From Fidelibacterota bacterium (GTDB lineage Bacteria > Fidelibacterota > Marinisomatia > SCGC-AAA003-L08 > TS1B11), in contig CP070638.1 of the NCBI GenBank assembly GCA_020354025.1, positions 2,778,578 to 2,842,577 on the forward strand: DNA of 64,000 nucleotides. The letters run 5' to 3'. The position numbers and the translations under genes were made by a program. This document shows, one piece after another, positions 1 through 64,000 of the stretch (its first letter is position 1; the number at the start of each line of letters is the position of its first letter). The notes under the pieces are model-generated. The model saw only the letters and a program-made list of their open reading frames with translations. It was not told the DNA's origin and searched no databases.

Positions 1-1
1 A

Positions 2-130
2 ATGGAGCAGCGGCTGGCGCGTATACCCGAGGAGCAGGCCTACAAGAAAAATTACGATTACGTCGTGGTCAATGATGACCTTGAACGTGCGGTTAATGCA
101 GTTGAAAAAGCAATAATGGAGGTGAAATGA
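2..130 (+). CDS. gmk: Guanylate kinase, C-terminal end (partial)
   Basis: Only the last 42 codons are inside the window, read in the frame ending at TGA 128-130. The visible end contains YDYVVVNDDLERAV, the usual C-terminal signature of guanylate kinase, followed by a short amphipathic helix. The enzyme phosphorylates GMP to GDP in the cytoplasm. Its stop overlaps the start of rpoZ (ATGA), the common gmk-rpoZ arrangement, which supports the call despite the small fragment. The P-loop and nucleotide-binding parts lie upstream of the window. Confidence 0.85.
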   Translation: MEQRLARIPEEQAYKKNYDYVVVNDDLERAVNAVEKAIMEVK

Positions 131-426
131 AGGTAGAGACGTTGTCATTCCAGGAGATACTCAGTCATACCCCGGACGTATTCGAGGCGGTGGTTGTTGC
201 CGGGCATCGGGCGCGGCAGATAAACTCCCGGCGGGTAGCCGAACGGGTAGACTTCGAGGAAGAATATCTCGAAGAGGATTATCAGATAATAACTCCCATT
301 GATGAGGATGCTTATGTGGAGGAAGAAAAGTCCACCGTCCTGGCAATGGATGATTTCCTGAATGACCGGCTCAATTGGCGCTATTTCGATCCGGATAGCG
401 AAGAAACTTCGGAGGAATCCGAGTAA
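127..426 (+). CDS. rpoZ: DNA-directed RNA polymerase omega subunit
   Basis: A 99-aa protein whose N-terminal half carries the omega hallmark of a helix ending in VVVAGHRARQINSRR (about residues 22-36), the segment that contacts the beta-prime subunit and helps RNA polymerase assemble. The C-terminal half is very acidic (runs of E and D), which is usual for omega proteins of this type. The ATG overlaps the gmk stop by four bases, so the two are translationally coupled. The family call rests on the motif, the size and the gmk neighbour. Confidence 0.85.
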   Translation: MKVETLSFQEILSHTPDVFEAVVVAGHRARQINSRRVAERVDFEEEYLEEDYQIITPIDEDAYVEEEKSTVLAMDDFLNDRLNWRYFDPDSEETSEESE

Positions 427-439
427 TTCAGCAAGTATC

Positions 440-1186
440 ATGTCCCCACCCGTTGATCATGCAGTTTGCTACCTGCGACGTCATCAGGCACTTTACGGAG
501 ACCAGTTGTCCCTGGACCAACCTATTACACCTGATAAGCCGCTCCGGGCTCACGAGAATGTAGATGAACAAGCAGCGTCCCTGGCCGCCTTTGAGGAGGA
601 AATCCGCGAATGCAGGAAGTGTACTTTGGAAGCCGCGCGGACCAAATTCGTTTTTGGAGTGGGCAGCCCGGAGGCAGATATGGTCTTTGTAGGGGAAGCC
701 CCCGGCTATGAGGAGGACCGTCAGGGAGAGCCCTTTGTGGGCAAGGCCGGCAAGCTCCTTGATCGGATTCTGGCGGCCATCCAGCTGTCCCGCCGGGAGG
801 TTTACATATGCAATATCCTCAAGTGCCGACCACCGAATAACCGCGATCCGCTGGCAGCGGAAGTGAGCCAGTGCCTCCCCTACCTTAAAGAGCAGCTGCG
901 AATCATACATCCCAAGCTCGTCGTAGCCCTTGGGCGGGTGGCGGCTAAGACCCTGCTAGGAGTGGAAGAGAGTCTCAAGAATATGCGGCAACAGGTGTAC
1001 AACTACGAGGGTGTGGAGTTGCGGGTGACGTACCACACAGCAGCCCTACTACGCAACCCGGCATTGAAGGCCCCGGCCTGGGAAGACTTTCAGGCCATCC
1101 GTGACCGCTATCGGGAGCTGACAGGCCAGCCGCCCATAGAGAGCCAGGGCAAATCCCAATCAGCGGGCAAAAGCACTACCAGCTGA
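440..1186 (+). CDS. Type-4 uracil-DNA glycosylase (Fe-S family)
   Basis: A 248-aa uracil-DNA glycosylase that removes uracil from DNA to start base-excision repair. Four cysteines at about residues 58, 61, 129 and 145 have the spacing of the family's [4Fe-4S] ligands. The GEAPG active-site motif is at 85-89, followed by the conserved GxPFVGxAGxLL stretch, then NILKCRPPNNRDP. The frame is open further upstream to 362, but that would overlap rpoZ heavily, so ATG 440 is preferred. The C-terminal tail is Ser/Lys-rich. It sits 9 bases before dnaB in a replication/repair group. Confidence 0.93.
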   Translation: MSPPVDHAVCYLRRHQALYGDQLSLDQPITPDKPLRAHENVDEQAASLAAFEEEIRECRKCTLEAARTKFVFGVGSPEADMVFVGEAPGYEEDRQGEPFVGKAGKLLDRILAAIQLSRREVYICNILKCRPPNNRDPLAAEVSQCLPYLKEQLRIIHPKLVVALGRVAAKTLLGVEESLKNMRQQVYNYEGVELRVTYHTAALLRNPALKAPAWEDFQAIRDRYRELTGQPPIESQGKSQSAGKSTTS

Positions 1187-1195
1187 GGACCCATT

Positions 1196-2593
1196 ATGGC
1201 TAAAAAAGAGAACGGGGAACTGCGCCTTCCGCCCCAGAACCTGGAAGCCGAACAGGCAGTTCTGGGAGCTATCCTATTGGACCCCAAGGCCCTGGATCGG
1301 GTGTTACCCGTCCTGCCCAAAAACGCCTTTTATAAAGAAGCCCATAACCGCATCTATGACGCTATGCTGGAGCTGCAGAATATAGGGGATCCCGTTGACT
1401 CGGTGACTCTCACTAACCTTCTAGCCAAGCAAGGAATGCTGGAAAAAATTGGCGGCGCATACTATATCACCGGGTTAGTGGAAGAGTTACCATCAGCGGC
1501 CAACGTGGAACACTACGCCGATATCGTCCGTGAAAAGCACATATTAAGGGAGATCATCGACACTGCTTATGAGATGAGCACAGATGCATACGAAGGCCAG
1601 GGAGAACCCAACGAACTGCTGGACTCCGCTGAACATCGTCTCTTTGACCTTCAGCGTCGATCAGCGGGAACGAAGTCGGTAGGTATTGAGCCTATTTTAC
1701 ATAAAAGCCTGACGAAAATCGATAAGCAACATCATGACCGGAAGCTCGGGTACACCGGATTGCCATCAGGTTTCCCTGATCTAGATGACATGACCGACGG
1801 ATTCCAGCCGTCAGACCTTGTCATTCTCGCTGGGCGACCATCCATGGGCAAAACTGCCCTAGCTCTTGGTATCGCACGCAATACTGCCAAGGTTTATGAC
1901 CACAGGGTAGGATTATTCAGTATGGAAATGTCCGAATACCAGGTGGCCCTCCGGCTTATGACGGCTGAAGCCAGGATTGACTCCCACAAGCTACGACGGA
2001 GACAACTTTCAAAACAGGACTGGCCTAAAATCTCCAAAGCGGCTGGAGAGTTATCTGAATTGCCTATTTATCTAGATGACTCCGCAGGATTGAATATCCT
2101 GGAGCTTCGTTCCAGGATCAGGCGTCTCAAGGCTGATTACGACATTGAAATGGCCATAATTGATTATCTCCAGCTGCTTTCAGGACACGGGCGATCGGAA
2201 AACCGACAGCAGGAAATTGCGGAAATGACCCGTTCCTTGAAGGGACTTGCCAAAGAGCTCGACATAGTGATCCTAGCCTTATCTCAACTTTCCAGGGCAC
2301 CTGAACAGAGGCCGGGGAAGGACAAGCGGCCGATCATGTCTGATTTGCGGGAATCGGGTGCCATCGAACAGGACGCAGACGTCATTTTATTTCTTTATCG
2401 TCCCTGGATTTACAGCCGGGCAGATAAGCACGTTGGACTGGCTGAAGTAATCATTGGAAAGCAACGCAACGGACCCACGGGAAAAGTCGATCTCACATTC
2501 GTCTCGAAATACGCAGGATTTGAATCCGTTGCGCCTGGAGAGAAAGAGGCCAGACTGGCAGCAGAGGCGATTGAAGAGGAACCTCCTTTCTAA
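1196..2593 (+). CDS. dnaB: Replicative DNA helicase DnaB
   Basis: A 465-aa hexameric helicase that unwinds DNA at the replication fork. The N-terminal helical domain (about residues 12-120, beginning PQNLEAEQAVLGAIL) is followed by a linker and the RecA-like ATPase. Walker A is GRPSMGKT (213-220) and Walker B is IIDYLQLL (321-328). The late motif with SDLRESGAIEQDAD is present, as is the C-terminal segment with GKQRNGPTG. Length is typical and no intein is present. Its stop overlaps the next start (TAATG), coupling it to rel. Confidence 0.97.
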   Translation: MAKKENGELRLPPQNLEAEQAVLGAILLDPKALDRVLPVLPKNAFYKEAHNRIYDAMLELQNIGDPVDSVTLTNLLAKQGMLEKIGGAYYITGLVEELPSAANVEHYADIVREKHILREIIDTAYEMSTDAYEGQGEPNELLDSAEHRLFDLQRRSAGTKSVGIEPILHKSLTKIDKQHHDRKLGYTGLPSGFPDLDDMTDGFQPSDLVILAGRPSMGKTALALGIARNTAKVYDHRVGLFSMEMSEYQVALRLMTAEARIDSHKLRRRQLSKQDWPKISKAAGELSELPIYLDDSAGLNILELRSRIRRLKADYDIEMAIIDYLQLLSGHGRSENRQQEIAEMTRSLKGLAKELDIVILALSQLSRAPEQRPGKDKRPIMSDLRESGAIEQDADVILFLYRPWIYSRADKHVGLAEVIIGKQRNGPTGKVDLTFVSKYAGFESVAPGEKEARLAAEAIEEEPPF

Positions 2594-4800
2594 TGGTCGT
2601 AGACGCCCTCAGGCAGATACTCCCTAGTAGCGGCCCCGCTGATCCCCGTCGTCAACCGGCCAAATTCCAGACCATCATAGGCAATATGAACCTTGACGGC
2701 GAGCAGAATAAGGACGAAATCGAGGAATTTCTTTGGCGGGCCTACCAGACGGCGGAGAGAGTCCACGCGGAACAGACACGCAAGTCCGGAGAGCCGTATT
2801 TCGAGCACTGTTATCAAGTGGCTCTGCTACTGTCGGAATGGCGTATGGATCCCATTACCATCGCTGCGGGGCTGCTGCATGACTCTATTGAGGATACTCC
2901 CTACTCCACAGACGATCTTGCGGAGCAATTCGGCCCGGAGGTATGTCACCTGGTGGAGGGAGTAACCAAGCTTTCTGACATCAAGTTCCGCAGTCAGGCC
3001 GAGCGACAGGCTGAAAACTATATGAAAATGCTCCTGTCTGTTGCCAGGGATATTCGTGTGATCATTATCAAGTTCGCCGACCGTGTTCATAATATGCGCA
3101 CTATTCAGCATCTACCCCTTATCAAGCAGCGGCGTATTGCCATCGAGACGCGGGATGTCTATGCCCCCCTGGCCCACCGTCTGGGGATAGCCCGAGTGAA
3201 GTGGGAGCTGGAGGACCTAGCCCTGAGAACCCTGGAGCCGGAGGCCTTCGCGGACCTGGTAAAAAAAGTACGGGATTCCCGGTCGGAACAGGAAAAACAC
3301 ATAGAGGAATTCGCCGGTCCGATCCGTGAGCTGCTGGAAGTCAATCACATTAAAGCCAAGATTGTAGGCCGACCCAAGCATTACTACTCCATTTGGGGGA
3401 AGATGCAGCGTCGGCGGGTAAACTTCGAGGAGATTTACGATCTACTGGCTATCCGTATTATTGTTGATCGCGTGGATGAGTGCTATGCCGCTTTGGGGAT
3501 TATTCATCAGCTGAATACTCCCGTTCAGGAGCGTTTCAAGGATTTCATAGCCACTCCCAAGCTGAACGGCTATCAGTCCATCCATACCACCGTGGTGGGC
3601 ACCACCGGGAAAGTGGTGGAAGTTCAGATCAGGACCGATGAAATGGACCAGACCGCCGAAATCGGAGTGGCGGCCCACTGGCGCTATAAGGAGGACGCCC
3701 ACCTAGGCATCACACCCATGGACCGCCAGGTCCGCTGGCTGAGGGAGCTAGTGGAAGTAGTGCAGAATGAAAAGTCCACTCCGGAGGAGTTTCTGGAACT
3801 GCTCAGGATTGACCTGTTCAATGACGAGATCTTTGTTTTCACACCTAAGGGTGATCTCGTCCAGCTGCCAGTCGGAGCAACTCCAGTGGATATGGCCTTT
3901 GAGGTGCATACCGAAGTAGGCCTCCACTGTGTAGGGGCCAGAGTCAACGGTAAAATCGTGCCCCTGAACACTTTGTTGAACAACGGGGACACGGTGGAAA
4001 TTGTTACTTCCGAGCACCAGACTCCCGGTCATGCCTGGCTGAAGTTTGTTCAGACGGGAAAGGCGAAGACTCACATACGGAAGTTCATTCGCCGAGCCCA
4101 GCTGCAAGAGAGTGTTCGTCTGGGACGCGAAATGATGGACAAAGCTCTCCGCCGCCTGAAGCGTACTTCTCTTAAGAAGGAGCTGCGCAAAGATCCGCAA
4201 AGGGCGGGATTTGATACCGAGGATGCTTTGTATGCTGCCTTAGGACGCGGGGACGTCACAGTTCGGCAGATAATCGAAAAATTTGTACCGGATCTTGTTC
4301 CGGAGAGCATGGGTCTTGATAAAAAACTGACCCAGCCTCCCACTAGCCGACCGCGGAAATCGGCCCAGGGTGTGCGAGTAGATGGTATATCCGACCTGCT
4401 CATTTCCCTGGGAAAATGCTGTAATCCCATCCCTGGCGATGAGATTATCGGATTTGTTACGCGCGGCCGGGGGATTACCGTGCATCGAGTGACCTGCGTC
4501 AACCTCCCCTTGATCGGTGGAGACCAGGATCGCTACGTGGAGGTGGAATGGGATGTGGACAAACGGCGGGATTTTGTGGTCCAGCTGAAGATCGTAGCAG
4601 AGGACCGCAAGCACTTTCTCAAAGACGTCACGGAATCAATATCGAAGCTGAATACTAACATTGTCAGCGTCGACATGACGGTTGAGGAAGGCATCCTGAC
4701 CCTCTTTATGACAATAGAAGTGGACGGCATTCGCAAACTGGAGCGAATTAGGAACCGCTTGAAAATGATTCCTGGAATAATATACATGGAGCGTGAATAA
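2593..4800 (+). CDS. rel: Bifunctional (p)ppGpp synthetase/hydrolase (Rel/SpoT)
   Basis: A 735-aa stringent-response enzyme that makes and degrades (p)ppGpp. The HD hydrolase domain is intact, with EHCYQVA (about 71) and HDSIED (96-101). The synthetase domain has YDLLAIRIIV and RFKDFIATPKLNGYQSIHT; the RFKD form is typical of bifunctional enzymes rather than synthetase-only RelA. A TGS domain (IFVFTPKGDLVQLP), a conserved-cysteine region (GKCCNPIPGDEI) and a C-terminal ACT domain follow. The ATG at 2593 overlaps the dnaB stop. An internal ATG at 2686 (MNLDGEQNKD) would drop 31 poorly conserved residues and is a plausible alternative. Confidence 0.95.
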   Translation: MVVDALRQILPSSGPADPRRQPAKFQTIIGNMNLDGEQNKDEIEEFLWRAYQTAERVHAEQTRKSGEPYFEHCYQVALLLSEWRMDPITIAAGLLHDSIEDTPYSTDDLAEQFGPEVCHLVEGVTKLSDIKFRSQAERQAENYMKMLLSVARDIRVIIIKFADRVHNMRTIQHLPLIKQRRIAIETRDVYAPLAHRLGIARVKWELEDLALRTLEPEAFADLVKKVRDSRSEQEKHIEEFAGPIRELLEVNHIKAKIVGRPKHYYSIWGKMQRRRVNFEEIYDLLAIRIIVDRVDECYAALGIIHQLNTPVQERFKDFIATPKLNGYQSIHTTVVGTTGKVVEVQIRTDEMDQTAEIGVAAHWRYKEDAHLGITPMDRQVRWLRELVEVVQNEKSTPEEFLELLRIDLFNDEIFVFTPKGDLVQLPVGATPVDMAFEVHTEVGLHCVGARVNGKIVPLNTLLNNGDTVEIVTSEHQTPGHAWLKFVQTGKAKTHIRKFIRRAQLQESVRLGREMMDKALRRLKRTSLKKELRKDPQRAGFDTEDALYAALGRGDVTVRQIIEKFVPDLVPESMGLDKKLTQPPTSRPRKSAQGVRVDGISDLLISLGKCCNPIPGDEIIGFVTRGRGITVHRVTCVNLPLIGGDQDRYVEVEWDVDKRRDFVVQLKIVAEDRKHFLKDVTESISKLNTNIVSVDMTVEEGILTLFMTIEVDGIRKLERIRNRLKMIPGIIYMERE

Positions 4801-4802
4801 AC

Positions 4803-5129
4803 ATGAAAAGTAGTAACAGTATAACCTACACAAAAAAAGATGTAACCCAGCTAGTAGCCGAAAAGCTTGACAAGCCGGTATCCCAGATGAAAGCCCCGGT
4901 GGACGCAGTCTTTGAGTCTCTGCGGGAGATCATGAGTAAGAATCACCGAGCCTTGCGCGTCGAAATTCGCAACTTCGGCGTGTTCGAGGTGAAGCCGACA
5001 AAGGCTAAACCCCGGGCGCGCAATCCAAGGACTAACGAAGAGGTCTACGTCCCGCCCAGAAGGAAAAGCCACTTCAAACCCGGCCGGCTGCTCAAGCGGG
5101 TTCTCAGGGAACCCCTAGACCAGCTTTAG
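4803..5129 (+). CDS. HU/IHF-family DNA-binding protein
   Basis: A 108-aa histone-like protein. It begins with the family pattern TKKDVTQLVAEKL, has the RVEIRNFGVFEV core, and the DNA-binding arm with the conserved RARNPRTNEE-V-PPRRK segment. The C-terminal FKPGRLLKRVL matches HU/IHF ends. It is about 10-15 residues longer than standard HU at the N-terminus. It lies 2 bases after rel and just before ruvX. Whether it is a homodimeric HU or an IHF-like subunit cannot be told from sequence alone. Confidence 0.9.
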   Translation: MKSSNSITYTKKDVTQLVAEKLDKPVSQMKAPVDAVFESLREIMSKNHRALRVEIRNFGVFEVKPTKAKPRARNPRTNEEVYVPPRRKSHFKPGRLLKRVLREPLDQL

Positions 5130-5142
5130 ATCCACCTGGCTG

Positions 5143-5556
5143 TTGGCACGCATCCTCGGCATCGACTACGGTGAACGGCGTATCGGCTTGGCCGTCTCCG
5201 ATCCCACCTACCTCATCGCGCAGCCGCTTACCACCATAATCCGGAGGGACTCAGAGGTGTGGTGGAATGAGCTGGCGGCGATCATTGCCGAGCAGGAAGT
5301 AGAGGCCATCGTGGTGGGCTATCCACGCACCCTGAAGGGCTCAGCCTCCCATCAGACCCAAGTAGTTGACCAGTTTATCACCCGGCTCCAGGAACGGGAG
5401 TCGCTGCCAATTTACCGCTTTGATGAGCGCCTTACGTCGGTAGCCGCTAGAAGAGCCTTGCAACAGCAGGGTATCAAAACGGGACATCGGAAGGAGGCCG
5501 TGGACCGCACCGCCGCCGCCCTAATGCTCCAGGATTACCTGGACAGCCAGCGATGA
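5143..5556 (+). CDS. ruvX: Putative Holliday junction resolvase / pre-16S rRNA nuclease (YqgF)
   Basis: A 137-aa RNase H-fold nuclease. The N-terminus LGIDYGERRIGLAVSDP carries the first catalytic Asp, VVGYPRTLKG follows mid-protein, FDERLTSVAARRAL supplies a conserved Asp/Glu region, and DRTAAALMLQDYL carries the C-terminal catalytic Asp. In other bacteria YqgF matures the 5' end of 16S rRNA, and a Holliday-junction role has also been proposed. The start is a TTG at 5143, giving the expected family N-terminus. Its stop overlaps the lnt ATG. Confidence 0.92.
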   Translation: MARILGIDYGERRIGLAVSDPTYLIAQPLTTIIRRDSEVWWNELAAIIAEQEVEAIVVGYPRTLKGSASHQTQVVDQFITRLQERESLPIYRFDERLTSVAARRALQQQGIKTGHRKEAVDRTAAALMLQDYLDSQR

Positions 5557-7118
5557 ACAGCCGGGATATTATCACCTGGAGCCGGAACCTGCCCGACTCA
5601 TGGAAGCTGGTGCTGGCGGGAGTAGTCACCGGGCTCAGCTTCCCACCGGTTCCCCTGGGATTCCTGGCCTGGATAGGGCTTGTGCCACTGATAAATGCGT
5701 GGCTGAAATCTTCCTCCCCCTCCCGTTCTGCCTGGTATGGCTTCCTCTGGTCCCTGGGATTTCTGTTTGTGGTAATGTACTGGCTGGCTCTCAACACCGG
5801 AACCTACTGGTGGGCAGCTACAATGAGTATGGTGGCGGCGGTTTTGTTCCTGTCGCTCAACTATGCCCTCATCGGCTGGTGGTTCGGCTGGCTCCATGCC
5901 CGGCGGGGACGGGTGGCCTTGTGGCTGCTGCCTCTGGTCTGGGTCTGTGTGGAATTCCTGCGCAGCTTCGGCACTCTGGGCTTTCCCTGGATTGCCTTAG
6001 CTAACTCCCAGACAGGCTTTCTGCTGCTCATTCAGAACACCGAAATCTTCGGCATATACGGACTCAGTTTCTGGATTGTCCTGATCAATATCCTAGTGGT
6101 GGATCTGTTGCATGCGCATAAGAAGTTGATCTCTGCCCTGATATTGGTGGGCATATTCCTGTTTCCCTGGCTAAGCGGCTGGCTCCTGCTCCCCGAAGTA
6201 CCAGAGCCCACCCTGCGCGTGGGGGTGGTTCAGCCGAATGTCAATGCCGCCGAGAAGTGGATGCCGGAAATTCGGGATAGACATTTCAATCAGCTCATCG
6301 CACTCACCCGCCTGGCAGCCGTGGATTCGCCAGATGTGGTCTTCTGGCCAGAGGCCGCCACACCGGCCTATCTGCGAAGGGGGGGGCGGGGTTATTTGCG
6401 GCAAATCCAGGAGGAACTACGGCTCCTGCGACTCCCGGTCGTGACTGGAATGCCCGACTTTCAACGACTTCCCAACGGAAACGTCCACTATTACAATGCC
6501 GTGGGTTTTCTTGACAGTATGGGAATCCGCGACCAACAGTACAATAAAATCCAGCTAGTCCCCTTCGGTGAGTATATCCCCCTGTCAAAGTGGATCCCTG
6601 CCCTGAATTCACTTAACCTGGGACAGGGCAACTTCACGCATGGAACCGAATACACCGTCTTTTCCCTAGGCAGCCCTGCCGCAGGGGAAGATTCCATCTC
6701 ATTCAGCGTTGGAGTGTGTTTTGAGACTACTTTCCCGGGTTTGAATCGCAGGTTCGTGAGGGAGGGGGCCAGCTTCCTGGTGGGAGTAGTGAATGACGCC
6801 TGGTATCAGACCTCGTCCGGTCCCTACCAGCATGCCGCCCAAGCCCGCTTCCGGGCTGTAGAATTCCGCCGGCCGATGGTGCGGGCTGCCAATACCGGTA
6901 TCAGCATGGTCATCGATCAGGCCGGAAAGGTCGTTGCCTACTACGAGCTAAATAAGGAGGGAGTATTCACGGCCTCGATTGCGCCAGCCACCGACATGAC
7001 CTTCTATACGCGGTTCGGTGATCTGTTCGCTCTGCTTAGCGTGTTGGCAGCAATGATACTCTCCATCGTCGCCCATCGAAACCACTTGAGAGCTGGAGGT
7101 CAGTCTGAAGCAGCATAA
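5553..7118 (+). CDS. lnt: Apolipoprotein N-acyltransferase
   Basis: A 521-aa inner-membrane enzyme that adds the third acyl chain to lipoproteins. About six hydrophobic helices occupy residues 15-210, followed by a nitrilase-like domain. The catalytic triad is visible: Glu267 in FWPEAATP, Lys332 in YNKIQLVPFGEYIP and Cys389 in VGVCFETTFPG, close to the E. coli positions. One more helix lies near the C-terminus. It is translationally coupled to ruvX (ATGA). Its presence fits a diderm organism with many lipoproteins, several of which are encoded later in this window. Confidence 0.95.
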   Translation: MNSRDIITWSRNLPDSWKLVLAGVVTGLSFPPVPLGFLAWIGLVPLINAWLKSSSPSRSAWYGFLWSLGFLFVVMYWLALNTGTYWWAATMSMVAAVLFLSLNYALIGWWFGWLHARRGRVALWLLPLVWVCVEFLRSFGTLGFPWIALANSQTGFLLLIQNTEIFGIYGLSFWIVLINILVVDLLHAHKKLISALILVGIFLFPWLSGWLLLPEVPEPTLRVGVVQPNVNAAEKWMPEIRDRHFNQLIALTRLAAVDSPDVVFWPEAATPAYLRRGGRGYLRQIQEELRLLRLPVVTGMPDFQRLPNGNVHYYNAVGFLDSMGIRDQQYNKIQLVPFGEYIPLSKWIPALNSLNLGQGNFTHGTEYTVFSLGSPAAGEDSISFSVGVCFETTFPGLNRRFVREGASFLVGVVNDAWYQTSSGPYQHAAQARFRAVEFRRPMVRAANTGISMVIDQAGKVVAYYELNKEGVFTASIAPATDMTFYTRFGDLFALLSVLAAMILSIVAHRNHLRAGGQSEAA

Positions 7119-7122
7119 AGTC

Positions 7123-7734
7123 TTGCCGCTGATTTTCATCCTGGTCTTGGGCCGGATGCCATGCCTTCATGCCCGGGATACCGGCGGATCAGCTGAGAAG
7201 GGCGCACTGATCCGGTCGCTGATCATGCCCGGTTGGGGGCAGTACGCGCTGGGCGATCATAAAGTAGCCCGGAGGATGGTGCTAATAGAGACCGGCCTGT
7301 GGTTGAGCTATGCTCTAACCCGGGGGGCCACTGGTTGGTACCAGCAGGATTACCGGGCTTTTGCCGCACTTCACGCCGATGTTGCCTACCCCCTGAAATC
7401 GGATGCTTACTACTACCGCCTGGGACGGTACGATTCCATAACCGAGTATAACCAGGTTCAGCTACGGCAGCGCAACATCAGTGACGTATACCGCTTGGGG
7501 GAAGGCTACGACTGGCAATGGGACGATGCCGTCAGTCGTGAGCGGTACAAGAACCTGCACCGGGCCAGCCTGATTGCGGCTAAAGGGGCCTCCTTCATCC
7601 TGGGGGGCATGATAGTAAATCGGGCAGTTGCGGTTATTCATGTACTTTTTCTTTCCCGTATGGGGACAGCGGCTACGGCCAGCTGGACGCCCCTACCCGG
7701 CGGTGGTAGGTTAAGAATTCACTTGCTACTATAG
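7123..7734 (+). CDS. DUF5683-like exported/membrane protein
   Basis: About 203 aa with an N-terminal hydrophobic signal and the segment LIMPGWGQYALGDHKVARRMVLIETGLWLSYAL, which resembles the PGxGQ...-K motif of DUF5683-type proteins of the Bacteroidetes/FCB group. A second hydrophobic segment is near residues 155-175 (ASFILGGMIVNRAVAVIHVL). The start is uncertain: TTG 7123 is given, but an in-frame CTG at 7105 sits 4 bases after GGAGGT and would give a more normal signal peptide with basic residues in front. Function is unknown. Confidence 0.6.
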   Translation: MPLIFILVLGRMPCLHARDTGGSAEKGALIRSLIMPGWGQYALGDHKVARRMVLIETGLWLSYALTRGATGWYQQDYRAFAALHADVAYPLKSDAYYYRLGRYDSITEYNQVQLRQRNISDVYRLGEGYDWQWDDAVSRERYKNLHRASLIAAKGASFILGGMIVNRAVAVIHVLFLSRMGTAATASWTPLPGGGRLRIHLLL

Positions 7735-7735
7735 T

Positions 7736-8533
7736 ATGCTATTCCGCAGAACTGAGGACATGTCAACTGCAGGAGCACCTAAAGGAGCTCACTCCGGCTG
7801 GCTGCAGAGGGGCAATCATAATCCCCTGGTGATAGTGGTCCTGGTCATAGCCGGACTGCTGTCTATATCATTATCTAAGACCACGATTGAATTCGCCTAT
7901 GTGGCAGCTTTATTTGTGCTGTTGTGCCTGTTCCTAGGCCTACGTCTGATCCCCCTGGGACGCAGCATCAGGCTTATGCTCCCCTGGACCATGGCTTTTT
8001 TTGCCATTCACCTGACTTTTTCCTATATTTCCGGTCCACGGGCGGGTCTGGTAGATGTTCTCCGCCGGGAGTTTATCATACTGCTCCGGTTCATCGGCCT
8101 GGCCGGAGCGATGGGCGTTCTCCGGGAAGGAATGGATGCCCAATCCCTAGTAGATAGTATCAAGACCCTGATGGACCGCCTTCGAGTCAGAAGCCGCCGC
8201 GTGGAAGACTTCCTGCAGATACTCCGGCTTATCCTGGTATTTATCCCCCAAGTAATGCGGGAATACCAGAGTCTGGAGCGATTTAACCTGGCCCTAGGCT
8301 TTACACCGCCAGGCACCCTGCGGGAGAGGATCAGATTTTACGGCGGCAACTTGCTACCGGTGATGTCACGCTCCCTGACTAGAGCCCGTCAGCTGGGGGA
8401 AATCATGACCCTGAGGGGGTATGGACGAGCCATTCCGCGAGGCCAGCTTACACCCCTGCCATTCCGGTTACAGGATAGTGTGGCGGTAGCTGTCATTGCG
8501 GTACTCCTGGGTAGCTCGGGATGGGTGTTTTAA
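7736..8533 (+). CDS. ecfT: EcfT-like transmembrane subunit of an energy-coupling factor transporter
   Basis: A 265-aa membrane protein with four to five hydrophobic helices and the long cytosolic helical region typical of EcfT/CbiQ. Two short A-R-x motif regions that normally couple to the ATPases are recognisable (ERFNLALGF and RARQLGEIMTLRGYGR). EcfT carries micronutrient-binding S components and two EcfA ATPases, but no ATPase or S component is encoded near it here. It overlaps truA by 13 bases. In many Firmicutes the order is ecfA1-ecfA2-ecfT-truA, so the ecfT-truA adjacency supports the call. Confidence 0.82.
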   Translation: MLFRRTEDMSTAGAPKGAHSGWLQRGNHNPLVIVVLVIAGLLSISLSKTTIEFAYVAALFVLLCLFLGLRLIPLGRSIRLMLPWTMAFFAIHLTFSYISGPRAGLVDVLRREFIILLRFIGLAGAMGVLREGMDAQSLVDSIKTLMDRLRVRSRRVEDFLQILRLILVFIPQVMREYQSLERFNLALGFTPPGTLRERIRFYGGNLLPVMSRSLTRARQLGEIMTLRGYGRAIPRGQLTPLPFRLQDSVAVAVIAVLLGSSGWVF

Positions 8534-9270
8534 ATTTCAAGCTGCTCATTGAATACGACGGTACGGCCTTTCACGGCTGGCAGCTCCAACGCCGGGAACG
8601 TACCATCCAGGCCGATCTGGAAGCGGCCTTAAAACAGGTGACGACTCAGCAGAAGGTCACGGTCACCGGGGCTGGTCGCACGGATGCCGGCGTCCACGCC
8701 CGGGGTCAGGTGGCCAACGTGAAACTGGATACCACTATCCCGCCGGAACAGCTGCGGCTGGCTGTCAATAGCCAACTAGCGGAGGACATCCGGGTCAAGA
8801 CTATTGAGGTGGTCCCTGATGTCTTCCACGCCCGAAAAAGCGCGGTAGTGCGCCGATACAGTTATGCAATGACCGCTGCCCGGCCCGTTCTCGGACGGCA
8901 GTACGTATGGCCTGTGAGGCATTCCCTCAACCGGGACTTGCTTTTACGATGCGCTGGACAGGTCACCGGGGAACATGACTTCGCCGGTTTCGCCCGGACT
9001 AATGCGAACGTGGATTCTACTATCTGCCGTGTGGAGATTTCCCGATGGGAGTTAAGCGAGTTCGATATGGTATATCACATAGCAGCAGACCGCTTTCTCC
9101 ACCACATGGTCCGCTACCTGGTGGGTACCATGGTAGAGGTTGCACGAGGGCGATACACCGTGGAACAGTTTTGCACCCAGATTGAAGAAGGTCCCGGGTA
9201 TATAACTGTTTATAGGGCACCGGCGCGGGGGCTGGTCCTAGAAGAAGTGTCGTACCCGTTGACAAATTAA
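8521..9270 (+). CDS. truA: tRNA pseudouridine(38-40) synthase TruA
   Basis: A 249-aa tRNA-modifying enzyme. The N-terminal IEYDGTAFHGWQLQ is the family signature, and the catalytic aspartate is Asp55 in GAGRTDAGVHARGQ. Later conserved pieces HDFAGFART and FLHHMVRYLVGT are present. TruA isomerises uridines 38-40 in the anticodon stem. The start overlaps the end of ecfT by 13 bases. Length is normal. Confidence 0.97.
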   Translation: MGVLNFKLLIEYDGTAFHGWQLQRRERTIQADLEAALKQVTTQQKVTVTGAGRTDAGVHARGQVANVKLDTTIPPEQLRLAVNSQLAEDIRVKTIEVVPDVFHARKSAVVRRYSYAMTAARPVLGRQYVWPVRHSLNRDLLLRCAGQVTGEHDFAGFARTNANVDSTICRVEISRWELSEFDMVYHIAADRFLHHMVRYLVGTMVEVARGRYTVEQFCTQIEEGPGYITVYRAPARGLVLEEVSYPLTN

Positions 9271-9337
9271 TCGGATTCGTGAGGTGAAGCTAACAGCACA
9301 AGGCATTTGCGAGAATAAAAATCAGCAAGGTATACAT

Positions 9338-10441
9338 ATGAGATACAAGTACAGAGCGATTATTCTGGTCGGGCTACTGACCCTCGGACCTTTATTCCTG
9401 CCAGCCCAGGTCCAAGATGAGATTACCCTCAGCCGGCAGACAGCCATCACCCGGGCCATCCAGCAGGTAAGCCCCGCCGTGGCGGGCATTAACGTCGTCA
9501 AGCTACAGAAAGGTCCCAGCGCTTACAGCCTGCTTTTTGACGATCCTTTCTGGTCCAACATGTTCCCCGAAACCTACCGCCGGGTGGAAAGTCTGGGGTC
9601 GGGGCTGGTACTCTCTTCCGACGGCTACGTGGCCACCAACGCTCACGTGGTAGAAAACGCCGCCGAGATCATTGTAACCCTGCCGGGAGGACACCAGTAC
9701 GAGGTAAAGGACCTGTATACCGATGCCCTGACGGATATCGCCCTCCTGAAGATCGACGCCCGGGGCTTGCCGATTGTAAAGTTAGGTGATTCCAACGAAC
9801 TGATAATCGGCGAGTGGGCGATCGCACTGGGAAATCCCCTAGGCCTCTTTGACGTAAGTAAACAGCCGACCGCAACTATGGGCATCATCAGCGGGCTGCA
9901 CATGGATTTCGGCCACCGGGAGCCGGGCCGGGTCTATCAAGACATGATCCAGACCGACGCGTCCATCAATCCCGGCAATAGCGGCGGGCCGCTAGTGAAC
10001 GCTGATGGTGAGGTGATTGGGATCAATAGCTTCATCTTCACGGAAAATCAGTATTCGGCCGGATCGATCGGCATTGGATTTGCTATTCCCATCAACCGGG
10101 TCAAAGAGGTGGTTGAGGAATTGAAAACTAGAGGCACCGTGGACCGGAGTTTCGATACCGGAATAGTTGGACGTCCCGTAGATCGTGCCATCCGGAACTA
10201 TTTGCGTCTGTCTGCAAATTACGGTCTCTTTGTCACGCTGGTCGTGAAAGGGAGTTCCGCCGAGAAAGCAGGTATCAAGCCAGGCGACGTGCTTTTAGAG
10301 GTGAATGGGAAACCGGTTGCCAACAAACGCGATTTCATTCAGGCAGTGGAGGAAGACCTCCTTAAGACCGGCGACGAGATCACGATGAAAGTCTGGCGAG
10401 ATGGACGGGAGCTGACCATTTCCCTGGTTTTAGGCAGATAA
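9338..10441 (+). CDS. HtrA/DegP-like trypsin-like serine protease with PDZ domain
   Basis: A 367-aa periplasmic protease. The chosen ATG 9338 gives a signal peptide (RYKYRAIILVGLLTLGPLFLPAQ); the frame extends to 9284 with no benefit. The trypsin-like domain has the triad His103 (ATNAHVV), Asp133 (ALTDIALLKID) and Ser215 (NPGNSGGPL). A single PDZ domain occupies about residues 275-365 (SSAEKAGIKPGDVLLEVNGK). One PDZ rather than two makes it closer to DegS-type architecture, although it has a cleavable-looking signal instead of an anchor. It is likely to handle misfolded envelope proteins. Confidence 0.93.
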   Translation: MRYKYRAIILVGLLTLGPLFLPAQVQDEITLSRQTAITRAIQQVSPAVAGINVVKLQKGPSAYSLLFDDPFWSNMFPETYRRVESLGSGLVLSSDGYVATNAHVVENAAEIIVTLPGGHQYEVKDLYTDALTDIALLKIDARGLPIVKLGDSNELIIGEWAIALGNPLGLFDVSKQPTATMGIISGLHMDFGHREPGRVYQDMIQTDASINPGNSGGPLVNADGEVIGINSFIFTENQYSAGSIGIGFAIPINRVKEVVEELKTRGTVDRSFDTGIVGRPVDRAIRNYLRLSANYGLFVTLVVKGSSAEKAGIKPGDVLLEVNGKPVANKRDFIQAVEEDLLKTGDEITMKVWRDGRELTISLVLGR

Positions 10442-10452
10442 AGGATACCGAG

Positions 10453-11745
10453 GTGATTCCACGCTACACTACACCCGAGATGGGCCGCATCTGGAGCGAC
10501 CAGCACAAGTATGAAACCTGGCTGAAAGTTGAGATTGCCGTTTGCGAGGTACTGGCCGAACAGGGGCGTATTCCGCAACAATCCCTGAAGAACATCAAGG
10601 CCAGAGCCACTTTCGACCAAGCCCGCATTGAGGAGATTGAGACCACCACCCGCCACGACGTCATCGCTTTCCTGACCAATGTAGCCGAGCACGTCGGGCC
10701 CGATTCCCGCTTTATCCACCTGGGCATGACCTCCTCTGACCTGCTGGATACTACCCTGGCTCTGTTGTGCGTAGAGGCTGGGAAACAGCTCCAAGGCCGG
10801 ATGGAGGATTTCCACCAGCTGCTGCGCGAACGTGCCCGGGAGCACAAGTTCACCTGGCAGATCGGGAGGACGCATGGCGTTCATGCGGAGCCGGTCACTT
10901 TCGGCCTGAAGCTGGCTTTGTGGTCGGAGGAAATCGCTCGCAACCTGCACCGCTGGGAAGCCGCCCTGGGTGAAATCGCCGCCGGGAAGATCTCCGGTGT
11001 CGTGGGGACCTACGCTCATCTCTCACCCGAGGTTGAGGAGGAGGTATGTAAGCGCCTGGGACTGAAGGCGGCCAGTATCTCCAACCAGGTCATCCAGCGG
11101 GACCGCCATGCCAGCTACCTTTCCGCTATCGCAATCACTGGTGCCACTCTGGAAAAGATCGCCCTGGAGGTCCGCCACCTGCAACGGACCGAGGTGAGGG
11201 AAGCGGAGGAGCCGTTCAAGAAAGGGCAGAAAGGTTCATCGGCCATGCCACACAAACGGAATCCCATAATCGCCGAACGGGTCTGTGGGATGGCCCGGCT
11301 ATTGCGGGCTGATGCATTGGTGGGTCTGGAGAACGTAGCCCTGTGGCATGAACGGGATATTTCCCACTCTTCGGTAGAGCGAGTTATCCTGCCCGATGCC
11401 ACCACCGCCCTGGATTATATGCTATTAAAGATGACCGATCTTGTCAAAGGTATAGTCGTCTATCCGAAGCGCATGGAGGCAAACCTCAATCTGACGGGTG
11501 GTCTTATTTTCAGCCAGCCGGTTCTGCTGGCTCTAGTGGAGAAGGGCGCCAGCAGGGAAGCGGCATATGCCCTAGTCCAGCGCCATGCAATGGAGGTATG
11601 GGAGCAGGGAGGCGATTTCCACCAGCTGCTTCAGGACGATCCAGAAGTGAAAGCCCTTCTGTCAGACCAAGAGCTAGATGCCTGCTTTGATTACAGCAAC
11701 CTGCGCAGGAATATCGAAACAATCTATCAGCGGCTTGGCATTTGA
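10453..11745 (+). CDS. purB: Adenylosuccinate lyase
   Basis: A 430-aa enzyme acting twice in purine synthesis, splitting SAICAR to AICAR and adenylosuccinate to AMP. The fumarase-superfamily signature GSSAMPHKRNP is at 261-271, HLGMTSSDLLDT at 89-100, and the catalytic-base region QIGRTHGVHAEP at 136-147. The start is GTG at 10453, preceded by a short AG-rich stretch, and the N-terminus RYTTPEMGRIWSD matches the family. It leads a purine group in which purC is only a fragment and purS/purQ come after two phospholipid genes. Confidence 0.96.
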   Translation: MIPRYTTPEMGRIWSDQHKYETWLKVEIAVCEVLAEQGRIPQQSLKNIKARATFDQARIEEIETTTRHDVIAFLTNVAEHVGPDSRFIHLGMTSSDLLDTTLALLCVEAGKQLQGRMEDFHQLLRERAREHKFTWQIGRTHGVHAEPVTFGLKLALWSEEIARNLHRWEAALGEIAAGKISGVVGTYAHLSPEVEEEVCKRLGLKAASISNQVIQRDRHASYLSAIAITGATLEKIALEVRHLQRTEVREAEEPFKKGQKGSSAMPHKRNPIIAERVCGMARLLRADALVGLENVALWHERDISHSSVERVILPDATTALDYMLLKMTDLVKGIVVYPKRMEANLNLTGGLIFSQPVLLALVEKGASREAAYALVQRHAMEVWEQGGDFHQLLQDDPEVKALLSDQELDACFDYSNLRRNIETIYQRLGI

Positions 11746-11748
11746 TAA

Positions 11749-11862
11749 AGGGAAACCTCAAAGAAAGGTGAGCTCCTGTACGAAAGGAAGTCTAAGAAGG
11801 TATTCAAGAACGTGGACCCGATCCTGCTGATTCAGCGATTCAAGGGCGAGTTTGTCGCCTGA
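11749..11862 (+). pseudogene. purC: Remnant of purC (SAICAR synthetase), N-terminal fragment
   Basis: Read in the frame 11749-11862 this stretch encodes about 37 codons ending at TGA 11860-11862. The part GELLYERKSKKVFK followed by DPILLIQRFKGEF closely resembles the N-terminus of SAICAR synthetase, where ELLYEGKAKKIY and a (V/L)EFKD(D/S) strand are typical. There is no ATG/GTG/TTG start in good context, the glycine of the EGK motif is replaced by Arg, and everything after the first two strands is missing. It sits directly after purB, where purC often lies. I infer a decayed purC; the match is from recall of family motifs. Confidence 0.65.
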
Positions 11863-11878
11863 GAGACTGGGACTTACA

Positions 11879-12523
11879 ATGGCTCCTGAAGGACGCATAA
11901 TACTCGTTCCGCTGTTGCTCCTGGCAGTTTTGGCCGGTTTAGGGCTGCTATTAGCCCCACGTCCCTGGCTGCAAGGGATTGTTGGTTTCATTTGGGTACT
12001 GGCGGGCTTATCCCTGGTCTTTTTCAGAGACCCTGTGCGATTACCGCCGAAAGATCCCAATGCTTTCGTTTCCCCCGCGGATGGCAAGGTGGTGGCCATC
12101 CAGCCTGTTGAATACGATGAGCACATAGGTGGTGAGGCATTACAGGTTGCCATTTTTCTCTCACTGTTCAACGTTCACGTCCAGCGGGTACCTACTGATG
12201 GCCACGTTGATTCCACGCAGCATCGCTCCGGCCGGTTCCTGGCTGCGTTCAATCCCGGAGCCAGCGAAAAAAATGAACAAGTGGTGACTTGCTTTACCGG
12301 AAAAGGCGGTAAATTCAAGGTAAAGCAGATTGCCGGAATACTGGCCAGGCGCATTATCTGCCACATGCGACCGCATAGCTCGGTACAGCGTGGTAATCGT
12401 CTAGGATTTATCAGGTTCGGCTCCCGGGTGGAGATCATCGTACCGGCAGATTTCCAGCTCCAGGTTACGGTAGGGAAGCGGGTAGAGGGAATCACAACAA
12501 TAATAGGGTATTTTTCATCATGA
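11879..12523 (+). CDS. psd: Phosphatidylserine decarboxylase proenzyme (short form)
   Basis: A 214-aa archaeal-type/short PSD that converts phosphatidylserine to phosphatidylethanolamine. Two hydrophobic helices are near residues 7-50, then FFRDP and FVSPADGKVV, a family signature. NVHVQRVP and HMRPHSSVQRGNRLGFIRFGSRVEI follow; the self-cleavage that makes the pyruvoyl group would occur at Gly181-Ser182. The frame is open to a TTG at 11852, but ATG 11879 gives the better start. Its last four bases overlap the pssA start, so the two enzymes of the PE branch are coupled. Confidence 0.93.
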   Translation: MAPEGRIILVPLLLLAVLAGLGLLLAPRPWLQGIVGFIWVLAGLSLVFFRDPVRLPPKDPNAFVSPADGKVVAIQPVEYDEHIGGEALQVAIFLSLFNVHVQRVPTDGHVDSTQHRSGRFLAAFNPGASEKNEQVVTCFTGKGGKFKVKQIAGILARRIICHMRPHSSVQRGNRLGFIRFGSRVEIIVPADFQLQVTVGKRVEGITTIIGYFSS

Positions 12524-13257
12524 AACTGAAAAAGCGTATCAATAAACATCACATCCCGAGTTTGTTTACCCTCCTGAATATGTTCCTGGGATTCCTGGCC
12601 ATTATCAGTGTTGTGGAAGGAAATTACCCTCGGGCTGCTTATCTCATCGTCGGTGCCGCCATATTCGATGCTCTAGATGGAAAACTCGCCCGATGGATCC
12701 AGCGGCCGTCTCAGTTCGGAATGGAGCTAGATTCCCTGGCGGACGTGATCTCTTTCTGTCTTGCACCGGCGCTCCTGATCTGGGCACTATACGCCCCTGA
12801 TCTGCACCCGGTGCTGGGAGGCTTGATAGCCGGTGCTCCCCTTTACTTTGGCGCCCTTCGTCTGGCACGTCATAATGTGGGTCAGCGTTCCAAACCCCAA
12901 TCCTATTTCGAGGGTCTCCCATCCCCGGCGAATGCCCTAGTAATTGTGGCGCTGGTTTTCTATTACTACGGGCAAGGCCAATCTGCCGCTAAGGTGGTTT
13001 TGCCCATAATAATGGCCACATCTTTCCTTATGATCAGCCCGATTCGATATGCCAAGACTCCCCGACTCACACTTCGAGCGGGGCTTGGCAACACCCTCTA
13101 CCTCGCAGCTATAATAGCGACTCTGATCTCACTACCGATCTTCGGCGGCCGAATCGTGCTGCCTATTGTGCTCGCCTACGTACTCAGTGGGCTCGTCCGA
13201 TGGCTGACAAGGGCCGACTCAACCACCGAATTGCATTCAGTCGAGGAGGAAGCTTGA
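12520..13257 (+). CDS. pssA: CDP-diacylglycerol-serine O-phosphatidyltransferase
   Basis: A 245-aa multi-spanning membrane enzyme that makes phosphatidylserine. The CDP-alcohol phosphotransferase motif DG-x2-AR-x8-G-x3-D-x3-D is complete, with Asp53, Gly54, Ala57, Arg58, Gly67, Asp71 and Asp75. About seven hydrophobic helices follow. It overlaps psd by four bases (ATGA) and purS by four bases, so two phospholipid genes are embedded in a purine-synthesis operon. Confidence 0.93.
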   Translation: MKLKKRINKHHIPSLFTLLNMFLGFLAIISVVEGNYPRAAYLIVGAAIFDALDGKLARWIQRPSQFGMELDSLADVISFCLAPALLIWALYAPDLHPVLGGLIAGAPLYFGALRLARHNVGQRSKPQSYFEGLPSPANALVIVALVFYYYGQGQSAAKVVLPIIMATSFLMISPIRYAKTPRLTLRAGLGNTLYLAAIIATLISLPIFGGRIVLPIVLAYVLSGLVRWLTRADSTTELHSVEEEA

Positions 13258-13502
13258 GGGCTCATATCTATATTACTCCGAAGGAGGGGATACTTGATCC
13301 CCAGGGCTTGACCGTTGGCAAGGCTTTGCGCAATCTGGGAATGAAAGAGGTGACCAGCGTGCGTATGGGCAAATATATTGAAATGGAGCTGCCGAGGACC
13401 ACCAGGAAAAAGGCGGAAGAGATTACGAAGCAAGCCTGTGACCGTCTCCTGGCCAACTTGAATATCGAGTCCTACCGTTTTGAGATTGTGAAGGAGACCT
13501 AG
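13254..13502 (+). CDS. purS: Phosphoribosylformylglycinamidine synthase subunit PurS
   Basis: An 82-aa small subunit of the three-part FGAM synthase (PurS-PurQ-PurL). It has the family pattern of a first strand (AHIYITPKEGILDPQG), then VGKALRNLGM and VRMGKYIEMEL. The chosen start is TTG 13254, placed 3 bases after the strong Shine-Dalgarno GAGGAGGA; the frame is open to 13200 inside pssA but that would not match the family. It overlaps pssA by four bases and purQ by one. purL is not in the window. Confidence 0.92.
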   Translation: MRAHIYITPKEGILDPQGLTVGKALRNLGMKEVTSVRMGKYIEMELPRTTRKKAEEITKQACDRLLANLNIESYRFEIVKET

Positions 13503-14188
13503 TGCGGTTCGCCATACTCGTCTTTCCCGGATCGAATTGTGATCACGATGCCTATCATGCAGTACGACACGTTTTAGGCGAAGAGGGAGCTTTTGTCTGG
13601 CATAAGGAGCGCTCCCTAGATGGCTATGACGCCGCGATTATTCCAGGGGGTTTCTCATACGGTGATTATCTCCGCACCGGCGCGATCGCCCGATTTTCGC
13701 CCATCATGTCGGCGGTGCAGGAATTCGCCCAAAAGGGAAAACCGATTATTGGCATCTGCAATGGCTTTCAGATTCTGGTGGAGGCCGGGCTTCTGCCAGG
13801 CGCGCTCATCAGCAACCGCAGCTTGCGGTTTATCAGCAAGATGGTGTACCTCAAGCCCGAAGGTCAGAACAGCCTATTTACAGCCGGCCTGGATACCAAC
13901 CGAACCTATCGGATGCCCATAGCACATCAAAGCGGGAATTACTTGATCTCGCCTGAAACACTAGACCAGCTAGAGCGAAGCGACCAGATCGCTTTTCGTT
14001 ATGCCACTCCAGAGGGCAAGGTAACCGCGGGAGCTAATCCCAACGGCTCGACAGGCAATATCGCCGGTGTCCTGAATCGAGAGAAAAACGTGCTAGGCCT
14101 GATGCCCCATCCCGAACGAGCCGCCGAAGCTATTGTGGGCTCGTATGACGGACTGGCTTTTTTCAAGTCCATGGCGGAGTACGGTTGA
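13502..14188 (+). CDS. purQ: Phosphoribosylformylglycinamidine synthase subunit PurQ (glutaminase)
   Basis: A 228-aa class-I glutamine amidotransferase that supplies ammonia for FGAM synthesis. The nucleophile is Cys86 in GICNGFQILVEAG, and the His-Glu pair is in LMPHPERAAE near the C-terminus. It starts with GTG 13502, overlapping the purS stop by one base. FGSNCDHD-like and GGFSYGDYLRTGAIA segments are diagnostic for PurQ rather than other amidotransferases. Confidence 0.96.
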   Translation: MRFAILVFPGSNCDHDAYHAVRHVLGEEGAFVWHKERSLDGYDAAIIPGGFSYGDYLRTGAIARFSPIMSAVQEFAQKGKPIIGICNGFQILVEAGLLPGALISNRSLRFISKMVYLKPEGQNSLFTAGLDTNRTYRMPIAHQSGNYLISPETLDQLERSDQIAFRYATPEGKVTAGANPNGSTGNIAGVLNREKNVLGLMPHPERAAEAIVGSYDGLAFFKSMAEYG

Positions 14189-14466
14189 TGGCCCTCCCCA
14201 ATTACCAGAAGCGATCCCTGGGATTCATTTTCATAATTCTCATTTTCGGCGCTGTCATAGGCACGATATTTGGTAACGCCCTAGCCCTCATGCTTCCTGA
14301 AGGCGTAGTAAAACAGTTCTTTCTCCAATCGGTCACTTGGGGAATCAGTCCTGTAACGCTGGACTTAATAGTAGGTACCGTCACTTTCGGCCTGCGGGTT
14401 AAGCTCAATATCATCAGCGTCTTAGGCTTGGCAGTTGCTTATTACTTTCTGCGTTATTTCCGGTGA
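14188..14466 (+). CDS. Small membrane protein, DUF4321-like
   Basis: A 92-aa protein with two to three hydrophobic segments (residues about 12-35, 50-65 and 70-90). The spacing and the phrase SLGFIFIILIFGAVIGTIFG-like start resemble the DUF4321 family of small membrane proteins. ATG 14188 overlaps the purQ stop by one base; TTG 14185 is also possible. It lies before tatA. Function is unknown. Confidence 0.6.
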   Translation: MALPNYQKRSLGFIFIILIFGAVIGTIFGNALALMLPEGVVKQFFLQSVTWGISPVTLDLIVGTVTFGLRVKLNIISVLGLAVAYYFLRYFR

Positions 14467-14581
14467 ACCTTGTATTATTACATGTCATTAGCGGCATGGA
14501 CCGAGGGAATAAGCGTGAGAAATCCGGTTGTTTTGATTAAATTTATTAAGTTTCAGATTGAGAATCAGATAGGAGGTGCTC

Positions 14582-14800
14582 ATGTCACTGGGCTTTGGTG
14601 AAATCCTGGTCATTCTGTTCATAGTCCTGTTGTTGTTTGGTGCTAAAAAGCTTCCCGAACTGGCCCGTGGTCTGGGTCAGGGTATGCGCGAGTTCAAGCG
14701 CGCTACCAATGAGATTCAGGATGAAATCAAGTCGGCGACCAATCTGGACGAGCCGCCGAAGAAGGTGACCGATAGCTCCACCCAAGAGCAGGAAGACTAA
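14582..14800 (+). CDS. tatA: Twin-arginine translocase subunit TatA
   Basis: A 72-aa protein with a short N-terminal transmembrane helix (GEILVILFIVLLLFG), the FGAKKLPELARGLGQGMREFKRA amphipathic helix and a charged tail. TatA multimers form the pore that exports folded proteins with twin-arginine signals. The start ATG 14582 is preceded by a strong AGGAGG at 14571-14576; the frame extends two codons further, to 14576, which would overlap the ribosome-binding site. No tatC is present nearby. Confidence 0.93.
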   Translation: MSLGFGEILVILFIVLLLFGAKKLPELARGLGQGMREFKRATNEIQDEIKSATNLDEPPKKVTDSSTQEQED

Positions 14801-14818
14801 CCCGCCGGTTTCTTAGCG

Positions 14819-16180
14819 GTGACTCCCCGGCTCAGCGAGCGGATTGAAGCCTTTCCCGCCGCCCTTAAGGAACAGTCCGAGCTCAACGCAGTCATCACTG
14901 ATACCTCATCTCAGGCCCTGGCGCACCTGGATGGGGATGGGACGCAGGGACCCTTATCGGACTGCCTTTTAGCTATAAAAGACAACCTGAACCTGGTTGA
15001 TTCTCCTACCACATGTGCATCCTGGACGCTCGCAGGTTATATTTCACCGTATACGGCCACGCCGGTACAGCGGCTTCTGGACGCTGGCGCAGCCATAGTT
15101 GCCAAGACCAACCTGGACGAGTTTGCCATGGGATCATCCACCGAATATTCCTGCTTCGGCCCCACCCGTAATCCTTATAATCCCGATCTGGTTCCCGGTG
15201 GCAGCAGCGGCGGATCGGCGGTGGCTGTGGCTGCCGAATTAGTAGATGCGGCCCTGGGAAGCGACACCGGTGGATCGGTGCGCCAGCCGGCGGCTTTCTG
15301 CGGCCTCTTTGGCCTCAAACCTACTTATGGCAGGGTTTCCCGGTACGGACTGGTGGCATTCGCTTCATCTTTTGATCAGGTTAGCGTTTTTGCCCGCGAC
15401 ATCGATCTGACGGCCAGGGTGTTTGAAGTAATCGCCGGTCACGATCCTCTGGACAGTACCTCTGCAGCTGAACCGGTAACGTCGTTTTCTTACGATGAGG
15501 AGCACGCCCGCAGCCTCACTATCGGCATTGCCCGTGAATACGAACACGAGGGTTTGGACGAGGAGATCGGCAGTCGCTACAGGAACCTCATCAAATTCCT
15601 CAAGAGTGAGGACTTTACCGTAAAGGAAGTCTCCCTGCCCCACACGGACTACGGGATAGCAGCCTATTATATCCTTACAACAGCCGAGGCTTCATCCAAC
15701 CTGGCAAGGTATGATGGAATCCGCTACGGGATGCGCGCCCGGGTTGAGGGAGACCTAGAAGGGCTCTACACGGACACGCGCAGCAGTGGCTTTGGCCCCG
15801 AGGTGCAACGGCGTATCATGCTGGGCACCTACGTCCTGTCGGCCGGATATATGGACCGCTATTACATCTGCGCCCAGCGCGTCCGCCGTCTCATCCAGCG
15901 GGACTTCCTCCATGCATTCAAAGAAGTTGATCTCCTGCTAACACCAACTACTCCTACCCTCCCCTTCCCGATTGGCACCAAGGTTGACGATCCACTCACC
16001 ATGTACCTGTCAGACGTGTTCACCGTACCCATGAGTCTGGCAGGTGTGCCCGCCATGAACATCCCCATGGGCCAGTCCCGTGGAGGTCTTCCCATCGGGC
16101 TGCAACTGACGGCCAATTACTTCAGAGAGGAAACTATTTTCCAGCTCAGCCGTTTTATCGAGCAAAGATATTCTGTCTGA
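14819..16180 (+). CDS. gatA: Glutamyl-tRNA(Gln)/aspartyl-tRNA(Asn) amidotransferase subunit A
   Basis: A 453-aa amidase-signature enzyme that releases ammonia from glutamine for transamidation of misacylated tRNA. The Ser-cisSer-Lys triad is complete: Lys54 (AIKDNLN), Ser129 ([13 protein letters not shown]) and Ser153 ([12 protein letters not shown]). It is somewhat short relative to the usual 480 or so residues. The start is GTG 14819 with no obvious Shine-Dalgarno. gatB and gatC are not adjacent. It lies 3 bases before batA. Confidence 0.92.
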
Positions 16181-16183
16181 TAA

Positions 16184-17179
16184 ATGCTCGAATTCCAACA
16201 GCCCTGGTGGATGCTCCTTCTGGTGCTGGTACCGCTGCTTTACTGGTGGTATTTACGCCAGGGGCGCAGTCATGAGGGCGTGCTGCGGTTTTCTTCGCTG
16301 GCCCTGTTTAATCCGATCGACGTCCGCACGGGTGGTCTGAAAGCAGCCCTCCTGCGAGGCGTCAGATTCACTCTGATAGCCATGGTGGTACTTGCTTTGG
16401 CCCGCCCCCGCCTTGCTGATGTGGTACGGGAATCCAAAGTTGAAGTTATCGATATCATGCTGGTACTCGATATATCGTCATCCATGCGGGCAGCCGATTT
16501 TACACCTAACCGCTTGGAAGCAGCTAAAAAGGTGGCCCGCCAGTTCATAATGGACCGCCTCCATGATCGCATCGGCACTGTGGTATTTGCAGCCGAGTCC
16601 TTCATCCAGTGCCCCCTGACGCATGATACCAACGTCCTGCTCAACCTTCTCGATCAGGTAACTATCGTGGATAAAGAACACGACGGCACCGCCATCGGTA
16701 TGGCGATCGCGAACGCCATCAACCGTCTCCGAGACACACCGGCCGCCAGCAAGGTGATGATCCTCCTCTCCGATGGAAGTAACAACGCCGGGGAGCTAGA
16801 TCCAACTACCGCCGCTCAACTGGCGCAGGAATTCGATATTAAAATCTATACCATTGGAGCGGGTTCACACGGCATGGCACCTTATCCGATTAGTGATCCT
16901 CTGTTGGGTCAGCGGATGGTGAATGTAGAAGTAGAGTTGGATGAGGAGACCTTGCGCCAAGTAGCCGATATCACCGGGGGGCAGTACTTCCGAGCAACCG
17001 ACCAGCAATCACTGGCAGAAATCTACGACCAGATCAATCAGCTGGAGCGAACGGAAATCCAGGTTGACGAGTATCTAAATGTCCAGGAGCTGTATAGCTG
17101 GTTTATTATCCCCGCCAGCGTCCTGGGTTTGCTCCTGCCGGTTGTTAGCGTGGGCGTTTTCAGGAAATATGTGGGATGA
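16184..17179 (+). CDS. batA: BatA-type VWA-domain membrane protein
   Basis: A 331-aa protein with two N-terminal transmembrane helices (about 7-25 and 60-78), a von Willebrand A domain and a C-terminal helix (about 305-325). The metal-binding MIDAS motif DISSS is at residues 96-100, and SDGSNNAG gives the third loop. BatA/BatB belong to the Bacteroides aerotolerance operon, thought to help the envelope cope with stress; the molecular role is unsettled. The MoxR ATPase and DUF58 genes that usually precede batA are missing here, and gatA is directly upstream. Confidence 0.92.
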   Translation: MLEFQQPWWMLLLVLVPLLYWWYLRQGRSHEGVLRFSSLALFNPIDVRTGGLKAALLRGVRFTLIAMVVLALARPRLADVVRESKVEVIDIMLVLDISSSMRAADFTPNRLEAAKKVARQFIMDRLHDRIGTVVFAAESFIQCPLTHDTNVLLNLLDQVTIVDKEHDGTAIGMAIANAINRLRDTPAASKVMILLSDGSNNAGELDPTTAAQLAQEFDIKIYTIGAGSHGMAPYPISDPLLGQRMVNVEVELDEETLRQVADITGGQYFRATDQQSLAEIYDQINQLERTEIQVDEYLNVQELYSWFIIPASVLGLLLPVVSVGVFRKYVG

Positions 17180-18195
17180 TCCAGTTCGCTCATCCGCAGC
17201 TGGCCTTGCTTTTCATCCCCTGGGCGGGGCTAATGGCATGGAGCTTCTGGCGTCAGGAGCGTGCGATTCGACGACTAAGAGAACTGGGGGAAAGCCGGGT
17301 GCAACTATATGTTTTAGGCCGCGTACGATTCCCCCGTCAGCGGGCAAAGAATATGCTGTTTTTCCTGGGCCTCGGATTCCTGATCATGGCTGCTGTAGGT
17401 CCCAAGGCAGGCACCAAAGTTGTTGAACTCAAACGTCAAGGAGTGGATGTCCTGTTCATGCTGGACACTTCCACCAGCATGGATGCCAGGGATGTCAAAC
17501 CCAGTCGGCTGGAGAAAGCCAAGTACGAGGTGGGACGCCTTATTGATGGTCTCCGAGGGGACCGGGTGGGCATGATTGTCGTTGCCGGAACCGCCCACTT
17601 GCATTTTCCCCTTACCTCCGACTACGCCGCCGCCCGGCTTTTTCTCAACGCGGTTGATACCAGACTGGTCCAGGTTCAAGGAACCGTGCTAGCCGAAGGC
17701 CTAGAGCTAGCCATGCGCACCTTAGACCAGGAGACGAAGAAGTACAAGTCACTGGTGATATTAAGCGATGGTGAGGACCACGATGGCCGAGCTTTGCAGC
17801 TGGCCCGGAAGGCATCCGACACCGGCATCATCATCCATACCGTGGGGATCGGATCCTTGGCGGGTGCTCCAATCCCGATTAATGACAATAGGGAGTTTAA
17901 GAAAGACCGGGATGGGCGGACTGTCACCTCAGTGCTCAATGAATCCATGCTGGAAGAGTTGGCCCGGGCAGGCGGCGGCACCCACACCCGGGTGGATAAC
18001 CGGAGCGGTAGTCTGGTGGGGCTATTAGAGGAGATATTGTCCATGGAGAAGCGCACTCTCAAGATCCATGAGTTTTCCCAGTTCGAAGACCGCTACCAGC
18101 TTTTTGCCCTCCCGGCCCTCATCTTCCTGCTGCTGGAGCTGCTTCTGCCGGGTGGACGCCGGGAAGCCCCAAAAGCACTAAGCCGATATGCATAA
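17176..18195 (+). CDS. batB: BatB-type VWA-domain membrane protein
   Basis: A 339-aa paralogue of the preceding protein with the same layout: N-terminal helices, a VWA domain with DTSTS at residues 97-101 and SDGEDHDG as the acidic loop, and a C-terminal helix (about 305-325). It overlaps batA by four bases and batC by eight, consistent with stoichiometric complex formation. The MIDAS Asp-x-Ser-x-Ser is intact, so metal-dependent ligand binding is likely. Confidence 0.92.
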   Translation: MIQFAHPQLALLFIPWAGLMAWSFWRQERAIRRLRELGESRVQLYVLGRVRFPRQRAKNMLFFLGLGFLIMAAVGPKAGTKVVELKRQGVDVLFMLDTSTSMDARDVKPSRLEKAKYEVGRLIDGLRGDRVGMIVVAGTAHLHFPLTSDYAAARLFLNAVDTRLVQVQGTVLAEGLELAMRTLDQETKKYKSLVILSDGEDHDGRALQLARKASDTGIIIHTVGIGSLAGAPIPINDNREFKKDRDGRTVTSVLNESMLEELARAGGGTHTRVDNRSGSLVGLLEEILSMEKRTLKIHEFSQFEDRYQLFALPALIFLLLELLLPGGRREAPKALSRYA

Positions 18196-18949
18196 AGCCC
18201 AGATAATACTCTTATTACCATTACTGCTTCAGGGACAGGCCCTTCCTCCCAGCAACACTCCGTCCAGGCCGTCCATTCCAGATGAGCTGCAGGAAGTATG
18301 GCAACAGTATGACCAGTTAGTCCAGGAATACCCTGATCACCCACTGCTCCACTATAATTTCGGCAACCTGGCCTATGGCACCGGTGAGTACCAAAAGGCC
18401 CTCCAGGAATACCAGGCGGCCTTGAAAACCGGTGACCGTGAAACTCAAGCCCGGATTTTCTTCAACCTGGGCAACAGTCTTTTCCGAGCGGGCAACATCG
18501 AAGACAGCAAGAACTTTTTCCGGAAGGCCTTGGAGTTGAATCCTGGTGATGAAGACGCTCGTATAAACTATGAGCTGGCCACGCAGCTGTCCAGACAGCA
18601 GCAACAGCAGGAAGAGAACCAAACTCCGGCCAGGAAGCCGGATGCTGAAGAGGAAACTCCTGATTCATCCAGCCAGGAGTCATCCCAGGATCAATCGGGC
18701 AGTCAGGAAGACAAATCCGCACCGGAGGAACAGCATGAAGACTCCCAGACACGACAGGAGCAGGATGAGGCCGGCAAGGAACAGCCTGACGAACAGTCCA
18801 CTGCCAGCCAACAGGAAGTCCAGCCCCTGGACGATCTAAAGCGTGAGGAAGCCGAGGCTATCCTGAATGCCCTCCGTGCCGACGAGGAGAACCTCATGAA
18901 GCGGACCTATCGCCCGTCAGTCTCCGTTAAACTGGAAAAGGATTGGTGA
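18188..18949 (+). CDS. batC: BatC-type TPR protein
   Basis: A 253-aa exported or membrane-tethered protein with an N-terminal hydrophobic segment, two to three tetratricopeptide repeats (about residues 45-135, including YNFGNLAYGTGEYQKALQEY) and a low-complexity tail rich in Gln, Glu, Ser and Asp (about 137-215). The last 35 residues are ordered again (REEAEAILNALRADEENLMK), a typical BatC ending. It probably scaffolds the Bat complex in the periplasm. It overlaps batB by eight bases. Confidence 0.88.
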   Translation: MHKAQIILLLPLLLQGQALPPSNTPSRPSIPDELQEVWQQYDQLVQEYPDHPLLHYNFGNLAYGTGEYQKALQEYQAALKTGDRETQARIFFNLGNSLFRAGNIEDSKNFFRKALELNPGDEDARINYELATQLSRQQQQQEENQTPARKPDAEEETPDSSSQESSQDQSGSQEDKSAPEEQHEDSQTRQEQDEAGKEQPDEQSTASQQEVQPLDDLKREEAEAILNALRADEENLMKRTYRPSVSVKLEKDW

Positions 18950-19052
18950 ATGCGTTCACCGCAGAGAATGGGGATAAGGCAAAGATGGTCAAAATGCTGA
19001 AAAGAATTAGGACGACAGGTGTGCCAAATAAACAAATTCACTATTAAGTGTC

Positions 19053-20855
19053 ATGTTTAAACCGAGGGAGCAACAGCTATCTGGTTCCGCCAGTATCATG
19101 CCAGGTAAACTGCCGCTGTTACTGCCACTACTACTGCTACTGCCGCTGTCTTCCATAACCGCCCAGCCCAAGGTACAGGCCATTGTCAGTGACACCAGGA
19201 TTGTTGAGGGACAGAGCTTTACCATGGAAGTCCGGGTGGAGGATGGGGAAATCCAATCAGTTTCCCAGGAGGGACTGGCCGCTTTCAGAATTCTCACTGG
19301 CCCTACAACCTCCCGAAGCGTACAGATCATAAATGGTGCTATCACGTCTACTTCCAGCTACCGCTGGACCCTACTACCCAGGAAGATGGGGAAGCAGATC
19401 ATCCCCAGCCTGGCAGTAAAGGTTGGTGGAACCACTCTGCACACCACACCGGTACAGATCGAAGTTCTGTCGGCTACGGCTGCATCAAAGGCCGGTAGTG
19501 GTGACAGTGACCGCTCCGTATTTCTGGTAGCTGATGTAGACCGAAAGAAAGTATATCGGGGTGATCAGATCACCGTTTCCTGGACACTATATACGCAGCA
19601 GAACATATCGGGTTGGGAAATCGTCTCCCTGCCTAACCTGACGGGCTTCTGGACCGAGGAGCTCTTTGCGCCCAACAAGCTGCAGCTGCGGGAGCGCGTG
19701 GTTGAGGGACGCCGATACTATACGGCGGTAGTGCGAAGGATAGCTACCTTCCCGACGCAATCAGGGGAATTGGAGGTTGATCCTCTCATCCTGAAAATAG
19801 GGGTGCAGCTTCGAAAACGCCGCGTTCTTGACCCTTTCTTTGATGACTTCTCCATCTTCCGCCCTGGACAGGTGGAACATCGCACGGTGAGCTCACCGGC
19901 GGTAGTAGTGGAGGTAGCACCAACGCCAGCTGTGAACCGTCCCTCTGACTACAGCGGGATAGTGGGGCGCTACTCCCTATCGGGGAATCTGAATCCGCAG
20001 GAGGTAGTACAGGATGAAGCGGTTACCCTCACCCTCACGATCAGCGGGGAAGGTAATTTCAAGACCCTCGATGCCCCGCCCGTAGACTTCCCCAGGGATC
20101 TGGAGGTATTTGATCCCAAGGTCAACAGCGAACCATCCCTGGGAGATGTGATAGGCGGATCTAAGACCGTCGAGTATATTATTATCCCCCGCCGAGCGAG
20201 TACTTTCATCATTCCCCAGGTCCGGCTACCATATTTCAATCCCGCAGCAGAACAATATGAAGTAAAAACGACGGGGCCCTTTACTTTAAATGTTCTGCCC
20301 AGGGAAGAGGCTGGTGTAAGCTCGCCCGGCTATACCAGAAGGGAGGTGGCGCTGCTGGGGAAGGATATCCGCTTCGTAAAGTCCGGACGTCCCCGCTGGC
20401 TGAGAACCGGCAAGGGTTGGTATACCTCAAGTCTGTTCATCCTGAACGTTGCTACGGTTTTGCTTTTAGGAGCACCGTGGTTGGGAACCCGAGCCCGGTC
20501 ACTAGTTACGGCAGCTCGGCCTGGTCTACAGGCATGGCGGGCTCTCAGTGTTGCAACAGCTATCGTGGATGAAGCCCAAGGCGAGCCGATGGAGATCTAT
20601 AGCGAGCTGAGCCGGGCTTTAACCCGATACCTGAATCATAAACTAGGCCGGGATACCAGTGAATACACCATGGACGATGTGAGGGAGCTGCTCACCAGCA
20701 GGGGTGTATCTCCGGCGCATCAGGAGATCCTCGTCCAGATTCTGGAACGGGCTGCTGCAGCCCGCTTTGCCCCGGTCAGAGCCGGGAATGCTGAAACCGA
20801 TCGTCAAGCCCTGAAAGAGGTTCTTAGCGAAGTGGAGTCGCAATGGTCCGCCTGA
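19053..20855 (+). CDS. batD: BatD-type oxygen-tolerance protein
   Basis: A 600-aa protein with a signal peptide rich in Leu and Pro (ending near SSITAQP), several Ig-like beta domains, a transmembrane helix near residues 463-482 and a cytosolic C-terminal helical region with RALTRYLNHKLG. This matches the BatD family. Two ATGs are possible, 19053 and 19098; the second places the signal peptide closer to the start. A 103-base gap separates it from batC. It overlaps batE by 13 bases. Confidence 0.88.
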   Translation: MFKPREQQLSGSASIMPGKLPLLLPLLLLLPLSSITAQPKVQAIVSDTRIVEGQSFTMEVRVEDGEIQSVSQEGLAAFRILTGPTTSRSVQIINGAITSTSSYRWTLLPRKMGKQIIPSLAVKVGGTTLHTTPVQIEVLSATAASKAGSGDSDRSVFLVADVDRKKVYRGDQITVSWTLYTQQNISGWEIVSLPNLTGFWTEELFAPNKLQLRERVVEGRRYYTAVVRRIATFPTQSGELEVDPLILKIGVQLRKRRVLDPFFDDFSIFRPGQVEHRTVSSPAVVVEVAPTPAVNRPSDYSGIVGRYSLSGNLNPQEVVQDEAVTLTLTISGEGNFKTLDAPPVDFPRDLEVFDPKVNSEPSLGDVIGGSKTVEYIIIPRRASTFIIPQVRLPYFNPAAEQYEVKTTGPFTLNVLPREEAGVSSPGYTRREVALLGKDIRFVKSGRPRWLRTGKGWYTSSLFILNVATVLLLGAPWLGTRARSLVTAARPGLQAWRALSVATAIVDEAQGEPMEIYSELSRALTRYLNHKLGRDTSEYTMDDVRELLTSRGVSPAHQEILVQILERAAAARFAPVRAGNAETDRQALKEVLSEVESQWSA

Positions 20856-21598
20856 GATACTTCGCTACGTTTGTCTTGATTTCAATCCTCGCGGGAAGAT
20901 TGAGTGCCGGCGCTACTGAAGAAGCAGTCTATCAGCGCGGCATGGACGCCTATGCAAGCGAGCAGTGGTCGCTGGCCATCCAGGAATTCGAGTCCATCCT
21001 CCGTAGCGGCTATGAAGCGGAGCTGCTATACTATAATCTAGGGAATGCCTACTACCGGGCTGGACATGTGGCAGGGGCGGTCTGGGCTTACGAGAAGGCC
21101 CTGATTCTGAATCCCAACGACGATGACGCCCGCTATAACCTCGCCCTGGCCAACCTGCGTGTCAAAGACCGGATAGAGCTGCCGGAGATCCCCTTCTACA
21201 TCCGTTTCTATCGGGGAGTACGGGAAAGCCTCACGCCAGGCGAATGGATGCGGTGGGTATCCATCGTACTGTTTCTAGTAGGTCTATTCTACGCCTTGAA
21301 CCGCATTTTACGACGTCCCTGGCTGGGGTGGCTGATGGTACCGGGGACGGTCATAGCCACTTTCCTTTTCCTGATCACGCTGGATAGTATTATCACCACC
21401 AACCGGATCAGAGAAGGGATCATCTATGGCGAGCAAGTGACGGTCACAAGTGCCCCATCGGAACGCTCGACGATGCTGTTCGAGCTCCATGAAGGACTCA
21501 AGGTGTCCGTTCTGGAGCAGAGCGACGACTGGTACCAGATCGAGCTGCTCGACGGTAAGAGTGGCTGGCTCCCCGCTGATCAGCTGCGGGTGTTGTAG
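20843..21598 (+). CDS. batE: BatE-type TPR and SH3 domain protein
   Basis: A 251-aa protein with a signal peptide, TPR repeats (about residues 28-105, including YYNLGNAYYRAGHVAGAVWAYEKAL), two transmembrane helices (about 140-155 and 160-180) and a C-terminal bacterial SH3 domain (about 195-250, with WYQIELLDGKSGWLPADQLRVL). This TPR-TM-SH3 layout is that of BatE. It closes the bat operon and is followed by a possible terminator. Confidence 0.88.
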   Translation: MVRLRYFATFVLISILAGRLSAGATEEAVYQRGMDAYASEQWSLAIQEFESILRSGYEAELLYYNLGNAYYRAGHVAGAVWAYEKALILNPNDDDARYNLALANLRVKDRIELPEIPFYIRFYRGVRESLTPGEWMRWVSIVLFLVGLFYALNRILRRPWLGWLMVPGTVIATFLFLITLDSIITTNRIREGIIYGEQVTVTSAPSERSTMLFELHEGLKVSVLEQSDDWYQIELLDGKSGWLPADQLRVL

Positions 21599-21624
21599 GG
21601 GAGTAATCGGTTTTAAAACACCAG

Positions 21625-21643
21625 GGGTGAACTGTCACCCTTT
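21625..21643 (+). terminator. Possible intrinsic terminator after batE
   Basis: GGGTGA at 21625-21630 pairs with TCACCC at 21635-21640 around the loop ACTG, followed by TTT. The stem is short (6 bp) and the T-run is weak, so termination may be partial. It stands 27 bases after the batE stop, where the bat transcript should end. Confidence 0.45.
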
Positions 21644-21809
21644 GATTGCTCAACCTAACTCGCAGGCTACGACCAGGGCCAACTGACTTAGTTTGAATAG
21701 GGAAAGACGCCCCAATCCCAGGGTAAATACTCAAGGGGCAAAATCACCAGGAAGGATTGTTTTTTCCTTGAGAGTTATTCTTAAATTGAAACAGCAATCA
21801 TGGTAGCGT

Positions 21810-22568
21810 ATGTCCGGTCATAGCAGGTGGTCCACCATTAAACGTAAGAAGGCGGCAGCCGATGCCAAACGCGGTGCCGTCTTCACACGAGTAATCAAGG
21901 AAATCACCGTCGCCGCCCGCCTGGGTGGAAGCGACCCGGACACCAATCCCCGTCTCCGATTGGCCATCAGCCAGGCCCGCACCGCAAACATGCCTCAGGC
22001 CAACATCGACCGGGCTATCAAGAAAGGCACCGGCGAACTTCCCGGCGTGCGCTACGAATCAGCCGTCTACGAAGGATACGGGCCCGGCGGATCAGCCATC
22101 CTCATGGACGTGCTCACCGACAACAAGAAGCGGACCGTGGCCGACATCCGCCATCTCATGTCCAAGTACAGCGGGAACCTTGGTGAATCGGGAAGTGTGG
22201 CCTGGCAATTTGAAAACCGGGGCACACTGACCGTTCCGGCGGAGGGAGTCGAGGAGGATGACCTTTTTGAGGCAGCGATAGATTACGGTGCCGAAGAGAT
22301 CGAGATAGAGGATAACCAGTTCGTTATTTCCGTGCCGGCGGAGAAAGTCTACGAGCTGCAAAGCATGTTGGAAAAGCAGGATTTTCCCGTCAACTCGGTG
22401 GAAGTAGGCTTAGAACCCACCAGTACTGTACAGGTGACTGGATCCGATGCCCGGCAGCTCCTTAAGCTGCTGGATTCCCTGGATGACCTAGAGGACATTC
22501 AGAAGGTCTATGCCAACTGCGACATTGCCGAAGATGAACTAGCCTCCATTAACAGGACCTCGGTATGA
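21810..22568 (+). CDS. yebC: YebC/PmpR (TACO1) family protein
   Basis: A 252-aa protein with the invariant YebC start SGHSRWSTIKRKKAAADAKRG and the NMPQANIDRAIKKG and YEGYGPGG segments. The family was first described as transcriptional regulators, and recent work on several members implicates them in resolving ribosome stalling. It precedes ruvC-ruvA, a placement seen in many bacteria. Length is typical. Confidence 0.96.
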   Translation: MSGHSRWSTIKRKKAAADAKRGAVFTRVIKEITVAARLGGSDPDTNPRLRLAISQARTANMPQANIDRAIKKGTGELPGVRYESAVYEGYGPGGSAILMDVLTDNKKRTVADIRHLMSKYSGNLGESGSVAWQFENRGTLTVPAEGVEEDDLFEAAIDYGAEEIEIEDNQFVISVPAEKVYELQSMLEKQDFPVNSVEVGLEPTSTVQVTGSDARQLLKLLDSLDDLEDIQKVYANCDIAEDELASINRTSV

Positions 22569-22620
22569 GGCTTCGTGGTAGATTCAGCGGGGTGCTCTGG
22601 ACAACCTCGTTTTCAACCTG

Positions 22621-23130
22621 ATGCGGATTCTCGGCCTCGATCCCGGCATTCGGTGCACCGGCTACGGCTTGATCGCAGTGCACAGCCGAGAACCGACCCT
22701 GGTAGACTACGGCACCATCACACCGCCACCCGACGCCACTATGGGCGAGCGCCTGTCCGTGCTCTACGATGACCTAACCCAGCTTATCGAAATGACCAGC
22801 CCCGACGAACTCGCTATTGAAGCCACTTTTTATGGTATCAATGTCAAGTCAGCCCTCATTCTTGGTCAAGCCAAGGGGGTGGCGCTCCTGTGTGCCGCCC
22901 ATCAACGACTGCCCGCTGCCGAGTATGCCCCGCGCAAAGTCAAGCTGGCTACCACTGGCAACGGCCGCGCTGCCAAGGAACAGGTCCGCTTCATGGTCCA
23001 GCGTATACTGAATATGGACCACCCGCCCCAGCCTATTGACGCCTCCGACGCCTTAGCCGTGGCCCTATGCCACCATCAGCAATGCCGCCTGACAGGAGCA
23101 GGCCTTTCTGCGAAGATACCCGGCGCATGA
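22621..23130 (+). CDS. ruvC: Holliday junction resolvase RuvC
   Basis: A 169-aa endodeoxyribonuclease that cuts Holliday junctions. The four acidic catalytic residues are visible: Asp7 (LGLDPG), Glu67 (AIEATFYG), Asp140 and Asp143 (IDASDALAVALCHH). Positions match E. coli RuvC within two residues. It overlaps ruvA by four bases. ruvB is not in this window. Confidence 0.96.
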   Translation: MRILGLDPGIRCTGYGLIAVHSREPTLVDYGTITPPPDATMGERLSVLYDDLTQLIEMTSPDELAIEATFYGINVKSALILGQAKGVALLCAAHQRLPAAEYAPRKVKLATTGNGRAAKEQVRFMVQRILNMDHPPQPIDASDALAVALCHHQQCRLTGAGLSAKIPGA

Positions 23131-23723
23131 TCGTCCACCTGACAGGACACCTGCTGGAAAAACACCCCGACCATGTGGTGATAGACGTGCAGGGAGTGGG
23201 CTACCACGTATGGACAACCCTCAACACTTATGAAGCCCTACCGGGACCCGGCCAGGAAGCCAGCCTGCTAACATACCACCAGGTTCGTGAGGACAGCCAG
23301 GAGCTCTTCGGCTTTGCTAGCGCTGAAGAGCGTGAGGTTTTCAGGCACTTGATCGCCATCAGCGGCATAGGGGCAAAAACTGCCATCACCATTCTAAGCG
23401 GCACTCTACCGGACGAGTTTCGTCGGCGGGTCCAAGAAGGGGATGAAGCCGCCCTCACGACCATCCATGGTGTAGGCCCCAAGATGGCCCGGCGGATTCT
23501 CACCGAACTAAGGGATAAATTCGGTGCCGAAGCACCAGCCTGGGAAGGCATCTCCGCGTCTGTTGCAGGAGAGGGCGATGCCGTTACCCAGGCGGTGCAG
23601 AGTCTGGTGGCACTGGGATACCGACCCCAGGAAGCCCGCCGGGCGATCCAGTCAGCCATCAAGCGGGTTGAAGCCCAGGCTCCGGTCGAAGACCTTATCC
23701 GGGCAGCTCTCCGTGGAAAATAA
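23127..23723 (+). CDS. ruvA: Holliday junction branch-migration protein RuvA
   Basis: A 198-aa protein. The N-terminal OB-fold begins MIVHLTGHLLEK and contains VDVQGVGY-like and LTYHQVREDSQELFGF segments. Two helix-hairpin-helix motifs follow (ISGIGAKTAITIL and IHGVGPKMARRIL), then a flexible linker and domain III (VQSLVALGYRPQEARRAI) that binds RuvB. ATG 23127 overlaps the ruvC stop; the frame is open to 23067 but that would lie in ruvC. Confidence 0.96.
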   Translation: MIVHLTGHLLEKHPDHVVIDVQGVGYHVWTTLNTYEALPGPGQEASLLTYHQVREDSQELFGFASAEEREVFRHLIAISGIGAKTAITILSGTLPDEFRRRVQEGDEAALTTIHGVGPKMARRILTELRDKFGAEAPAWEGISASVAGEGDAVTQAVQSLVALGYRPQEARRAIQSAIKRVEAQAPVEDLIRAALRGK

Positions 23724-24819
23724 ACTGACGAAACAGACCCCCCTCTACCACCAGCACTTGGCACTGGGTGCCCGGATCGCTCCTTTCGGCGGATACGAAA
23801 TGCCCGTCCAGTATACCGGCATTAACGCCGAGCATCTGGCCGTGCGTTCCACCGGAGGGCTATTCGACGTGTCCCACATGGGTGAGTTCCGGATCAGCGG
23901 CCCCGATGCCCTCACATTCCTACAGGACGTTACGGTGAACGATGCAGCCGCCTTAGAAGAAGGACAGGCCCAGTATTCAGCCATGTGCTACTCCGACGGC
24001 GGTATTGTGGACGACCTCCTACTCTATCGCCGGACCGACCACTACTTCATGGTGGTGAATGCCGCTAACATCGACAAAGATTTTGAATGGCTCCAATCCA
24101 ATATCAAAGGTAATGTCTCCCTAGAGAATGAATCGGACCAGATCGGCCTCATCGCCGTGCAGGGTCCCGTCAGCCGGGAACTAGTGGAGCAGACTCTGGG
24201 AGTGAACCTCTCGAACCTGCCCTACTACCACTCCATGGAAGGGAAGGTCTACGACCGGCAGGTGCTGATCAGCCGCACCGGCTACACCGGCGAGCTGGGT
24301 TTTGAGCTTTATACTGATCCCGATACAACCCGACGTCTTTGGGAGGATTGCCTGGTGGCGGGTAAGCCGTTGGAAGTAGTGCCCGCCGGCCTGGGAGCCA
24401 GGGACACGCTCCGGCTGGAAATGAAGTACTGCCTCTATGGCAACGACATCTCAGCTGATACAAATCCCATTGAGGCCGGACTGGGGTGGATCACCAAGCT
24501 GGAAAAGAAATCCTTCATCGGCTCAAAAGCTATTGCTCAAGTGAAAGAGGCGAAGCCTGTCCGCCGGCTGGTAGCTATCCAGATGGAAGAGCGGGCCATC
24601 CCCAGGGCGGGGTATACAATCCTCCATGATGACCGGGAAATCGGCCGGGTGACCAGCGGTACTCAGTCGCCCACACTGAAACGGGGGATTGGGCTGGGTT
24701 ATGCAGCCCGAGAGCATACAAAATTCGGCACAACGCTCCAGGTGGACATCAGGGGCGGGACAGTCGGGGCCACCGTGGTGAAGCCCCCGTTTGTGAAAAA
24801 TACAAGCCTTATGGCATAG
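23713..24819 (+). CDS. gcvT: Aminomethyltransferase (glycine cleavage T protein)
   Basis: A 368-aa folate-dependent enzyme of glycine cleavage. The N-terminal HQHLALGARIAPFGGYEMPVQY is diagnostic, GLFDVSHMGEFRISG and GYTGELGFELY follow, and the C-terminal domain has GRVTSGTQSPTLKRGIGLGY. The start is GTG 23713, overlapping ruvA by 11 bases; the frame is open further upstream but lies within ruvA. The gcvH, gcvP and lipoylation genes are not nearby. Confidence 0.95.
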   Translation: MENKLTKQTPLYHQHLALGARIAPFGGYEMPVQYTGINAEHLAVRSTGGLFDVSHMGEFRISGPDALTFLQDVTVNDAAALEEGQAQYSAMCYSDGGIVDDLLLYRRTDHYFMVVNAANIDKDFEWLQSNIKGNVSLENESDQIGLIAVQGPVSRELVEQTLGVNLSNLPYYHSMEGKVYDRQVLISRTGYTGELGFELYTDPDTTRRLWEDCLVAGKPLEVVPAGLGARDTLRLEMKYCLYGNDISADTNPIEAGLGWITKLEKKSFIGSKAIAQVKEAKPVRRLVAIQMEERAIPRAGYTILHDDREIGRVTSGTQSPTLKRGIGLGYAAREHTKFGTTLQVDIRGGTVGATVVKPPFVKNTSLMA

Positions 24820-25192
24820 AATCCGGGATGGTGTCAGCCGCTACAATCTCCAGTGTAATATAAGTCTGGGGATCGCTTATTGCTAGGAGCTAACTGGTAA
24901 CGAATATTGTAGCAACTTTTTTTAACTTACTATATGTCAGCAGCGGTGAAAAATGTCCCCGATCTAATAGTATTCAGGTTTCTCCCTATCCACGGAAAGA
25001 TGGCAGGATGACGGAGCATATGTCCGTTCCCCTCATCCTCTCCCCCTTTCCAAGGGAGAAGGAACTATCAGCCGTCAATCACAGCCTCTTCCCCTTGGGA
25101 GGATGGCCAGATCGAGAGGATAAGATAATTTGAATATTATGCGGCTTTATCCAACACTTTACTGTATGGATCCACAGTTCTAAACTGACACC
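24820..25192. other. Intergenic region, 373 bases, with REP-like sequence
   Basis: No convincing gene is present between gcvT and ftsK. It contains CCTCATCCTCTCCCCC-type sequence followed by an inverted CCAAGGGAGAAGG (about 25030-25063) and a second related copy (about 25090-25112, CCTCTTCCCCTTGGGAGG). These resemble degraded extragenic palindromic elements. A short palindrome, ACGGA-GCATATG-TCCGT, precedes them at about 25012-25028. A promoter for ftsK is expected here but not clear. Confidence 0.5.
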
Positions 25193-27481
25193 ATGAACGC
25201 CTCCCGTAAAAAAGACCGCCGGATTGAGGTCTTCGCTATCCTCCTGATGGCGCTCTCTATCCTCACTTTCCTCAGCCTAGTTACATACAGCCCCCAAGAA
25301 GAGCCTACCATATCCGAGCATGTGGCCATTAAGAATATCATGGGTATTGTCGGAGTTTACTTGTCTCACTACACCATCAAGTTTACCCTGGGCTACGCGG
25401 CACTGGTCTTTCCCATCCTAGGACTGGTCTGGGGTGTGGGACTGCTCCTTAAACGGGCGCATAGACCCTTGTGGCGCATCACCTGGTACGGGCTGCTCCT
25501 GGCCTTGCTGACCTCCTTTGCTGTGGGCCTGCCTGAAGCCCCCCTAGTATATGAAGGCCGGGGGGATTTCACAACGACCGGGATGATAGGTGGTGTGGGA
25601 TCTAAGGTTCTGCACGATTTCCTTGGCATGTTCGGAGCCGTGGTGGTACTGATAGCCGGGTATTTCCTGGTAATCAGCGGCTACTTGCGCTGGGATGTGC
25701 GGGCTTCCCTGGCACGGCAGATAGCCAACCTGGAAGTCTGGTACACCGAATGGCACGACCGCCGACGGCGGGAAAAGACCATGGTGGAATCCCGAGGCTA
25801 CGCCCGGAAGCCCGGAACTACACCGAGCCGTCCCACCCGCCGCAGGAAGCGGAAAGAGCCCGTCCCGACTGCAGCCCGACGCCGGGATTCTACCAATATT
25901 GCGAGTAAAAAAAGAACATCCCCCAGCACCGGTGAGGAGATCCAGATCGAAGAGCGGAGAGACGTTGAGACCGGGGACATCGATACCATGGAGGAGCGTC
26001 GGACACCATCAAGGCGGAAATACAAGTTCCCTCCCTTGGACATACTGGTGGAACCACCGTCGGTGGAAGAGACAGAATCCAGGGAAGAGCTGCTGGCAAA
26101 AGCCCGGGAGTTGGAGCGGGCCTTGGCCACCTTCAAAGTGGAAGGTAAAGTAGTCAGTATTTCACCGGGGCCAATTATCACGCTTTTCGAGGTAGAGCCT
26201 GGGGAGGGTGTACGGGTAAACAAGTTCGTAGTTCTGGCTGATGACCTGGCCCGGATCATGAGTGCCGAACGCATACGGATTATTGCCCCCATCTCGGGCA
26301 CCAAACACGTGGGAGTGGAAATTCCCAACCGCCGCCCAGCTACCGTTTACCTGCGGAGCATCATCAGCTCCGACGACTATGTGAATTCCCACTCACCCCT
26401 AACCGTAGCCCTTGGGAAGACCACCTCTGGAGAAGCCTACTGCTTCGACCTGGCACAGATGCCCCACCTTCTAATTGCCGGTACTACTGGCTCCGGCAAG
26501 TCGGTATGTATCAATTCTATCATCACCAGCTATCTATTCCGGGTCAAACCCAATGAAGTGAAATTCATTCTCATCGATCCGAAAAAGCTTGAGCTCACAT
26601 CGTACCGCTCCCTTGAAGGCTATCACCTCATTACGACTCCCGGCATCGGGGAGTACGTGCTCACTACCCCGAAAAACGCCGTTGCTGCGCTACGGTCAGC
26701 CCTGGTGGAGATGGAGCGACGCTACGCCCTTTTTTCAGAAGCTACGGTACGCAATATCGCTGAGTACCGGACCAAGGCCGCGAAAAAACCTGAGATGGAA
26801 CAAGTACCCTTCATCGTTATCGTGATTGATGAGCTGGCTGATCTTATGATGATCTCCGGCAAGGACGTCGAGGACCCAATCACCCGTTTAGCCCAGATGT
26901 CCCGGGCTGTGGGCATTCACTTGGTCATCGCTACCCAGCGACCGTCCGTGGATGTGATCACCGGATTGATCAAGGCCAACTTCCCAGCCCGGATCGCTTT
27001 CCAGGTAGCCACTAAGGTGGACTCCCGCACCATCCTGGACCAGATGGGAGCGGAGAAGCTGCTAGGACGCGGTGATCTACTGTTTCTGGCCCCGGGAGCT
27101 TCGGAGCCGATACGTCTGCATTCCGCCTTTATCTCACTCAACGAGATCACGGATATCCTGAACTTTATCCAGCAGCAGCCCAAACCGGACGAGATATTCC
27201 TCCCTGAGCAGGCGGTAAATGGCGAAGAGGGTGAGATCGCCATCGCGGGTGAAGAGGACGATTTGTTCGAGGACGCCGCCCACCTAGTTATTTCCCAGCG
27301 GCAGGCATCGGTGTCCATGCTCCAGAGGCGGTTTCGTATTGGTTATAGCCGCGCTGGCCGCCTAATCGACGAGCTGGAACGGGCCGGCATCATCGCGGGC
27401 TACAGCGGTTCCAAGGCTCGGGACGTGTTGGTGGATGAAACGTATCTGGAAGAGCTGCGGTCCCGGCGCACAAGAGCTTAA
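25193..27481 (+). CDS. ftsK: DNA translocase FtsK/SpoIIIE
   Basis: A 762-aa septal DNA pump that clears and decatenates chromosome ends at division. Four hydrophobic helices occupy the first 165 residues, then a charged linker rich in Arg, Thr and Glu (about 190-290), then the RecA-like motor. Walker A GTTGSGKS is at 430-437, and FIVIVIDELADLM is Walker B. The C-terminal winged-helix gamma domain (HLVISQRQASVSMLQRRFRIGYSRAGRLI) binds KOPS-type guide sequences. No clear Shine-Dalgarno precedes the ATG. Confidence 0.96.
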   Translation: MNASRKKDRRIEVFAILLMALSILTFLSLVTYSPQEEPTISEHVAIKNIMGIVGVYLSHYTIKFTLGYAALVFPILGLVWGVGLLLKRAHRPLWRITWYGLLLALLTSFAVGLPEAPLVYEGRGDFTTTGMIGGVGSKVLHDFLGMFGAVVVLIAGYFLVISGYLRWDVRASLARQIANLEVWYTEWHDRRRREKTMVESRGYARKPGTTPSRPTRRRKRKEPVPTAARRRDSTNIASKKRTSPSTGEEIQIEERRDVETGDIDTMEERRTPSRRKYKFPPLDILVEPPSVEETESREELLAKARELERALATFKVEGKVVSISPGPIITLFEVEPGEGVRVNKFVVLADDLARIMSAERIRIIAPISGTKHVGVEIPNRRPATVYLRSIISSDDYVNSHSPLTVALGKTTSGEAYCFDLAQMPHLLIAGTTGSGKSVCINSIITSYLFRVKPNEVKFILIDPKKLELTSYRSLEGYHLITTPGIGEYVLTTPKNAVAALRSALVEMERRYALFSEATVRNIAEYRTKAAKKPEMEQVPFIVIVIDELADLMMISGKDVEDPITRLAQMSRAVGIHLVIATQRPSVDVITGLIKANFPARIAFQVATKVDSRTILDQMGAEKLLGRGDLLFLAPGASEPIRLHSAFISLNEITDILNFIQQQPKPDEIFLPEQAVNGEEGEIAIAGEEDDLFEDAAHLVISQRQASVSMLQRRFRIGYSRAGRLIDELERAGIIAGYSGSKARDVLVDETYLEELRSRRTRA

Positions 27482-27694
27482 GTTTGCCCCCGGGACTTAC
27501 GGGGAGATTTAACACCAAGACATGCCCGTCCGACTAAGTCCATGACGAAGCCTGAGGTTTAACGGATGAGCGTTGAGATTGTATAAGGATTCTTATCAAT
27601 CATTAATACTATTACGCTATACAAAGATGTGAGGCCGCTTGAAATGATCAATTTCCCTGCATCTGTTTACTCTGCGGCTACCACAGTCAATTAG

Positions 27695-28804
27695 ATGACA
27701 TTATCTATAAAGAAGTTTTTAGTCACCGGCGGGGCCGGCTTTATTGGCGGGAACTTCGTCGCCAAGGTGCTAAGTGAGGAAATAGGCAAGGTCCTGGTAC
27801 TGGATAAGCTCACCTATGCCGGTCACCGAGCTACCTTACGCTCCTGGGAAGGAAGCCCCGCCTACCGCTTCGTACAGGGAGACATCGGCGATCGGCAGCT
27901 GGTACAGCAGCTCTTCCAGGAATTCCAACCCAATTACATCGTCAACTTTGCCGCCGAATCCCATGTGGATCGGAGTATCGAGTCGGCCGATGACTTCGTC
28001 GAAACCAATATCGTGGGTACCTATGTCCTGGTAGATGAGGCGTTGAGCTACTGGCAGGGTCTTTCCGGGGATGAAGCCCGATCTTTTCGCTTTCATCATA
28101 TCTCTACGGATGAAGTGTACGGCAGTTTGGGAGCCACCGGCTATTTCACTGAGCAGACACCTTACGCCCCCAACTCGCCCTACTCTGCTTCCAAAGCCGC
28201 CTCGGATCACCTGGTACGGGCCTATCACCGGACTCACCAATTGCCTGCCACCATCTCCAACTGCTCAAACAACTACGGATCGTACCAGTTCCCCGAGAAA
28301 CTGATCCCCCTGGCGCTTCTGAATGCCTTGGAGGACAAACCCGTCCCTGTCTACGGCGACGGCCTGAACATCCGGGACTGGCTATACGTAGAAGACCACT
28401 GCGAGGCCATCCTACAAGTGTTGGCCCACGGCCAGCCGGGAGAAACCTATAATGTGGGTGGTCGCTGCGAAATGACCAACCTGGACCTCCTCCACACCCT
28501 GTTCCAGTGCCTGAAGGATCAGGCCGATCTTATACGAGAGCACACAGATTACTGCATTGACGTTGACTATGCCTCCCTCATCAATTTTGTCCCTGACAGA
28601 CCTGGTCATGACCGGCGTTATGCGATCGATACGGGAAAAATCCAGCGGGAGCTGGGCTGGACTCCCAGGGAAAACCTCCGAACCGGTCTGGCCAAGACCG
28701 TCACTTGGTACGTCACCCACCTGGACTGGTGCCGGGAAGTGCTCAAGGACAATTACGACCGCCGACGCTTGGGATCAGCCAAGCGAACAGTTTCTGATCC
28801 ATGA
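27695..28804 (+). CDS. rfbB: dTDP-glucose 4,6-dehydratase
   Basis: A 369-aa extended short-chain dehydrogenase that makes dTDP-4-keto-6-deoxyglucose for deoxysugars such as rhamnose. The NAD-binding motif TGGAGFIGGNFV is near the N-terminus, AAESHVDRSIE follows, the HISTDEVYGSLG strand carries the catalytic Asp-Glu, and YSASKAASD supplies the Tyr-Lys pair. RPGHDRRYAID near the C-terminus is diagnostic for RfbB. It overlaps the next gene by four bases. The rmlA, rmlC and rmlD partners are not in the window. Confidence 0.95.
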   Translation: MTLSIKKFLVTGGAGFIGGNFVAKVLSEEIGKVLVLDKLTYAGHRATLRSWEGSPAYRFVQGDIGDRQLVQQLFQEFQPNYIVNFAAESHVDRSIESADDFVETNIVGTYVLVDEALSYWQGLSGDEARSFRFHHISTDEVYGSLGATGYFTEQTPYAPNSPYSASKAASDHLVRAYHRTHQLPATISNCSNNYGSYQFPEKLIPLALLNALEDKPVPVYGDGLNIRDWLYVEDHCEAILQVLAHGQPGETYNVGGRCEMTNLDLLHTLFQCLKDQADLIREHTDYCIDVDYASLINFVPDRPGHDRRYAIDTGKIQRELGWTPRENLRTGLAKTVTWYVTHLDWCREVLKDNYDRRRLGSAKRTVSDP

Positions 28805-29406
28805 TCCGGCCAGCTTTATTGCTCGCTATAGGATTGCTACTGGCTCCTGCTGCTCAGGGGCAACAGGATAAGCCGTTTCATAAGGTAGTAGACGCCTTTC
28901 TGATAAATGCACCTATTAAGATGAATTACCATTATACCATAGCACGCGGCAATTTCCGGCAAGACACCAGCGGTACCCTGGTCCTGATCGGGCCCGGGGT
29001 CTTCCGGCTGGAGCTGTGGGACAAGGTATATGGCAGTGACGGCAGCTCCCTATACCTGCATGATCGGAATACCCATCAGACCGTTATTGACTCATTGCGG
29101 TGGACGGAAGTGAACTTGTGGGTGCGACTGCTGCATGGTGAACTGCCGGCGAGAACGGTCGTGACCCCGTGTGAATCAACCAGTAAAGGTGCTACCTGTT
29201 GGGAACTGAGCCACGAGGAACCGTGGTGGCAAGGTGTGGTGGAGACAGATACGACCACCTGGGCCATCCGTGAGATTCTACTGCATGAAGAGCCAGAGTG
29301 GCAGCACCTGGTTCGGCTGGACATACCGGAACCTTGGAATAATGCCAATCCGGATTCTTTCATAGCATTGGAAGATTTACCCGGCACACGCCTGGACTTG
29401 AGGTAA
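28801..29406 (+). CDS. LolA-like outer-membrane lipoprotein carrier family protein
   Basis: A 201-aa exported protein with a clear signal peptide (residues 1-20, ending AAQGQQD). The mature part has alternating strands of the LolA/LolB fold, including GTLVLIGPGVFRLELWDKVYGSDGSSLYLHDRNTHQTV, in which the substrate-shielding strand and the 'D...L..YD...' region are recognisable. LolA carries lipoproteins across the periplasm. The fold match is from pattern and length only, so a LolA-like paralogue of other function is possible. It starts within rfbB (ATGA). Confidence 0.72.
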   Translation: MIRPALLLAIGLLLAPAAQGQQDKPFHKVVDAFLINAPIKMNYHYTIARGNFRQDTSGTLVLIGPGVFRLELWDKVYGSDGSSLYLHDRNTHQTVIDSLRWTEVNLWVRLLHGELPARTVVTPCESTSKGATCWELSHEEPWWQGVVETDTTTWAIREILLHEEPEWQHLVRLDIPEPWNNANPDSFIALEDLPGTRLDLR

Positions 29407-29415
29407 CGACTTCAC

Positions 29416-30375
29416 ATGAAGCGATTAATCGTTGGCCTGATAATCAGCCTTGTCGCTCTTTGGTGGGCTTTCAAGGGTATGGACTGGCAGGCATTCAAAG
29501 AGGCACTAACAAAGGGGAATATGCTGTGGATAGCCGCGTCCTCGCTGGTCCTTCTGAGTGTGATTCCTCTGCGGGGGCTGCGCTGGTGTATTTTCATGGA
29601 ACCAGTAAAGAAAGTCCCCGTTCGCCTGACCACTGAGGCCACCATCGTAGGATATTTCGGCAATAATGCCCTGCCCTTCCGCCTGGGGGAGCTGTTGCGC
29701 AGCTATTATGTAGCTCGACAGGCTCCGGCGCCGCTAACCCAGGTATTCGGGACGGTTATTGTAGAACGAGTGATAGATATGCTAAGCGCCCTGGTGCTGC
29801 TGGTTTTCCTGCCATTAACAGGGGCTGTACCTGAACAGTTCAAGCGGCCACTGCTGTTATTGGTGGTACTCTGCCTGATCGTTGCAGTGGTAACTGTCTG
29901 GCTGGCACGACGGGAAAATGGTATCCCTTTTGTCAAGGGCAGGTTGAAGAGTATTTTAGACAACCTTCAACTGGGCTTTACCAGTTTGAGACAAGAGCAG
30001 CACTACCTGACACTTTTCTTAACAACTGTGGTTATCTGGCTGCTGTATCTGGTGTATATTCACATCGCGCAGTACGCTATGGGCTTAGGACTGTCGCTGG
30101 TTCAGTCCTACCTTATCTTGGTAGCCACGACATTGGTATTGGTGATACCCGCCGCTCCGGGATTTGTGGGGACCTTCCACGCCGCAGTAATTCTAGTCTG
30201 TGTAAATATCTTCTCAATGGACCCATCCCGGGCACAAGCTATGGCAGTGGTGCTCCATGCCATCGGGTATATACCGTACACTATCATCGGTGCAATACTT
30301 TTCTTTAAATCGCACCTGCGCTTACAGGATGTAAAGAGCCAGCCGCTGAAGCCGGAAGCAGAGAGTTACCGATGA
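29416..30375 (+). CDS. YbhN/UPF0104 (lysylphosphatidylglycerol-synthase TM-like) membrane protein
   Basis: A 319-aa polytopic protein with about eight transmembrane helices. It shows family landmarks: NALPFRLGELLRSYYV, GTVIVERVIDMLSALVLL and the late PAAPGFVGTFHA motif. These are seen in the membrane region shared by MprF-type flippases, AglD and YbhN. A lipid- or polyprenol-linked sugar flippase role is an inference from family and from the sugar and cell-wall neighbours. It overlaps gmhB by four bases. Confidence 0.8.
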   Translation: MKRLIVGLIISLVALWWAFKGMDWQAFKEALTKGNMLWIAASSLVLLSVIPLRGLRWCIFMEPVKKVPVRLTTEATIVGYFGNNALPFRLGELLRSYYVARQAPAPLTQVFGTVIVERVIDMLSALVLLVFLPLTGAVPEQFKRPLLLLVVLCLIVAVVTVWLARRENGIPFVKGRLKSILDNLQLGFTSLRQEQHYLTLFLTTVVIWLLYLVYIHIAQYAMGLGLSLVQSYLILVATTLVLVIPAAPGFVGTFHAAVILVCVNIFSMDPSRAQAMAVVLHAIGYIPYTIIGAILFFKSHLRLQDVKSQPLKPEAESYR

Positions 30376-30896
30376 GTTCCTATCAGCTGCTGCTATTCGA
30401 CAGGGATGGTACCCTTACATATGAGCAGCGGTCCTTTCATCGCGATCTGTCAGCCCTGCCCGCATATCCCTTCACTGGTGTAACGCTTAAACAATTGGAT
30501 GAGTCTGGTTGCCGCTTGGGGATAGCAACCAACCAGAGCGGAATAGCCAGGGGGTACTGGAGCATGAAGGAGGTGGATGTCCTGCACGAGCGGTTCTGCC
30601 GTGAGTGGGACGTAACACCCCGTTTCTATCTCTGTCCCCATCATCCCGACGATGGCTGCCGGTGCCGTAAGCCCGAATCCGAATTGCTCCAACGGGCCAT
30701 GTCAGATTGCGGGGTCCAGGCCAAAGCATGCCTGATGATCGGTGATTCGCTGGCCGATTATGGAGCTGCCCAGTCGGCGGGTGTGGCCTTTGCCCTGGTG
30801 CTTACGGGCAGGGGTCGGGCTACCCGTGACCAGCTACCCGAGCCGCCAGCAATGATATTGGACAATATTGCCGGTCTTAATAAACACCTCACCTGA
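30372..30896 (+). CDS. gmhB: D-glycero-D-manno-heptose 1,7-bisphosphate phosphatase-like HAD phosphatase
   Basis: A 174-aa HAD-IIIA phosphatase. The catalytic DxD is Asp10-Asp12 in LLFDRDGTL, ATNQSGIARG is the second motif, and the zinc-finger CPHHPDDGCRCRKPE is the hallmark of GmhB and HisB-N. GDSLADYGAAQSAG is motif IV. GmhB removes the 7-phosphate of heptose bisphosphate in LPS-core synthesis. The nearby rfbB and flippase-like genes fit surface polysaccharide work; a histidinol-phosphatase role cannot be excluded. Confidence 0.85.
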   Translation: MSSYQLLLFDRDGTLTYEQRSFHRDLSALPAYPFTGVTLKQLDESGCRLGIATNQSGIARGYWSMKEVDVLHERFCREWDVTPRFYLCPHHPDDGCRCRKPESELLQRAMSDCGVQAKACLMIGDSLADYGAAQSAGVAFALVLTGRGRATRDQLPEPPAMILDNIAGLNKHLT

Positions 30897-30897
30897 T

Positions 30898-31866
30898 ATG
30901 CCTGAACTGTCTAGCAATCCGAGAATTGCTGTCCTTCTGGGAGGAATCAATTCAGAACGTGAGATTTCGATGGAGTCAGGCGGGCGAGTGCTCGAGGTCC
31001 TACTTGCCCTGGATTATGACGCGGTTCCCGTGGTCTACGAGGGGGATCTCGCCGCTACTGTCGAGGCGCTTCATGGCTTTGACCTGATCTTCAACGCCCT
31101 GCACGGCGGCGATGGGGAAGACGGAACCATTCAGGCTGCTCTTGACAATGCGGGAATCAGCTACACGGGCTCACGATTCCAGGCCTCCAACCTGGCTATG
31201 GATAAGCACACCAGTAAAGAATGGATGGTCGCAGTCGGTATACCTACAGCCCCCTGGATCAGCCTAACACTTGCTGAGGGGCAACCGTTTCCCCGCAGCG
31301 ACAATTACCCAGAGCTAATGAAGTTTCTTGAAGAATATTCCTACCCGGTAGTAATCAAACCAAACTACGAGGGAAGTACGGTCGGCCTCTCGATAGTAGA
31401 GGCTCCCACCGACCTGGACGAGGCTCTGCTGCTGGCGAGGGAATTCGGACCCCGGGTGATTGTTGAGGACTACATCCCGGGACGGGAACTTACCACTGCG
31501 ATCTTACAACAGCGCCCCTTGCCTATTGTGGAAATCATCCCCAGGCACCGGTCTTACGACTACGAGTGTAAGTACACTGATGGCATGAGTACCTATATCG
31601 TTCCCGCCGACCTGCCCCTAGATGTTACTGTTGCTATTCAGGACGCAGCCCGGCAGTTGTACGAGAATCTGGGCTGCCGTCACTACTCCAGGGTGGACTT
31701 CCGCCTTAATCCCGATGGTCAGTTCTTCTGTTTGGAGCTCAATACCCTCCCCGGTATGACCTCCCACAGCCTGGTACCGATGGCGGCAAAAGCCGTAGGG
31801 ATAAGTTTCACCGAACTGATCAACCGCATCGTCAAGCTAGCTCTCACAGACAAGGGATTGCCGTAA
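30898..31866 (+). CDS. ddl: D-alanine-D-alanine ligase
   Basis: A 322-aa ATP-grasp enzyme that makes the D-Ala-D-Ala end of peptidoglycan precursors. The N-terminal AVLLGGINSEREISMESG, then NALHGGDGEDGTIQ, YTGSRFQASNLAMDKHTSK, VVIKPNYEGSTVGLS and the metal-binding LELNTLPGMTSHSL are all present. ATG 30898 lies one base after the gmhB stop. The frame extends to 30868 inside gmhB, but the chosen start matches the family N-terminus. Confidence 0.95.
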   Translation: MPELSSNPRIAVLLGGINSEREISMESGGRVLEVLLALDYDAVPVVYEGDLAATVEALHGFDLIFNALHGGDGEDGTIQAALDNAGISYTGSRFQASNLAMDKHTSKEWMVAVGIPTAPWISLTLAEGQPFPRSDNYPELMKFLEEYSYPVVIKPNYEGSTVGLSIVEAPTDLDEALLLAREFGPRVIVEDYIPGRELTTAILQQRPLPIVEIIPRHRSYDYECKYTDGMSTYIVPADLPLDVTVAIQDAARQLYENLGCRHYSRVDFRLNPDGQFFCLELNTLPGMTSHSLVPMAAKAVGISFTELINRIVKLALTDKGLP

Positions 31867-33255
31867 ATGACCTTGAAATTCACCAACACCCTTAGTCGCC
31901 GCCTGGAGACCTTCGAGCCAATCCACCCCGGCGAGGTCAGCCTATACACCTGCGGACCCACGGTCTACGATACGGCCCACATCGGCAACCTGCGTACGTT
32001 CATGTTCGAGGACCTGCTCAAGCGCTTTCTCATATATAAGGGCTACAGGGTGAGCCACGTCATGAATATCACTGATGTAGATGACAAAACCATCGATCGC
32101 GCTATCACGGAGGACCTATCCCTGACAGAACTGACCGAGCACCACACCCGGATTTTTCTGGAGGACCTCAGGACACTCAATATCCTGCCTGCCGACTACC
32201 TGCCGCGGGCCACCGAGTTCATCCCACAAATGGTGGAGAGCATAAAGGTTCTGTTAGAGAAGGGGCACGCCTACCGGACCGATGAAGGCTCGGTATTCTT
32301 TGATGTATCATCCTTCCCTGAATATGGCCGGCTGGCCCGTCTGGATCCGGAGCAGCTCAGGTCTGGTGAGCGCGTTGCGGATGACGACTACCAGAAGGAC
32401 GAAGCCCGGGACTTCGCCCTGTGGAAAGCCCGCAAGCCCACGGACGGGGATTATGCCTGGCCTTCCCAATGGAGTGCAGGCCGTCCCGGGTGGCATATTG
32501 AGTGCAGCATCATGTCCACCCATTTTCTCGGGAAGCACTTTGACATTCACTGCGGTGGGGTGGACAATATTTTCCCCCACCATGAGAATGAAATTGCCCA
32601 GAGTCGTTGCTTGCATAACACCCCGTTTGTCAACCTGTGGCTGCATAGCGAACACCTCATCGTGGATGGCCAGAAGATGAGCAAATCCCTGGGCAACTTC
32701 TATACTCTGCAGGATATCCTGGACAGGCAATGCTCACCAGAAGCAGTACGTTATACACTGCTCGCCACTCAGTACCGGCAAAAGCTCAACTTCACTTTTC
32801 CCAGGGTGCAGGAATCCCAGAAAGCGATCAACCGCTTGCGAGAGCTAGTCCGGCGCCTGGAAGAGGTACCCTCCTCTCAAACCGGTACAAGGCCGGAGAT
32901 CCCAGATAAAGCCGTTGAGGCAGCCCTGGATGATGATCTTAATATCGCCGGTGCCCTGGGAGCAATTTTCAGCTGGGCCAGAGAGCTGTTCGGCCTCATG
33001 GACGGGTGCGATCTCTCCCATGAGGCGGCCAGTAAAAGCCTGGAAGCTCTCCGCCGGTATGATGAGATCCTGGGTGTTATCTATTTCAACCTGGACAGCG
33101 AGACCGGTGCAGACATCAAGCGCCTGATCAAGGAGAGGGATCAGGCCCGGAAAGACGGCGATTGGGCTCGTGCCGACGCCATCCGGGAGGAGCTTCTGAC
33201 CCGGGGTATTATCCTGGAAGATACCTCCTCCGGGACTATCTGGAAAAAGGGCTAG
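31867..33255 (+). CDS. cysS: Cysteinyl-tRNA synthetase
   Basis: A 462-aa class-I aminoacyl-tRNA synthetase. The HIGH-type motif is HIGN in CGPTVYDTAHIGNLRTF, the KMSKS loop is exact (KMSKSLGNF), and zinc ligands include CGP near the start, the Cys of IECSI and the HHENE region. The DALR/anticodon domain is C-terminal. The gene abuts ddl with no spacer. The stop TAG at 33253-33255 is followed in the same frame by the methyltransferase remnant. Confidence 0.96.
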   Translation: MTLKFTNTLSRRLETFEPIHPGEVSLYTCGPTVYDTAHIGNLRTFMFEDLLKRFLIYKGYRVSHVMNITDVDDKTIDRAITEDLSLTELTEHHTRIFLEDLRTLNILPADYLPRATEFIPQMVESIKVLLEKGHAYRTDEGSVFFDVSSFPEYGRLARLDPEQLRSGERVADDDYQKDEARDFALWKARKPTDGDYAWPSQWSAGRPGWHIECSIMSTHFLGKHFDIHCGGVDNIFPHHENEIAQSRCLHNTPFVNLWLHSEHLIVDGQKMSKSLGNFYTLQDILDRQCSPEAVRYTLLATQYRQKLNFTFPRVQESQKAINRLRELVRRLEEVPSSQTGTRPEIPDKAVEAALDDDLNIAGALGAIFSWARELFGLMDGCDLSHEAASKSLEALRRYDEILGVIYFNLDSETGADIKRLIKERDQARKDGDWARADAIREELLTRGIILEDTSSGTIWKKG

Positions 33256-33576
33256 GGGAACCATCTAAAGTCCCCTCGCCGACAGGAGAATATCGGCGCA
33301 GGGATTTACGGCACCGACATCAACCGGGACACACTTGAACTGGCGTCCCTAATCTACTGCGATGTGAGTTTCATTGCACCCGAGGAAGCGAATGTCGTAC
33401 GGGCGGAATTCGACATGATACTCCATAGCCATGTCAGGGAAGACGTCGATAGCTGCGAGGAGGTGCTAGTTTCCCTCCAGAGGTTACTTAGCCCGAACGG
33501 TAAATTTGGTATGGAAATCGATGAGGATGTCTACAATAATTCTCTACTATCCTTTGATTCGCGCACTTATTACTGA
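33256..33576 (+). pseudogene. Remnant of a class-I SAM-dependent methyltransferase
   Basis: An open stretch in the same frame as cysS runs to the stop at 33576. It encodes ENIGAGIYGTDINRDTLELA, which resembles methyltransferase motif I and the following acidic loop, then EFDMILHSHVREDVD (compare the usual FDxIxHSHVLEHL), then VLVSLQRLLSPNGKFGMEI (compare LxRLLKPGG). The N-terminal part is missing, the glycine motif is incomplete and the protein stops early. The only start is an internal GTG at 33364. I read it as a decayed gene. Confidence 0.6.
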
Positions 33577-33727
33577 TCCCATTCATCTTACCTTATTGCC
33601 GTATACCGCAAAGTGTAGCACAAACATTGTATACAGCCAGTCCAGATTGCAATAAATATGGCGTTGAAAAACCTTGACCTGCATCTTAAAGCACGGGTAA
33701 CATTCGCCGCTTTATAATTATGGATTT

Positions 33728-34156
33728 ATGAGAACATTCTCGCTTAGGGCGGAAAATATTAAAAAGGATTGGTACCTGGTGGATGCCGAGGGTCAGGTGC
33801 TGGGACGTTTGGCAGCCCGTATTGCCGCCGTTCTTCGCGGCAAACACAAACCGACCTTCTCTCCTCATTTGGACATGGGCGATTGCGTAGTAGTAACTAA
33901 TGCTGAGAAGATAGTGGTTACCGGTGCTAAGGAAACCCAGAAAAACTACCGGCATCACAGCGGTTTCCCAGGTGGACAGAATACCAAAACCCTGGAGACC
34001 ATACGCAAGAGGCACCCTGAACGGATCATCGAAAATGCCGTACGGGGGATGCTGCCCCATAACCGCTTGGGACGCAAGATGCTCAAACATCTGAAAGTAT
34101 ACACTGGTCCCGATCATCCCCACCAGGCTCAACAACCACAACCTCTGGATACGTAG
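33728..34156 (+). CDS. rplM: 50S ribosomal protein L13
   Basis: A 142-aa ribosomal protein with [42 protein letters not shown] and [21 protein letters not shown], all typical of L13. It leads the block rplM-rpsI-rpsB-tsf-pyrH-frr. No Shine-Dalgarno is visible, while TATAAT lies at 33713-33718, only 10 bases before the ATG. That would allow a leaderless or nearly leaderless transcript, but no good -35 box is seen. Confidence 0.97.
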
Positions 34157-34163
34157 GTAGCTT

Positions 34164-34556
34164 ATGACTAAAGTCATTGCGCGGACTGTTGGCAGACGGA
34201 AGTCTGCAGTCGCCCGGGTGCAGCTGGAGAGTGGCAAGGGCGAAATTGTAATTAACAAGCGCGAATTAGACGACTATTTTCACCGCGGATTCCACAAAAA
34301 GCTCCTGATGGAACCGTTGGAGGCCGTTGGAGTAACAGACCAATATGACATTAAAATCAACGTACACGGAGGGGGACTTTCCGGCCAAGCTGGCGCCGTA
34401 CGCCTGGCTATTGCCCGGGCCCTGGAAAAAGTCAACGAGGACTTTCGCCTGATCCTCAAACGGGGTGGCTTCCTGACCCGGGACGCCCGGGAGGTTGAGC
34501 GTAAGAAGTATGGCCAGCCGGGCGCCAGAAAGCGGTTCCAGTTCTCCAAACGCTAA
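34164..34556 (+). CDS. rpsI: 30S ribosomal protein S9
   Basis: A 130-aa ribosomal protein. [14 protein letters not shown] at the start, [23 protein letters not shown] in the middle and the basic C-terminal ending with [11 protein letters not shown] (its last Lys-Arg reaching the P-site tRNA) are diagnostic. It starts 7 bases after rplM, the universal L13-S9 pair. Confidence 0.97.
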
Positions 34557-34578
34557 CCGTAGCATCCATAAGGATTGT

Positions 34579-35475
34579 ATGACCAACACACCGCAGATAA
34601 CAGCTGAAAACCTGATCAGTACCGGAGCCCACTTCGGGCACCTCACTCGCAGATGGCATCCCAATTACAAGCCGTATATCTTTATGGAAAAAAACGGTAT
34701 CCACATCATAGACATTCAGCAAACCATGCAATGTCTACATCAAGCTATCGATGTGGCTACTAGGACTGTCCGGGACGGTGGCACGGTACTGTTCGTAGGT
34801 ACTAAGAAACAGGCAAAGGATATCCTACAACGGGAAGCAGACCGCTGCGGTATGTACTATGTGGTGGAACGTTGGCTGGGGGGCACCCTGACCAACTTTG
34901 CCACTATCAAGCGAAGCATCAAGCGGCTGCAGCAGCTGGAAAAAGATGCCGATACTCTCTATCAGACCCTGACGAAGAAAGAAATCCTGCGCCTGGAGCG
35001 TGAGCGCATCCGCCTATCCGATCAGCACCGGGGTATCAAGGACATGAAGCAGCTGCCAGACATTGTCTATGTCGTGGATGGTCAGTATGAGGCTACCGCT
35101 ATCAGCGAGGCTCGGCGTCTCGAAATTCCCATTATAGCAATCATAGACAGCAATACCGACCCAGCCCTGGTAGATTACCCCATACCCGCTAATGATGATT
35201 CCCTCCGCACCATTCAATTAATCACGGAAACCCTGGCTACTGCTATTATTGCAGTCCGTGGTGATCAGTCATTAAAAGTCGAAGAAGAGACCGATGCCGA
35301 AGCTGAGGAAACCGCTGATGAGACTGCCTCAGAGGGTGAGGAGGCCGGCCCAGCACCGGATGTCGCAGAAGCAGCTCCAGATGAACAGACGGCGGTTGAG
35401 ATCGAAGAGGTCACGCCTGCAATTGAGGACGATAAAGACGCAGATGAAGGAAAAGAGAAAGGGAAGAAGGAGTGA
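34579..35475 (+). CDS. rpsB: 30S ribosomal protein S2 with acidic C-terminal extension
   Basis: A 298-aa S2. The N-terminal AHFGHLTRRWHPNYKPYIF and later VERWLGGTLTNFATI and IVDSNTDPxLVDYPIPANDDS-like segments are standard. From about residue 235 it carries an extension of some 60 residues made mostly of Glu, Asp and Ala and ending in a short Lys run. Such acidic tails on S2 occur in several FCB and other phyla. ATG 34579 is preferred, because the frame upstream lies within rpsI. Its stop overlaps the GTG of tsf. Confidence 0.96.
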   Translation: MTNTPQITAENLISTGAHFGHLTRRWHPNYKPYIFMEKNGIHIIDIQQTMQCLHQAIDVATRTVRDGGTVLFVGTKKQAKDILQREADRCGMYYVVERWLGGTLTNFATIKRSIKRLQQLEKDADTLYQTLTKKEILRLERERIRLSDQHRGIKDMKQLPDIVYVVDGQYEATAISEARRLEIPIIAIIDSNTDPALVDYPIPANDDSLRTIQLITETLATAIIAVRGDQSLKVEEETDAEAEETADETASEGEEAGPAPDVAEAAPDEQTAVEIEEVTPAIEDDKDADEGKEKGKKE

Positions 35476-36089
35476 TATCGGCAAACCTGGTAAAGGAGCT
35501 TCGACTCATGACGGGGGCCGGCATGATGGACTGCAAACGAGCCCTGGAGGAAACAGACAGCGATCTGGAAAAAGCTGTCGATTATCTGCGCACAGCGGGG
35601 ATTGCCAAGGCAGAACAGAAAGCGAGCCGCGATACTACCGAGGGCGTCGTAGCCTCATACATCCATCCTGGATCAAAGTTGGGTGTCCTCTTGGAAGTGA
35701 AGTGCGAGACCGACTTCGTGGCTAAAACCGATAGCTTCAAGCAGTTTGTCAAGGATATAACCATGCATATCGCTGCCGCAGCGCCCATGGTCGTCCACCG
35801 GGATGAAATGCCGCAGGCCATCATGGATCATGAAAAGCAGATATATCTCGAACAGGCCCGTCAAACTGGGAAACCCGAGAACATCCTGGAAAAGATCGTC
35901 GATGGGAGACTGAATAAGTTCCTCGCAGAGAATGTGCTTCTGGAGCAGGCATTCGTCAAGGATCCCGAGAAGACCATCGGGGGCTATTTAAACGAGACCG
36001 TGGCCGGTCTCGGTGAGAACATTGCCATTGCCCGCTTTACCCGCTTCCAGCTGGGAGAAACGGATCCAGCAGGAAGCGACGCCGACTGA
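35472..36089 (+). CDS. tsf: Elongation factor Ts (short form)
   Basis: A 205-aa nucleotide-exchange factor for EF-Tu. VKELRLMTGAGMMDCKRALEE is the family N-terminal signature, and KCETDFVAKTDSFKQFV is the second. The protein is about 80 residues shorter than E. coli EF-Ts and has a reduced core, as in many thermophiles and FCB bacteria. It starts with GTG at 35472, overlapping the rpsB stop. Confidence 0.95.
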   Translation: MISANLVKELRLMTGAGMMDCKRALEETDSDLEKAVDYLRTAGIAKAEQKASRDTTEGVVASYIHPGSKLGVLLEVKCETDFVAKTDSFKQFVKDITMHIAAAAPMVVHRDEMPQAIMDHEKQIYLEQARQTGKPENILEKIVDGRLNKFLAENVLLEQAFVKDPEKTIGGYLNETVAGLGENIAIARFTRFQLGETDPAGSDAD

Positions 36090-36107
36090 TAGATTCCCGT
36101 AATACCA

Positions 36108-36833
36108 ATGACCGATCCGCCGTACCCACGCACCCTGCTGAAGATGAGCGGCGAGATCCTCGCCGGCAAGCAGGGATACGGTATTGATCCGTTGGTCGTC
36201 AGTAATCTCGCCCGCCAGGTTAAGTCCGTTGTCGAGCGGGGGCTCCAAGTATGTATAGTGATTGGCGGTGGCAACTTTTTCCGAGGCCTTTCAATGGAAT
36301 CCGGGGGGCTCGACAGAGTATCGGGCGATTACCTTGGTATGCTAGGCACGATTATGAACTCCGTTGCCCTGCAGAACGCTCTTGAAGGGATCGGGGTGGA
36401 TACCCGGGTCCTATCAGCTATCTCCATCATTCAGTTGGCCGAACCATATATCCGGCGACGCGCCATCCGGCACCTAGAGAAAGGCCGGGTAATCATCTGT
36501 GCCGGAGGAACCGGCAATCCCTATTTCACTACCGATACAGCGGCGGTCCTTCGGGGCATTGAAATCGGAGCCGGCCTGATTCTGAAAGGCACCAAAGTGG
36601 ATGGAGTCTTCGATGACGACCCAGCCACTAATCCCGAAGCAAATAAGCTACATTGTATTACATATGAAGAAGTGATTGAAAAAAAATTGCGGGTTATGGA
36701 CCTCACTGCAGTTACCTTATGCATGGAAAACCAGATACCGATCGTGGTCTTTAACATTAAGCAGGACGGCAACCTGCTAAAGGCTGCTACCGGTGACCAG
36801 ATTGGAACCATAGTTATGAGGGACGTGTCATGA
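36108..36833 (+). CDS. pyrH: UMP kinase
   Basis: A 241-aa amino-acid-kinase-fold enzyme that makes UDP from [16 protein letters not shown] and [10 protein letters not shown] at the start, [16 protein letters not shown] and [16 protein letters not shown] in the middle, and [13 protein letters not shown] and [11 protein letters not shown] near the end are diagnostic. It overlaps frr by four bases. Confidence 0.97.
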
Positions 36834-37387
36834 TCAACGAATTGCACGCCAACTCAAAGGAACACATGGATCAGACAGTAGAGCACGTTCGCCAAGAACT
36901 GGCTACCCTACGTACCGGACGGGCTAATCCCAGGATGGTAGACCATGTCAAGGTTGAATACTACGGCAGCCACCAGCCCCTGAAGAACCTAGCCAATATA
37001 TCCGCTCCGGAACCCCGGCTGTTGGTGGTAGAACCGTACGATAAAACTCAGATTGGTAATATTGTGAAAGCTATCCAACTGGCTGACCTGGGACTCAATC
37101 CCATCAGTGACGGCAACGTCATTCGACTGCCGATACCGGAGTTGACAGAAGAGCGTCGCAAGGAACTAGTGAAAGTAGCACACCAATTGGTGGAAGAAAG
37201 CAAGGTAACGCTGCGAAATGTGCGTAGAGATGCGAATAACGAACTTAAGCAACTAGCAAAAAGCCATGATATCTCCGAGGATAACCTGCACCGAGCAATG
37301 GATAATTTTCAGGCTCTCACCGACGAACATATCACGATCCTAGACGAACTGCTGGCGGCGAAGGAGCAGGAGATCCTCCACGACTGA
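36830..37387 (+). CDS. frr: Ribosome recycling factor
   Basis: A 185-aa factor that splits post-termination ribosomes together with [71 protein letters not shown] and [16 protein letters not shown] are the full set of family signatures. It ends the translation block and is followed by a strong terminator. Confidence 0.97.
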
Positions 37388-37405
37388 CCCTCAGTCAAAT
37401 CCTTC

Positions 37406-37439
37406 GAAAAAAAAGCGGGTTAAGCAACCCGCTTTTTTT
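37406..37439. terminator. Bidirectional intrinsic terminator between frr and nrdJ
   Basis: AAGCGGGTT pairs with AACCCGCTT around the loop AAGC, with an A-run on the left and a T-run on the right. It therefore works as a terminator on both strands: for frr on the plus strand and for the convergent nrdJ on the minus strand, whose stop is at 37456. Confidence 0.92.
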
Positions 37440-37455
37440 AAATCCCAAGGGAGGG

Positions 37456-39960
37456 TTAGCACTTGGAGTAGCCGCAGCCGGGACAGGTGATGCAGCCGCT
37501 TTCATGGATGACCGTGCCGCCGCAACGGGGGCAAGTTGACACCGTTTTAAACGCACCTTCCTCGATAGAATTTCCATTTCCCGGCGGACTTATCGTGTCC
37601 GGATTTGAAGCGCCGGCGAGAGCGGCATCGTTATCGACAATTTCCCATTTGCGCAGGGGCCTTTGATTAAGGTAGTCATCCAAGGCCTGACCGATAGCAT
37701 CGGGTGTGGAGAGTATGAGGCGGCCGTTTTCCCAAGTGGGGCTGGGACCGCTAATGCCCTTAAGCTGTTTCACGACTTCCCGAGCATCCACACCTGACCT
37801 TAGAGCCAGCGAAATGAGTCGGCTGATGGCCTCAGCCTGGGTAGAGGCTACCCCACCGGCCTTACCGATAGTGGTGAAGACCTCACACAAGCCACGCTCG
37901 TCTTCATTAATAGTAATGTATAGATTACCTTCTCCCGTCCGGACGCGCCGGGTTATCCCGCAGGTTACATCCGGCCGCGAACGGGGATGAAGCTGCGATC
38001 TGCCGGGTAGCCCTATATCCTCATCCAGGGATTCTTCCCCGCTGGGGGGAGACTCCTCCGTCGATATCGGCTTCTGCTTGCGTGGTGCCTCATTGCCCGC
38101 AGCTCCGGCTTGCTTATCTGAGATCAGAATCCCCTCCCGAGAGCCTTCCCGGTAGACGGTGATACCCTTCAGTCCTTCATGATAAGCCCTCAGGTAAATA
38201 TCCGCTACTGTCTCTATATCGATGTCTTCCGGCAGATTGACAGTTGAGGAAATGGAACTGTCGACGTACTTCTGTATAACACCCTGCATTTTGACCCGAA
38301 AATAGGGATCTATTCCGTGGGCGGTAACCACATAGTCAGGCAGGTCTTGATCATTACCGAACAGATTCTTGATGATGGGATGGTAGACAGTATATTCACG
38401 GAACGTGTCTCCATACCCTTCGTTTTCTTTAACTCGGCGCTTGTAGGATGTGGCAAAAATAGGCTCGATACCGGAAGTCACCTGGGATACAATGGCACCG
38501 GAGCCGGTAGGTGCCACTGTTAAAATAGTGACATTTCGGATGCCCTTATCCTTAATATTTTTTTGGACTTTTTCCGGCAGGTTCTGTACGAACTTGCTCT
38601 GCCAGTATCCTTCCCATTCGAAGTTTGGGAAGGGTTCCTTTTCCTCGGCGAGGGCAATGGAGGTCTCGTAGGCCGTGTCCCTCATATTCCGCATGATGTC
38701 ATCTACTACTGACAAGGCTTCGTCACTGTCGTATTTGATGCGCCTACGGACAAGCATATCACCAAGACCCAGGATGCCCAATCCGATGCGCCGGTCCCGT
38801 ACGGCATTCTCCCGCTGGATGGGAAGGGCGTGGCGGTCGATGTTGTAATCGATGACGTTGTCCAGGAAACGGGTAGCCACTCTCACCGTCTCTTTAAATT
38901 CCTCCATCATAAACTGACCATCCTCACCAACAAAGCGCTCCAGGTTGAGGCTCCCCAGGTTGCAGCAGCCACCATCCGGTAGGGGCTGTTCGGCACAGGG
39001 ATTGGTGGAGACAAGCGGGCTACAATATTCCCCGTTGTGATAGTCGCACATGGTATCCCAGAAGATGAGCCCGGGCTCGGCGCTGGCGTGGGCAGCGGCG
39101 ATAATCTTTTGCCATAAGTCCCGGGCTGGTACCGTTCGATATACCTTGCCACCCCAGCGAAGATCGAAATCCTCTTCCTGTTCCACTGCATGCATGAACT
39201 CGTGGGTAAGCAGGACGGAGATATTAGAATACCTCACATTGTTCAGGTCTTGCTTGATGGTGATGAACTTTTCGATGTCAGGATGATCAACCCGGAGGGT
39301 CTGCATATTGGCCCCTCGGCGCCCGTGCTGGGCAATGGTATTGGTGTTGGTGCTAAAAAGGGACATGAACCCGATGGGACCACAGGACACGCCCCCGGTG
39401 CCGATGATGGGTGAGCCGGAGGGTCGCAGGACGGAGAGGTCATGTCCACAGCCACCACCGAATTTAAATGTCAAGGCTTCATCGATGACTGCCTGGTAGA
39501 TTGCCTGTATGGCATCCTCCTTGATGGCCACCACGTAGCAGTTGTTCAGGGTTGTTTTAATATCATCCCGTCCGGCACCATGCATGATCCGGCCGCCGGG
39601 GACAAAACGAAAGTCTTCCAGAACGTCCAAGAACTTACGCTCCCATTCCGCTCTCAATTCATCTGTCGGCTCGACGCTGGCAATGGCTCTGGCCTGCCGA
39701 ACCCACAAGCTCCAGGGATCCTGTTCCTCCGCTGCCAGGTACTTGTTTCGGATAACGTCCTTCGCAATCTCGTCATCCTGGTAATAGTTATCCAGCATAT
39801 ACTTCTGGGGGCATTCTTCATAAACGGTCTTCGGTGGGAGGGATGCCTGGGCCATTGTTGCCAGTGTATCTTCCATCTCCTCAGGAACAGCTGTAGATTC
39901 CTCTTCGACCCGTGACTCGGGTTCAGGGACAGGAAATAGCTCCAATGCTTCGGCGGCCAC
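37456..39960 (-). CDS. nrdJ: Vitamin B12-dependent (class II) ribonucleotide reductase
   Basis: An 834-aa adenosylcobalamin-dependent reductase that makes deoxynucleotides without oxygen. The catalytic barrel has the NPCAEQPLPDGGCCNLGSLNL and PTGSGAIVSQVTSGIEP segments. A TSCPD domain lies around residues 670-745 (CEVFTTIGKAGG). The C-terminus is a zinc-ribbon-like tail with CPRC, CITC and the final CPGCGYSKC, whose last cysteines would re-reduce the active site. The start is GTG at 39960 with AAGGAG about 9 bases upstream. B12-dependent RNR fits life at low or changing oxygen. Confidence 0.96.
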   Translation of the reverse strand: MAAEALELFPVPEPESRVEEESTAVPEEMEDTLATMAQASLPPKTVYEECPQKYMLDNYYQDDEIAKDVIRNKYLAAEEQDPWSLWVRQARAIASVEPTDELRAEWERKFLDVLEDFRFVPGGRIMHGAGRDDIKTTLNNCYVVAIKEDAIQAIYQAVIDEALTFKFGGGCGHDLSVLRPSGSPIIGTGGVSCGPIGFMSLFSTNTNTIAQHGRRGANMQTLRVDHPDIEKFITIKQDLNNVRYSNISVLLTHEFMHAVEQEEDFDLRWGGKVYRTVPARDLWQKIIAAAHASAEPGLIFWDTMCDYHNGEYCSPLVSTNPCAEQPLPDGGCCNLGSLNLERFVGEDGQFMMEEFKETVRVATRFLDNVIDYNIDRHALPIQRENAVRDRRIGLGILGLGDMLVRRRIKYDSDEALSVVDDIMRNMRDTAYETSIALAEEKEPFPNFEWEGYWQSKFVQNLPEKVQKNIKDKGIRNVTILTVAPTGSGAIVSQVTSGIEPIFATSYKRRVKENEGYGDTFREYTVYHPIIKNLFGNDQDLPDYVVTAHGIDPYFRVKMQGVIQKYVDSSISSTVNLPEDIDIETVADIYLRAYHEGLKGITVYREGSREGILISDKQAGAAGNEAPRKQKPISTEESPPSGEESLDEDIGLPGRSQLHPRSRPDVTCGITRRVRTGEGNLYITINEDERGLCEVFTTIGKAGGVASTQAEAISRLISLALRSGVDAREVVKQLKGISGPSPTWENGRLILSTPDAIGQALDDYLNQRPLRKWEIVDNDAALAGASNPDTISPPGNGNSIEEGAFKTVSTCPRCGGTVIHESGCITCPGCGYSKC

Positions 39961-40182
39961 GCGAGGCTCTCCTTTTTGAGGCGTAATCGGACTTAACCCA
40001 AAGAAACCGGATGGCAGGGTATAACGGTTACCTAATTATCGCAAACGAAAAAACAACCAGCAAGAAGACACTATCCACGGCAATTGCCAAAAGCCTGCAA
40101 ACAACAAGCAAATAAATAGTGAAAAAATGCCATCCAATGTAGCTTGTTCAGACTTGAGGTGCAAGCTAAAATGTTCACTCTT

Positions 40183-40198
40183 ACACAATATCTTGGGC
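40183..40198 (-). promoter_or_regulatory. Possible NrdR-box upstream of nrdJ
   Basis: The 16-base site ACACAATATCTTGGGC matches an idealised NrdR palindrome (ACACAATATATTGTGT) at 13 of 16 positions. It lies about 225 bases upstream of the nrdJ start, and NrdR is the usual repressor of ribonucleotide reductase genes. A clear second box at the usual spacing of about 31 bases is not seen, which lowers confidence. Confidence 0.35.
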
Positions 40199-40206
40199 TA
40201 TTTTTC

Positions 40207-40242
40207 CCTGGATAACAACATGTGTGGGTAACCTGTGGATAA
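40207..40242 (-). promoter_or_regulatory. Cluster of DnaA-box-like 9-mers upstream of nrdJ
   Basis: On the plus strand the three 9-mers are CCTGGATAA (40207-40215), TGTGGGTAA (40223-40231) and TGTGGATAA (40234-40242). The last is the exact complement of the consensus DnaA box TTATCCACA; the others differ at two and one positions. All have the same orientation, pointing towards nrdJ. DnaA control of ribonucleotide reductase promoters is known in E. coli (nrdAB). The site is about 250-280 bases from the nrdJ start. Confidence 0.5.
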
Positions 40243-40312
40243 CTTGTTGTTAACCTGCCTTGGAGGAATCTTGATTCCCTACATTGCGTCGGGTAAATTA
40301 ACTTAGCCGCTT

Positions 40313-40383
40313 GCGGGTGTAGTTCAATGGTAGAACACCAGCTTCCCAAGCTGGGTACGAGGGTTCGATTCCCTTCACCCGCT
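40313..40383 (+). tRNA. tRNA-Gly, anticodon CCC
   Basis: A 71-base cloverleaf: the acceptor stem GCGGGTG pairs with CACCCGC, followed by the discriminator T. The anticodon stem CCAGC/GCTGG encloses the loop TTCCCAA, giving anticodon CCC. The T arm is AGGG-TTCGATT-CCCT. The D arm has AGTTCAATGGTAGA, typical of glycine tRNAs. CCA is not encoded. The gene is on the plus strand, divergent from nrdJ. Confidence 0.95.
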
Positions 40384-40772
40384 CAATCGCCAAAGTCCTA
40401 CATATACGAAGATTTTTTCACTCTTATCCCACATGCCGTCAACCTATTTGTAGGGTTTTGGCATCAAGGGTAGGTCCAAGAGTTCTGATGAACGGACCAG
40501 CGGCTGGAAATTTGAAATGGAGGCACGGCCCACGATGATCAAATCGGCTCTTGATCTAATTTTACCTGTAATGTGCCATTCTTGGACTATATAAATGAGA
40601 TATGTGATTATTTGCTGGATTACCGGCGACATGACTATGTTTCGCACAGCAGGGGACTCCATCTGCCGATCTTCATATTTGGGACCTCTATCTCAACGGC
40701 AGGTATACCGGGCATTGTTTATTGGGTCGAGATCATGTTTTTTAGCTGCCTAAGGTGAAAGGAAAGGCTATC
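40384..40772. other. Intergenic region, 389 bases, with a hairpin
   Basis: No supported gene follows the tRNA. A neat hairpin lies at 40473-40498: GGTCC pairs with GGACC and, inside it, GTTC pairs with GAAC around TGAT, with a 4-base bulge. Just before it, ATGCC and GGCAT flank AACCTA-TTTG-TAGGGTT, another weak stem. A 61-codon frame at 40573-40758 has no Shine-Dalgarno or recognisable features, and I do not accept it as a gene. The promoter of the lipoprotein gene should lie here. Confidence 0.4.
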
Positions 40773-41417
40773 ATGAAACAGATTACTCGGAACTGGTTGC
40801 TTATTCTCACTGTGCTAGAAGCTTCCTTTCTGGTTGGCTGCGCAGCAACAATGGGTAAAATTGAAGGAAATGTGTATCTATCCCCATCCGACAATTTCTC
40901 CTGCACGATACCAAGGTTGCCGGGATTGAAAATCAGGGATGATTATGGTAGAGATGGGGGGAGTGTATCGTTTTATGGTGATGAGGACAATCTGAATAGC
41001 ATTATTTATTGGCGTCTACAGCCTGAATACCTTGAAGTAATTAACAATCCCATTACGATGCGGTCATTTTATCGGGAGTTTTTCAGGAACTACGTTATGC
41101 CCAAATTATTTCTCACCCTATCACCGAAGATAAGGATCCTTTATGAGAATTTCGTTGAGATCGACCAAGAGGTACTTTTCTTTTCAATCCTAGAGATGGC
41201 CGAAACTCAAACTTTTATTCAACAAAGCCCAGAAGATCGGGACTATGTCATACGAGGAGTATTTATTTTCAGAGAGAGTGATTTTATCTATATGTTGAGC
41301 GATCAGTACACCGTGCCCAGTTCATTATCAAGGGAATGGTCTCCCCCTTCGGTAAAACAAATCGACAGCCGGATAGCAGCTCTTGAGACTTTATACAAAA
41401 GGATCACATTCAACTAG
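40773..41417 (+). CDS. Hypothetical lipoprotein
   Basis: A 214-aa protein that I do not recognise. The N-terminus is a lipoprotein signal peptide with lipobox LVGC, Cys23 being the lipidated residue. The rest is mixed alpha/beta with several aromatic residues, and the phrase VFIFRESDFIYMLSDQY suggests a beta-rich late segment. The ATG at 40773 follows GGAAAGG; an upstream in-frame GTG at 40755 is also possible. It begins a stretch of exported proteins that ends with the adenylate cyclase gene, but it is separated from the next gene by about 300 bases. Confidence 0.7.
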   Translation: MKQITRNWLLILTVLEASFLVGCAATMGKIEGNVYLSPSDNFSCTIPRLPGLKIRDDYGRDGGSVSFYGDEDNLNSIIYWRLQPEYLEVINNPITMRSFYREFFRNYVMPKLFLTLSPKIRILYENFVEIDQEVLFFSILEMAETQTFIQQSPEDRDYVIRGVFIFRESDFIYMLSDQYTVPSSLSREWSPPSVKQIDSRIAALETLYKRITFN

Positions 41418-41725
41418 ACTCATACCGAGCTGCAGGCATCAGGTATACGCAAATGCTCAACGCGGAAGCTGACCAACGTCAGATCCAGGGTGGGAGACCG
41501 GATTTTCTCATCGACCGATGGTTCTGAACAAAATCTCTAGGGCGTTATATAATCTTAATCCTCTTATTCTGGAAACTGATCCGAGGTCGGGAGTATGATA
41601 TTCCTAAATAGTCATTGCATTTACCAATGAAGGTGCCTTAGTTTGACGCCTGGAAAATTGAGAGAGCGACCAAAGAACCCTCTAACATGGCATCGAAGCG
41701 GCTACAAACGGTGAACATGCCCTGA
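41418..41725. other. Intergenic region, 308 bases, no gene seen
   Basis: The stretch is moderately AT-rich with stops in all frames. I see no RNA gene, strong hairpin or repeat. It probably holds the promoter of the next gene. Confidence 0.4.
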
Positions 41726-42919
41726 ATGAAATCAAGCCAGATGTCCAACCGGAAGAGAACGAACACACTTATGACTAGACAGACACTTTTCAAATCAGAA
41801 CGTTGCCAATATAATATCCGTTACTTACTGCTTTTAACGAGCTTGGGGGGCTGGCTCTACGCCCAGAATGTGCAGACCGTCACCGGTGAGGGTATGGGAA
41901 TGACCCACGACGCCGCCCTGTCTGCAGCTAAGCGAAACGCCGTGGAAAATGGAGTTGGCGTGATAGTAGCCAGCGAAACCCTGGTAAAGAATTTCGTGGT
42001 GGCAGAGGATCGAATTCTGAGCAAGGCCAATGGCTTTGTCAAGACCTATGAGGAGCTCTCCTCCAGCCAGGGACCTGACGGTTTGTATACAGTAACCATC
42101 AGTGCAGTGGTGACCGACATTCTCGATGAGGTGGTGAAGGACCAGTTGGCCTTGGACTTACTCCTTTCGTGGGTTCGTCACCCCCGGTTCCTGATCATGG
42201 TCGACGAGCGAAACATCGATGATCCCAACTCAATTGTGGCCGAGACAGAGATTGGGCGGCTCATGGGTGCCAAGGGTTTCGATATCGTCAGCCCCAGCCA
42301 GACCGAAGCCCTGAAACAACGGAAAGTAAACCTGGCCTCTATTCAGGAGAATCCTGACCAGGCGGCGGGCATGGCGGCGGAATTCGGAGCGGAGTATATC
42401 ATTCTCGGTAAGGCTAGCTCGAAGGCCACCACACATCCCATGCTTGGCTCACGCCTGTCAGGTCAGGCTAACATCAGCGCCCAAGTGATCCGGGCTGACA
42501 ACGCTCAAGTCATAGCCCAGGAGACCTTCCACGGTAAAAGCACTCATATCGAAGCCCATACGGCCGGTGTAAATGCCCTCAGGGGAGCTGCCGAAAAGCT
42601 CAGCGAGTACCTCCTGTCCGAGACGGTGAAGCGGTGGAGCCTGGAACAGTCCAATGCCCGCCTCCTCACTCTGCGGATCTCAGGAGTTACTTACCAGACC
42701 CGTCGACAGATCATCGAAATCCTAAAGAGCGAAATTGAGGGTATTCAATCGGTGGATCAGCGGAGCTTCTCGGCGGGGACGGTAACCCTGGCGGTGCAGT
42801 ATGCCGGCAGTAATGAAGACCTCGGAGCCCAGCTCGACGGGAAAGATTTCGGCGCATACGCCTTGTTTATAGTAGGCGAAACCCCCAACGGTTTTGACCT
42901 TTCCGCCCAGGCCAAGTAA
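41726..42919 (+). CDS. Exported FlgT-like N-terminal domain protein
   Basis: A 397-aa exported protein. After an N-terminal basic segment and hydrophobic core (residues about 32-47, ending WLYAQ), the motif VTGEGMGMTHDAALSAAKRNAVENGVGVIV with LSKANGFVKTYEELSS and YTVTISAVVTDI resembles the N-terminal domain of FlgT and related LPP20-superfamily proteins. A middle domain (about 130-285) has alternating alpha/beta elements like the FlgT-M domain. Start choices are ATG 41726 or 41771. No flagellar genes are near, so a flagellar role is unlikely; an envelope function is an inference. Confidence 0.65.
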   Translation: MKSSQMSNRKRTNTLMTRQTLFKSERCQYNIRYLLLLTSLGGWLYAQNVQTVTGEGMGMTHDAALSAAKRNAVENGVGVIVASETLVKNFVVAEDRILSKANGFVKTYEELSSSQGPDGLYTVTISAVVTDILDEVVKDQLALDLLLSWVRHPRFLIMVDERNIDDPNSIVAETEIGRLMGAKGFDIVSPSQTEALKQRKVNLASIQENPDQAAGMAAEFGAEYIILGKASSKATTHPMLGSRLSGQANISAQVIRADNAQVIAQETFHGKSTHIEAHTAGVNALRGAAEKLSEYLLSETVKRWSLEQSNARLLTLRISGVTYQTRRQIIEILKSEIEGIQSVDQRSFSAGTVTLAVQYAGSNEDLGAQLDGKDFGAYALFIVGETPNGFDLSAQAK

Positions 42920-43122
42920 ATCGACCGACGGGCGTATGGCGATTGCTAGCTTTGACCGTGCCGTCCCTATCAAGCAGCAATTCTCTATCTGGTGGTCAGG
43001 GGTGTGTCACTCCTGGCCGGATCAGTAATACACTTGCAGATCATGCTCTCTTTAACTACCTTTTATCTTACTTGTCTGCTTATGACATCAACCGTTAACC
43101 TTCTACCGGAGGAGTCTGTGCC

Positions 43123-44256
43123 ATGCGTGCCAAACTGATTCTTGCCCTGTCTATTGGAATCCTTTATAGTCTTACCGGATGCGCGCCCAAAGCCGTTTCC
43201 CAGTCCGACCTGGATACACCGGAATACCACTATCGGCTTGGAGTTCGCAGCCTGGATAATGGTGACTACCAGACGGCGCTGACCGCTTTCCAGCGATCAG
43301 TGGACCTGGACAAGAAATTCGCCCTGGGTTGGGGCGGTTTGGGACTGACCCAGACATATCTGGAAGATATCTCTAACGGGAAAAAATCGGTTGACAAGGC
43401 CACCGACCTAGCCAAAAAAGATCCTGAGGTTTGGGTCTGGCACGGCCGTTACTGGACAGTCAGCCAGGCATCGAAGAGATGGCTGGAAGAAGCGGTAGAT
43501 GATTTTGAGCGCGCATTAAAGCTCGATCCAGGGAATGAGACCGCCGAATACTATCTAGGAGAAGCCTATTTCTATGGCCTGAGTTTTTCACAGGCCCAGG
43601 CTCAATTTGCCAAGGTGGTGGAGCTTAAGGGTGCTTTGGCGGGAAAGGCCGATGAGAAGTGGGAGCTGACACAGAAGATCGTCAGGGCCAGGCCGGGCAC
43701 GGACGCTGGTCGCAAGATCGCTATTAAACCGGAGATCACCCGGGCCGATCTGGCGGTGCTGTTCACTGAGGAACTCAAGTTGGCCGAGATCTTCGATCGT
43801 CTAGCCCCACCCCCCGGGCAAGCGACTTTCCAGCCCCCCGGTGCCACCACTACCCCCGGACAGGCGACTACACCCCAAGATGTGGCCGGCCACTGGGCTG
43901 AGCCTTGGATCGTGGAAGCAGTCAAACTAGGTGTCTTTGAAATTGACCCGGCCGGTAACTTCTCCCCTAGTCAGACCGTAACGCGCGTGGATTATGCCAT
44001 GGCCGTTCAGCGTATCCTGGTGGCGGCAACCAGGGATGCTTCTCTCGACACCCGCTACTTCGGGGAGAGTCCCTCTCGTTTCACGGATGTCCCCAGCAGT
44101 CACTTTGCCTATAATGCCATGGCCTTATGTGCCGAGCGGGGGATCATGAAAGCAGATATGATAACCGGGCGCTTTGAACCGGCCGGCATGGTGAATGGCG
44201 CCGACGCCCTGCTGATTATCAGGGAGATCCAATCCTCACTGCGGTTGACTTTTTAA
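43123..44256 (+). CDS. Lipoprotein with TPR repeats and SLH-like domains
   Basis: A 377-aa protein. The lipobox LTGC places the lipidated Cys at residue 20. TPR repeats lie at about 34-175 (YRLGVRSLDNGDYQTALTAFQRSV and related). A Pro/Gln/Thr-rich linker (about 230-250) is followed by two S-layer-homology-like segments (DVAGHWAEPWIVEAVKLGVFE... and FTDVPSSHFAYNAMALCAERGIM...). SLH domains attach proteins to the cell wall or secondary polymers. A strong GGAGGAG precedes the ATG. It is likely to be an outer-membrane-anchored scaffold. Confidence 0.78.
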   Translation: MRAKLILALSIGILYSLTGCAPKAVSQSDLDTPEYHYRLGVRSLDNGDYQTALTAFQRSVDLDKKFALGWGGLGLTQTYLEDISNGKKSVDKATDLAKKDPEVWVWHGRYWTVSQASKRWLEEAVDDFERALKLDPGNETAEYYLGEAYFYGLSFSQAQAQFAKVVELKGALAGKADEKWELTQKIVRARPGTDAGRKIAIKPEITRADLAVLFTEELKLAEIFDRLAPPPGQATFQPPGATTTPGQATTPQDVAGHWAEPWIVEAVKLGVFEIDPAGNFSPSQTVTRVDYAMAVQRILVAATRDASLDTRYFGESPSRFTDVPSSHFAYNAMALCAERGIMKADMITGRFEPAGMVNGADALLIIREIQSSLRLTF

Positions 44257-44335
44257 CGTCCCTGCTCCGGGAACAGATGAGGCGGATTGGCTAAGCGGTA
44301 TGGTTTTTAAATCATCAACTTTATGGAGGCGGAAT

Positions 44336-45220
44336 ATGCGGTGTTATAAGCTGATAGCGACAATTATTGTGCTGGCGAGCAGTGTCTCAATTGCCCAGGC
44401 CCAATGGGCTACAGCCCCAGGCACGGTTGCCGAAGCTAACGACTTCGGCCTAGTGGACTATTCCAACCGGGAGATTAAGGCTACCGGGATCGGTGCTGTA
44501 CCACCCAATGCACCCAACGTAGGAGCTGCACGCGCCAATGCTATCAGGGCCGCCAGGGTGGATGCCCTGCGCAACCTGGTTGAGGCGGTGAAGGCCGTGC
44601 GAGTAACGTCCGAAACCACCGTCAACAATAACATGGTGGAAAATGACATCGTCCGGACAAAGGTTGAAGCCATGGTCCGGGGGGCCCAGCAGGTGGGTGA
44701 TGTCAAGTATCTGAGTGACGCATCGGTGGAGGTGGCAATGTCCGTACCCATGAGCGGCATCATGGATGTGGTGCTACCTACTACGGTTACCTCGCCCCCC
44801 CCACTTTCTGGTGAGGCTACAGGCGCGCCCGCAGCAGTTCCCGTGGAATCCGCTCCGGTAACCCCGGTCGTTGCGGGACAGCCCATTACCGGCCTGATCA
44901 TTGATACTCGGGGGCTGGGTATAAAACCATCCATGTCGCCGCGCGTTCTTGCCGACGATGGTTCTATCCTGTACGGCCCGGGAAAATATCCCCGCGATTT
45001 TGCTGTTACACAAGGAGTAGTAGGGTATCACAAAGACATTGAAGCTGCCAAGGATGACGCAAGGGTAGCTGGCAATCCCCTCACCATCAGGGGAACACGC
45101 ACCTCTGGTACCCTGGCCACTGATGTGGTTATTTCCATGAGCGCAGCCCAGCAGGCCGCCGGTTTCGATGGATTTGCCGAAGCCATCGGTAATTGCCGGG
45201 TGATGTTCATCCTAGACTGA
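44336..45220 (+). CDS. LPP20-like exported protein
   Basis: A 294-aa protein with a signal peptide (residues 1-22, ending IAQAQ). Its N-terminal part has KATGIGAVPPN and ARANAIRAARVDALRNLVEAV, the pattern of LPP20 and FlgT-N type domains. The later part contains GLIIDTRGLGIKPSMSPRVLADDGSILYG, which I have no function for. ATG 44336 follows GGAGGCGG; the frame is open to 44300 without a better start. It is the second LPP20-superfamily-like protein in this locus after the gene at 41726. Confidence 0.68.
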   Translation: MRCYKLIATIIVLASSVSIAQAQWATAPGTVAEANDFGLVDYSNREIKATGIGAVPPNAPNVGAARANAIRAARVDALRNLVEAVKAVRVTSETTVNNNMVENDIVRTKVEAMVRGAQQVGDVKYLSDASVEVAMSVPMSGIMDVVLPTTVTSPPPLSGEATGAPAAVPVESAPVTPVVAGQPITGLIIDTRGLGIKPSMSPRVLADDGSILYGPGKYPRDFAVTQGVVGYHKDIEAAKDDARVAGNPLTIRGTRTSGTLATDVVISMSAAQQAAGFDGFAEAIGNCRVMFILD

Positions 45221-45334
45221 TGTCAAAAGTCAGCCAGTACATTACGCAGCGCTTATCACCCGAATTCTGGATTTAACAGGTTGGTCTAATAACACGAGTC
45301 AACGGGGATTCTGAACATTACCAGAATCTGAATC

Positions 45335-46108
45335 ATGAATAGAGTAATTATGTACCGGGTTGTACCAAACCTTCTCGTCCTCTTGCTCGTAAGCGGGCTT
45401 TCAGCCCAGGGGAAACAGCTCTTCGGACGGATTTCGTTTCCACTTGGCACTGTCCAGGTTCAGGTTACCCCGAATCCGAGCTGGACGAAAGTAGTCCTTA
45501 ACCAGGAAGTCTTCGTAGGCGACAAGCTCAAGACGCTGCAGAAGTCCCGCTGCGAAATAACCTTGAACGGTGGTGGGAAATTCCGGATTGGCGAGAAAAC
45601 CGAGTTGGAACTCACCCAGGCCAGTGTGACACCCCTGAAGAAAGACTTCGCTGCTACGGTGAACAAGGGGCAGATATGGGTTGCAGCCAAGGCTGCTTTC
45701 GGTGAGACCAAGAACGTGGCGGTACGGGCGCCTACGGCCGTAGCGGCAATCCGGGGCACCAAGTATCGGGCGGTGGCGGATACGGCTGAGAGCTCGGTGC
45801 TGGTCTATGAGGGCAAGGTTGATGTGATCTGGGCCCAGGCTGTGGAGGAGTCCGGCCAAGGGGATGCTGGACCGGGGGGCCCCCCAGGCGCGATCAAGAT
45901 CGGACCACCGCAGGAGGTCGCCCCACCGGAAGAGGTCCCGGGGCCATATGAGGTATCTCTGGAAGAGTGGATCACCCTGGTGGAGGGCATGCAGATCAAT
46001 GTCCGCCGGGACGGCAAGTACCATATGTTCGAGTTTGATGCAGCGACCGATGCCGAGCTGGAGTTCGTTCGCTGGAATAAGGACCTAGACGAGCAGCAGG
46101 GCCAGTAA
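45335..46108 (+). CDS. FecR-domain exported protein
   Basis: A 257-aa protein with a signal peptide (to about residue 26) and a FecR domain (about 27-170): FVGDKLKTLQKSRCEITLNGGGKFRIGEKTELEL and VRAPTAVAAIRGTKYRAVAD with VYEGKVDV are typical. A Pro/Gly-rich linker and a C-terminal segment of unknown type follow. In this architecture FecR is not linked to an ECF sigma factor. FecR proteins are often found next to CHASE2-cyclases, as here, 40 bases before the next gene. Confidence 0.82.
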   Translation: MNRVIMYRVVPNLLVLLLVSGLSAQGKQLFGRISFPLGTVQVQVTPNPSWTKVVLNQEVFVGDKLKTLQKSRCEITLNGGGKFRIGEKTELELTQASVTPLKKDFAATVNKGQIWVAAKAAFGETKNVAVRAPTAVAAIRGTKYRAVADTAESSVLVYEGKVDVIWAQAVEESGQGDAGPGGPPGAIKIGPPQEVAPPEEVPGPYEVSLEEWITLVEGMQINVRRDGKYHMFEFDAATDAELEFVRWNKDLDEQQGQ

Positions 46109-46148
46109 TTCTGACAAGCCTGGTATAACAGGGTGATTCGTAACGCAT

Positions 46149-48515
46149 ATGCCGGATAAACTGAAGCAACTGCTAATCGGGTCCGGGCTGGGAGTGCTCT
46201 CAGCCCTTTTTGTTTGGGGAGTAACCTCAGCGAAGTGGTCCTTCCTTAAGGGCGTGGTGGACAAATATGAATTCAGCTCCTATGATAGCCGGGTTCAGGC
46301 CAGGACTTCAAACTTCCAAGAGGAGTCCATTGATACCGTCCTGATCATCGATATCGACCAGCAGAGCATTAACGAGCTGGGCAACTACTTTCGCTGGTAC
46401 CACGACCGGCACGGCGTGCTTATCGACTACCTCTCCTCCGGCGGGGCCCGAGCCATCCTTATAGATATTCTCCTTGATCCTGAACCGGATCCGTACCGGG
46501 ACACCGCTTTCGTGAACGCGACTTACCGCGCGGGAAACGTCTACAACGCTATCGCCCTCTCTCAGTCTGACACCCTGAACTTCCAGTACCCTATGACGGC
46601 CCCGCCAGAAGGAGTACACCTGCATACAGTCAGCCCAAGTGAGGACCTGGAGGAAATAGCCCGTCTTTACTTCGGTGATCCTGCAGCAGCTGATTACCTT
46701 CGATCCCTAAACGCGGACCTTCTGCCCGCAGACGGTAAAGCTAGAGAAGCCCAAGTGATCCGTATTCCCATCCTGTTGGACACCGACTCCAAGACCCTTC
46801 CGTTACCTGATGACATCGCAGTCCATTTCCCTTCCGGCGAACGGTTTGATATCACCTTTATCGACCTGCTGAATGCGAGCCGGGGAATCGGTGCCGCTAA
46901 CTTCCCCCAGGATCCGGATGGCATTATCCGCCGGAGTCCCACGGCAGTCTATTTCTCCAGCGCCGGACAAGTCTTTCCCAGCCTGACCATGGCTGCCATC
47001 ATGGACATTCTTGACGTGCCCGCGGATGGTCTGGATTATGATTTCAAGCACGGACAGCTCAGAATGGCCAACCGCGCCGGACAGGTTGTGCGGGATATCC
47101 CCATCGATCCTCAGGGACGGCTATGGGTGAACTACTATGGCATGCACCGCACCTTCCGCTATATCCCCTACGCCTGGGCCGCACCGGAGATGCTCCCGGC
47201 GGAGTATTTCAAGGACAAGATCGTTCTGGTGGGTTCGACACTTGCCGGCTTGATGGACCTGCGCAATACACCGATGCAGGAGACTTTCCCGGGAGTGGAA
47301 ATTCACGCAAACGTGATCATGAGCATCCTCATGAACGAGTTTGTACACCTGGTGCCCAAAGCCAACATGTTCCTGATCGTGGTTATCCTGGGATTGGTGT
47401 TGGGGGCAATTCTAGTGTGGTTCAAGGCATTGGTCTCCCTGCTGATCACCGTCGTTTTCGTAGGTGGATGGATGCTTTTCACATACGTCCGCTTCCTGGG
47501 TGGTCTGGAAGTATTCGAGATGGTTCGTCCCATCATCAGCTTTGGTGGGATATTTCTCAGCGTGAACCTGTATCAATTCCTGATCCTTGAGAAGGACAAG
47601 CGCTTTCTGCGTAAGACCTTCAGCACGTATGTATCCCCAGAACTCATCGAGCAGATGGTGGAGAGCAAGCACGAACCTCAGCTAGGGGGGGAATCCGGCG
47701 TCCGGAGTGCGTATTTTACCGATATCCAATCCTTTTCCAGTTTCTCAGAAATACTCACAGCGAAGCAGCTAGTGGCGCTGCTCAATGAGTATCTTACCAG
47801 CATGACCGATATCCTATTGAATCAAGGCGGCACTTTGGACAAGTTCGAGGGTGACGCTATCGTCGGCATATTCGGCGCTCCTATGCCCATGGAAGACCAC
47901 GCCCTGCGAGCCCTGCACACCGGACTCGGTATGCAGGATGCCTTAGCAGAACTCCGGGAGAAGTGGGCTTCCGAGGGAGACAAGTGGCCCGAGCTGGTAC
48001 ATAACATGCGCATGCGCATCGGTGTTCATTCCGGGGAATTCGTTACCGGCAATATGGGTACTACCACCCGTATGAACTATACCATGATGGGAGATGTAGT
48101 GAACACCGCTGCCCGGCTGGAAGCCTCAGCCAAACAATACGGCATCTATATCCAGTGTACCACTGAATCTCTGAATCTGGCCGGATCGGAGCTCTTCGAG
48201 TGGCGGGAGATCGACAAGGTCCGGGTAGTAGGCAAATCGGAAGCGGTGGAGACGGTGGAGATCATGGCCCAGAAGGATCAGCTCGACGGTTCACTGCTGG
48301 AAATGCGGGACCAATACCAAGAAGGTATGGCCCGATACCGGCAGCAGCACTGGGATCAGGCGCGGAAGATCTTCGAGGAGAGCGAGCGCCTAGAGGAGGT
48401 CTTTCCCAAACGCCCCAACACCCCCAGTCGCGTGTATATCGAGCGCTGCGACTACTTTAAGGCCAATCCGCCCGGCGACGACTGGGACGGCAGCTGGACC
48501 CTTACAGCGAAGTAA
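46149..48515 (+). CDS. CHASE2-domain adenylate cyclase with LysM-like insertion
   Basis: A 788-aa membrane cyclase. One helix (about 8-26) is followed by a large CHASE2 extracytoplasmic sensor (about 40-390), two to three further helices (about 400-475) and a class-III cyclase domain. Metal ligands are Asp525 (FTDIQSFS) and Asp569 (EGDAIVGIFG). Lys565 and Asp649 form the ATP-selecting pair, and Asn652 and Arg656 stabilise the transition state, so cAMP production is expected. A LysM-like segment (LHTVSPSEDLEEIARLYFGD..., about 157-205) interrupts the sensor. The C-terminal region is TPR-like (about 720-770). Confidence 0.88.
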   Translation: MPDKLKQLLIGSGLGVLSALFVWGVTSAKWSFLKGVVDKYEFSSYDSRVQARTSNFQEESIDTVLIIDIDQQSINELGNYFRWYHDRHGVLIDYLSSGGARAILIDILLDPEPDPYRDTAFVNATYRAGNVYNAIALSQSDTLNFQYPMTAPPEGVHLHTVSPSEDLEEIARLYFGDPAAADYLRSLNADLLPADGKAREAQVIRIPILLDTDSKTLPLPDDIAVHFPSGERFDITFIDLLNASRGIGAANFPQDPDGIIRRSPTAVYFSSAGQVFPSLTMAAIMDILDVPADGLDYDFKHGQLRMANRAGQVVRDIPIDPQGRLWVNYYGMHRTFRYIPYAWAAPEMLPAEYFKDKIVLVGSTLAGLMDLRNTPMQETFPGVEIHANVIMSILMNEFVHLVPKANMFLIVVILGLVLGAILVWFKALVSLLITVVFVGGWMLFTYVRFLGGLEVFEMVRPIISFGGIFLSVNLYQFLILEKDKRFLRKTFSTYVSPELIEQMVESKHEPQLGGESGVRSAYFTDIQSFSSFSEILTAKQLVALLNEYLTSMTDILLNQGGTLDKFEGDAIVGIFGAPMPMEDHALRALHTGLGMQDALAELREKWASEGDKWPELVHNMRMRIGVHSGEFVTGNMGTTTRMNYTMMGDVVNTAARLEASAKQYGIYIQCTTESLNLAGSELFEWREIDKVRVVGKSEAVETVEIMAQKDQLDGSLLEMRDQYQEGMARYRQQHWDQARKIFEESERLEEVFPKRPNTPSRVYIERCDYFKANPPGDDWDGSWTLTAK

Positions 48516-48788
48516 TCCTTATCGATAGTATATATCTCCGCCTGTAGAGCTAGACTACCAATAAAATAATCATTATCATTTCCTCACAGTGACAGATAGT
48601 ATTACTACACATCGTTTTCCGTAACCTCATCCCCCGTCATTTATCAAGCTCATGATAGTCTATCCTCCTGAGCATCATTATATGCCGCATCGTAAAGTCA
48701 ACAATCGCAGAATAAATCCTGATTATCGGTCCAACACTGGCCCAAGAAAACCGGGATAAAGATAGGTCATCCGTGTAAATTCGCCCCC

Positions 48789-51700
48789 ATGCAATACACG
48801 GCCACGAACTTGCTGATATTCTGCCTGATCAGTGGTGCAGCTTTCGGCAACAGTGGGCAAATCGAGAACATTACCCTGGATGTCCCGGATTCCCGGATAG
48901 AAGTGGATCTCGAAGACGGGCGCTTCTATCATCTGAGCAGCGCTACTACAACAATAGAGATTGAGGGCCGGTGGGTGGGTATCTACCGCTGGATTCTCTC
49001 AGCCCGGGATACCAGCAGGATTTCGGCACGGTTAATTGATGAACAATGGGAGCCGGTTGAAAGTACCGCCCAGCTCCTACCGGGCCACCCCATATTGAAG
49101 GTCCACTCCTCTCAGGTATGGGGACGGATGTGGGTGGTGCTATTGGACCTGTATCCTTGGCGTATTTTGGACGACCGGGTAGAAGTCCTTAAAGGTGGAC
49201 GAGTGGAGATAACGATCCACCACCGAGCGGATGACTCCGTTGTCGAATCTGTTAATCTGCCATTTCCGGACTCTAGGATCACCAACAGGCTTATGGTTCA
49301 AGCGAGGCCGTCTACCCGATCACTCCTGCGACGGCTTGCAGGCACAATTCCCGAGGAAGGGTCCTGGCTGAAAATACCTATCCGGGAAGACGGGCTGTAT
49401 CACCTGACGACCGGCTACCTTACTGACGCTGGTTTGTTCGTCGGTGACCTAAATCCCACTACTTTGCGCCTATTTGCTCCGGCTTCACTGGGACGGCCTC
49501 TGCCGGATCAGGTCGGAGCACCGCTTGAAGATAACCTGATGGAATTGCCCATCCATGTCCGCGATGGGGGTGACGGGCTGTTGGGTGAGGGTGATGACAT
49601 TCTCTTTTACGCCCAAGGGCCCCGAGGGCTCAAACTGGTGGGAGATAGCCTCACCTTTATACAAAATCCCTATACCAATGAAGCCTATGTCTGGCTGCAC
49701 ATTCCCCCGATCCCTGACGGGACTGGAGCAGAGCGGATGACCCGAGGGCCGACCTTTGTACCAGCCGTGGACGTTATTACTACCGGGAGAAATCTCTACC
49801 ACCATGAAGTGGACGTGCATAACGGCTTTCATTCCGGCCCGGTATGGCACCAGGTCGCTATTAAGAAAGGGGACTCATTTACAATCAGTCTGCCTGTTGA
49901 GGGTTTGCGCAGCGATAAGCCCGCCTATCTGAGGGTCCAGCTCCGCGGCGGGAACGAGACGGGATACCACCAGGTAACACTCACTCTTAACCAGGCCCTC
50001 CTACTCACTTCCACTATCTGGACTGCTCATGGGGATATAACACTGGTACCTGATCCGGGCGTCGTTGCCGGAGCTGCAAATACCGGATCGAACGTCATCA
50101 TCTTAGAAAATATTACCACCAATCCCGACCCGCAGGAGGAGGTATGGCTGGACTGGGCGGAGCTGGACTACGGCCTCGACTTGACCGCCGAAGAGGACGC
50201 ATTGGCCTTCCTGATCAGTCCTCAGGCTGAAGAGAACAACATTCGGCTGGTGGATTTCTCTAGCCGACCAATAGTAATGGACATAACCAATCCCGCCTCG
50301 CCGGTCCTGTTTCTAGGAGACCAGCAGGTCCATCAAGAAGGCAGCAACTGGCTGTTCACTCCGCAGGACCTGAGTATGGCCCGGCGGTACCTAGCCCTGA
50401 CCGATGAAAAACTGAAGACTACGGGTTCGCCGACACTCTATAACAGCCTTGACTTCACCACGCTCCGGCACCAGAACCATCAGGCTGACTATATTGTCAT
50501 CACCAATGACACTCTGCTCTCCGCCGCCAGGGACCTGGCCGCAATCCACGCCGGAGAGGTGCGCACCGGACTGCAACGGGACACCCTGGTAACCATAGTG
50601 GACGAGATCTACGAAGAATTTTCAGGCGGTGTAGCGGACCCCTTCGCCATTCGTGCCTTTCTTAGGTGGGTTTATGAAAACCGGTCGGCACCCGATGATT
50701 CCATACTGGTAGTTCTGTTCGGTGATGGCGATTACGATTACCGCAATCTGTCCGGGCTCAGCCGCATGTTCGTGCCCACCATCCAGGTGGACGGTTCTTC
50801 CGAAATTAGTTCCCGCGCGGTTGATGATGCTTTTGTCTACCTCGACTCCATTCCGGTATCGAAGCCCCTTCCCGACATGGGCATCGGCCGCATTACAGTA
50901 TCAACCCTAGAGGATGCCGAGGCAGCAGTGGAAGGAGTGCGTACGTATATGGTCAATCCGGAGCCAGGCCCGTGGCGTCAGCGTGTTCTCCTGGCCGCCG
51001 ACGATCCACAGCGTCCTAACGACCGGGAGACCAGCTTTATCACCGAATCTGACGGCCTCGCCCGGATACTGCCTCCCTACCTGCAGCTGGAGAAGATATA
51101 CCTCACCGAATACACGGCAATACGCGACCCAGCTACCAACACGGTGGTTAAGCCCGACGCTACTGTCGATCTGATCGGCAGCGTAAACCGGGGGATCGCG
51201 CTGATCAACTACGTAGGCCACGGCAGCGCCTCCCAATGGGCCCAGGAGCAGTTGCTGGTCATGGACCGCGACCAGGTTCTCATTCATCCGGGCAAGCGCA
51301 TGCCCATCTGGTTCGCCGGCACCTGCACATGGGGACGGTTTGACCAGCTGCAAACTCCCAGTATGAGTGAGATACTCACTACGGGCAGCGAGTCAGCCGC
51401 GATCGCCGTTGTATCCGCAGTACGAGCCGTCTATGCATCCGCCAACTTCAGGTTCATTAAGGATCTATTCACCGAGACCTTTCCCGAACGGAAGCCTTCC
51501 CCACTGCGCATCGGACAGATACTTCAGAGGGCTAAAACGGGAAGCACATCGGATGAGAAGTTCCATCTGTTCGGGGACCCAGCCATTCTGATTGCTTTTC
51601 CAAGGGGATCCCTGACACTTGACGCGGTCACGCCCGACACATTGAAAGTCTTGGGTAAAGCCAACTATGCCGGCACCACCGCCGGGGGCACTGTCACAAC

Positions 51701-52646
51701 CGGCGAATGCTTGATAACAGTTCTGGATGTCCCCCGCCGGGTCAGGCGCACCTTCCAGGCCAAGTCCGGGGCGATTGACACTATTGCATATACACTGCCG
51801 GGTGCTCCCATCTTCAGGGGTTCGGTAACTGTAACGGCAAGTTCCTTCCAAGGCCAGTTTGTCATCCCCAAAGACATCAGCTACAGCTACAGCGATAGTG
51901 CCACTATAATTGCATATAGCTGGTCGGATGTGCAGGGTACGCTGTTGGAGCAGATCGGTTACCGCAACGATCTCATCATCCGAGGTACCGATCAGGACAT
52001 CCAGGACAACACCGGTCCACTGATCACGCTTTACTGGGAAGACCGTCCTGTGGTCTCGGGAGATGCTCTTCCTGAAGGGGCCCAGCTGGAGGTGGAGTTG
52101 AAGGACCCTCTGGGTATCAATCTGACCGGCGAGGTCGGCCACTCAATTCGGACCTGGGTAGATGATGAATCAGCCGCCCAAGTGATGGATACCCGATTCA
52201 GGTATGACATCGATAAATACACGATCGGCCGCTTTGATTATCGGTTCGAACCGGCATTGTCCGGTAGCCACCAGTTCTCTGTAGAAGCCTGGGACGGAGC
52301 CAACAACCGGGCAATCTCGACGCTGACGCTCCATCTGACACTTGAAGAGGAGCTGGATGTACATGACCTGCTTAACTTTCCCAATCCTTTCTCAGAGACC
52401 ACTACATTCGTTTATAGCCTTTCCGTCCCGGCAGATGTAACGATCACTATCTACACCCTCAATGGTGTCAAGGTCAGAATCCTGGAAGCTGTTGCCGACC
52501 AGTCCGGTTTCCAACGTCTGCCGTGGAACGGCACGGATGAATTCGGCGACCAGATCGCCAACGGAGCCTATCTATACCATTTCCGGGCAGCGACGTTTGA
52601 CGATCAGGCCATTACCAGGTGGGGGCGACTCGCTCGCCTGCGATGA
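48789..52646 (+). CDS. C25-family (gingipain/PorU-like) cysteine peptidase with type IX sorting domain
   Basis: A 1285-aa secreted protein. A signal peptide (residues 1-20) and a long beta-rich N-terminal region precede the C25 peptidase domain (about 560-950). The catalytic pair is His811 in YVGHGSASQW and Cys846 in FAGTCTWGRFDQ. The last 90 residues match a FlgD-Ig/T9SS type A sorting domain (NFPNPFSETTTFVY..., ITIYTLNGVKVRIL, NGAYLYHFRA). In Bacteroidetes PorU is the sortase that cuts such C-terminal domains; size and layout fit PorU, but a secreted peptidase is equally possible. Its stop overlaps maf. Confidence 0.85.
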   Translation: MQYTATNLLIFCLISGAAFGNSGQIENITLDVPDSRIEVDLEDGRFYHLSSATTTIEIEGRWVGIYRWILSARDTSRISARLIDEQWEPVESTAQLLPGHPILKVHSSQVWGRMWVVLLDLYPWRILDDRVEVLKGGRVEITIHHRADDSVVESVNLPFPDSRITNRLMVQARPSTRSLLRRLAGTIPEEGSWLKIPIREDGLYHLTTGYLTDAGLFVGDLNPTTLRLFAPASLGRPLPDQVGAPLEDNLMELPIHVRDGGDGLLGEGDDILFYAQGPRGLKLVGDSLTFIQNPYTNEAYVWLHIPPIPDGTGAERMTRGPTFVPAVDVITTGRNLYHHEVDVHNGFHSGPVWHQVAIKKGDSFTISLPVEGLRSDKPAYLRVQLRGGNETGYHQVTLTLNQALLLTSTIWTAHGDITLVPDPGVVAGAANTGSNVIILENITTNPDPQEEVWLDWAELDYGLDLTAEEDALAFLISPQAEENNIRLVDFSSRPIVMDITNPASPVLFLGDQQVHQEGSNWLFTPQDLSMARRYLALTDEKLKTTGSPTLYNSLDFTTLRHQNHQADYIVITNDTLLSAARDLAAIHAGEVRTGLQRDTLVTIVDEIYEEFSGGVADPFAIRAFLRWVYENRSAPDDSILVVLFGDGDYDYRNLSGLSRMFVPTIQVDGSSEISSRAVDDAFVYLDSIPVSKPLPDMGIGRITVSTLEDAEAAVEGVRTYMVNPEPGPWRQRVLLAADDPQRPNDRETSFITESDGLARILPPYLQLEKIYLTEYTAIRDPATNTVVKPDATVDLIGSVNRGIALINYVGHGSASQWAQEQLLVMDRDQVLIHPGKRMPIWFAGTCTWGRFDQLQTPSMSEILTTGSESAAIAVVSAVRAVYASANFRFIKDLFTETFPERKPSPLRIGQILQRAKTGSTSDEKFHLFGDPAILIAFPRGSLTLDAVTPDTLKVLGKANYAGTTAGGTVTTGECLITVLDVPRRVRRTFQAKSGAIDTIAYTLPGAPIFRGSVTVTASSFQGQFVIPKDISYSYSDSATIIAYSWSDVQGTLLEQIGYRNDLIIRGTDQDIQDNTGPLITLYWEDRPVVSGDALPEGAQLEVELKDPLGINLTGEVGHSIRTWVDDESAAQVMDTRFRYDIDKYTIGRFDYRFEPALSGSHQFSVEAWDGANNRAISTLTLHLTLEEELDVHDLLNFPNPFSETTTFVYSLSVPADVTITIYTLNGVKVRILEAVADQSGFQRLPWNGTDEFGDQIANGAYLYHFRAATFDDQAITRWGRLARLR

Positions 52647-53236
52647 GGCTGATTCTCGCTTCAGTTTCCCCTCGACGCCAGGAGCTGTTAGGGCGGCTGG
52701 GGATCTCTTTCGTAACTGTCCGCCCGGAGTATGAGGAACAACACTATCATGAGGAGGACCCGGAGGCCACCTGCCGCCGACTGGCCCAGGGGAAAGCGAT
52801 ACAGGTCGCCCAACGGTTTCCTGAAGATCTAATAGTCGGTGCCGACACTATCGTCATCCTGGGCAGCCAGGTAATGGGTAAACCAGACAGCCTAGATGAG
52901 GCCCGACGCATGCTACAAGCCCTCTCCGGGCAGACCCACCTGGTCAAAACCGCCGTGGCCTTGGTCTGCAGCGATCTGAACCACCAGTCTGTTTTCGTAG
53001 AAACCACCGAGGTCGCGTTTCACCACCTGGAAGAGGACGACATCGAACGCTACTTGTCTGTTGATCCACCCCTTGACAAAGCGGGGGCTTACGGCATCCA
53101 GGACTGGAGTGGAGTATTTGTTCAGCAAGTAGCCGGATGTTACCACAACGTGGTGGGATTTCCCCTGGCACGGTTCTACCGACATCTGAAAGACAACAAC
53201 TTATGGCCCCGTCTCCTCGCCCTAAAGCACTTGTAA
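52643..53236 (+). CDS. maf: Maf-like nucleotide pyrophosphatase
   Basis: A 197-aa protein with the Maf signature LILASVSPRRQELLGRLGI and the later GADTIVILGSQVMGKPDSLDEARRML. DKAGAYGIQDWSGVFVQQVAGCYHNVVGFPL is the C-terminal family motif. Maf proteins hydrolyse dTTP, UTP and some modified nucleotides, preventing their incorporation. ATG 52643 overlaps the stop of the peptidase gene. Confidence 0.94.
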   Translation: MRLILASVSPRRQELLGRLGISFVTVRPEYEEQHYHEEDPEATCRRLAQGKAIQVAQRFPEDLIVGADTIVILGSQVMGKPDSLDEARRMLQALSGQTHLVKTAVALVCSDLNHQSVFVETTEVAFHHLEEDDIERYLSVDPPLDKAGAYGIQDWSGVFVQQVAGCYHNVVGFPLARFYRHLKDNNLWPRLLALKHL

Positions 53237-53267
53237 CTGGTGGAACAGCTACCGTAAAATTATTCAT

Positions 53268-54245
53268 ATGGAACAAGCCGAAACCTTCTATCACGAGCTT
53301 AAGCAGCTGCGCGTCGCCCAGGGAATCAGCCTGGAGGATATCTCCGCCAGGACCAGGATAAACATCCGTTTCCTGGAAGCCCTAGAACGGGGTGAGCTGG
53401 AAATATTACCCAAGACCTATATGCGTCTATTTCTGCGAAGCTATTGCAGGGAGATCGGTGCTGATGTGAAGGAAGCTATCCAGCAGATTGAAGAACACTT
53501 GGGCGGACCCAAAGTCCCCCACGCTACCTTACTTGAAGAATTTAGTGCCTCGCTACCAAGCCCAACGAAAAGTGACAGTATCCCGGAAACAGAATCTCGC
53601 GGCCCCGTCCGCCTGCGTCGGGATTTGTTTGCCGGGGCGGGCATATTCCTTTTGCTGATCATAGTAACGTTCTTTGCCCGGCGCGTTTACCAGGAGCCCG
53701 CCGCGAGTGAATCCTCCAATACCATTCCACCGGCCGTTACTGTCGAGGAGCCACGGGCTAGTACTACGTCTCAATCCCAGCCGGATGCATCGCGCACGGA
53801 GGTCCCAACAACCCGTATCACCGAAGAAGAATCCCGGCCGGTGACTACCCAGCCACCAGCGACAAGAATTCAACCGATAGTGCCCGAGGAATCGGCGGTA
53901 GAACTGCCCGACGAACTTTTCACCCAGGAACGGATTGTCTCACACCATATGGAACGGATTCGCCTGACGCCGCCCGTTCGCCTAACTCTTATGGCCCGGG
54001 ATAATGTGGTCATTCAGCCGCTAACTGATGGCCAACAGGGAACGGCTTTCAATCTTACTGTGGCCGAGGTCCGTATCTGGACAATTCAAGAGGAGCTAAT
54101 CATTCGCACTACCGCTATCGAGCTCCTACGGGGCGATCTGAATGGCGTTCCCATCAACCTGGGGCAGACCAGGGGTATCGGAGTTCTACGAGTCACGCCC
54201 TCAGGCGAGTATGAAGTATTCGCCTATGCCAATATCTCGCCCTAA
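53268..54245 (+). CDS. rodZ: RodZ-like helix-turn-helix membrane protein
   Basis: A 325-aa protein. The N-terminal Cro/CI-type HTH (about residues 10-75: LRVAQGISLEDISARTRINIRFLEALERGELEILP) matches RodZ, which links MreB to the membrane. One transmembrane helix lies at about 122-140 (FAGAGIFLLLIIVTFFA), then a Thr/Pro/Glu-rich periplasmic linker, then a C-terminal DUF4115-like beta domain. mreB is not in the window. A cell-shape role is inferred from the layout. Confidence 0.85.
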   Translation: MEQAETFYHELKQLRVAQGISLEDISARTRINIRFLEALERGELEILPKTYMRLFLRSYCREIGADVKEAIQQIEEHLGGPKVPHATLLEEFSASLPSPTKSDSIPETESRGPVRLRRDLFAGAGIFLLLIIVTFFARRVYQEPAASESSNTIPPAVTVEEPRASTTSQSQPDASRTEVPTTRITEEESRPVTTQPPATRIQPIVPEESAVELPDELFTQERIVSHHMERIRLTPPVRLTLMARDNVVIQPLTDGQQGTAFNLTVAEVRIWTIQEELIIRTTAIELLRGDLNGVPINLGQTRGIGVLRVTPSGEYEVFAYANISP

Positions 54246-54560
54246 TCCCCGTTAAGTCCCTGATCATCCTCGCGTTGATTCTCTGGCGGCGCTAGTATTC
54301 TGCGCGGTGCGACCAAGCATGGCCTCGGATACAAACCGCGTAGCCATGCCCAACTGGCTTAGTGCCCACGACTAAGCCTGAGCTAAACCAAAGTGCTGCT
54401 GAGGTCGCGGAGTCTGAAAAAAGGTACTATTCATCTCCACTCTCTCTACGTACTCAGCGGCTAGCATCTTCACATGCCAACTGCTACGACTGCTACTGAC
54501 TCAGTCCCACTAGCCAACATGATATGCTTCAATTTGCCCTTTGCGCTAAATATCCGACAG
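54246..54560. other. Intergenic region, 315 bases, no gene seen
   Basis: This lies between the end of the plus-strand rodZ gene and the end of the minus-strand CoA-binding gene, so it joins two convergent transcripts. I see no strong terminator hairpin, RNA gene or repeat. Short frames here lack start signals. Confidence 0.4.
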
Positions 54561-54962
54561 TCAGTAATGCCTTCGCTCGTGTTCGATCTTGATGCAGCGG
54601 TTCTGTACCGCCAGCAGTCCTGCTTCTTCGGCCAGCCGGACAGCTTCGTCGTTCACGATTCCCAACTGCAGCCATAAAGCCTTTGCCCCTACAGCTATAG
54701 CCTCTTCAGCCACAGACACCGCGTGCTCTGCCCGGCGGAAAACGTCCACTACCTCCACCGGCTCGGGGATAGCCCCCAGCGAAGGGTAGCATTTGAGCCC
54801 CAAGATATTATCATACCCTGGATTAACTGGAATAACTCGATAGCCCTGGGCTAGCAGGTAGCGAGTTACACCGTGTGAGGGGCGTTCCACCTTGGGGGAG
54901 AGACCCACCACGGCGATGGTGTGCATAGCGAGGACGCTCTCAATGGTTGCTTCGGTGCTCAT
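54561..54962 (-). CDS. CoA-binding domain protein (YccU-like)
   Basis: A 133-aa single-domain Rossmann-fold protein with IAVVGLSPKVERPSHGVTRYLLAQGYRVIPVNPGYDNILG and VEVVDVFRRAEHAVSVAEEAIAVGAKALWLQLGI, the signatures of the CoA_binding_2 family. Its biochemical role is unknown. It starts 9 bases after the proline dehydrogenase stop on the minus strand, suggesting an operon. Confidence 0.88.
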   Translation of the reverse strand: MSTEATIESVLAMHTIAVVGLSPKVERPSHGVTRYLLAQGYRVIPVNPGYDNILGLKCYPSLGAIPEPVEVVDVFRRAEHAVSVAEEAIAVGAKALWLQLGIVNDEAVRLAEEAGLLAVQNRCIKIEHERRHY

Positions 54963-54971
54963 GGCGTGGGA

Positions 54972-55877
54972 TTATCTTCGCAGGATGTTGCGCAGCACGT
55001 AGCCCGCCAAGTTGGGATTCTCCTTCAGGCGACGCAGCGAGTAGTCGTACCATGCCCTCCCGAAGGGGACGTAGATGCGTACTTTATAGCCACGGGCCAG
55101 CAGCGCCTCCAGCTTCCCCTCCATCGGTACGCCGTAGAGGACCTGGAACTCGAAGCGAGAGAGCGGGACGTTCAGCTGGCTGATCAGTTCCTCAGCCTGG
55201 GCGATGAGCGGTTGGTCATGGGTGGCAATCCCTACATAGGCCTCACCCTCGAAGGCCTGCCTCAGCAGGGCCATGAAGTTGTCGTTGATGGCGCCCCGGT
55301 CCTGGATAGCAATCTCCGGCGTCTCCCGGTAGATCCCCTTACACAGCCGGAAGTTTAAACGAGACGACATAAGCCCGTTCAGGTCGTCTCCGCTACGGTA
55401 CAGATAAGCCTGTAGAACCAGCCCCACGTGGGAATACTGCTCCAGGCAAGTGCGGTATAAGGCCAGGGTATTATCAGTATAGGGGGAGTTTTCCATATCA
55501 ATGCGCAGGAAGTTATCGGTATCGGCGGCCGAGTGCAGGACCTTGAGAAGATTCTGCTCACAAGACGGATAATCGATACTCAACCCCAGGTGGGTTGGCT
55601 TGAGGGATATGCTGCTGCGTAGACCGGATTGCGCGATACGGCGGTACAGCTCAACGTACTCGTCGGCTATCGCCGAGGCTTCTTCCGGGGACTCCACATG
55701 TTCCCCCAGGATGTCCAGTGTGGCTTCAAAGCCCTTTTCGTTGAGTCGTCGCACAACTTCCAGGGCTTCTTCCACGGTTTCACCCGCGACGTACCTTCGG
55801 GCAATCAGTCCAACCAGTGCCTTAGGCAGGTATGGCAAAGAGGCGACGATGAGGCTGTTAATGCTTGGAAATTTCAT
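54972..55877 (-). CDS. Proline dehydrogenase
   Basis: A 301-aa FAD-linked TIM-barrel enzyme that oxidises proline to pyrroline-5-carboxylate. The sequence ISLKPTHLGL, FLRIDMENSPYTDNTL, GLVLQAYLYRSGDDL and FRLCKGIYRETPEIA are family landmarks, with FEFQVLYGVPMEGKL and VRIYVPFGRAWYDYSLRRLKENPNLA at the end. It is the monofunctional form; the P5C dehydrogenase is not adjacent. The start at 55877 (MKFPSINSL) is preferred over an upstream in-frame ATG at 55952. It is divergent from an Lrp-family gene. Confidence 0.92.
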   Translation of the reverse strand: MKFPSINSLIVASLPYLPKALVGLIARRYVAGETVEEALEVVRRLNEKGFEATLDILGEHVESPEEASAIADEYVELYRRIAQSGLRSSISLKPTHLGLSIDYPSCEQNLLKVLHSAADTDNFLRIDMENSPYTDNTLALYRTCLEQYSHVGLVLQAYLYRSGDDLNGLMSSRLNFRLCKGIYRETPEIAIQDRGAINDNFMALLRQAFEGEAYVGIATHDQPLIAQAEELISQLNVPLSRFEFQVLYGVPMEGKLEALLARGYKVRIYVPFGRAWYDYSLRRLKENPNLAGYVLRNILRR

Positions 55878-56222
55878 CGGGAAAATTACCGCTGGAGTGG
55901 GGCATTGTTCAACGATTGTGGACTGACAGGATGTCTCACCGAAAGTTGACAATAGAAACCATCAACCTGCTGAATAGCGTAATTGAGTTCCAGGTCTACA
56001 ATCAGACGTTTCGGGTGAGTGCAATTTAGAAGGTTGGAGGCGGGAGAAACGAGAGTGCTATTGTCACCGTGTAGACAGCTGGATGGAAGCAAGTGGGGCA
56101 GGACCAGAAACCTTAAACCTGTCCAGAATATTATAGATATGCCTAAATATATTAGGTTATTCACCTAATTACCTAAATATTTATTGCATGTACGGTGGAT
56201 GCCAATTAAATTATTACGGCTT
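55878..56222. other. Divergent intergenic region between proline dehydrogenase and Lrp gene
   Basis: This 345-base stretch holds the two divergent promoters and a palindrome cluster listed separately. A 92-codon minus-strand frame at 55886-56164 and the extension of the Lrp frame to 56184 are not convincing as coding sequence. Confidence 0.5.
56142..56175. promoter_or_regulatory. Palindrome cluster, probable Lrp/AsnC-type operator
   Basis: The perfect palindrome CCTAA-ATATA-TTAGG is at 56142-56156. It overlaps a second, TTAGGT-TATTC-ACCTAA (56152-56168), and a further CCTAA lies at 56171-56175. The region is AT-rich, as Lrp sites usually are, and lies 48 bases upstream of the Lrp-family gene and about 265 bases from the proline dehydrogenase start. 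Autoregulation and divergent control, as for putA and its Lrp-type activator in alphaproteobacteria, are inferred. Confidence 0.6.
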
Positions 56223-56714
56223 ATGTTGGACCAAATCGACAAGTACCTGATTGAGCACCTCCAGGAGAATGGGCGGCAGACTACCAGTGAGCTGGCCCAC
56301 GAGGTGGGGATGTCGGTGCCCGCCGTGGCCGAACGCGTCAGGAAGCTGCAAGAGGGTGGCATCATCCAGCGATTCTCCACTGTAGTCGATCCGAAAAAGA
56401 TCGGCATGGACGTTGGCGCCTATATAACCCTCATCAGCGAAAGCTCCGCTCACTACGATGAGGTTATCGAGCGAGCGCGGGAACGTCCCGAGGTGCTGGA
56501 GATCATGAGCGTAACCGGGGAGGGTTCCCATATGCTGCTGGTAAGGACTGAGAACACCGGCACTCTGGAGAGACTTCTGGGGCAGATCCAGTCCTGGCCG
56601 GGAGTCACCCGGACAGAGACACGCATTATCCTGTCCCATTACAAGGAACACGGCGTCATCCAAGTGCCTGATGCGCTTATCAGCCCCAAGGAGATACATG
56701 GACAACGTCACTAA
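56223..56714 (+). CDS. Lrp/AsnC-family transcriptional regulator
   Basis: A 163-aa regulator. The N-terminal winged HTH is LDQIDKYLIEHLQENGRQTTSELAHEVGMSVPAVAERVRKLQEGG, and the C-terminal RAM domain (about 65-145) has the VTGEGSHMLLVRTENTGTLERLLGQIQSWPGV segment. ATG 56223 matches the family start; the frame extends to 56184. glnA begins 24 bases downstream, so the regulator may be co-transcribed with glutamine synthetase, while the divergent gene is proline dehydrogenase. Confidence 0.93.
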   Translation: MLDQIDKYLIEHLQENGRQTTSELAHEVGMSVPAVAERVRKLQEGGIIQRFSTVVDPKKIGMDVGAYITLISESSAHYDEVIERARERPEVLEIMSVTGEGSHMLLVRTENTGTLERLLGQIQSWPGVTRTETRIILSHYKEHGVIQVPDALISPKEIHGQRH

Positions 56715-56738
56715 CCAAACGCAAGCAAAGGAGTATGC

Positions 56739-58160
56739 ATGACACCTACCGACCTCGTCCGTCGTGTTGTAGACGAAAACATAGAATACATCGATTATCG
56801 CTTTATCGATATCCAGGGGACCTGGCACCACTTCTCCACTCCGGTGAGCCAATTCAACGAGTCCGTTTTTACCGCCGGGGTGGGCTTTGACGGCTCCTCC
56901 ATCCCGGCCTGGAAGGAGATCCACGAGAGCGACATGCTGGTAATCCCCGATCCCAAAACCGCCCGGCTGGACCCCTTTTTCGAGGCCAGGACGCTGGTAA
57001 TGATCTGCGACGTCATCGACGCGGTGACCAAGGAAGTGTACCATCGTGATCCCCGCAGCGTGGCGAAGAAGTGCATCGAATATCTCAAGTCCACCGGTAT
57101 TGGCGACCAGGCCTGTTTCGGACCCGAGGCCGAGTTCTTCGTCTTCGATGAGATCCGCTTCTCGAATCCCGCCGACGGCTCGGGGGGGATGTACGTCATC
57201 AACTCCACCGAAGCCCACTGGAACAGCGGCGAGGAGTCGGAGCTGGGCAACCTGGCATTCAAGATCCGCGCCAAGGGTGGCTATTTCCCCACTCCGCCGA
57301 CGGATACTTTGCAGGACTACCGGGCGGAAGTGGCCCGCATCCTGGAGGAAATGGGTATCGAGGTGGAGGCCCTGCACCACGAGGTGGCCTCCGCCGGACA
57401 GTGCGAGATCGACATGCGCTACGAACCCCTGCTGGACATGGCCGATAACCTCCAGTGGTTCATATACGTGGTGAAAAATACCGCCCGGCAGCACCGCAAA
57501 ACGGCCACCTTCATGCCCAAGCCCGTATTCAACGACAACGGCTCCGGTATGCACACCAGCGCCTCCATCTGGAAGGGTGACAAGAACCTCTTCGCCGGCA
57601 AGAAGTACTCCGGCCTGTCGGACCTGGCGCTGTACTTTATCGGCGGGCTGGTCCACCACGCCAGGGCGCTGATCGCCCTGACCAACCCGACTACCAACAG
57701 CTACAAGCGCCTGGTGCCGGGATTCGAGGCGCCGGTGAACATGGCCTACTCGGCGCGGAACCGATCGGCGGCCATCCGGATCCCCACCTACTCCGACAAC
57801 CCCAAGACCAAGCGCGTGGAGTTCCGCACACCGGACCCCTCCTGCAACGCCTACCTGGCCTTCTCGGCCATGATCATGGCCGGTCTGGACGGCATCCAGA
57901 ACAAGCTCGACCCCGGGAAGCCGTTCGACAAGGACATCTTCTTCACCTCGGCCCGGGACCTGGAGGGGGTGATCACAGCGCCGATGAGCCTGGACCAGGC
58001 CCTGGACGCCCTGGAGCAAGACCGCGACTGGCTCCTCAAAGGGGACGTCTTTACGGCCGACCTGATCGACACCTTCATCGATTACAAGCGCCGGGAAGAA
58101 GTGGACAACATGCGCCAGCGGCCGCACCCCTTCGAGTTCGAGATGTACCACGACTGCTAG
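56739..58160 (+). CDS. glnA: Glutamine synthetase type I
   Basis: A 473-aa enzyme that joins ammonia to glutamate. FGPEAEFFVFDEI, HHEVASAGQCEIDMRY, FNDNGSGMHTSASIWKGDKN, NPTTNSYKRLVPGFEAPVN and FRTPDPSCNAYLAFSAM are the metal and substrate signatures. At the position of the adenylylated Tyr (usually NLYDLPPEE) it has DIFFTSARDLEGV with no Tyr, so adenylyl control by GlnE is not expected. An AAAGGAG site precedes the ATG. The gene has markedly GC-rich third positions, which create a long spurious antisense frame. Confidence 0.95.
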   Translation: MTPTDLVRRVVDENIEYIDYRFIDIQGTWHHFSTPVSQFNESVFTAGVGFDGSSIPAWKEIHESDMLVIPDPKTARLDPFFEARTLVMICDVIDAVTKEVYHRDPRSVAKKCIEYLKSTGIGDQACFGPEAEFFVFDEIRFSNPADGSGGMYVINSTEAHWNSGEESELGNLAFKIRAKGGYFPTPPTDTLQDYRAEVARILEEMGIEVEALHHEVASAGQCEIDMRYEPLLDMADNLQWFIYVVKNTARQHRKTATFMPKPVFNDNGSGMHTSASIWKGDKNLFAGKKYSGLSDLALYFIGGLVHHARALIALTNPTTNSYKRLVPGFEAPVNMAYSARNRSAAIRIPTYSDNPKTKRVEFRTPDPSCNAYLAFSAMIMAGLDGIQNKLDPGKPFDKDIFFTSARDLEGVITAPMSLDQALDALEQDRDWLLKGDVFTADLIDTFIDYKRREEVDNMRQRPHPFEFEMYHDC

Positions 58161-58402
58161 GGGGATGAGACGAGAGGCCAGGGACCGGCTGATCGCAGCG
58201 ACCGGGTGATCCGCAGCTGAAAAGCGGTGTCCGGGGCCAGCCGCGACCCCGCCAACGCCCCGGAGACTCCCCCCCACTACCCACCAGCGACCCCGGCAAA
58301 GCCCACCGGATACCCAGCAAATGGCCAGCAAATGGCCAATACCTACCGAGGGGAGCGATGAACCAATGCCGCGGGCGTCAAAAGGCGCGTTGCGGTCAGG
58401 GA

Positions 58403-58837
58403 TCATTTCGCGGCCTCCCGAGACGTTTCCTGTTCCGGCTCCTCCTCAGCCCGCCTTCCGGCGCCGGCGATCCGGCCGCCCTGACGGATAGCGCGTATCA
58501 TGACCTCCAGCAGCTGATCCTGGTCTGAGAGCGCGCTGCGGGCCGACTGAATGGCGCCTTCCACGATCTGATTGCTGGTGACGGCCTCGGCAATCTGCCT
58601 GCCGCGCAGCTCATCGGACCGCTGGGCCACCAGCTCCTCGATATGCCGGCGGCGGGCGGTCCAGCGCCCGCGCTCCATCCAGCGCTTGACGGAGGCCGGG
58701 GAGGGCGCCCGGTCGCCATATTGCAGGCGCAGACGGTGGACCACTTCCGCCCGGGTATGCCCGGCGCAGTAGTAGGCGAAGGCATCCTCCCGGACGTGCT
58801 GGGGGTAGCGGGCGATCCTGGTGCGCGCTTTGGTCAT
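58403..58837 (-). CDS. Phage terminase small subunit-like HTH protein
   Basis: A 144-aa basic protein. Residues about 10-65 form a helix-turn-helix (YPQHVREDAFAYYCAGHTRAEVVHRL... then SPASVKRWMERGRWTARRR) with the spacing of phage terminase small subunits and related DNA-binding proteins. The rest is helical, ending in an Ala/Glu/Arg-rich tail. No large terminase, portal or other phage gene is nearby. It may be a phage remnant or a captured DNA-binding protein. GC is high, unlike the island that follows. Confidence 0.6.
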   Translation of the reverse strand: MTKARTRIARYPQHVREDAFAYYCAGHTRAEVVHRLRLQYGDRAPSPASVKRWMERGRWTARRRHIEELVAQRSDELRGRQIAEAVTSNQIVEGAIQSARSALSDQDQLLEVMIRAIRQGGRIAGAGRRAEEEPEQETSREAAK

Positions 58838-58875
58838 GGCGGGAATATATGGAAAAGGGAAGGACTTGTCGTTCG

Positions 58876-58902
58876 CCTGGTGCGCCTGGTGCGCCTGGTG
58901 CG
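58876..58902. repeat. Three perfect 9-bp tandem repeats
   Basis: GCCTGGTGC occurs three times in succession at 58876-58884, 58885-58893 and 58894-58902. It is followed at once by GCGAACTCACCC, which recurs at 61830-61841 on the other side of the accessory island. Confidence 0.9.
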
Positions 58903-58935
58903 CGAACTCACCCTGTTTAAGCTAGCGCATAGGGG

Positions 58936-58962
58936 CGAAGGGCGCAAAGGGCGCGAAGGGAT
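58936..58962. repeat. Three 9-bp near-tandem repeats
   Basis: The units CGAAGGGCG (58936-58944), CAAAGGGCG (58945-58953) and CGAAGGGAT (58954-58962) differ at one to two positions. CGCAAAGGCGCGAAG-type tracts of this kind recur between genes in many FCB and cyanobacterial genomes. Confidence 0.8.
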
Positions 58963-59107
58963 TGAAGATTGAGAATTGATAGGGATACTTCGCGAGTGCT
59001 GGGGCTTTTTCCAAGCGGCGGAAACCGATCCAAGTGATATTATTTCAATTTTTATAGGATTAGCCAGAAGAGGCAATTACATTTTGTCATTGGTAAATAC
59101 ACGGTAT

Positions 59108-59147
59108 CAGGTATCAACGACCTGGGATGTTACTTCGTAAATAGTAG
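59108..59147 (+). repeat. 40-base leader element, copy 1
   Basis: The segment matches 60930-60969 at 34 of 40 positions without gaps. It contains a small stem, CAGGT-ATCAACG-ACCTG, and ends AAATAGTAG. It ends 17 bases upstream of the ATG of the 211-aa protein. The second copy is in the same orientation before the HNH gene, so it may be a shared promoter or operator or a cassette boundary. Confidence 0.8.
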
Positions 59148-59164
59148 TTATATGGCCGGATAAG

Positions 59165-59800
59165 ATGCATATAAAAGGTGATGCTACATTCGAGGATTTA
59201 AAAGCGCAGTATCCGGAATTAGTAGAGTTGTCGGAATCTAAGTACGGCTCTCCTTTGCCAAAGCCCATGCAGCAGCTATTACTCGACATGGCGACTTCCT
59301 CCGTAATGAAGGTCGAGCAGACAGTAGCCTGGATTATTGGAGCGGCCGATGTCACATACAAAGTGCTCAAAGGGCACGCATACTCAGCTGAGTATCCAAT
59401 ATTTTGGATTAAACTCAACGGTATTGTTGACGAGTATTACGAGGAGGAGAACGAGTTTCGCTCCTTTAACGAACTCATCAGTTTCAAGAAGCCGATTATG
59501 CGAAGCCTCGACTCATTACGGGCGAAGCTGACGGAAGAAGATCTTAGCTTTATTAAGTTTATGCGCCATTCTTACTGTCATATTAGCTTGCATTATCTCT
59601 GGCATAGAGCGAAAGTGAAGAAAGGAAAGATCGTTAAGGTCCTGCCACCTTATGACCCTAATGCCCGAGATATCGCAGCACGCATTATTGAAGAGCATAA
59701 TGGGAATCAGCGAGCGGTAGCTCATACGTATGCCAGTAGAATTGCCGAAGATCTGTTTAATCTGAGGAATGCAGTAACAGAGGCAGCAGAGGACAAATAA
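59165..59800 (+). CDS. Unknown helical protein with RX4H (HEPN-like) motif
   Basis: A 211-aa protein that I do not recognise as a named family. It appears almost entirely alpha-helical. The segment FMRHSYCHISLHYLW has Arg134 followed by His and then His139, an R-H-x3-H pattern that fits the RX4-6H catalytic motif of HEPN-domain ribonucleases. It lacks signal and membrane segments. Lower GC than the surroundings and position in an island with an HNH endonuclease suggest a defence role. The HEPN call is an inference from one motif and predicted helicity. Confidence 0.6.
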   Translation: MHIKGDATFEDLKAQYPELVELSESKYGSPLPKPMQQLLLDMATSSVMKVEQTVAWIIGAADVTYKVLKGHAYSAEYPIFWIKLNGIVDEYYEEENEFRSFNELISFKKPIMRSLDSLRAKLTEEDLSFIKFMRHSYCHISLHYLWHRAKVKKGKIVKVLPPYDPNARDIAARIIEEHNGNQRAVAHTYASRIAEDLFNLRNAVTEAAEDK

Positions 59801-59842
59801 CCCGCGCATAGGTGTCGACCAAGGTCGGTGCGAAAATAAAGA

Positions 59843-59871
59843 AGTAGCAAGGGGCTTTTCCCTTTGTTACT
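59843..59871 (+). other. Hairpin upstream of the 323-aa gene
   Basis: AGTAGCAAGGGG pairs with CCCTTTGTTACT (12 pairs including two G-U) around the loop CTTTT. No T-run follows on the plus strand. On the minus strand the stem is followed by TCTTTATTTT, so it could act as a reverse-strand terminator, or as a structured leader 27 bases upstream of the next ATG. Confidence 0.55.
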
Positions 59872-59897
59872 CTCTAAGTATAGATGGGTGAATCATC

Positions 59898-60869
59898 ATG
59901 AGTAAAGAAGCAGTTCAAATGATTTTTCGGGGTGAGGCTGTCGATAAACACTCGATGGACGTGGAGCAGCTAGCGCCGGCTCTTATGGCGGTTGGAGAGA
60001 TATGTCGTGAAGCAAATTATATTATAAATGCTGACAGGGCTAAAGTCCACGTTTTGGTCAAATCTGATTCTGGGGGGAAATGCTTTGATATAAGTCTTGA
60101 AGTTGTCCAGACTGTTTATGAACAAGTTAAGGGACTATTGAAAGAACAAGAAGTTGCATCTGCAAAAGAATTATTAGAATGGCTAGGTATCATTGCAAAA
60201 GTCGGGGCCGCACCCGTAACCTGGGGTTTGTTTCAATATTTGAAGAAACGCAAGGCCAGGAATATTGTATCGGTCGTGGAAGAAGATGGAACGGGGACTG
60301 TTAAAGTACAGATAGATGGGGAGTCATCCCCGATAATCATTAATCAAAGAGTTTATCAATTGAGTGAAAGCAGGAAGATATTAAAATCATCCAAAGGGAT
60401 TGTTGCCCCTACCCAGGCACCAGGATTTGAATCGGTAGAATTCCGCTCTGATGAACAGATTCATGAGATAATTGACAAGCAGGAAGCTAGAGATATAATG
60501 AGGACAGAGATAGACGAATATGATGAGGGGCTTGAACCCCAGATTGTTAACGCTGTCCTTAAAATCTATTCCCCCGTTTTCGACGTTCATTCTACTACCT
60601 GGAGATTTTATTATGGTGAGGAAATAATAAAAGCGGATGTGAGCGAAACTAGCATCGCTCAAGATGTAATAAGGCGGGGCAGTATCAATGTAGCCGATAT
60701 TTATAAAGTTAAATTGCAAATAACACAACGTATAACGCCCGCTGGAATGTATAGGAATGACTATAAGATTATTGATATTTTGGATTTTACCCCTGGGCCC
60801 GAACAGCAACGCCTTCCTTTTAATTCACAAATCTCTATTAAGGAAAATAAGAATAAAACGGAAGATTAG
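59898..60869 (+). CDS. Unknown 323-aa protein in the accessory island
   Basis: I do not recognise this protein. The N-terminal half (1-85) has MDVEQLAPALMAVGEICREANYIINADRAKVHVLVKS, alternating helices and strands. A helix pair at about 86-118 includes a hydrophobic segment (WLGIIAKVGAAPVTWGLFQYL) that might associate with a membrane. A beta-rich C-terminal half (about 120-300) ends in a Lys-rich tail. There is no signal peptide and no catalytic motif I can name. It lies between the HEPN-like protein and the HNH endonuclease, in the same orientation. Confidence 0.65.
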   Translation: MSKEAVQMIFRGEAVDKHSMDVEQLAPALMAVGEICREANYIINADRAKVHVLVKSDSGGKCFDISLEVVQTVYEQVKGLLKEQEVASAKELLEWLGIIAKVGAAPVTWGLFQYLKKRKARNIVSVVEEDGTGTVKVQIDGESSPIIINQRVYQLSESRKILKSSKGIVAPTQAPGFESVEFRSDEQIHEIIDKQEARDIMRTEIDEYDEGLEPQIVNAVLKIYSPVFDVHSTTWRFYYGEEIIKADVSETSIAQDVIRRGSINVADIYKVKLQITQRITPAGMYRNDYKIIDILDFTPGPEQQRLPFNSQISIKENKNKTED

Positions 60870-60929
60870 TGCGTCAAGTCCAAAAGCGTACCATCCCGAC
60901 AATATTCAATCATGGCTGAGGAACAATGT

Positions 60930-60969
60930 CAGGTTTCAACGGCCTGGAATGTTTCATCATAAATAGTAG
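60930..60969 (+). repeat. 40-base leader element, copy 2
   Basis: This copy matches 59108-59147 at 34 of 40 positions, including the stem region (CAGG with CCTG) and the ending AAATAGTAG. It ends 28 bases upstream of the HNH-endonuclease start. The conserved stem and the placement before a gene in both cases argue for function rather than chance. Confidence 0.8.
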
Positions 60970-60997
60970 GTAGGCGGATCATGGGAGTGGATAATAT

Positions 60998-61792
60998 ATG
61001 CTAACATTTCTTCTTACGTGGAATGCAAGTAGAGGAGAACTGAATTGGGCTCGAGGAATTGAGAGAAAATATAAATCAAAAGGTCATGTAAGATTTAAAT
61101 GGGCTTGTGGAAATACTAAATCAATTGTTGAAGGCGACCGAGTATTCTTCCTAAGACAGAGACTTGAACCTCGAGGTATTATAGGTATTGGCACCGTAGA
61201 GAGAGCTCCTTACTTTGATACTCATTGGGATGAATCGAGGCACGATCAAGCTCTTTATGTTGATGCATTATGGCATCATTTTTCTGAAATCCCCGTCATA
61301 GCGCGATCACGTTTAGACCATGCTCCATATTCAGTGGTTCATTGGAAAACACAGAAATCAGGTATTTCTGTCCCTGAGAACATCGCAGATGAACTCGAAG
61401 AAGAATACTTTGGATGGGTTAAAGAGCCTGATTTCAACCTTCCTGAGGAATTACCCTCAAGTTCGACCGTAGTTGAAGGTATAAAGAAAAGGGTAACAGT
61501 AAATACTTATGAACGTAATCAACGGGCGAGGGCCCTATGCATCCAGCATTATGGATCAAGTTGCCAAATATGCAAGTTTAATTCTGCGGATATCTACGGC
61601 TCACAACTGGCTGGGATAATCCATGTTCACCATCTAGTTCCAGTTGCCTCGATCGTTGAAAGCTATGAGATTAATCCTGTCACTGATCTTATCCCAGTAT
61701 GTCCAAATTGCCATGCAGTTTTGCATCAGTCTGATCCTCCATATCCAGTTGAAAAAGTAAAGCAAATGTTGAAGAAGCGGGGATCAGCCTAA
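60998..61792 (+). CDS. EVE-like/HNH endonuclease, probable modification-dependent restriction enzyme
   Basis: A 264-aa protein. Residues 1-115 look like an EVE/PUA-type domain (LTWNASRGELNW..., VEGDRVFFLRQRLEPRGIIGIGTV), a fold that binds modified cytosines. The C-terminal domain (about 175-255) is an HNH nuclease: CQIC zinc pair, the core HVHHLVPVA with His211 and His212, then DLIPVCPNCHAVLH. Proteins with this EVE-HNH layout are known type-IV restriction enzymes that cut DNA containing 5-methyl- or 5-hydroxymethylcytosine. Substrate specificity here is an inference. Confidence 0.78.
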   Translation: MLTFLLTWNASRGELNWARGIERKYKSKGHVRFKWACGNTKSIVEGDRVFFLRQRLEPRGIIGIGTVERAPYFDTHWDESRHDQALYVDALWHHFSEIPVIARSRLDHAPYSVVHWKTQKSGISVPENIADELEEEYFGWVKEPDFNLPEELPSSSTVVEGIKKRVTVNTYERNQRARALCIQHYGSSCQICKFNSADIYGSQLAGIIHVHHLVPVASIVESYEINPVTDLIPVCPNCHAVLHQSDPPYPVEKVKQMLKKRGSA

Positions 61793-61878
61793 TCCCTCGC
61801 TGGAGGCGACCTGGGACGCGGCGGCCTGTGCGAACTCACCCCCGACACTGTCCTGAAGGATCGGGATAAACTGTGTCG

Positions 61879-61900
61879 CCCCCTCTTAAAATAGAGGGGG
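61879..61900. repeat. Perfect 8-bp inverted repeat
   Basis: CCCCCTCT and AGAGGGGG flank TAAAAT. No T-run follows on either strand, so this is unlikely to be an intrinsic terminator. It is more likely an extragenic palindrome. Confidence 0.75.
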
Positions 61901-61929
61901 AAGAATGGGAGGGGCCACGATGCAAAGAT

Positions 61930-62200
61930 CCCCGACGCAAAGGTCCCCGACGCAAGGGTTGGGGTCCCGACGCCTTGGTCCCCGACGCAAAGCGGTCCCC
62001 GACGCAAGGTCCCCGACGCAAAGAGATCCCAGACGCAAAGCGGTCCCCGACGCAAGGGTCGTGGCAAGCGGGGTCCCGACGCCTTGGTCCCCGACGCAAA
62101 GCGGTCGGGGCAGGCGGGACTAAGAGCAGGCGGGACTAAGAGCAGGCGGGGCAGGCTCCGAATCACTCACCCTCCCGACGCAAGGTCGGGACAGGCGGGG
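61930..62200. repeat. Repeat field built on CCCGACGC
   Basis: Ten exact copies of CCCGACGC occur, at 61931, 61946, 61966, 61981, 61998, 62012, 62046, 62075, 62090 and 62174, mostly 14-20 bases apart, plus a variant at 62028. A 37-base block at 61961-61997 is repeated exactly at 62070-62106. Two full copies of CAGGCGGGACTAAGAG follow (62111-62126, 62127-62142) and a partial third. The unit is too variable and unspaced for CRISPR. It resembles GC-rich extragenic repeats that multiply between genes. Confidence 0.85.
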
Positions 62201-62373
62201 TTCAGTCTATTGGTGTCCTTGATATTGTTGATACTTGCGGGCACTCGCCAGGAATTCAAATTGTTGTCTTCCAGTATACAGCGGCAGTAAAAGAATTTGG
62301 TTGACTCTATTAGTATCAGCATATAATATTGTACCAGTCCAATAATAGCATAATACATTAATTTGGAGCAAGA

Positions 62374-62925
62374 ATGAGTGACTATGAACCAAGTAATGCC
62401 GAAGCGGCCTTGATGGGACTACTGGCGGAGGAACCCAAGTATCCATATCAGATCGAGAAAAATGTGGAGTACCGGGACATGCGCAGCTGGACCGATCTAT
62501 CAATGTCGTCAATCTATAAATTGCTGCGCAAACTGGAGGATACAGAATTGGTGAACGTCGAGATTGATGTTACCGAAGGTAATCGCGCCCGGAAGGTATA
62601 CCAGTTGACAGAGGCAGGCCGTGATGCCCTGGAGAGAAAGATACGCAGTTTACTCAGGGTCAAGGTGTTGCCCAAGGACCCGTTCAATGTAGCCATCTAT
62701 AACAGCGACCTGCTCATGCCCGATGAAGTCGAGTCGAGTCTGCGCATGTATCGCGAACATCTCGCCGAGTCCATCGAGGGCTATGTGCGTCTTGAGCAGT
62801 TCCTAAAGGATAATGACTGCCCGCCTGCGCGCATCGCGGTGGCCACGAGGCCGCGTCATCAGTGTGAGGGAGAGATGGTCTGGCTTGATGAGTACCTGCA
62901 GCAGTTGGAGTCCTCAAGCAAATAG
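62374..62925 (+). CDS. PadR-family transcriptional regulator
   Basis: A 183-aa regulator. The winged HTH (about 8-85) has AEAALMGLLAEEPKYPYQIEKNVEYRDMRSWTDLSMSSIYKLLRKLED followed by a wing and VYQLTEAGRDALER, the PadR pattern. The C-terminal half is helical and would form the dimer. ATG 62374 follows GGAG. The regulated gene is not evident; PadR genes usually sit beside transporters or detoxification enzymes, and none is seen here. Confidence 0.88.
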   Translation: MSDYEPSNAEAALMGLLAEEPKYPYQIEKNVEYRDMRSWTDLSMSSIYKLLRKLEDTELVNVEIDVTEGNRARKVYQLTEAGRDALERKIRSLLRVKVLPKDPFNVAIYNSDLLMPDEVESSLRMYREHLAESIEGYVRLEQFLKDNDCPPARIAVATRPRHQCEGEMVWLDEYLQQLESSSK

Positions 62926-63087
62926 TTGCTGCATCAAAAGAAAAGGGCAGCCGATGCGCGACCAGGGTCCTCGTCCGCTCAGCTAAAATAAACAAGTACG
63001 CCGGCGCGGGTAGAGATCCGGGAGCGGCCGGGGGGATTGAACTAGGGGATATAGCCAGCCAGGGATGTCAGGCTTGGTAAGGCGTCC

Positions 63088-63768
63088 CTACGTTTGGACT
63101 TCGCTGTACGGGTAGCCGATTTGGTCGAAGGGATTGACCACGCTGGTGATGATGTTGCGGGAGTGGGCGGCGATACGCTTGAGGTAGCGGGCATAGAGGG
63201 CTACGGCGGCTCCCTCGCTGGTCTCCAGGTCCTGGATCTCCCCATTAACCACCCCATGGGTGATGGTATCGCAGGCGGCCGATACTTCTTCCTTGTACTC
63301 ATCCATGATTTTCCGGGCCTGTTCCGCATCACTAGTCTTAAAGGCATTGATCGTATCGCGGAACTGGTGGGTAACGGTGGCCTCAATGCGGCTCAGTTCT
63401 GCTTCCGCGCTTCCGGCGCTCAGCCGGGCCGGGTGGTTACGGGCCAGGTCAAAGATATTCTTAGTGTAGTCGCCGATGCGCTCGATGTCCACGACGACGC
63501 TGACCAGCACCAGACCGGATACCAGGTCCGCCGGCCCGGTGACCGCCAGGTGGGTCATCACCTTCTTGCGCACGTCCCGCTCGTAGGCATTGATCTGCTT
63601 GTCCATCTTATAGATATCGATAGCGATTTCGGCGGTGTCTGACCGCCGGAGGGATTCCACCGAAGCCTCGTACATTTCCAGGTCCATGTCAAGCATCTGG
63701 TAGGAGTTGTCCAGGGCCCGGGTATAAAGGTCCTCCTCTTTAAACAGGTGTAATAAACTCTTCCACAT
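63088..63768 (-). CDS. PhoU-like protein
   Basis: A 226-aa helical protein. It has paired PhoU-type helix bundles, with VVVDIERIGDYTKNIFDLA near the middle, the conserved E/D-R-I-G-D/N pattern of PhoU metal-binding helices, and a second matching region near the C-terminus (LKRIAAHSRNIITSVV). It starts 3 bases after the Na/Pi cotransporter stop on the minus strand, with AGGTGA as ribosome-binding site. It probably regulates phosphate uptake by its neighbour. Confidence 0.85.
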   Translation of the reverse strand: MWKSLLHLFKEEDLYTRALDNSYQMLDMDLEMYEASVESLRRSDTAEIAIDIYKMDKQINAYERDVRKKVMTHLAVTGPADLVSGLVLVSVVVDIERIGDYTKNIFDLARNHPARLSAGSAEAELSRIEATVTHQFRDTINAFKTSDAEQARKIMDEYKEEVSAACDTITHGVVNGEIQDLETSEGAAVALYARYLKRIAAHSRNIITSVVNPFDQIGYPYSEVQT

Positions 63769-63771
63769 GGC

Positions 63772-64000
63772 TCACCTCGTCGTTACGATAAATATTAACG
63801 GGATAATGAAGAAAACGAAAAGGATAAAAAGCAGGGGCAGGAATCGGTTTTTAATTGCCGTCGCTGCCGCGAATTCCGCCATCAGGATCGGGAGCCGCCG
63901 GACCTTTTTTATAGGCCAGATGAGGACGATCCCACTGATGTTAAACAGCAGGTGGGCAAACGAAACGGTTATGGCGGCCATATTGGCAGTTGATAAAGCA
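63772..64000 (-). CDS. Na/Pi cotransporter family protein, C-terminal end (partial)
   Basis: Only the last 75 or so codons are present, running off the right edge of the window. They include ALSTANMAAITVSFAHLLFN-like sequence, which is the conserved end of the Na/Pi cotransporter (NptA/PNaS) family, followed by a basic loop and one last hydrophobic helix. The protein would take up phosphate with sodium. The PhoU-like gene follows directly and is likely to be co-transcribed. Confidence 0.8.
   Translation of the reverse strand, partial: ALSTANMAAITVSFAHLLFNISGIVLIWPIKKVRRLPILMAEFAAATAIKNRFLPLLFILFVFFIIPLIFIVTTR

Follow-up and report, generated by a model that had tools for sequence, protein, structure and literature searches.

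Do three co-oriented, AT-rich genes of a Fidelibacterota bacterium, one of them encoding an EVE-like/HNH nuclease, constitute a new three-gene defence island, as the original prediction proposed, or do they represent separate acquisitions that share an insertion site? The genes lie in the window, the whole 64,000-nucleotide stretch of DNA analysed here, and much of what had been claimed about their setting is borne out by our analysis. ORF1, ORF2 and ORF3 stand on the same strand, with GC contents of 0.45, 0.41 and 0.41 as compared with 0.53-0.69 in the neighbouring genes, and GC3 values of 0.49, 0.37 and 0.30 as compared with 0.65-0.86. GC-rich repeat tracts do flank them on both sides, at 58871-58903 and, downstream of ORF3, at 61911-62187 on the plus strand, where the tract consists of tandem-like CCCCGACGCAAGG repeats. 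These GC-rich repeats are also found in intergenic DNA elsewhere in the same genome, for example at about 1690-1730 of locus L012.

The designation as an island holds as well. The accessory block extends from the end of glnA at 58160 to phoU (63088-63768, minus strand). Three relatives from its family (L276, L277 and L278) have glnA and phoU as convergent neighbours about 0.55-0.66 kb apart, and nothing in the gap matches the gene at 58403, ORF1-3 or the PadR gene, the last of which is also missing from three genomes of the same genus. Because glnA and phoU adjoin each other in these three relatives without the block genes, we regard the block as an insertion; two same-genus genomes that retain phoU with glnA not nearby are uninformative on the empty site. 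The 144-residue gene at 58403-58837 on the minus strand had been called terminase-like, a description that our searches do not reproduce, as its matches are to helix-turn-helix or other DNA-binding proteins alone and are weak (E 0.02-0.2).

The first gene of the putative system, ORF1 (59165-59800, plus strand, 211 aa), is an orphan. We found no relatives in the phylum (245 genomes), in viral contigs, in genome contigs or on plasmids, in scans that used a single sequence and hence reach close relatives; distant ones may exist. The RX4H motif that had prompted comparison with HEPN RNases is indeed present, as RHSYCH at residue 134, but it lies at chance level, arising in 32% of shuffles of the ORF1 protein (69% for RX4-6H), and Pfam searches with a limit as loose as E<=10 returned no profile at all, HEPN included. 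A single-sequence structure model (pLDDT 47) is mostly helical at low confidence and too poor for fold matching. With the motif expected by chance, a HEPN assignment is unproven, and on these three grounds we reject the identification of ORF1 as a HEPN RNase. Antisense to ORF1, at 59450-59517 on the minus strand, we noted a hammerhead type III-like sequence whose stem III and core (CUGAUGA, GAAA, GUC) are intact and whose stem I is poorly formed; it scores 28.2 bits, below the gathering score of 48.5, and is probably a chance occurrence.

ORF2 (59898-60869, plus strand, 323 aa), by contrast with its earlier listing as an unknown protein, is named by profile search. It matches the NCBIfam LAPAL_fam profile NF053583 with E 3.1e-48 and 164.6 bits (cut-off 60) over profile positions 4-291 of 292, carries the LAPAL motif at residues 25-29, and matches both PADLOC PDC-S42 (PDLC05015; E 4.6e-57) and phrog_3243 of PHROGs. 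PDC-S42 is not named in any paper found by our literature search. By sequence, ORF2 thus belongs to a PADLOC candidate anti-phage family and is plausibly anti-phage itself, although it departs from that family in being chromosomal, outside a recognisable prophage, and placed beside an orphan ORF and an EVE-HNH gene.

Starting with four relatives of ORF2, two from phages and two from plasmids, we built an alignment that led to 160 LAPAL loci, of which 80 are viral and the others are the best 80 of 120 matches in genomes; the LAPAL genes in them are mostly stand-alone prophage or chromosomal cargo. In 36 of the 80 viral loci, or 11 of 47 once redundancy is removed, the gene follows an S24-type (CI) repressor gene on its own strand. 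Phage A2 carries its LAPAL gene between lysin and the integrase gene int, and in Bbif-1 it sits inside the lysogeny module. The chromosomal copies have scattered neighbours with no recurrent partner among the 80 genomic loci (again the best 80 of 120 matches): single copies adjoin genes known from defence (one for a C5 methylase, for example, or a match to DpdE), and many adjoin housekeeping genes. The NCBIfam label for the family, putative phage structural protein, would suit a block that is a decayed prophage fragment with LAPAL as a virion or morphogenesis protein, and in a few Mu-like prophages LAPAL genes do lie among head genes, between head-morphogenesis and protease/capsid genes, a placement of few copies that may explain the label. 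However, where the context of a viral LAPAL gene is clear, it is mostly a lysogeny or accessory region, the block holds no recognisable phage gene (that at 58403-58837 lacks a significant match), and a scan of the fetched regions and the window with two phage integrases found no integrase-like gene. We consider a prophage remnant very unlikely and reject it, since the genes that would support it are not recognised in the block.

How might ORF2 act? An AlphaFold2 model built with 101 sequences (pLDDT 87) predicts a hydrophobic segment that connects alpha/beta parts and, after these, a C-terminal part that partially resembles the OB folds of single-stranded DNA-binding proteins (SSBs). The hydrophobic segment spans about residues 85-118; around 90-110 it is moderate in ORF2 (mean hydropathy 1.13) and stronger in sampled relatives (1.2-1.9). 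Matches of the model to PDB folds are weak, the best at E 4e-3 and none better than E 1e-3. Among viral structures the best match is an uncharacterised protein (E 2e-9), and the best named one, obtained with Foldseek, is a phage DUF6575 protein (E 4e-8, TM 0.42-0.47). An anti-phage system that was identified through functional selection, and validated, is reported to include DUF6575 (PMC9519451); the likeness of ORF2 to such proteins is one of predicted structure, whereas a sequence match to DUF6575 is absent from Pfam searches at E<=10. We infer from these features an abortive-infection or superinfection-exclusion protein, in which the OB fold would detect phage nucleic acid or a replication complex while the remainder would target the cell itself, perhaps at its membrane, this last point being a guess.

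The third gene, ORF3 (60998-61792, plus strand, 264 aa), largely supports its initial description as an EVE-HNH nuclease. Its C-terminal HNH domain (about residues 169-246) matches PHROGs at E 7e-8 and McrA (6ghc) in the PDB; the N-terminal EVE-like domain (about 1-148) gives a marginal match to 2eve. In Pfam, however, both domains fall below the cut-off, the HNH at E 6.5e-4 and the EVE, weakly, at E 1.6e-3. Enzymes of the EVE-HNH type have been characterised as modification-dependent nucleases (PMC7897488), and their layout is established for type IV (PMC7897488, PMC7641849). ORF3 shares with type IV endonucleases such as VcaM4I the order of an N-terminal EVE-like and a C-terminal HNH domain, the latter with CxxC pairs, but differs in its sub-threshold EVE domain, and VcaM4I was not among its significant sequence matches in the PDB. 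Judged by sequence, ORF3 is probably an enzyme that cuts chemically modified phage DNA: its EVE-like domain would take up a flipped modified base and its HNH domain would cut the DNA, as in type IV restriction. Relatives of the HNH part are many; an EVE part of the ORF3 type was confirmed in no viral contig, and plasmids give only distant matches to it.

Two of the three genes, then, are plausibly anti-phage, one through PDC-S42 and the other through its EVE-HNH layout, and to this extent the proposed defence role is supported. That the genes act together does not follow from the neighbourhood survey, in which relatives of ORF1 occur in none of the 160 LAPAL loci (80 viral and the best 80 of 120 genomic matches) and a relative of ORF3 occurs in one. 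The exception, locus L142, comes from an unrelated proteobacterial MAG, where a LAPAL gene is followed after 103 nt, in the same order and on the same strand, by a gene for a full-length, 46% identical relative of ORF3. The L142 protein (pair at 1716-3917) is longer than ORF3, with about 110 extra residues between its two domains. Could ORF2 and ORF3, with or without ORF1, nevertheless cooperate as a sensor and a modification-dependent nuclease? The direct precedence of a LAPAL gene in L142 argues for it, and the rarity of the ORF3-type EVE part means that even a single common neighbourhood is not trivially due to chance. Yet the pair is confined to that one locus in 160 (more could exist, the genomic loci being the best 80 of 120 matches), no LAPAL gene lies near relatives of the HNH part of ORF3 at 71 viral loci and five others from the phylum, a separate upstream element lies between ORF2 and ORF3, and ORF1 never recurs; we consider such cooperation unlikely. 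One case in 160 is insufficient for a system, and the pair is worth following. With ORF1 lacking a detectable relative and ORF2 and ORF3 paired once, the claim of a three-gene system fails, and ORF1-3 are not a demonstrated new system. The chromosome has acquired a block in which an orphan accompanies two genes of known kinds, one a candidate and the other a probable defence gene.

The sequences upstream of the genes provide a further view of their arrangement. An element of about 105 nt, detected with a sequence-only model (R1) built from seven copies, occurs on the plus strand at 59054-59155, ending 10 nt before ORF1 (85 bits), and again at 60879-60977, between ORF2 and ORF3 (74 bits). ORF1-ORF2 and ORF3 would be two units, each behind its own copy of a family-specific element. 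Its consensus reads TTGGATTAGTCAGAAGAGGGAATTACATTC...ATATCAGGTTTCAACGGCCTGGAATGTTTCTTCATAAATAGTAGTTAGGCG, with a promoter-like 5' part of TTGGAT, 17 nt and TACATT. The first copy carries TAGGAT-17-TACATT at 59055-59083, and in the second the 3' half is conserved and the promoter-like half degenerate. We found at least 46 matches, distributed over all 11 searched genomes of the family with at least 12 in this genome, these counts being lower bounds from at most 150 scored candidates per genome; nine genomes of other families of the same order gave none among the candidates scored. By automatic ORF calls, 36 copies have a gene downstream, which in 32 cases shares the strand of the element and mostly begins no more than about 120 nt away; 22 proteins encoded by such genes are mutually unrelated save for two alpha/beta hydrolases. 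Copies are at times 0.65-3 kb apart, in a cassette-like manner. Beyond the window, copies lie in loci L313-L332. Some copies extend about 100 nt further upstream, and another copy, in L012/L318, is adjoined by a sequence resembling the CCCCGACGCAAGG tract.

We favour a shared promoter or leader, to which we assign slightly better than even odds, over a recombination (cassette) boundary, which is possible at considerably lower probability. As a simple sigma-70 promoter scan of the best copy returned no good match, the promoter reading of the 5' part draws on spacing and conservation only. Other identities were considered and rejected. A structured riboswitch finds no Rfam match in five element-bearing loci and no covarying structure, RNAalifold yielding no consensus secondary structure (0 pairs) across 41 copies; a coding remnant is at odds with single-base gaps between copies that break the frame. 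The GTTAGGC at the 3' end of the consensus, which we take to resemble the R' box of attC, is suggestive of integrons, and like their gene cassettes the element is a repeated unit of about 100 nt beside single unrelated accessory genes, sometimes clustered. An integron attC is nonetheless rejected, since the element has no conserved hairpin, its GTT core is not invariant, its 5' part is promoter-like, and the scan of the fetched regions and the window with two phage integrases yielded no integrase candidate.

The genes behind the element also bear on what kind of cargo ORF1-3 may be. Defence-like products include a PDC-S06 ATPase, a D12 DNA methyltransferase and a GIY-YIG protein; others are a uracil-DNA-glycosylase-superfamily protein, a glyoxalase, a cupin, a carboxymuconolactone decarboxylase, hydrolases and lipoproteins. 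In L328 (2684-5101), from a different genome of the family, a copy stands ahead of the gene for a 765-aa AAA_13 ATPase assigned to PDC-S06, a candidate defence family (E 7e-80). Such a mixed cargo would be expected if these were ordinary accessory cassettes captured behind a shared element, ORF3 alone serving defence and ORF1 and ORF2 having other roles, but the membership of ORF2 in a candidate defence family distributed as lysogen cargo speaks against this, and we judge it quite unlikely. Taking the readings of ORF2, ORF3 and the element jointly, we consider it reasonably probable that horizontal transfer brought a small accessory block of independently exchanged defence-type genes to the site between glnA and phoU. 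More tentatively, the element may be a previously undescribed gene-capture or regulatory system, behind which acquired genes are placed and expressed or co-regulated, with the ORFs described here among its cargoes. Of the leads from this locus, the element is the more novel.

Our analysis replaces a claimed new system with parts that can be tested separately: a widespread prophage-cargo family, LAPAL/PDC-S42, with a predicted DUF6575-like structure and an SSB-like OB fold; a rare pairing of LAPAL and EVE-HNH genes; and an upstream element common to numerous accessory and defence genes in one bacterial family, from which it might be learned how genes of this sort come to be expressed once transferred.
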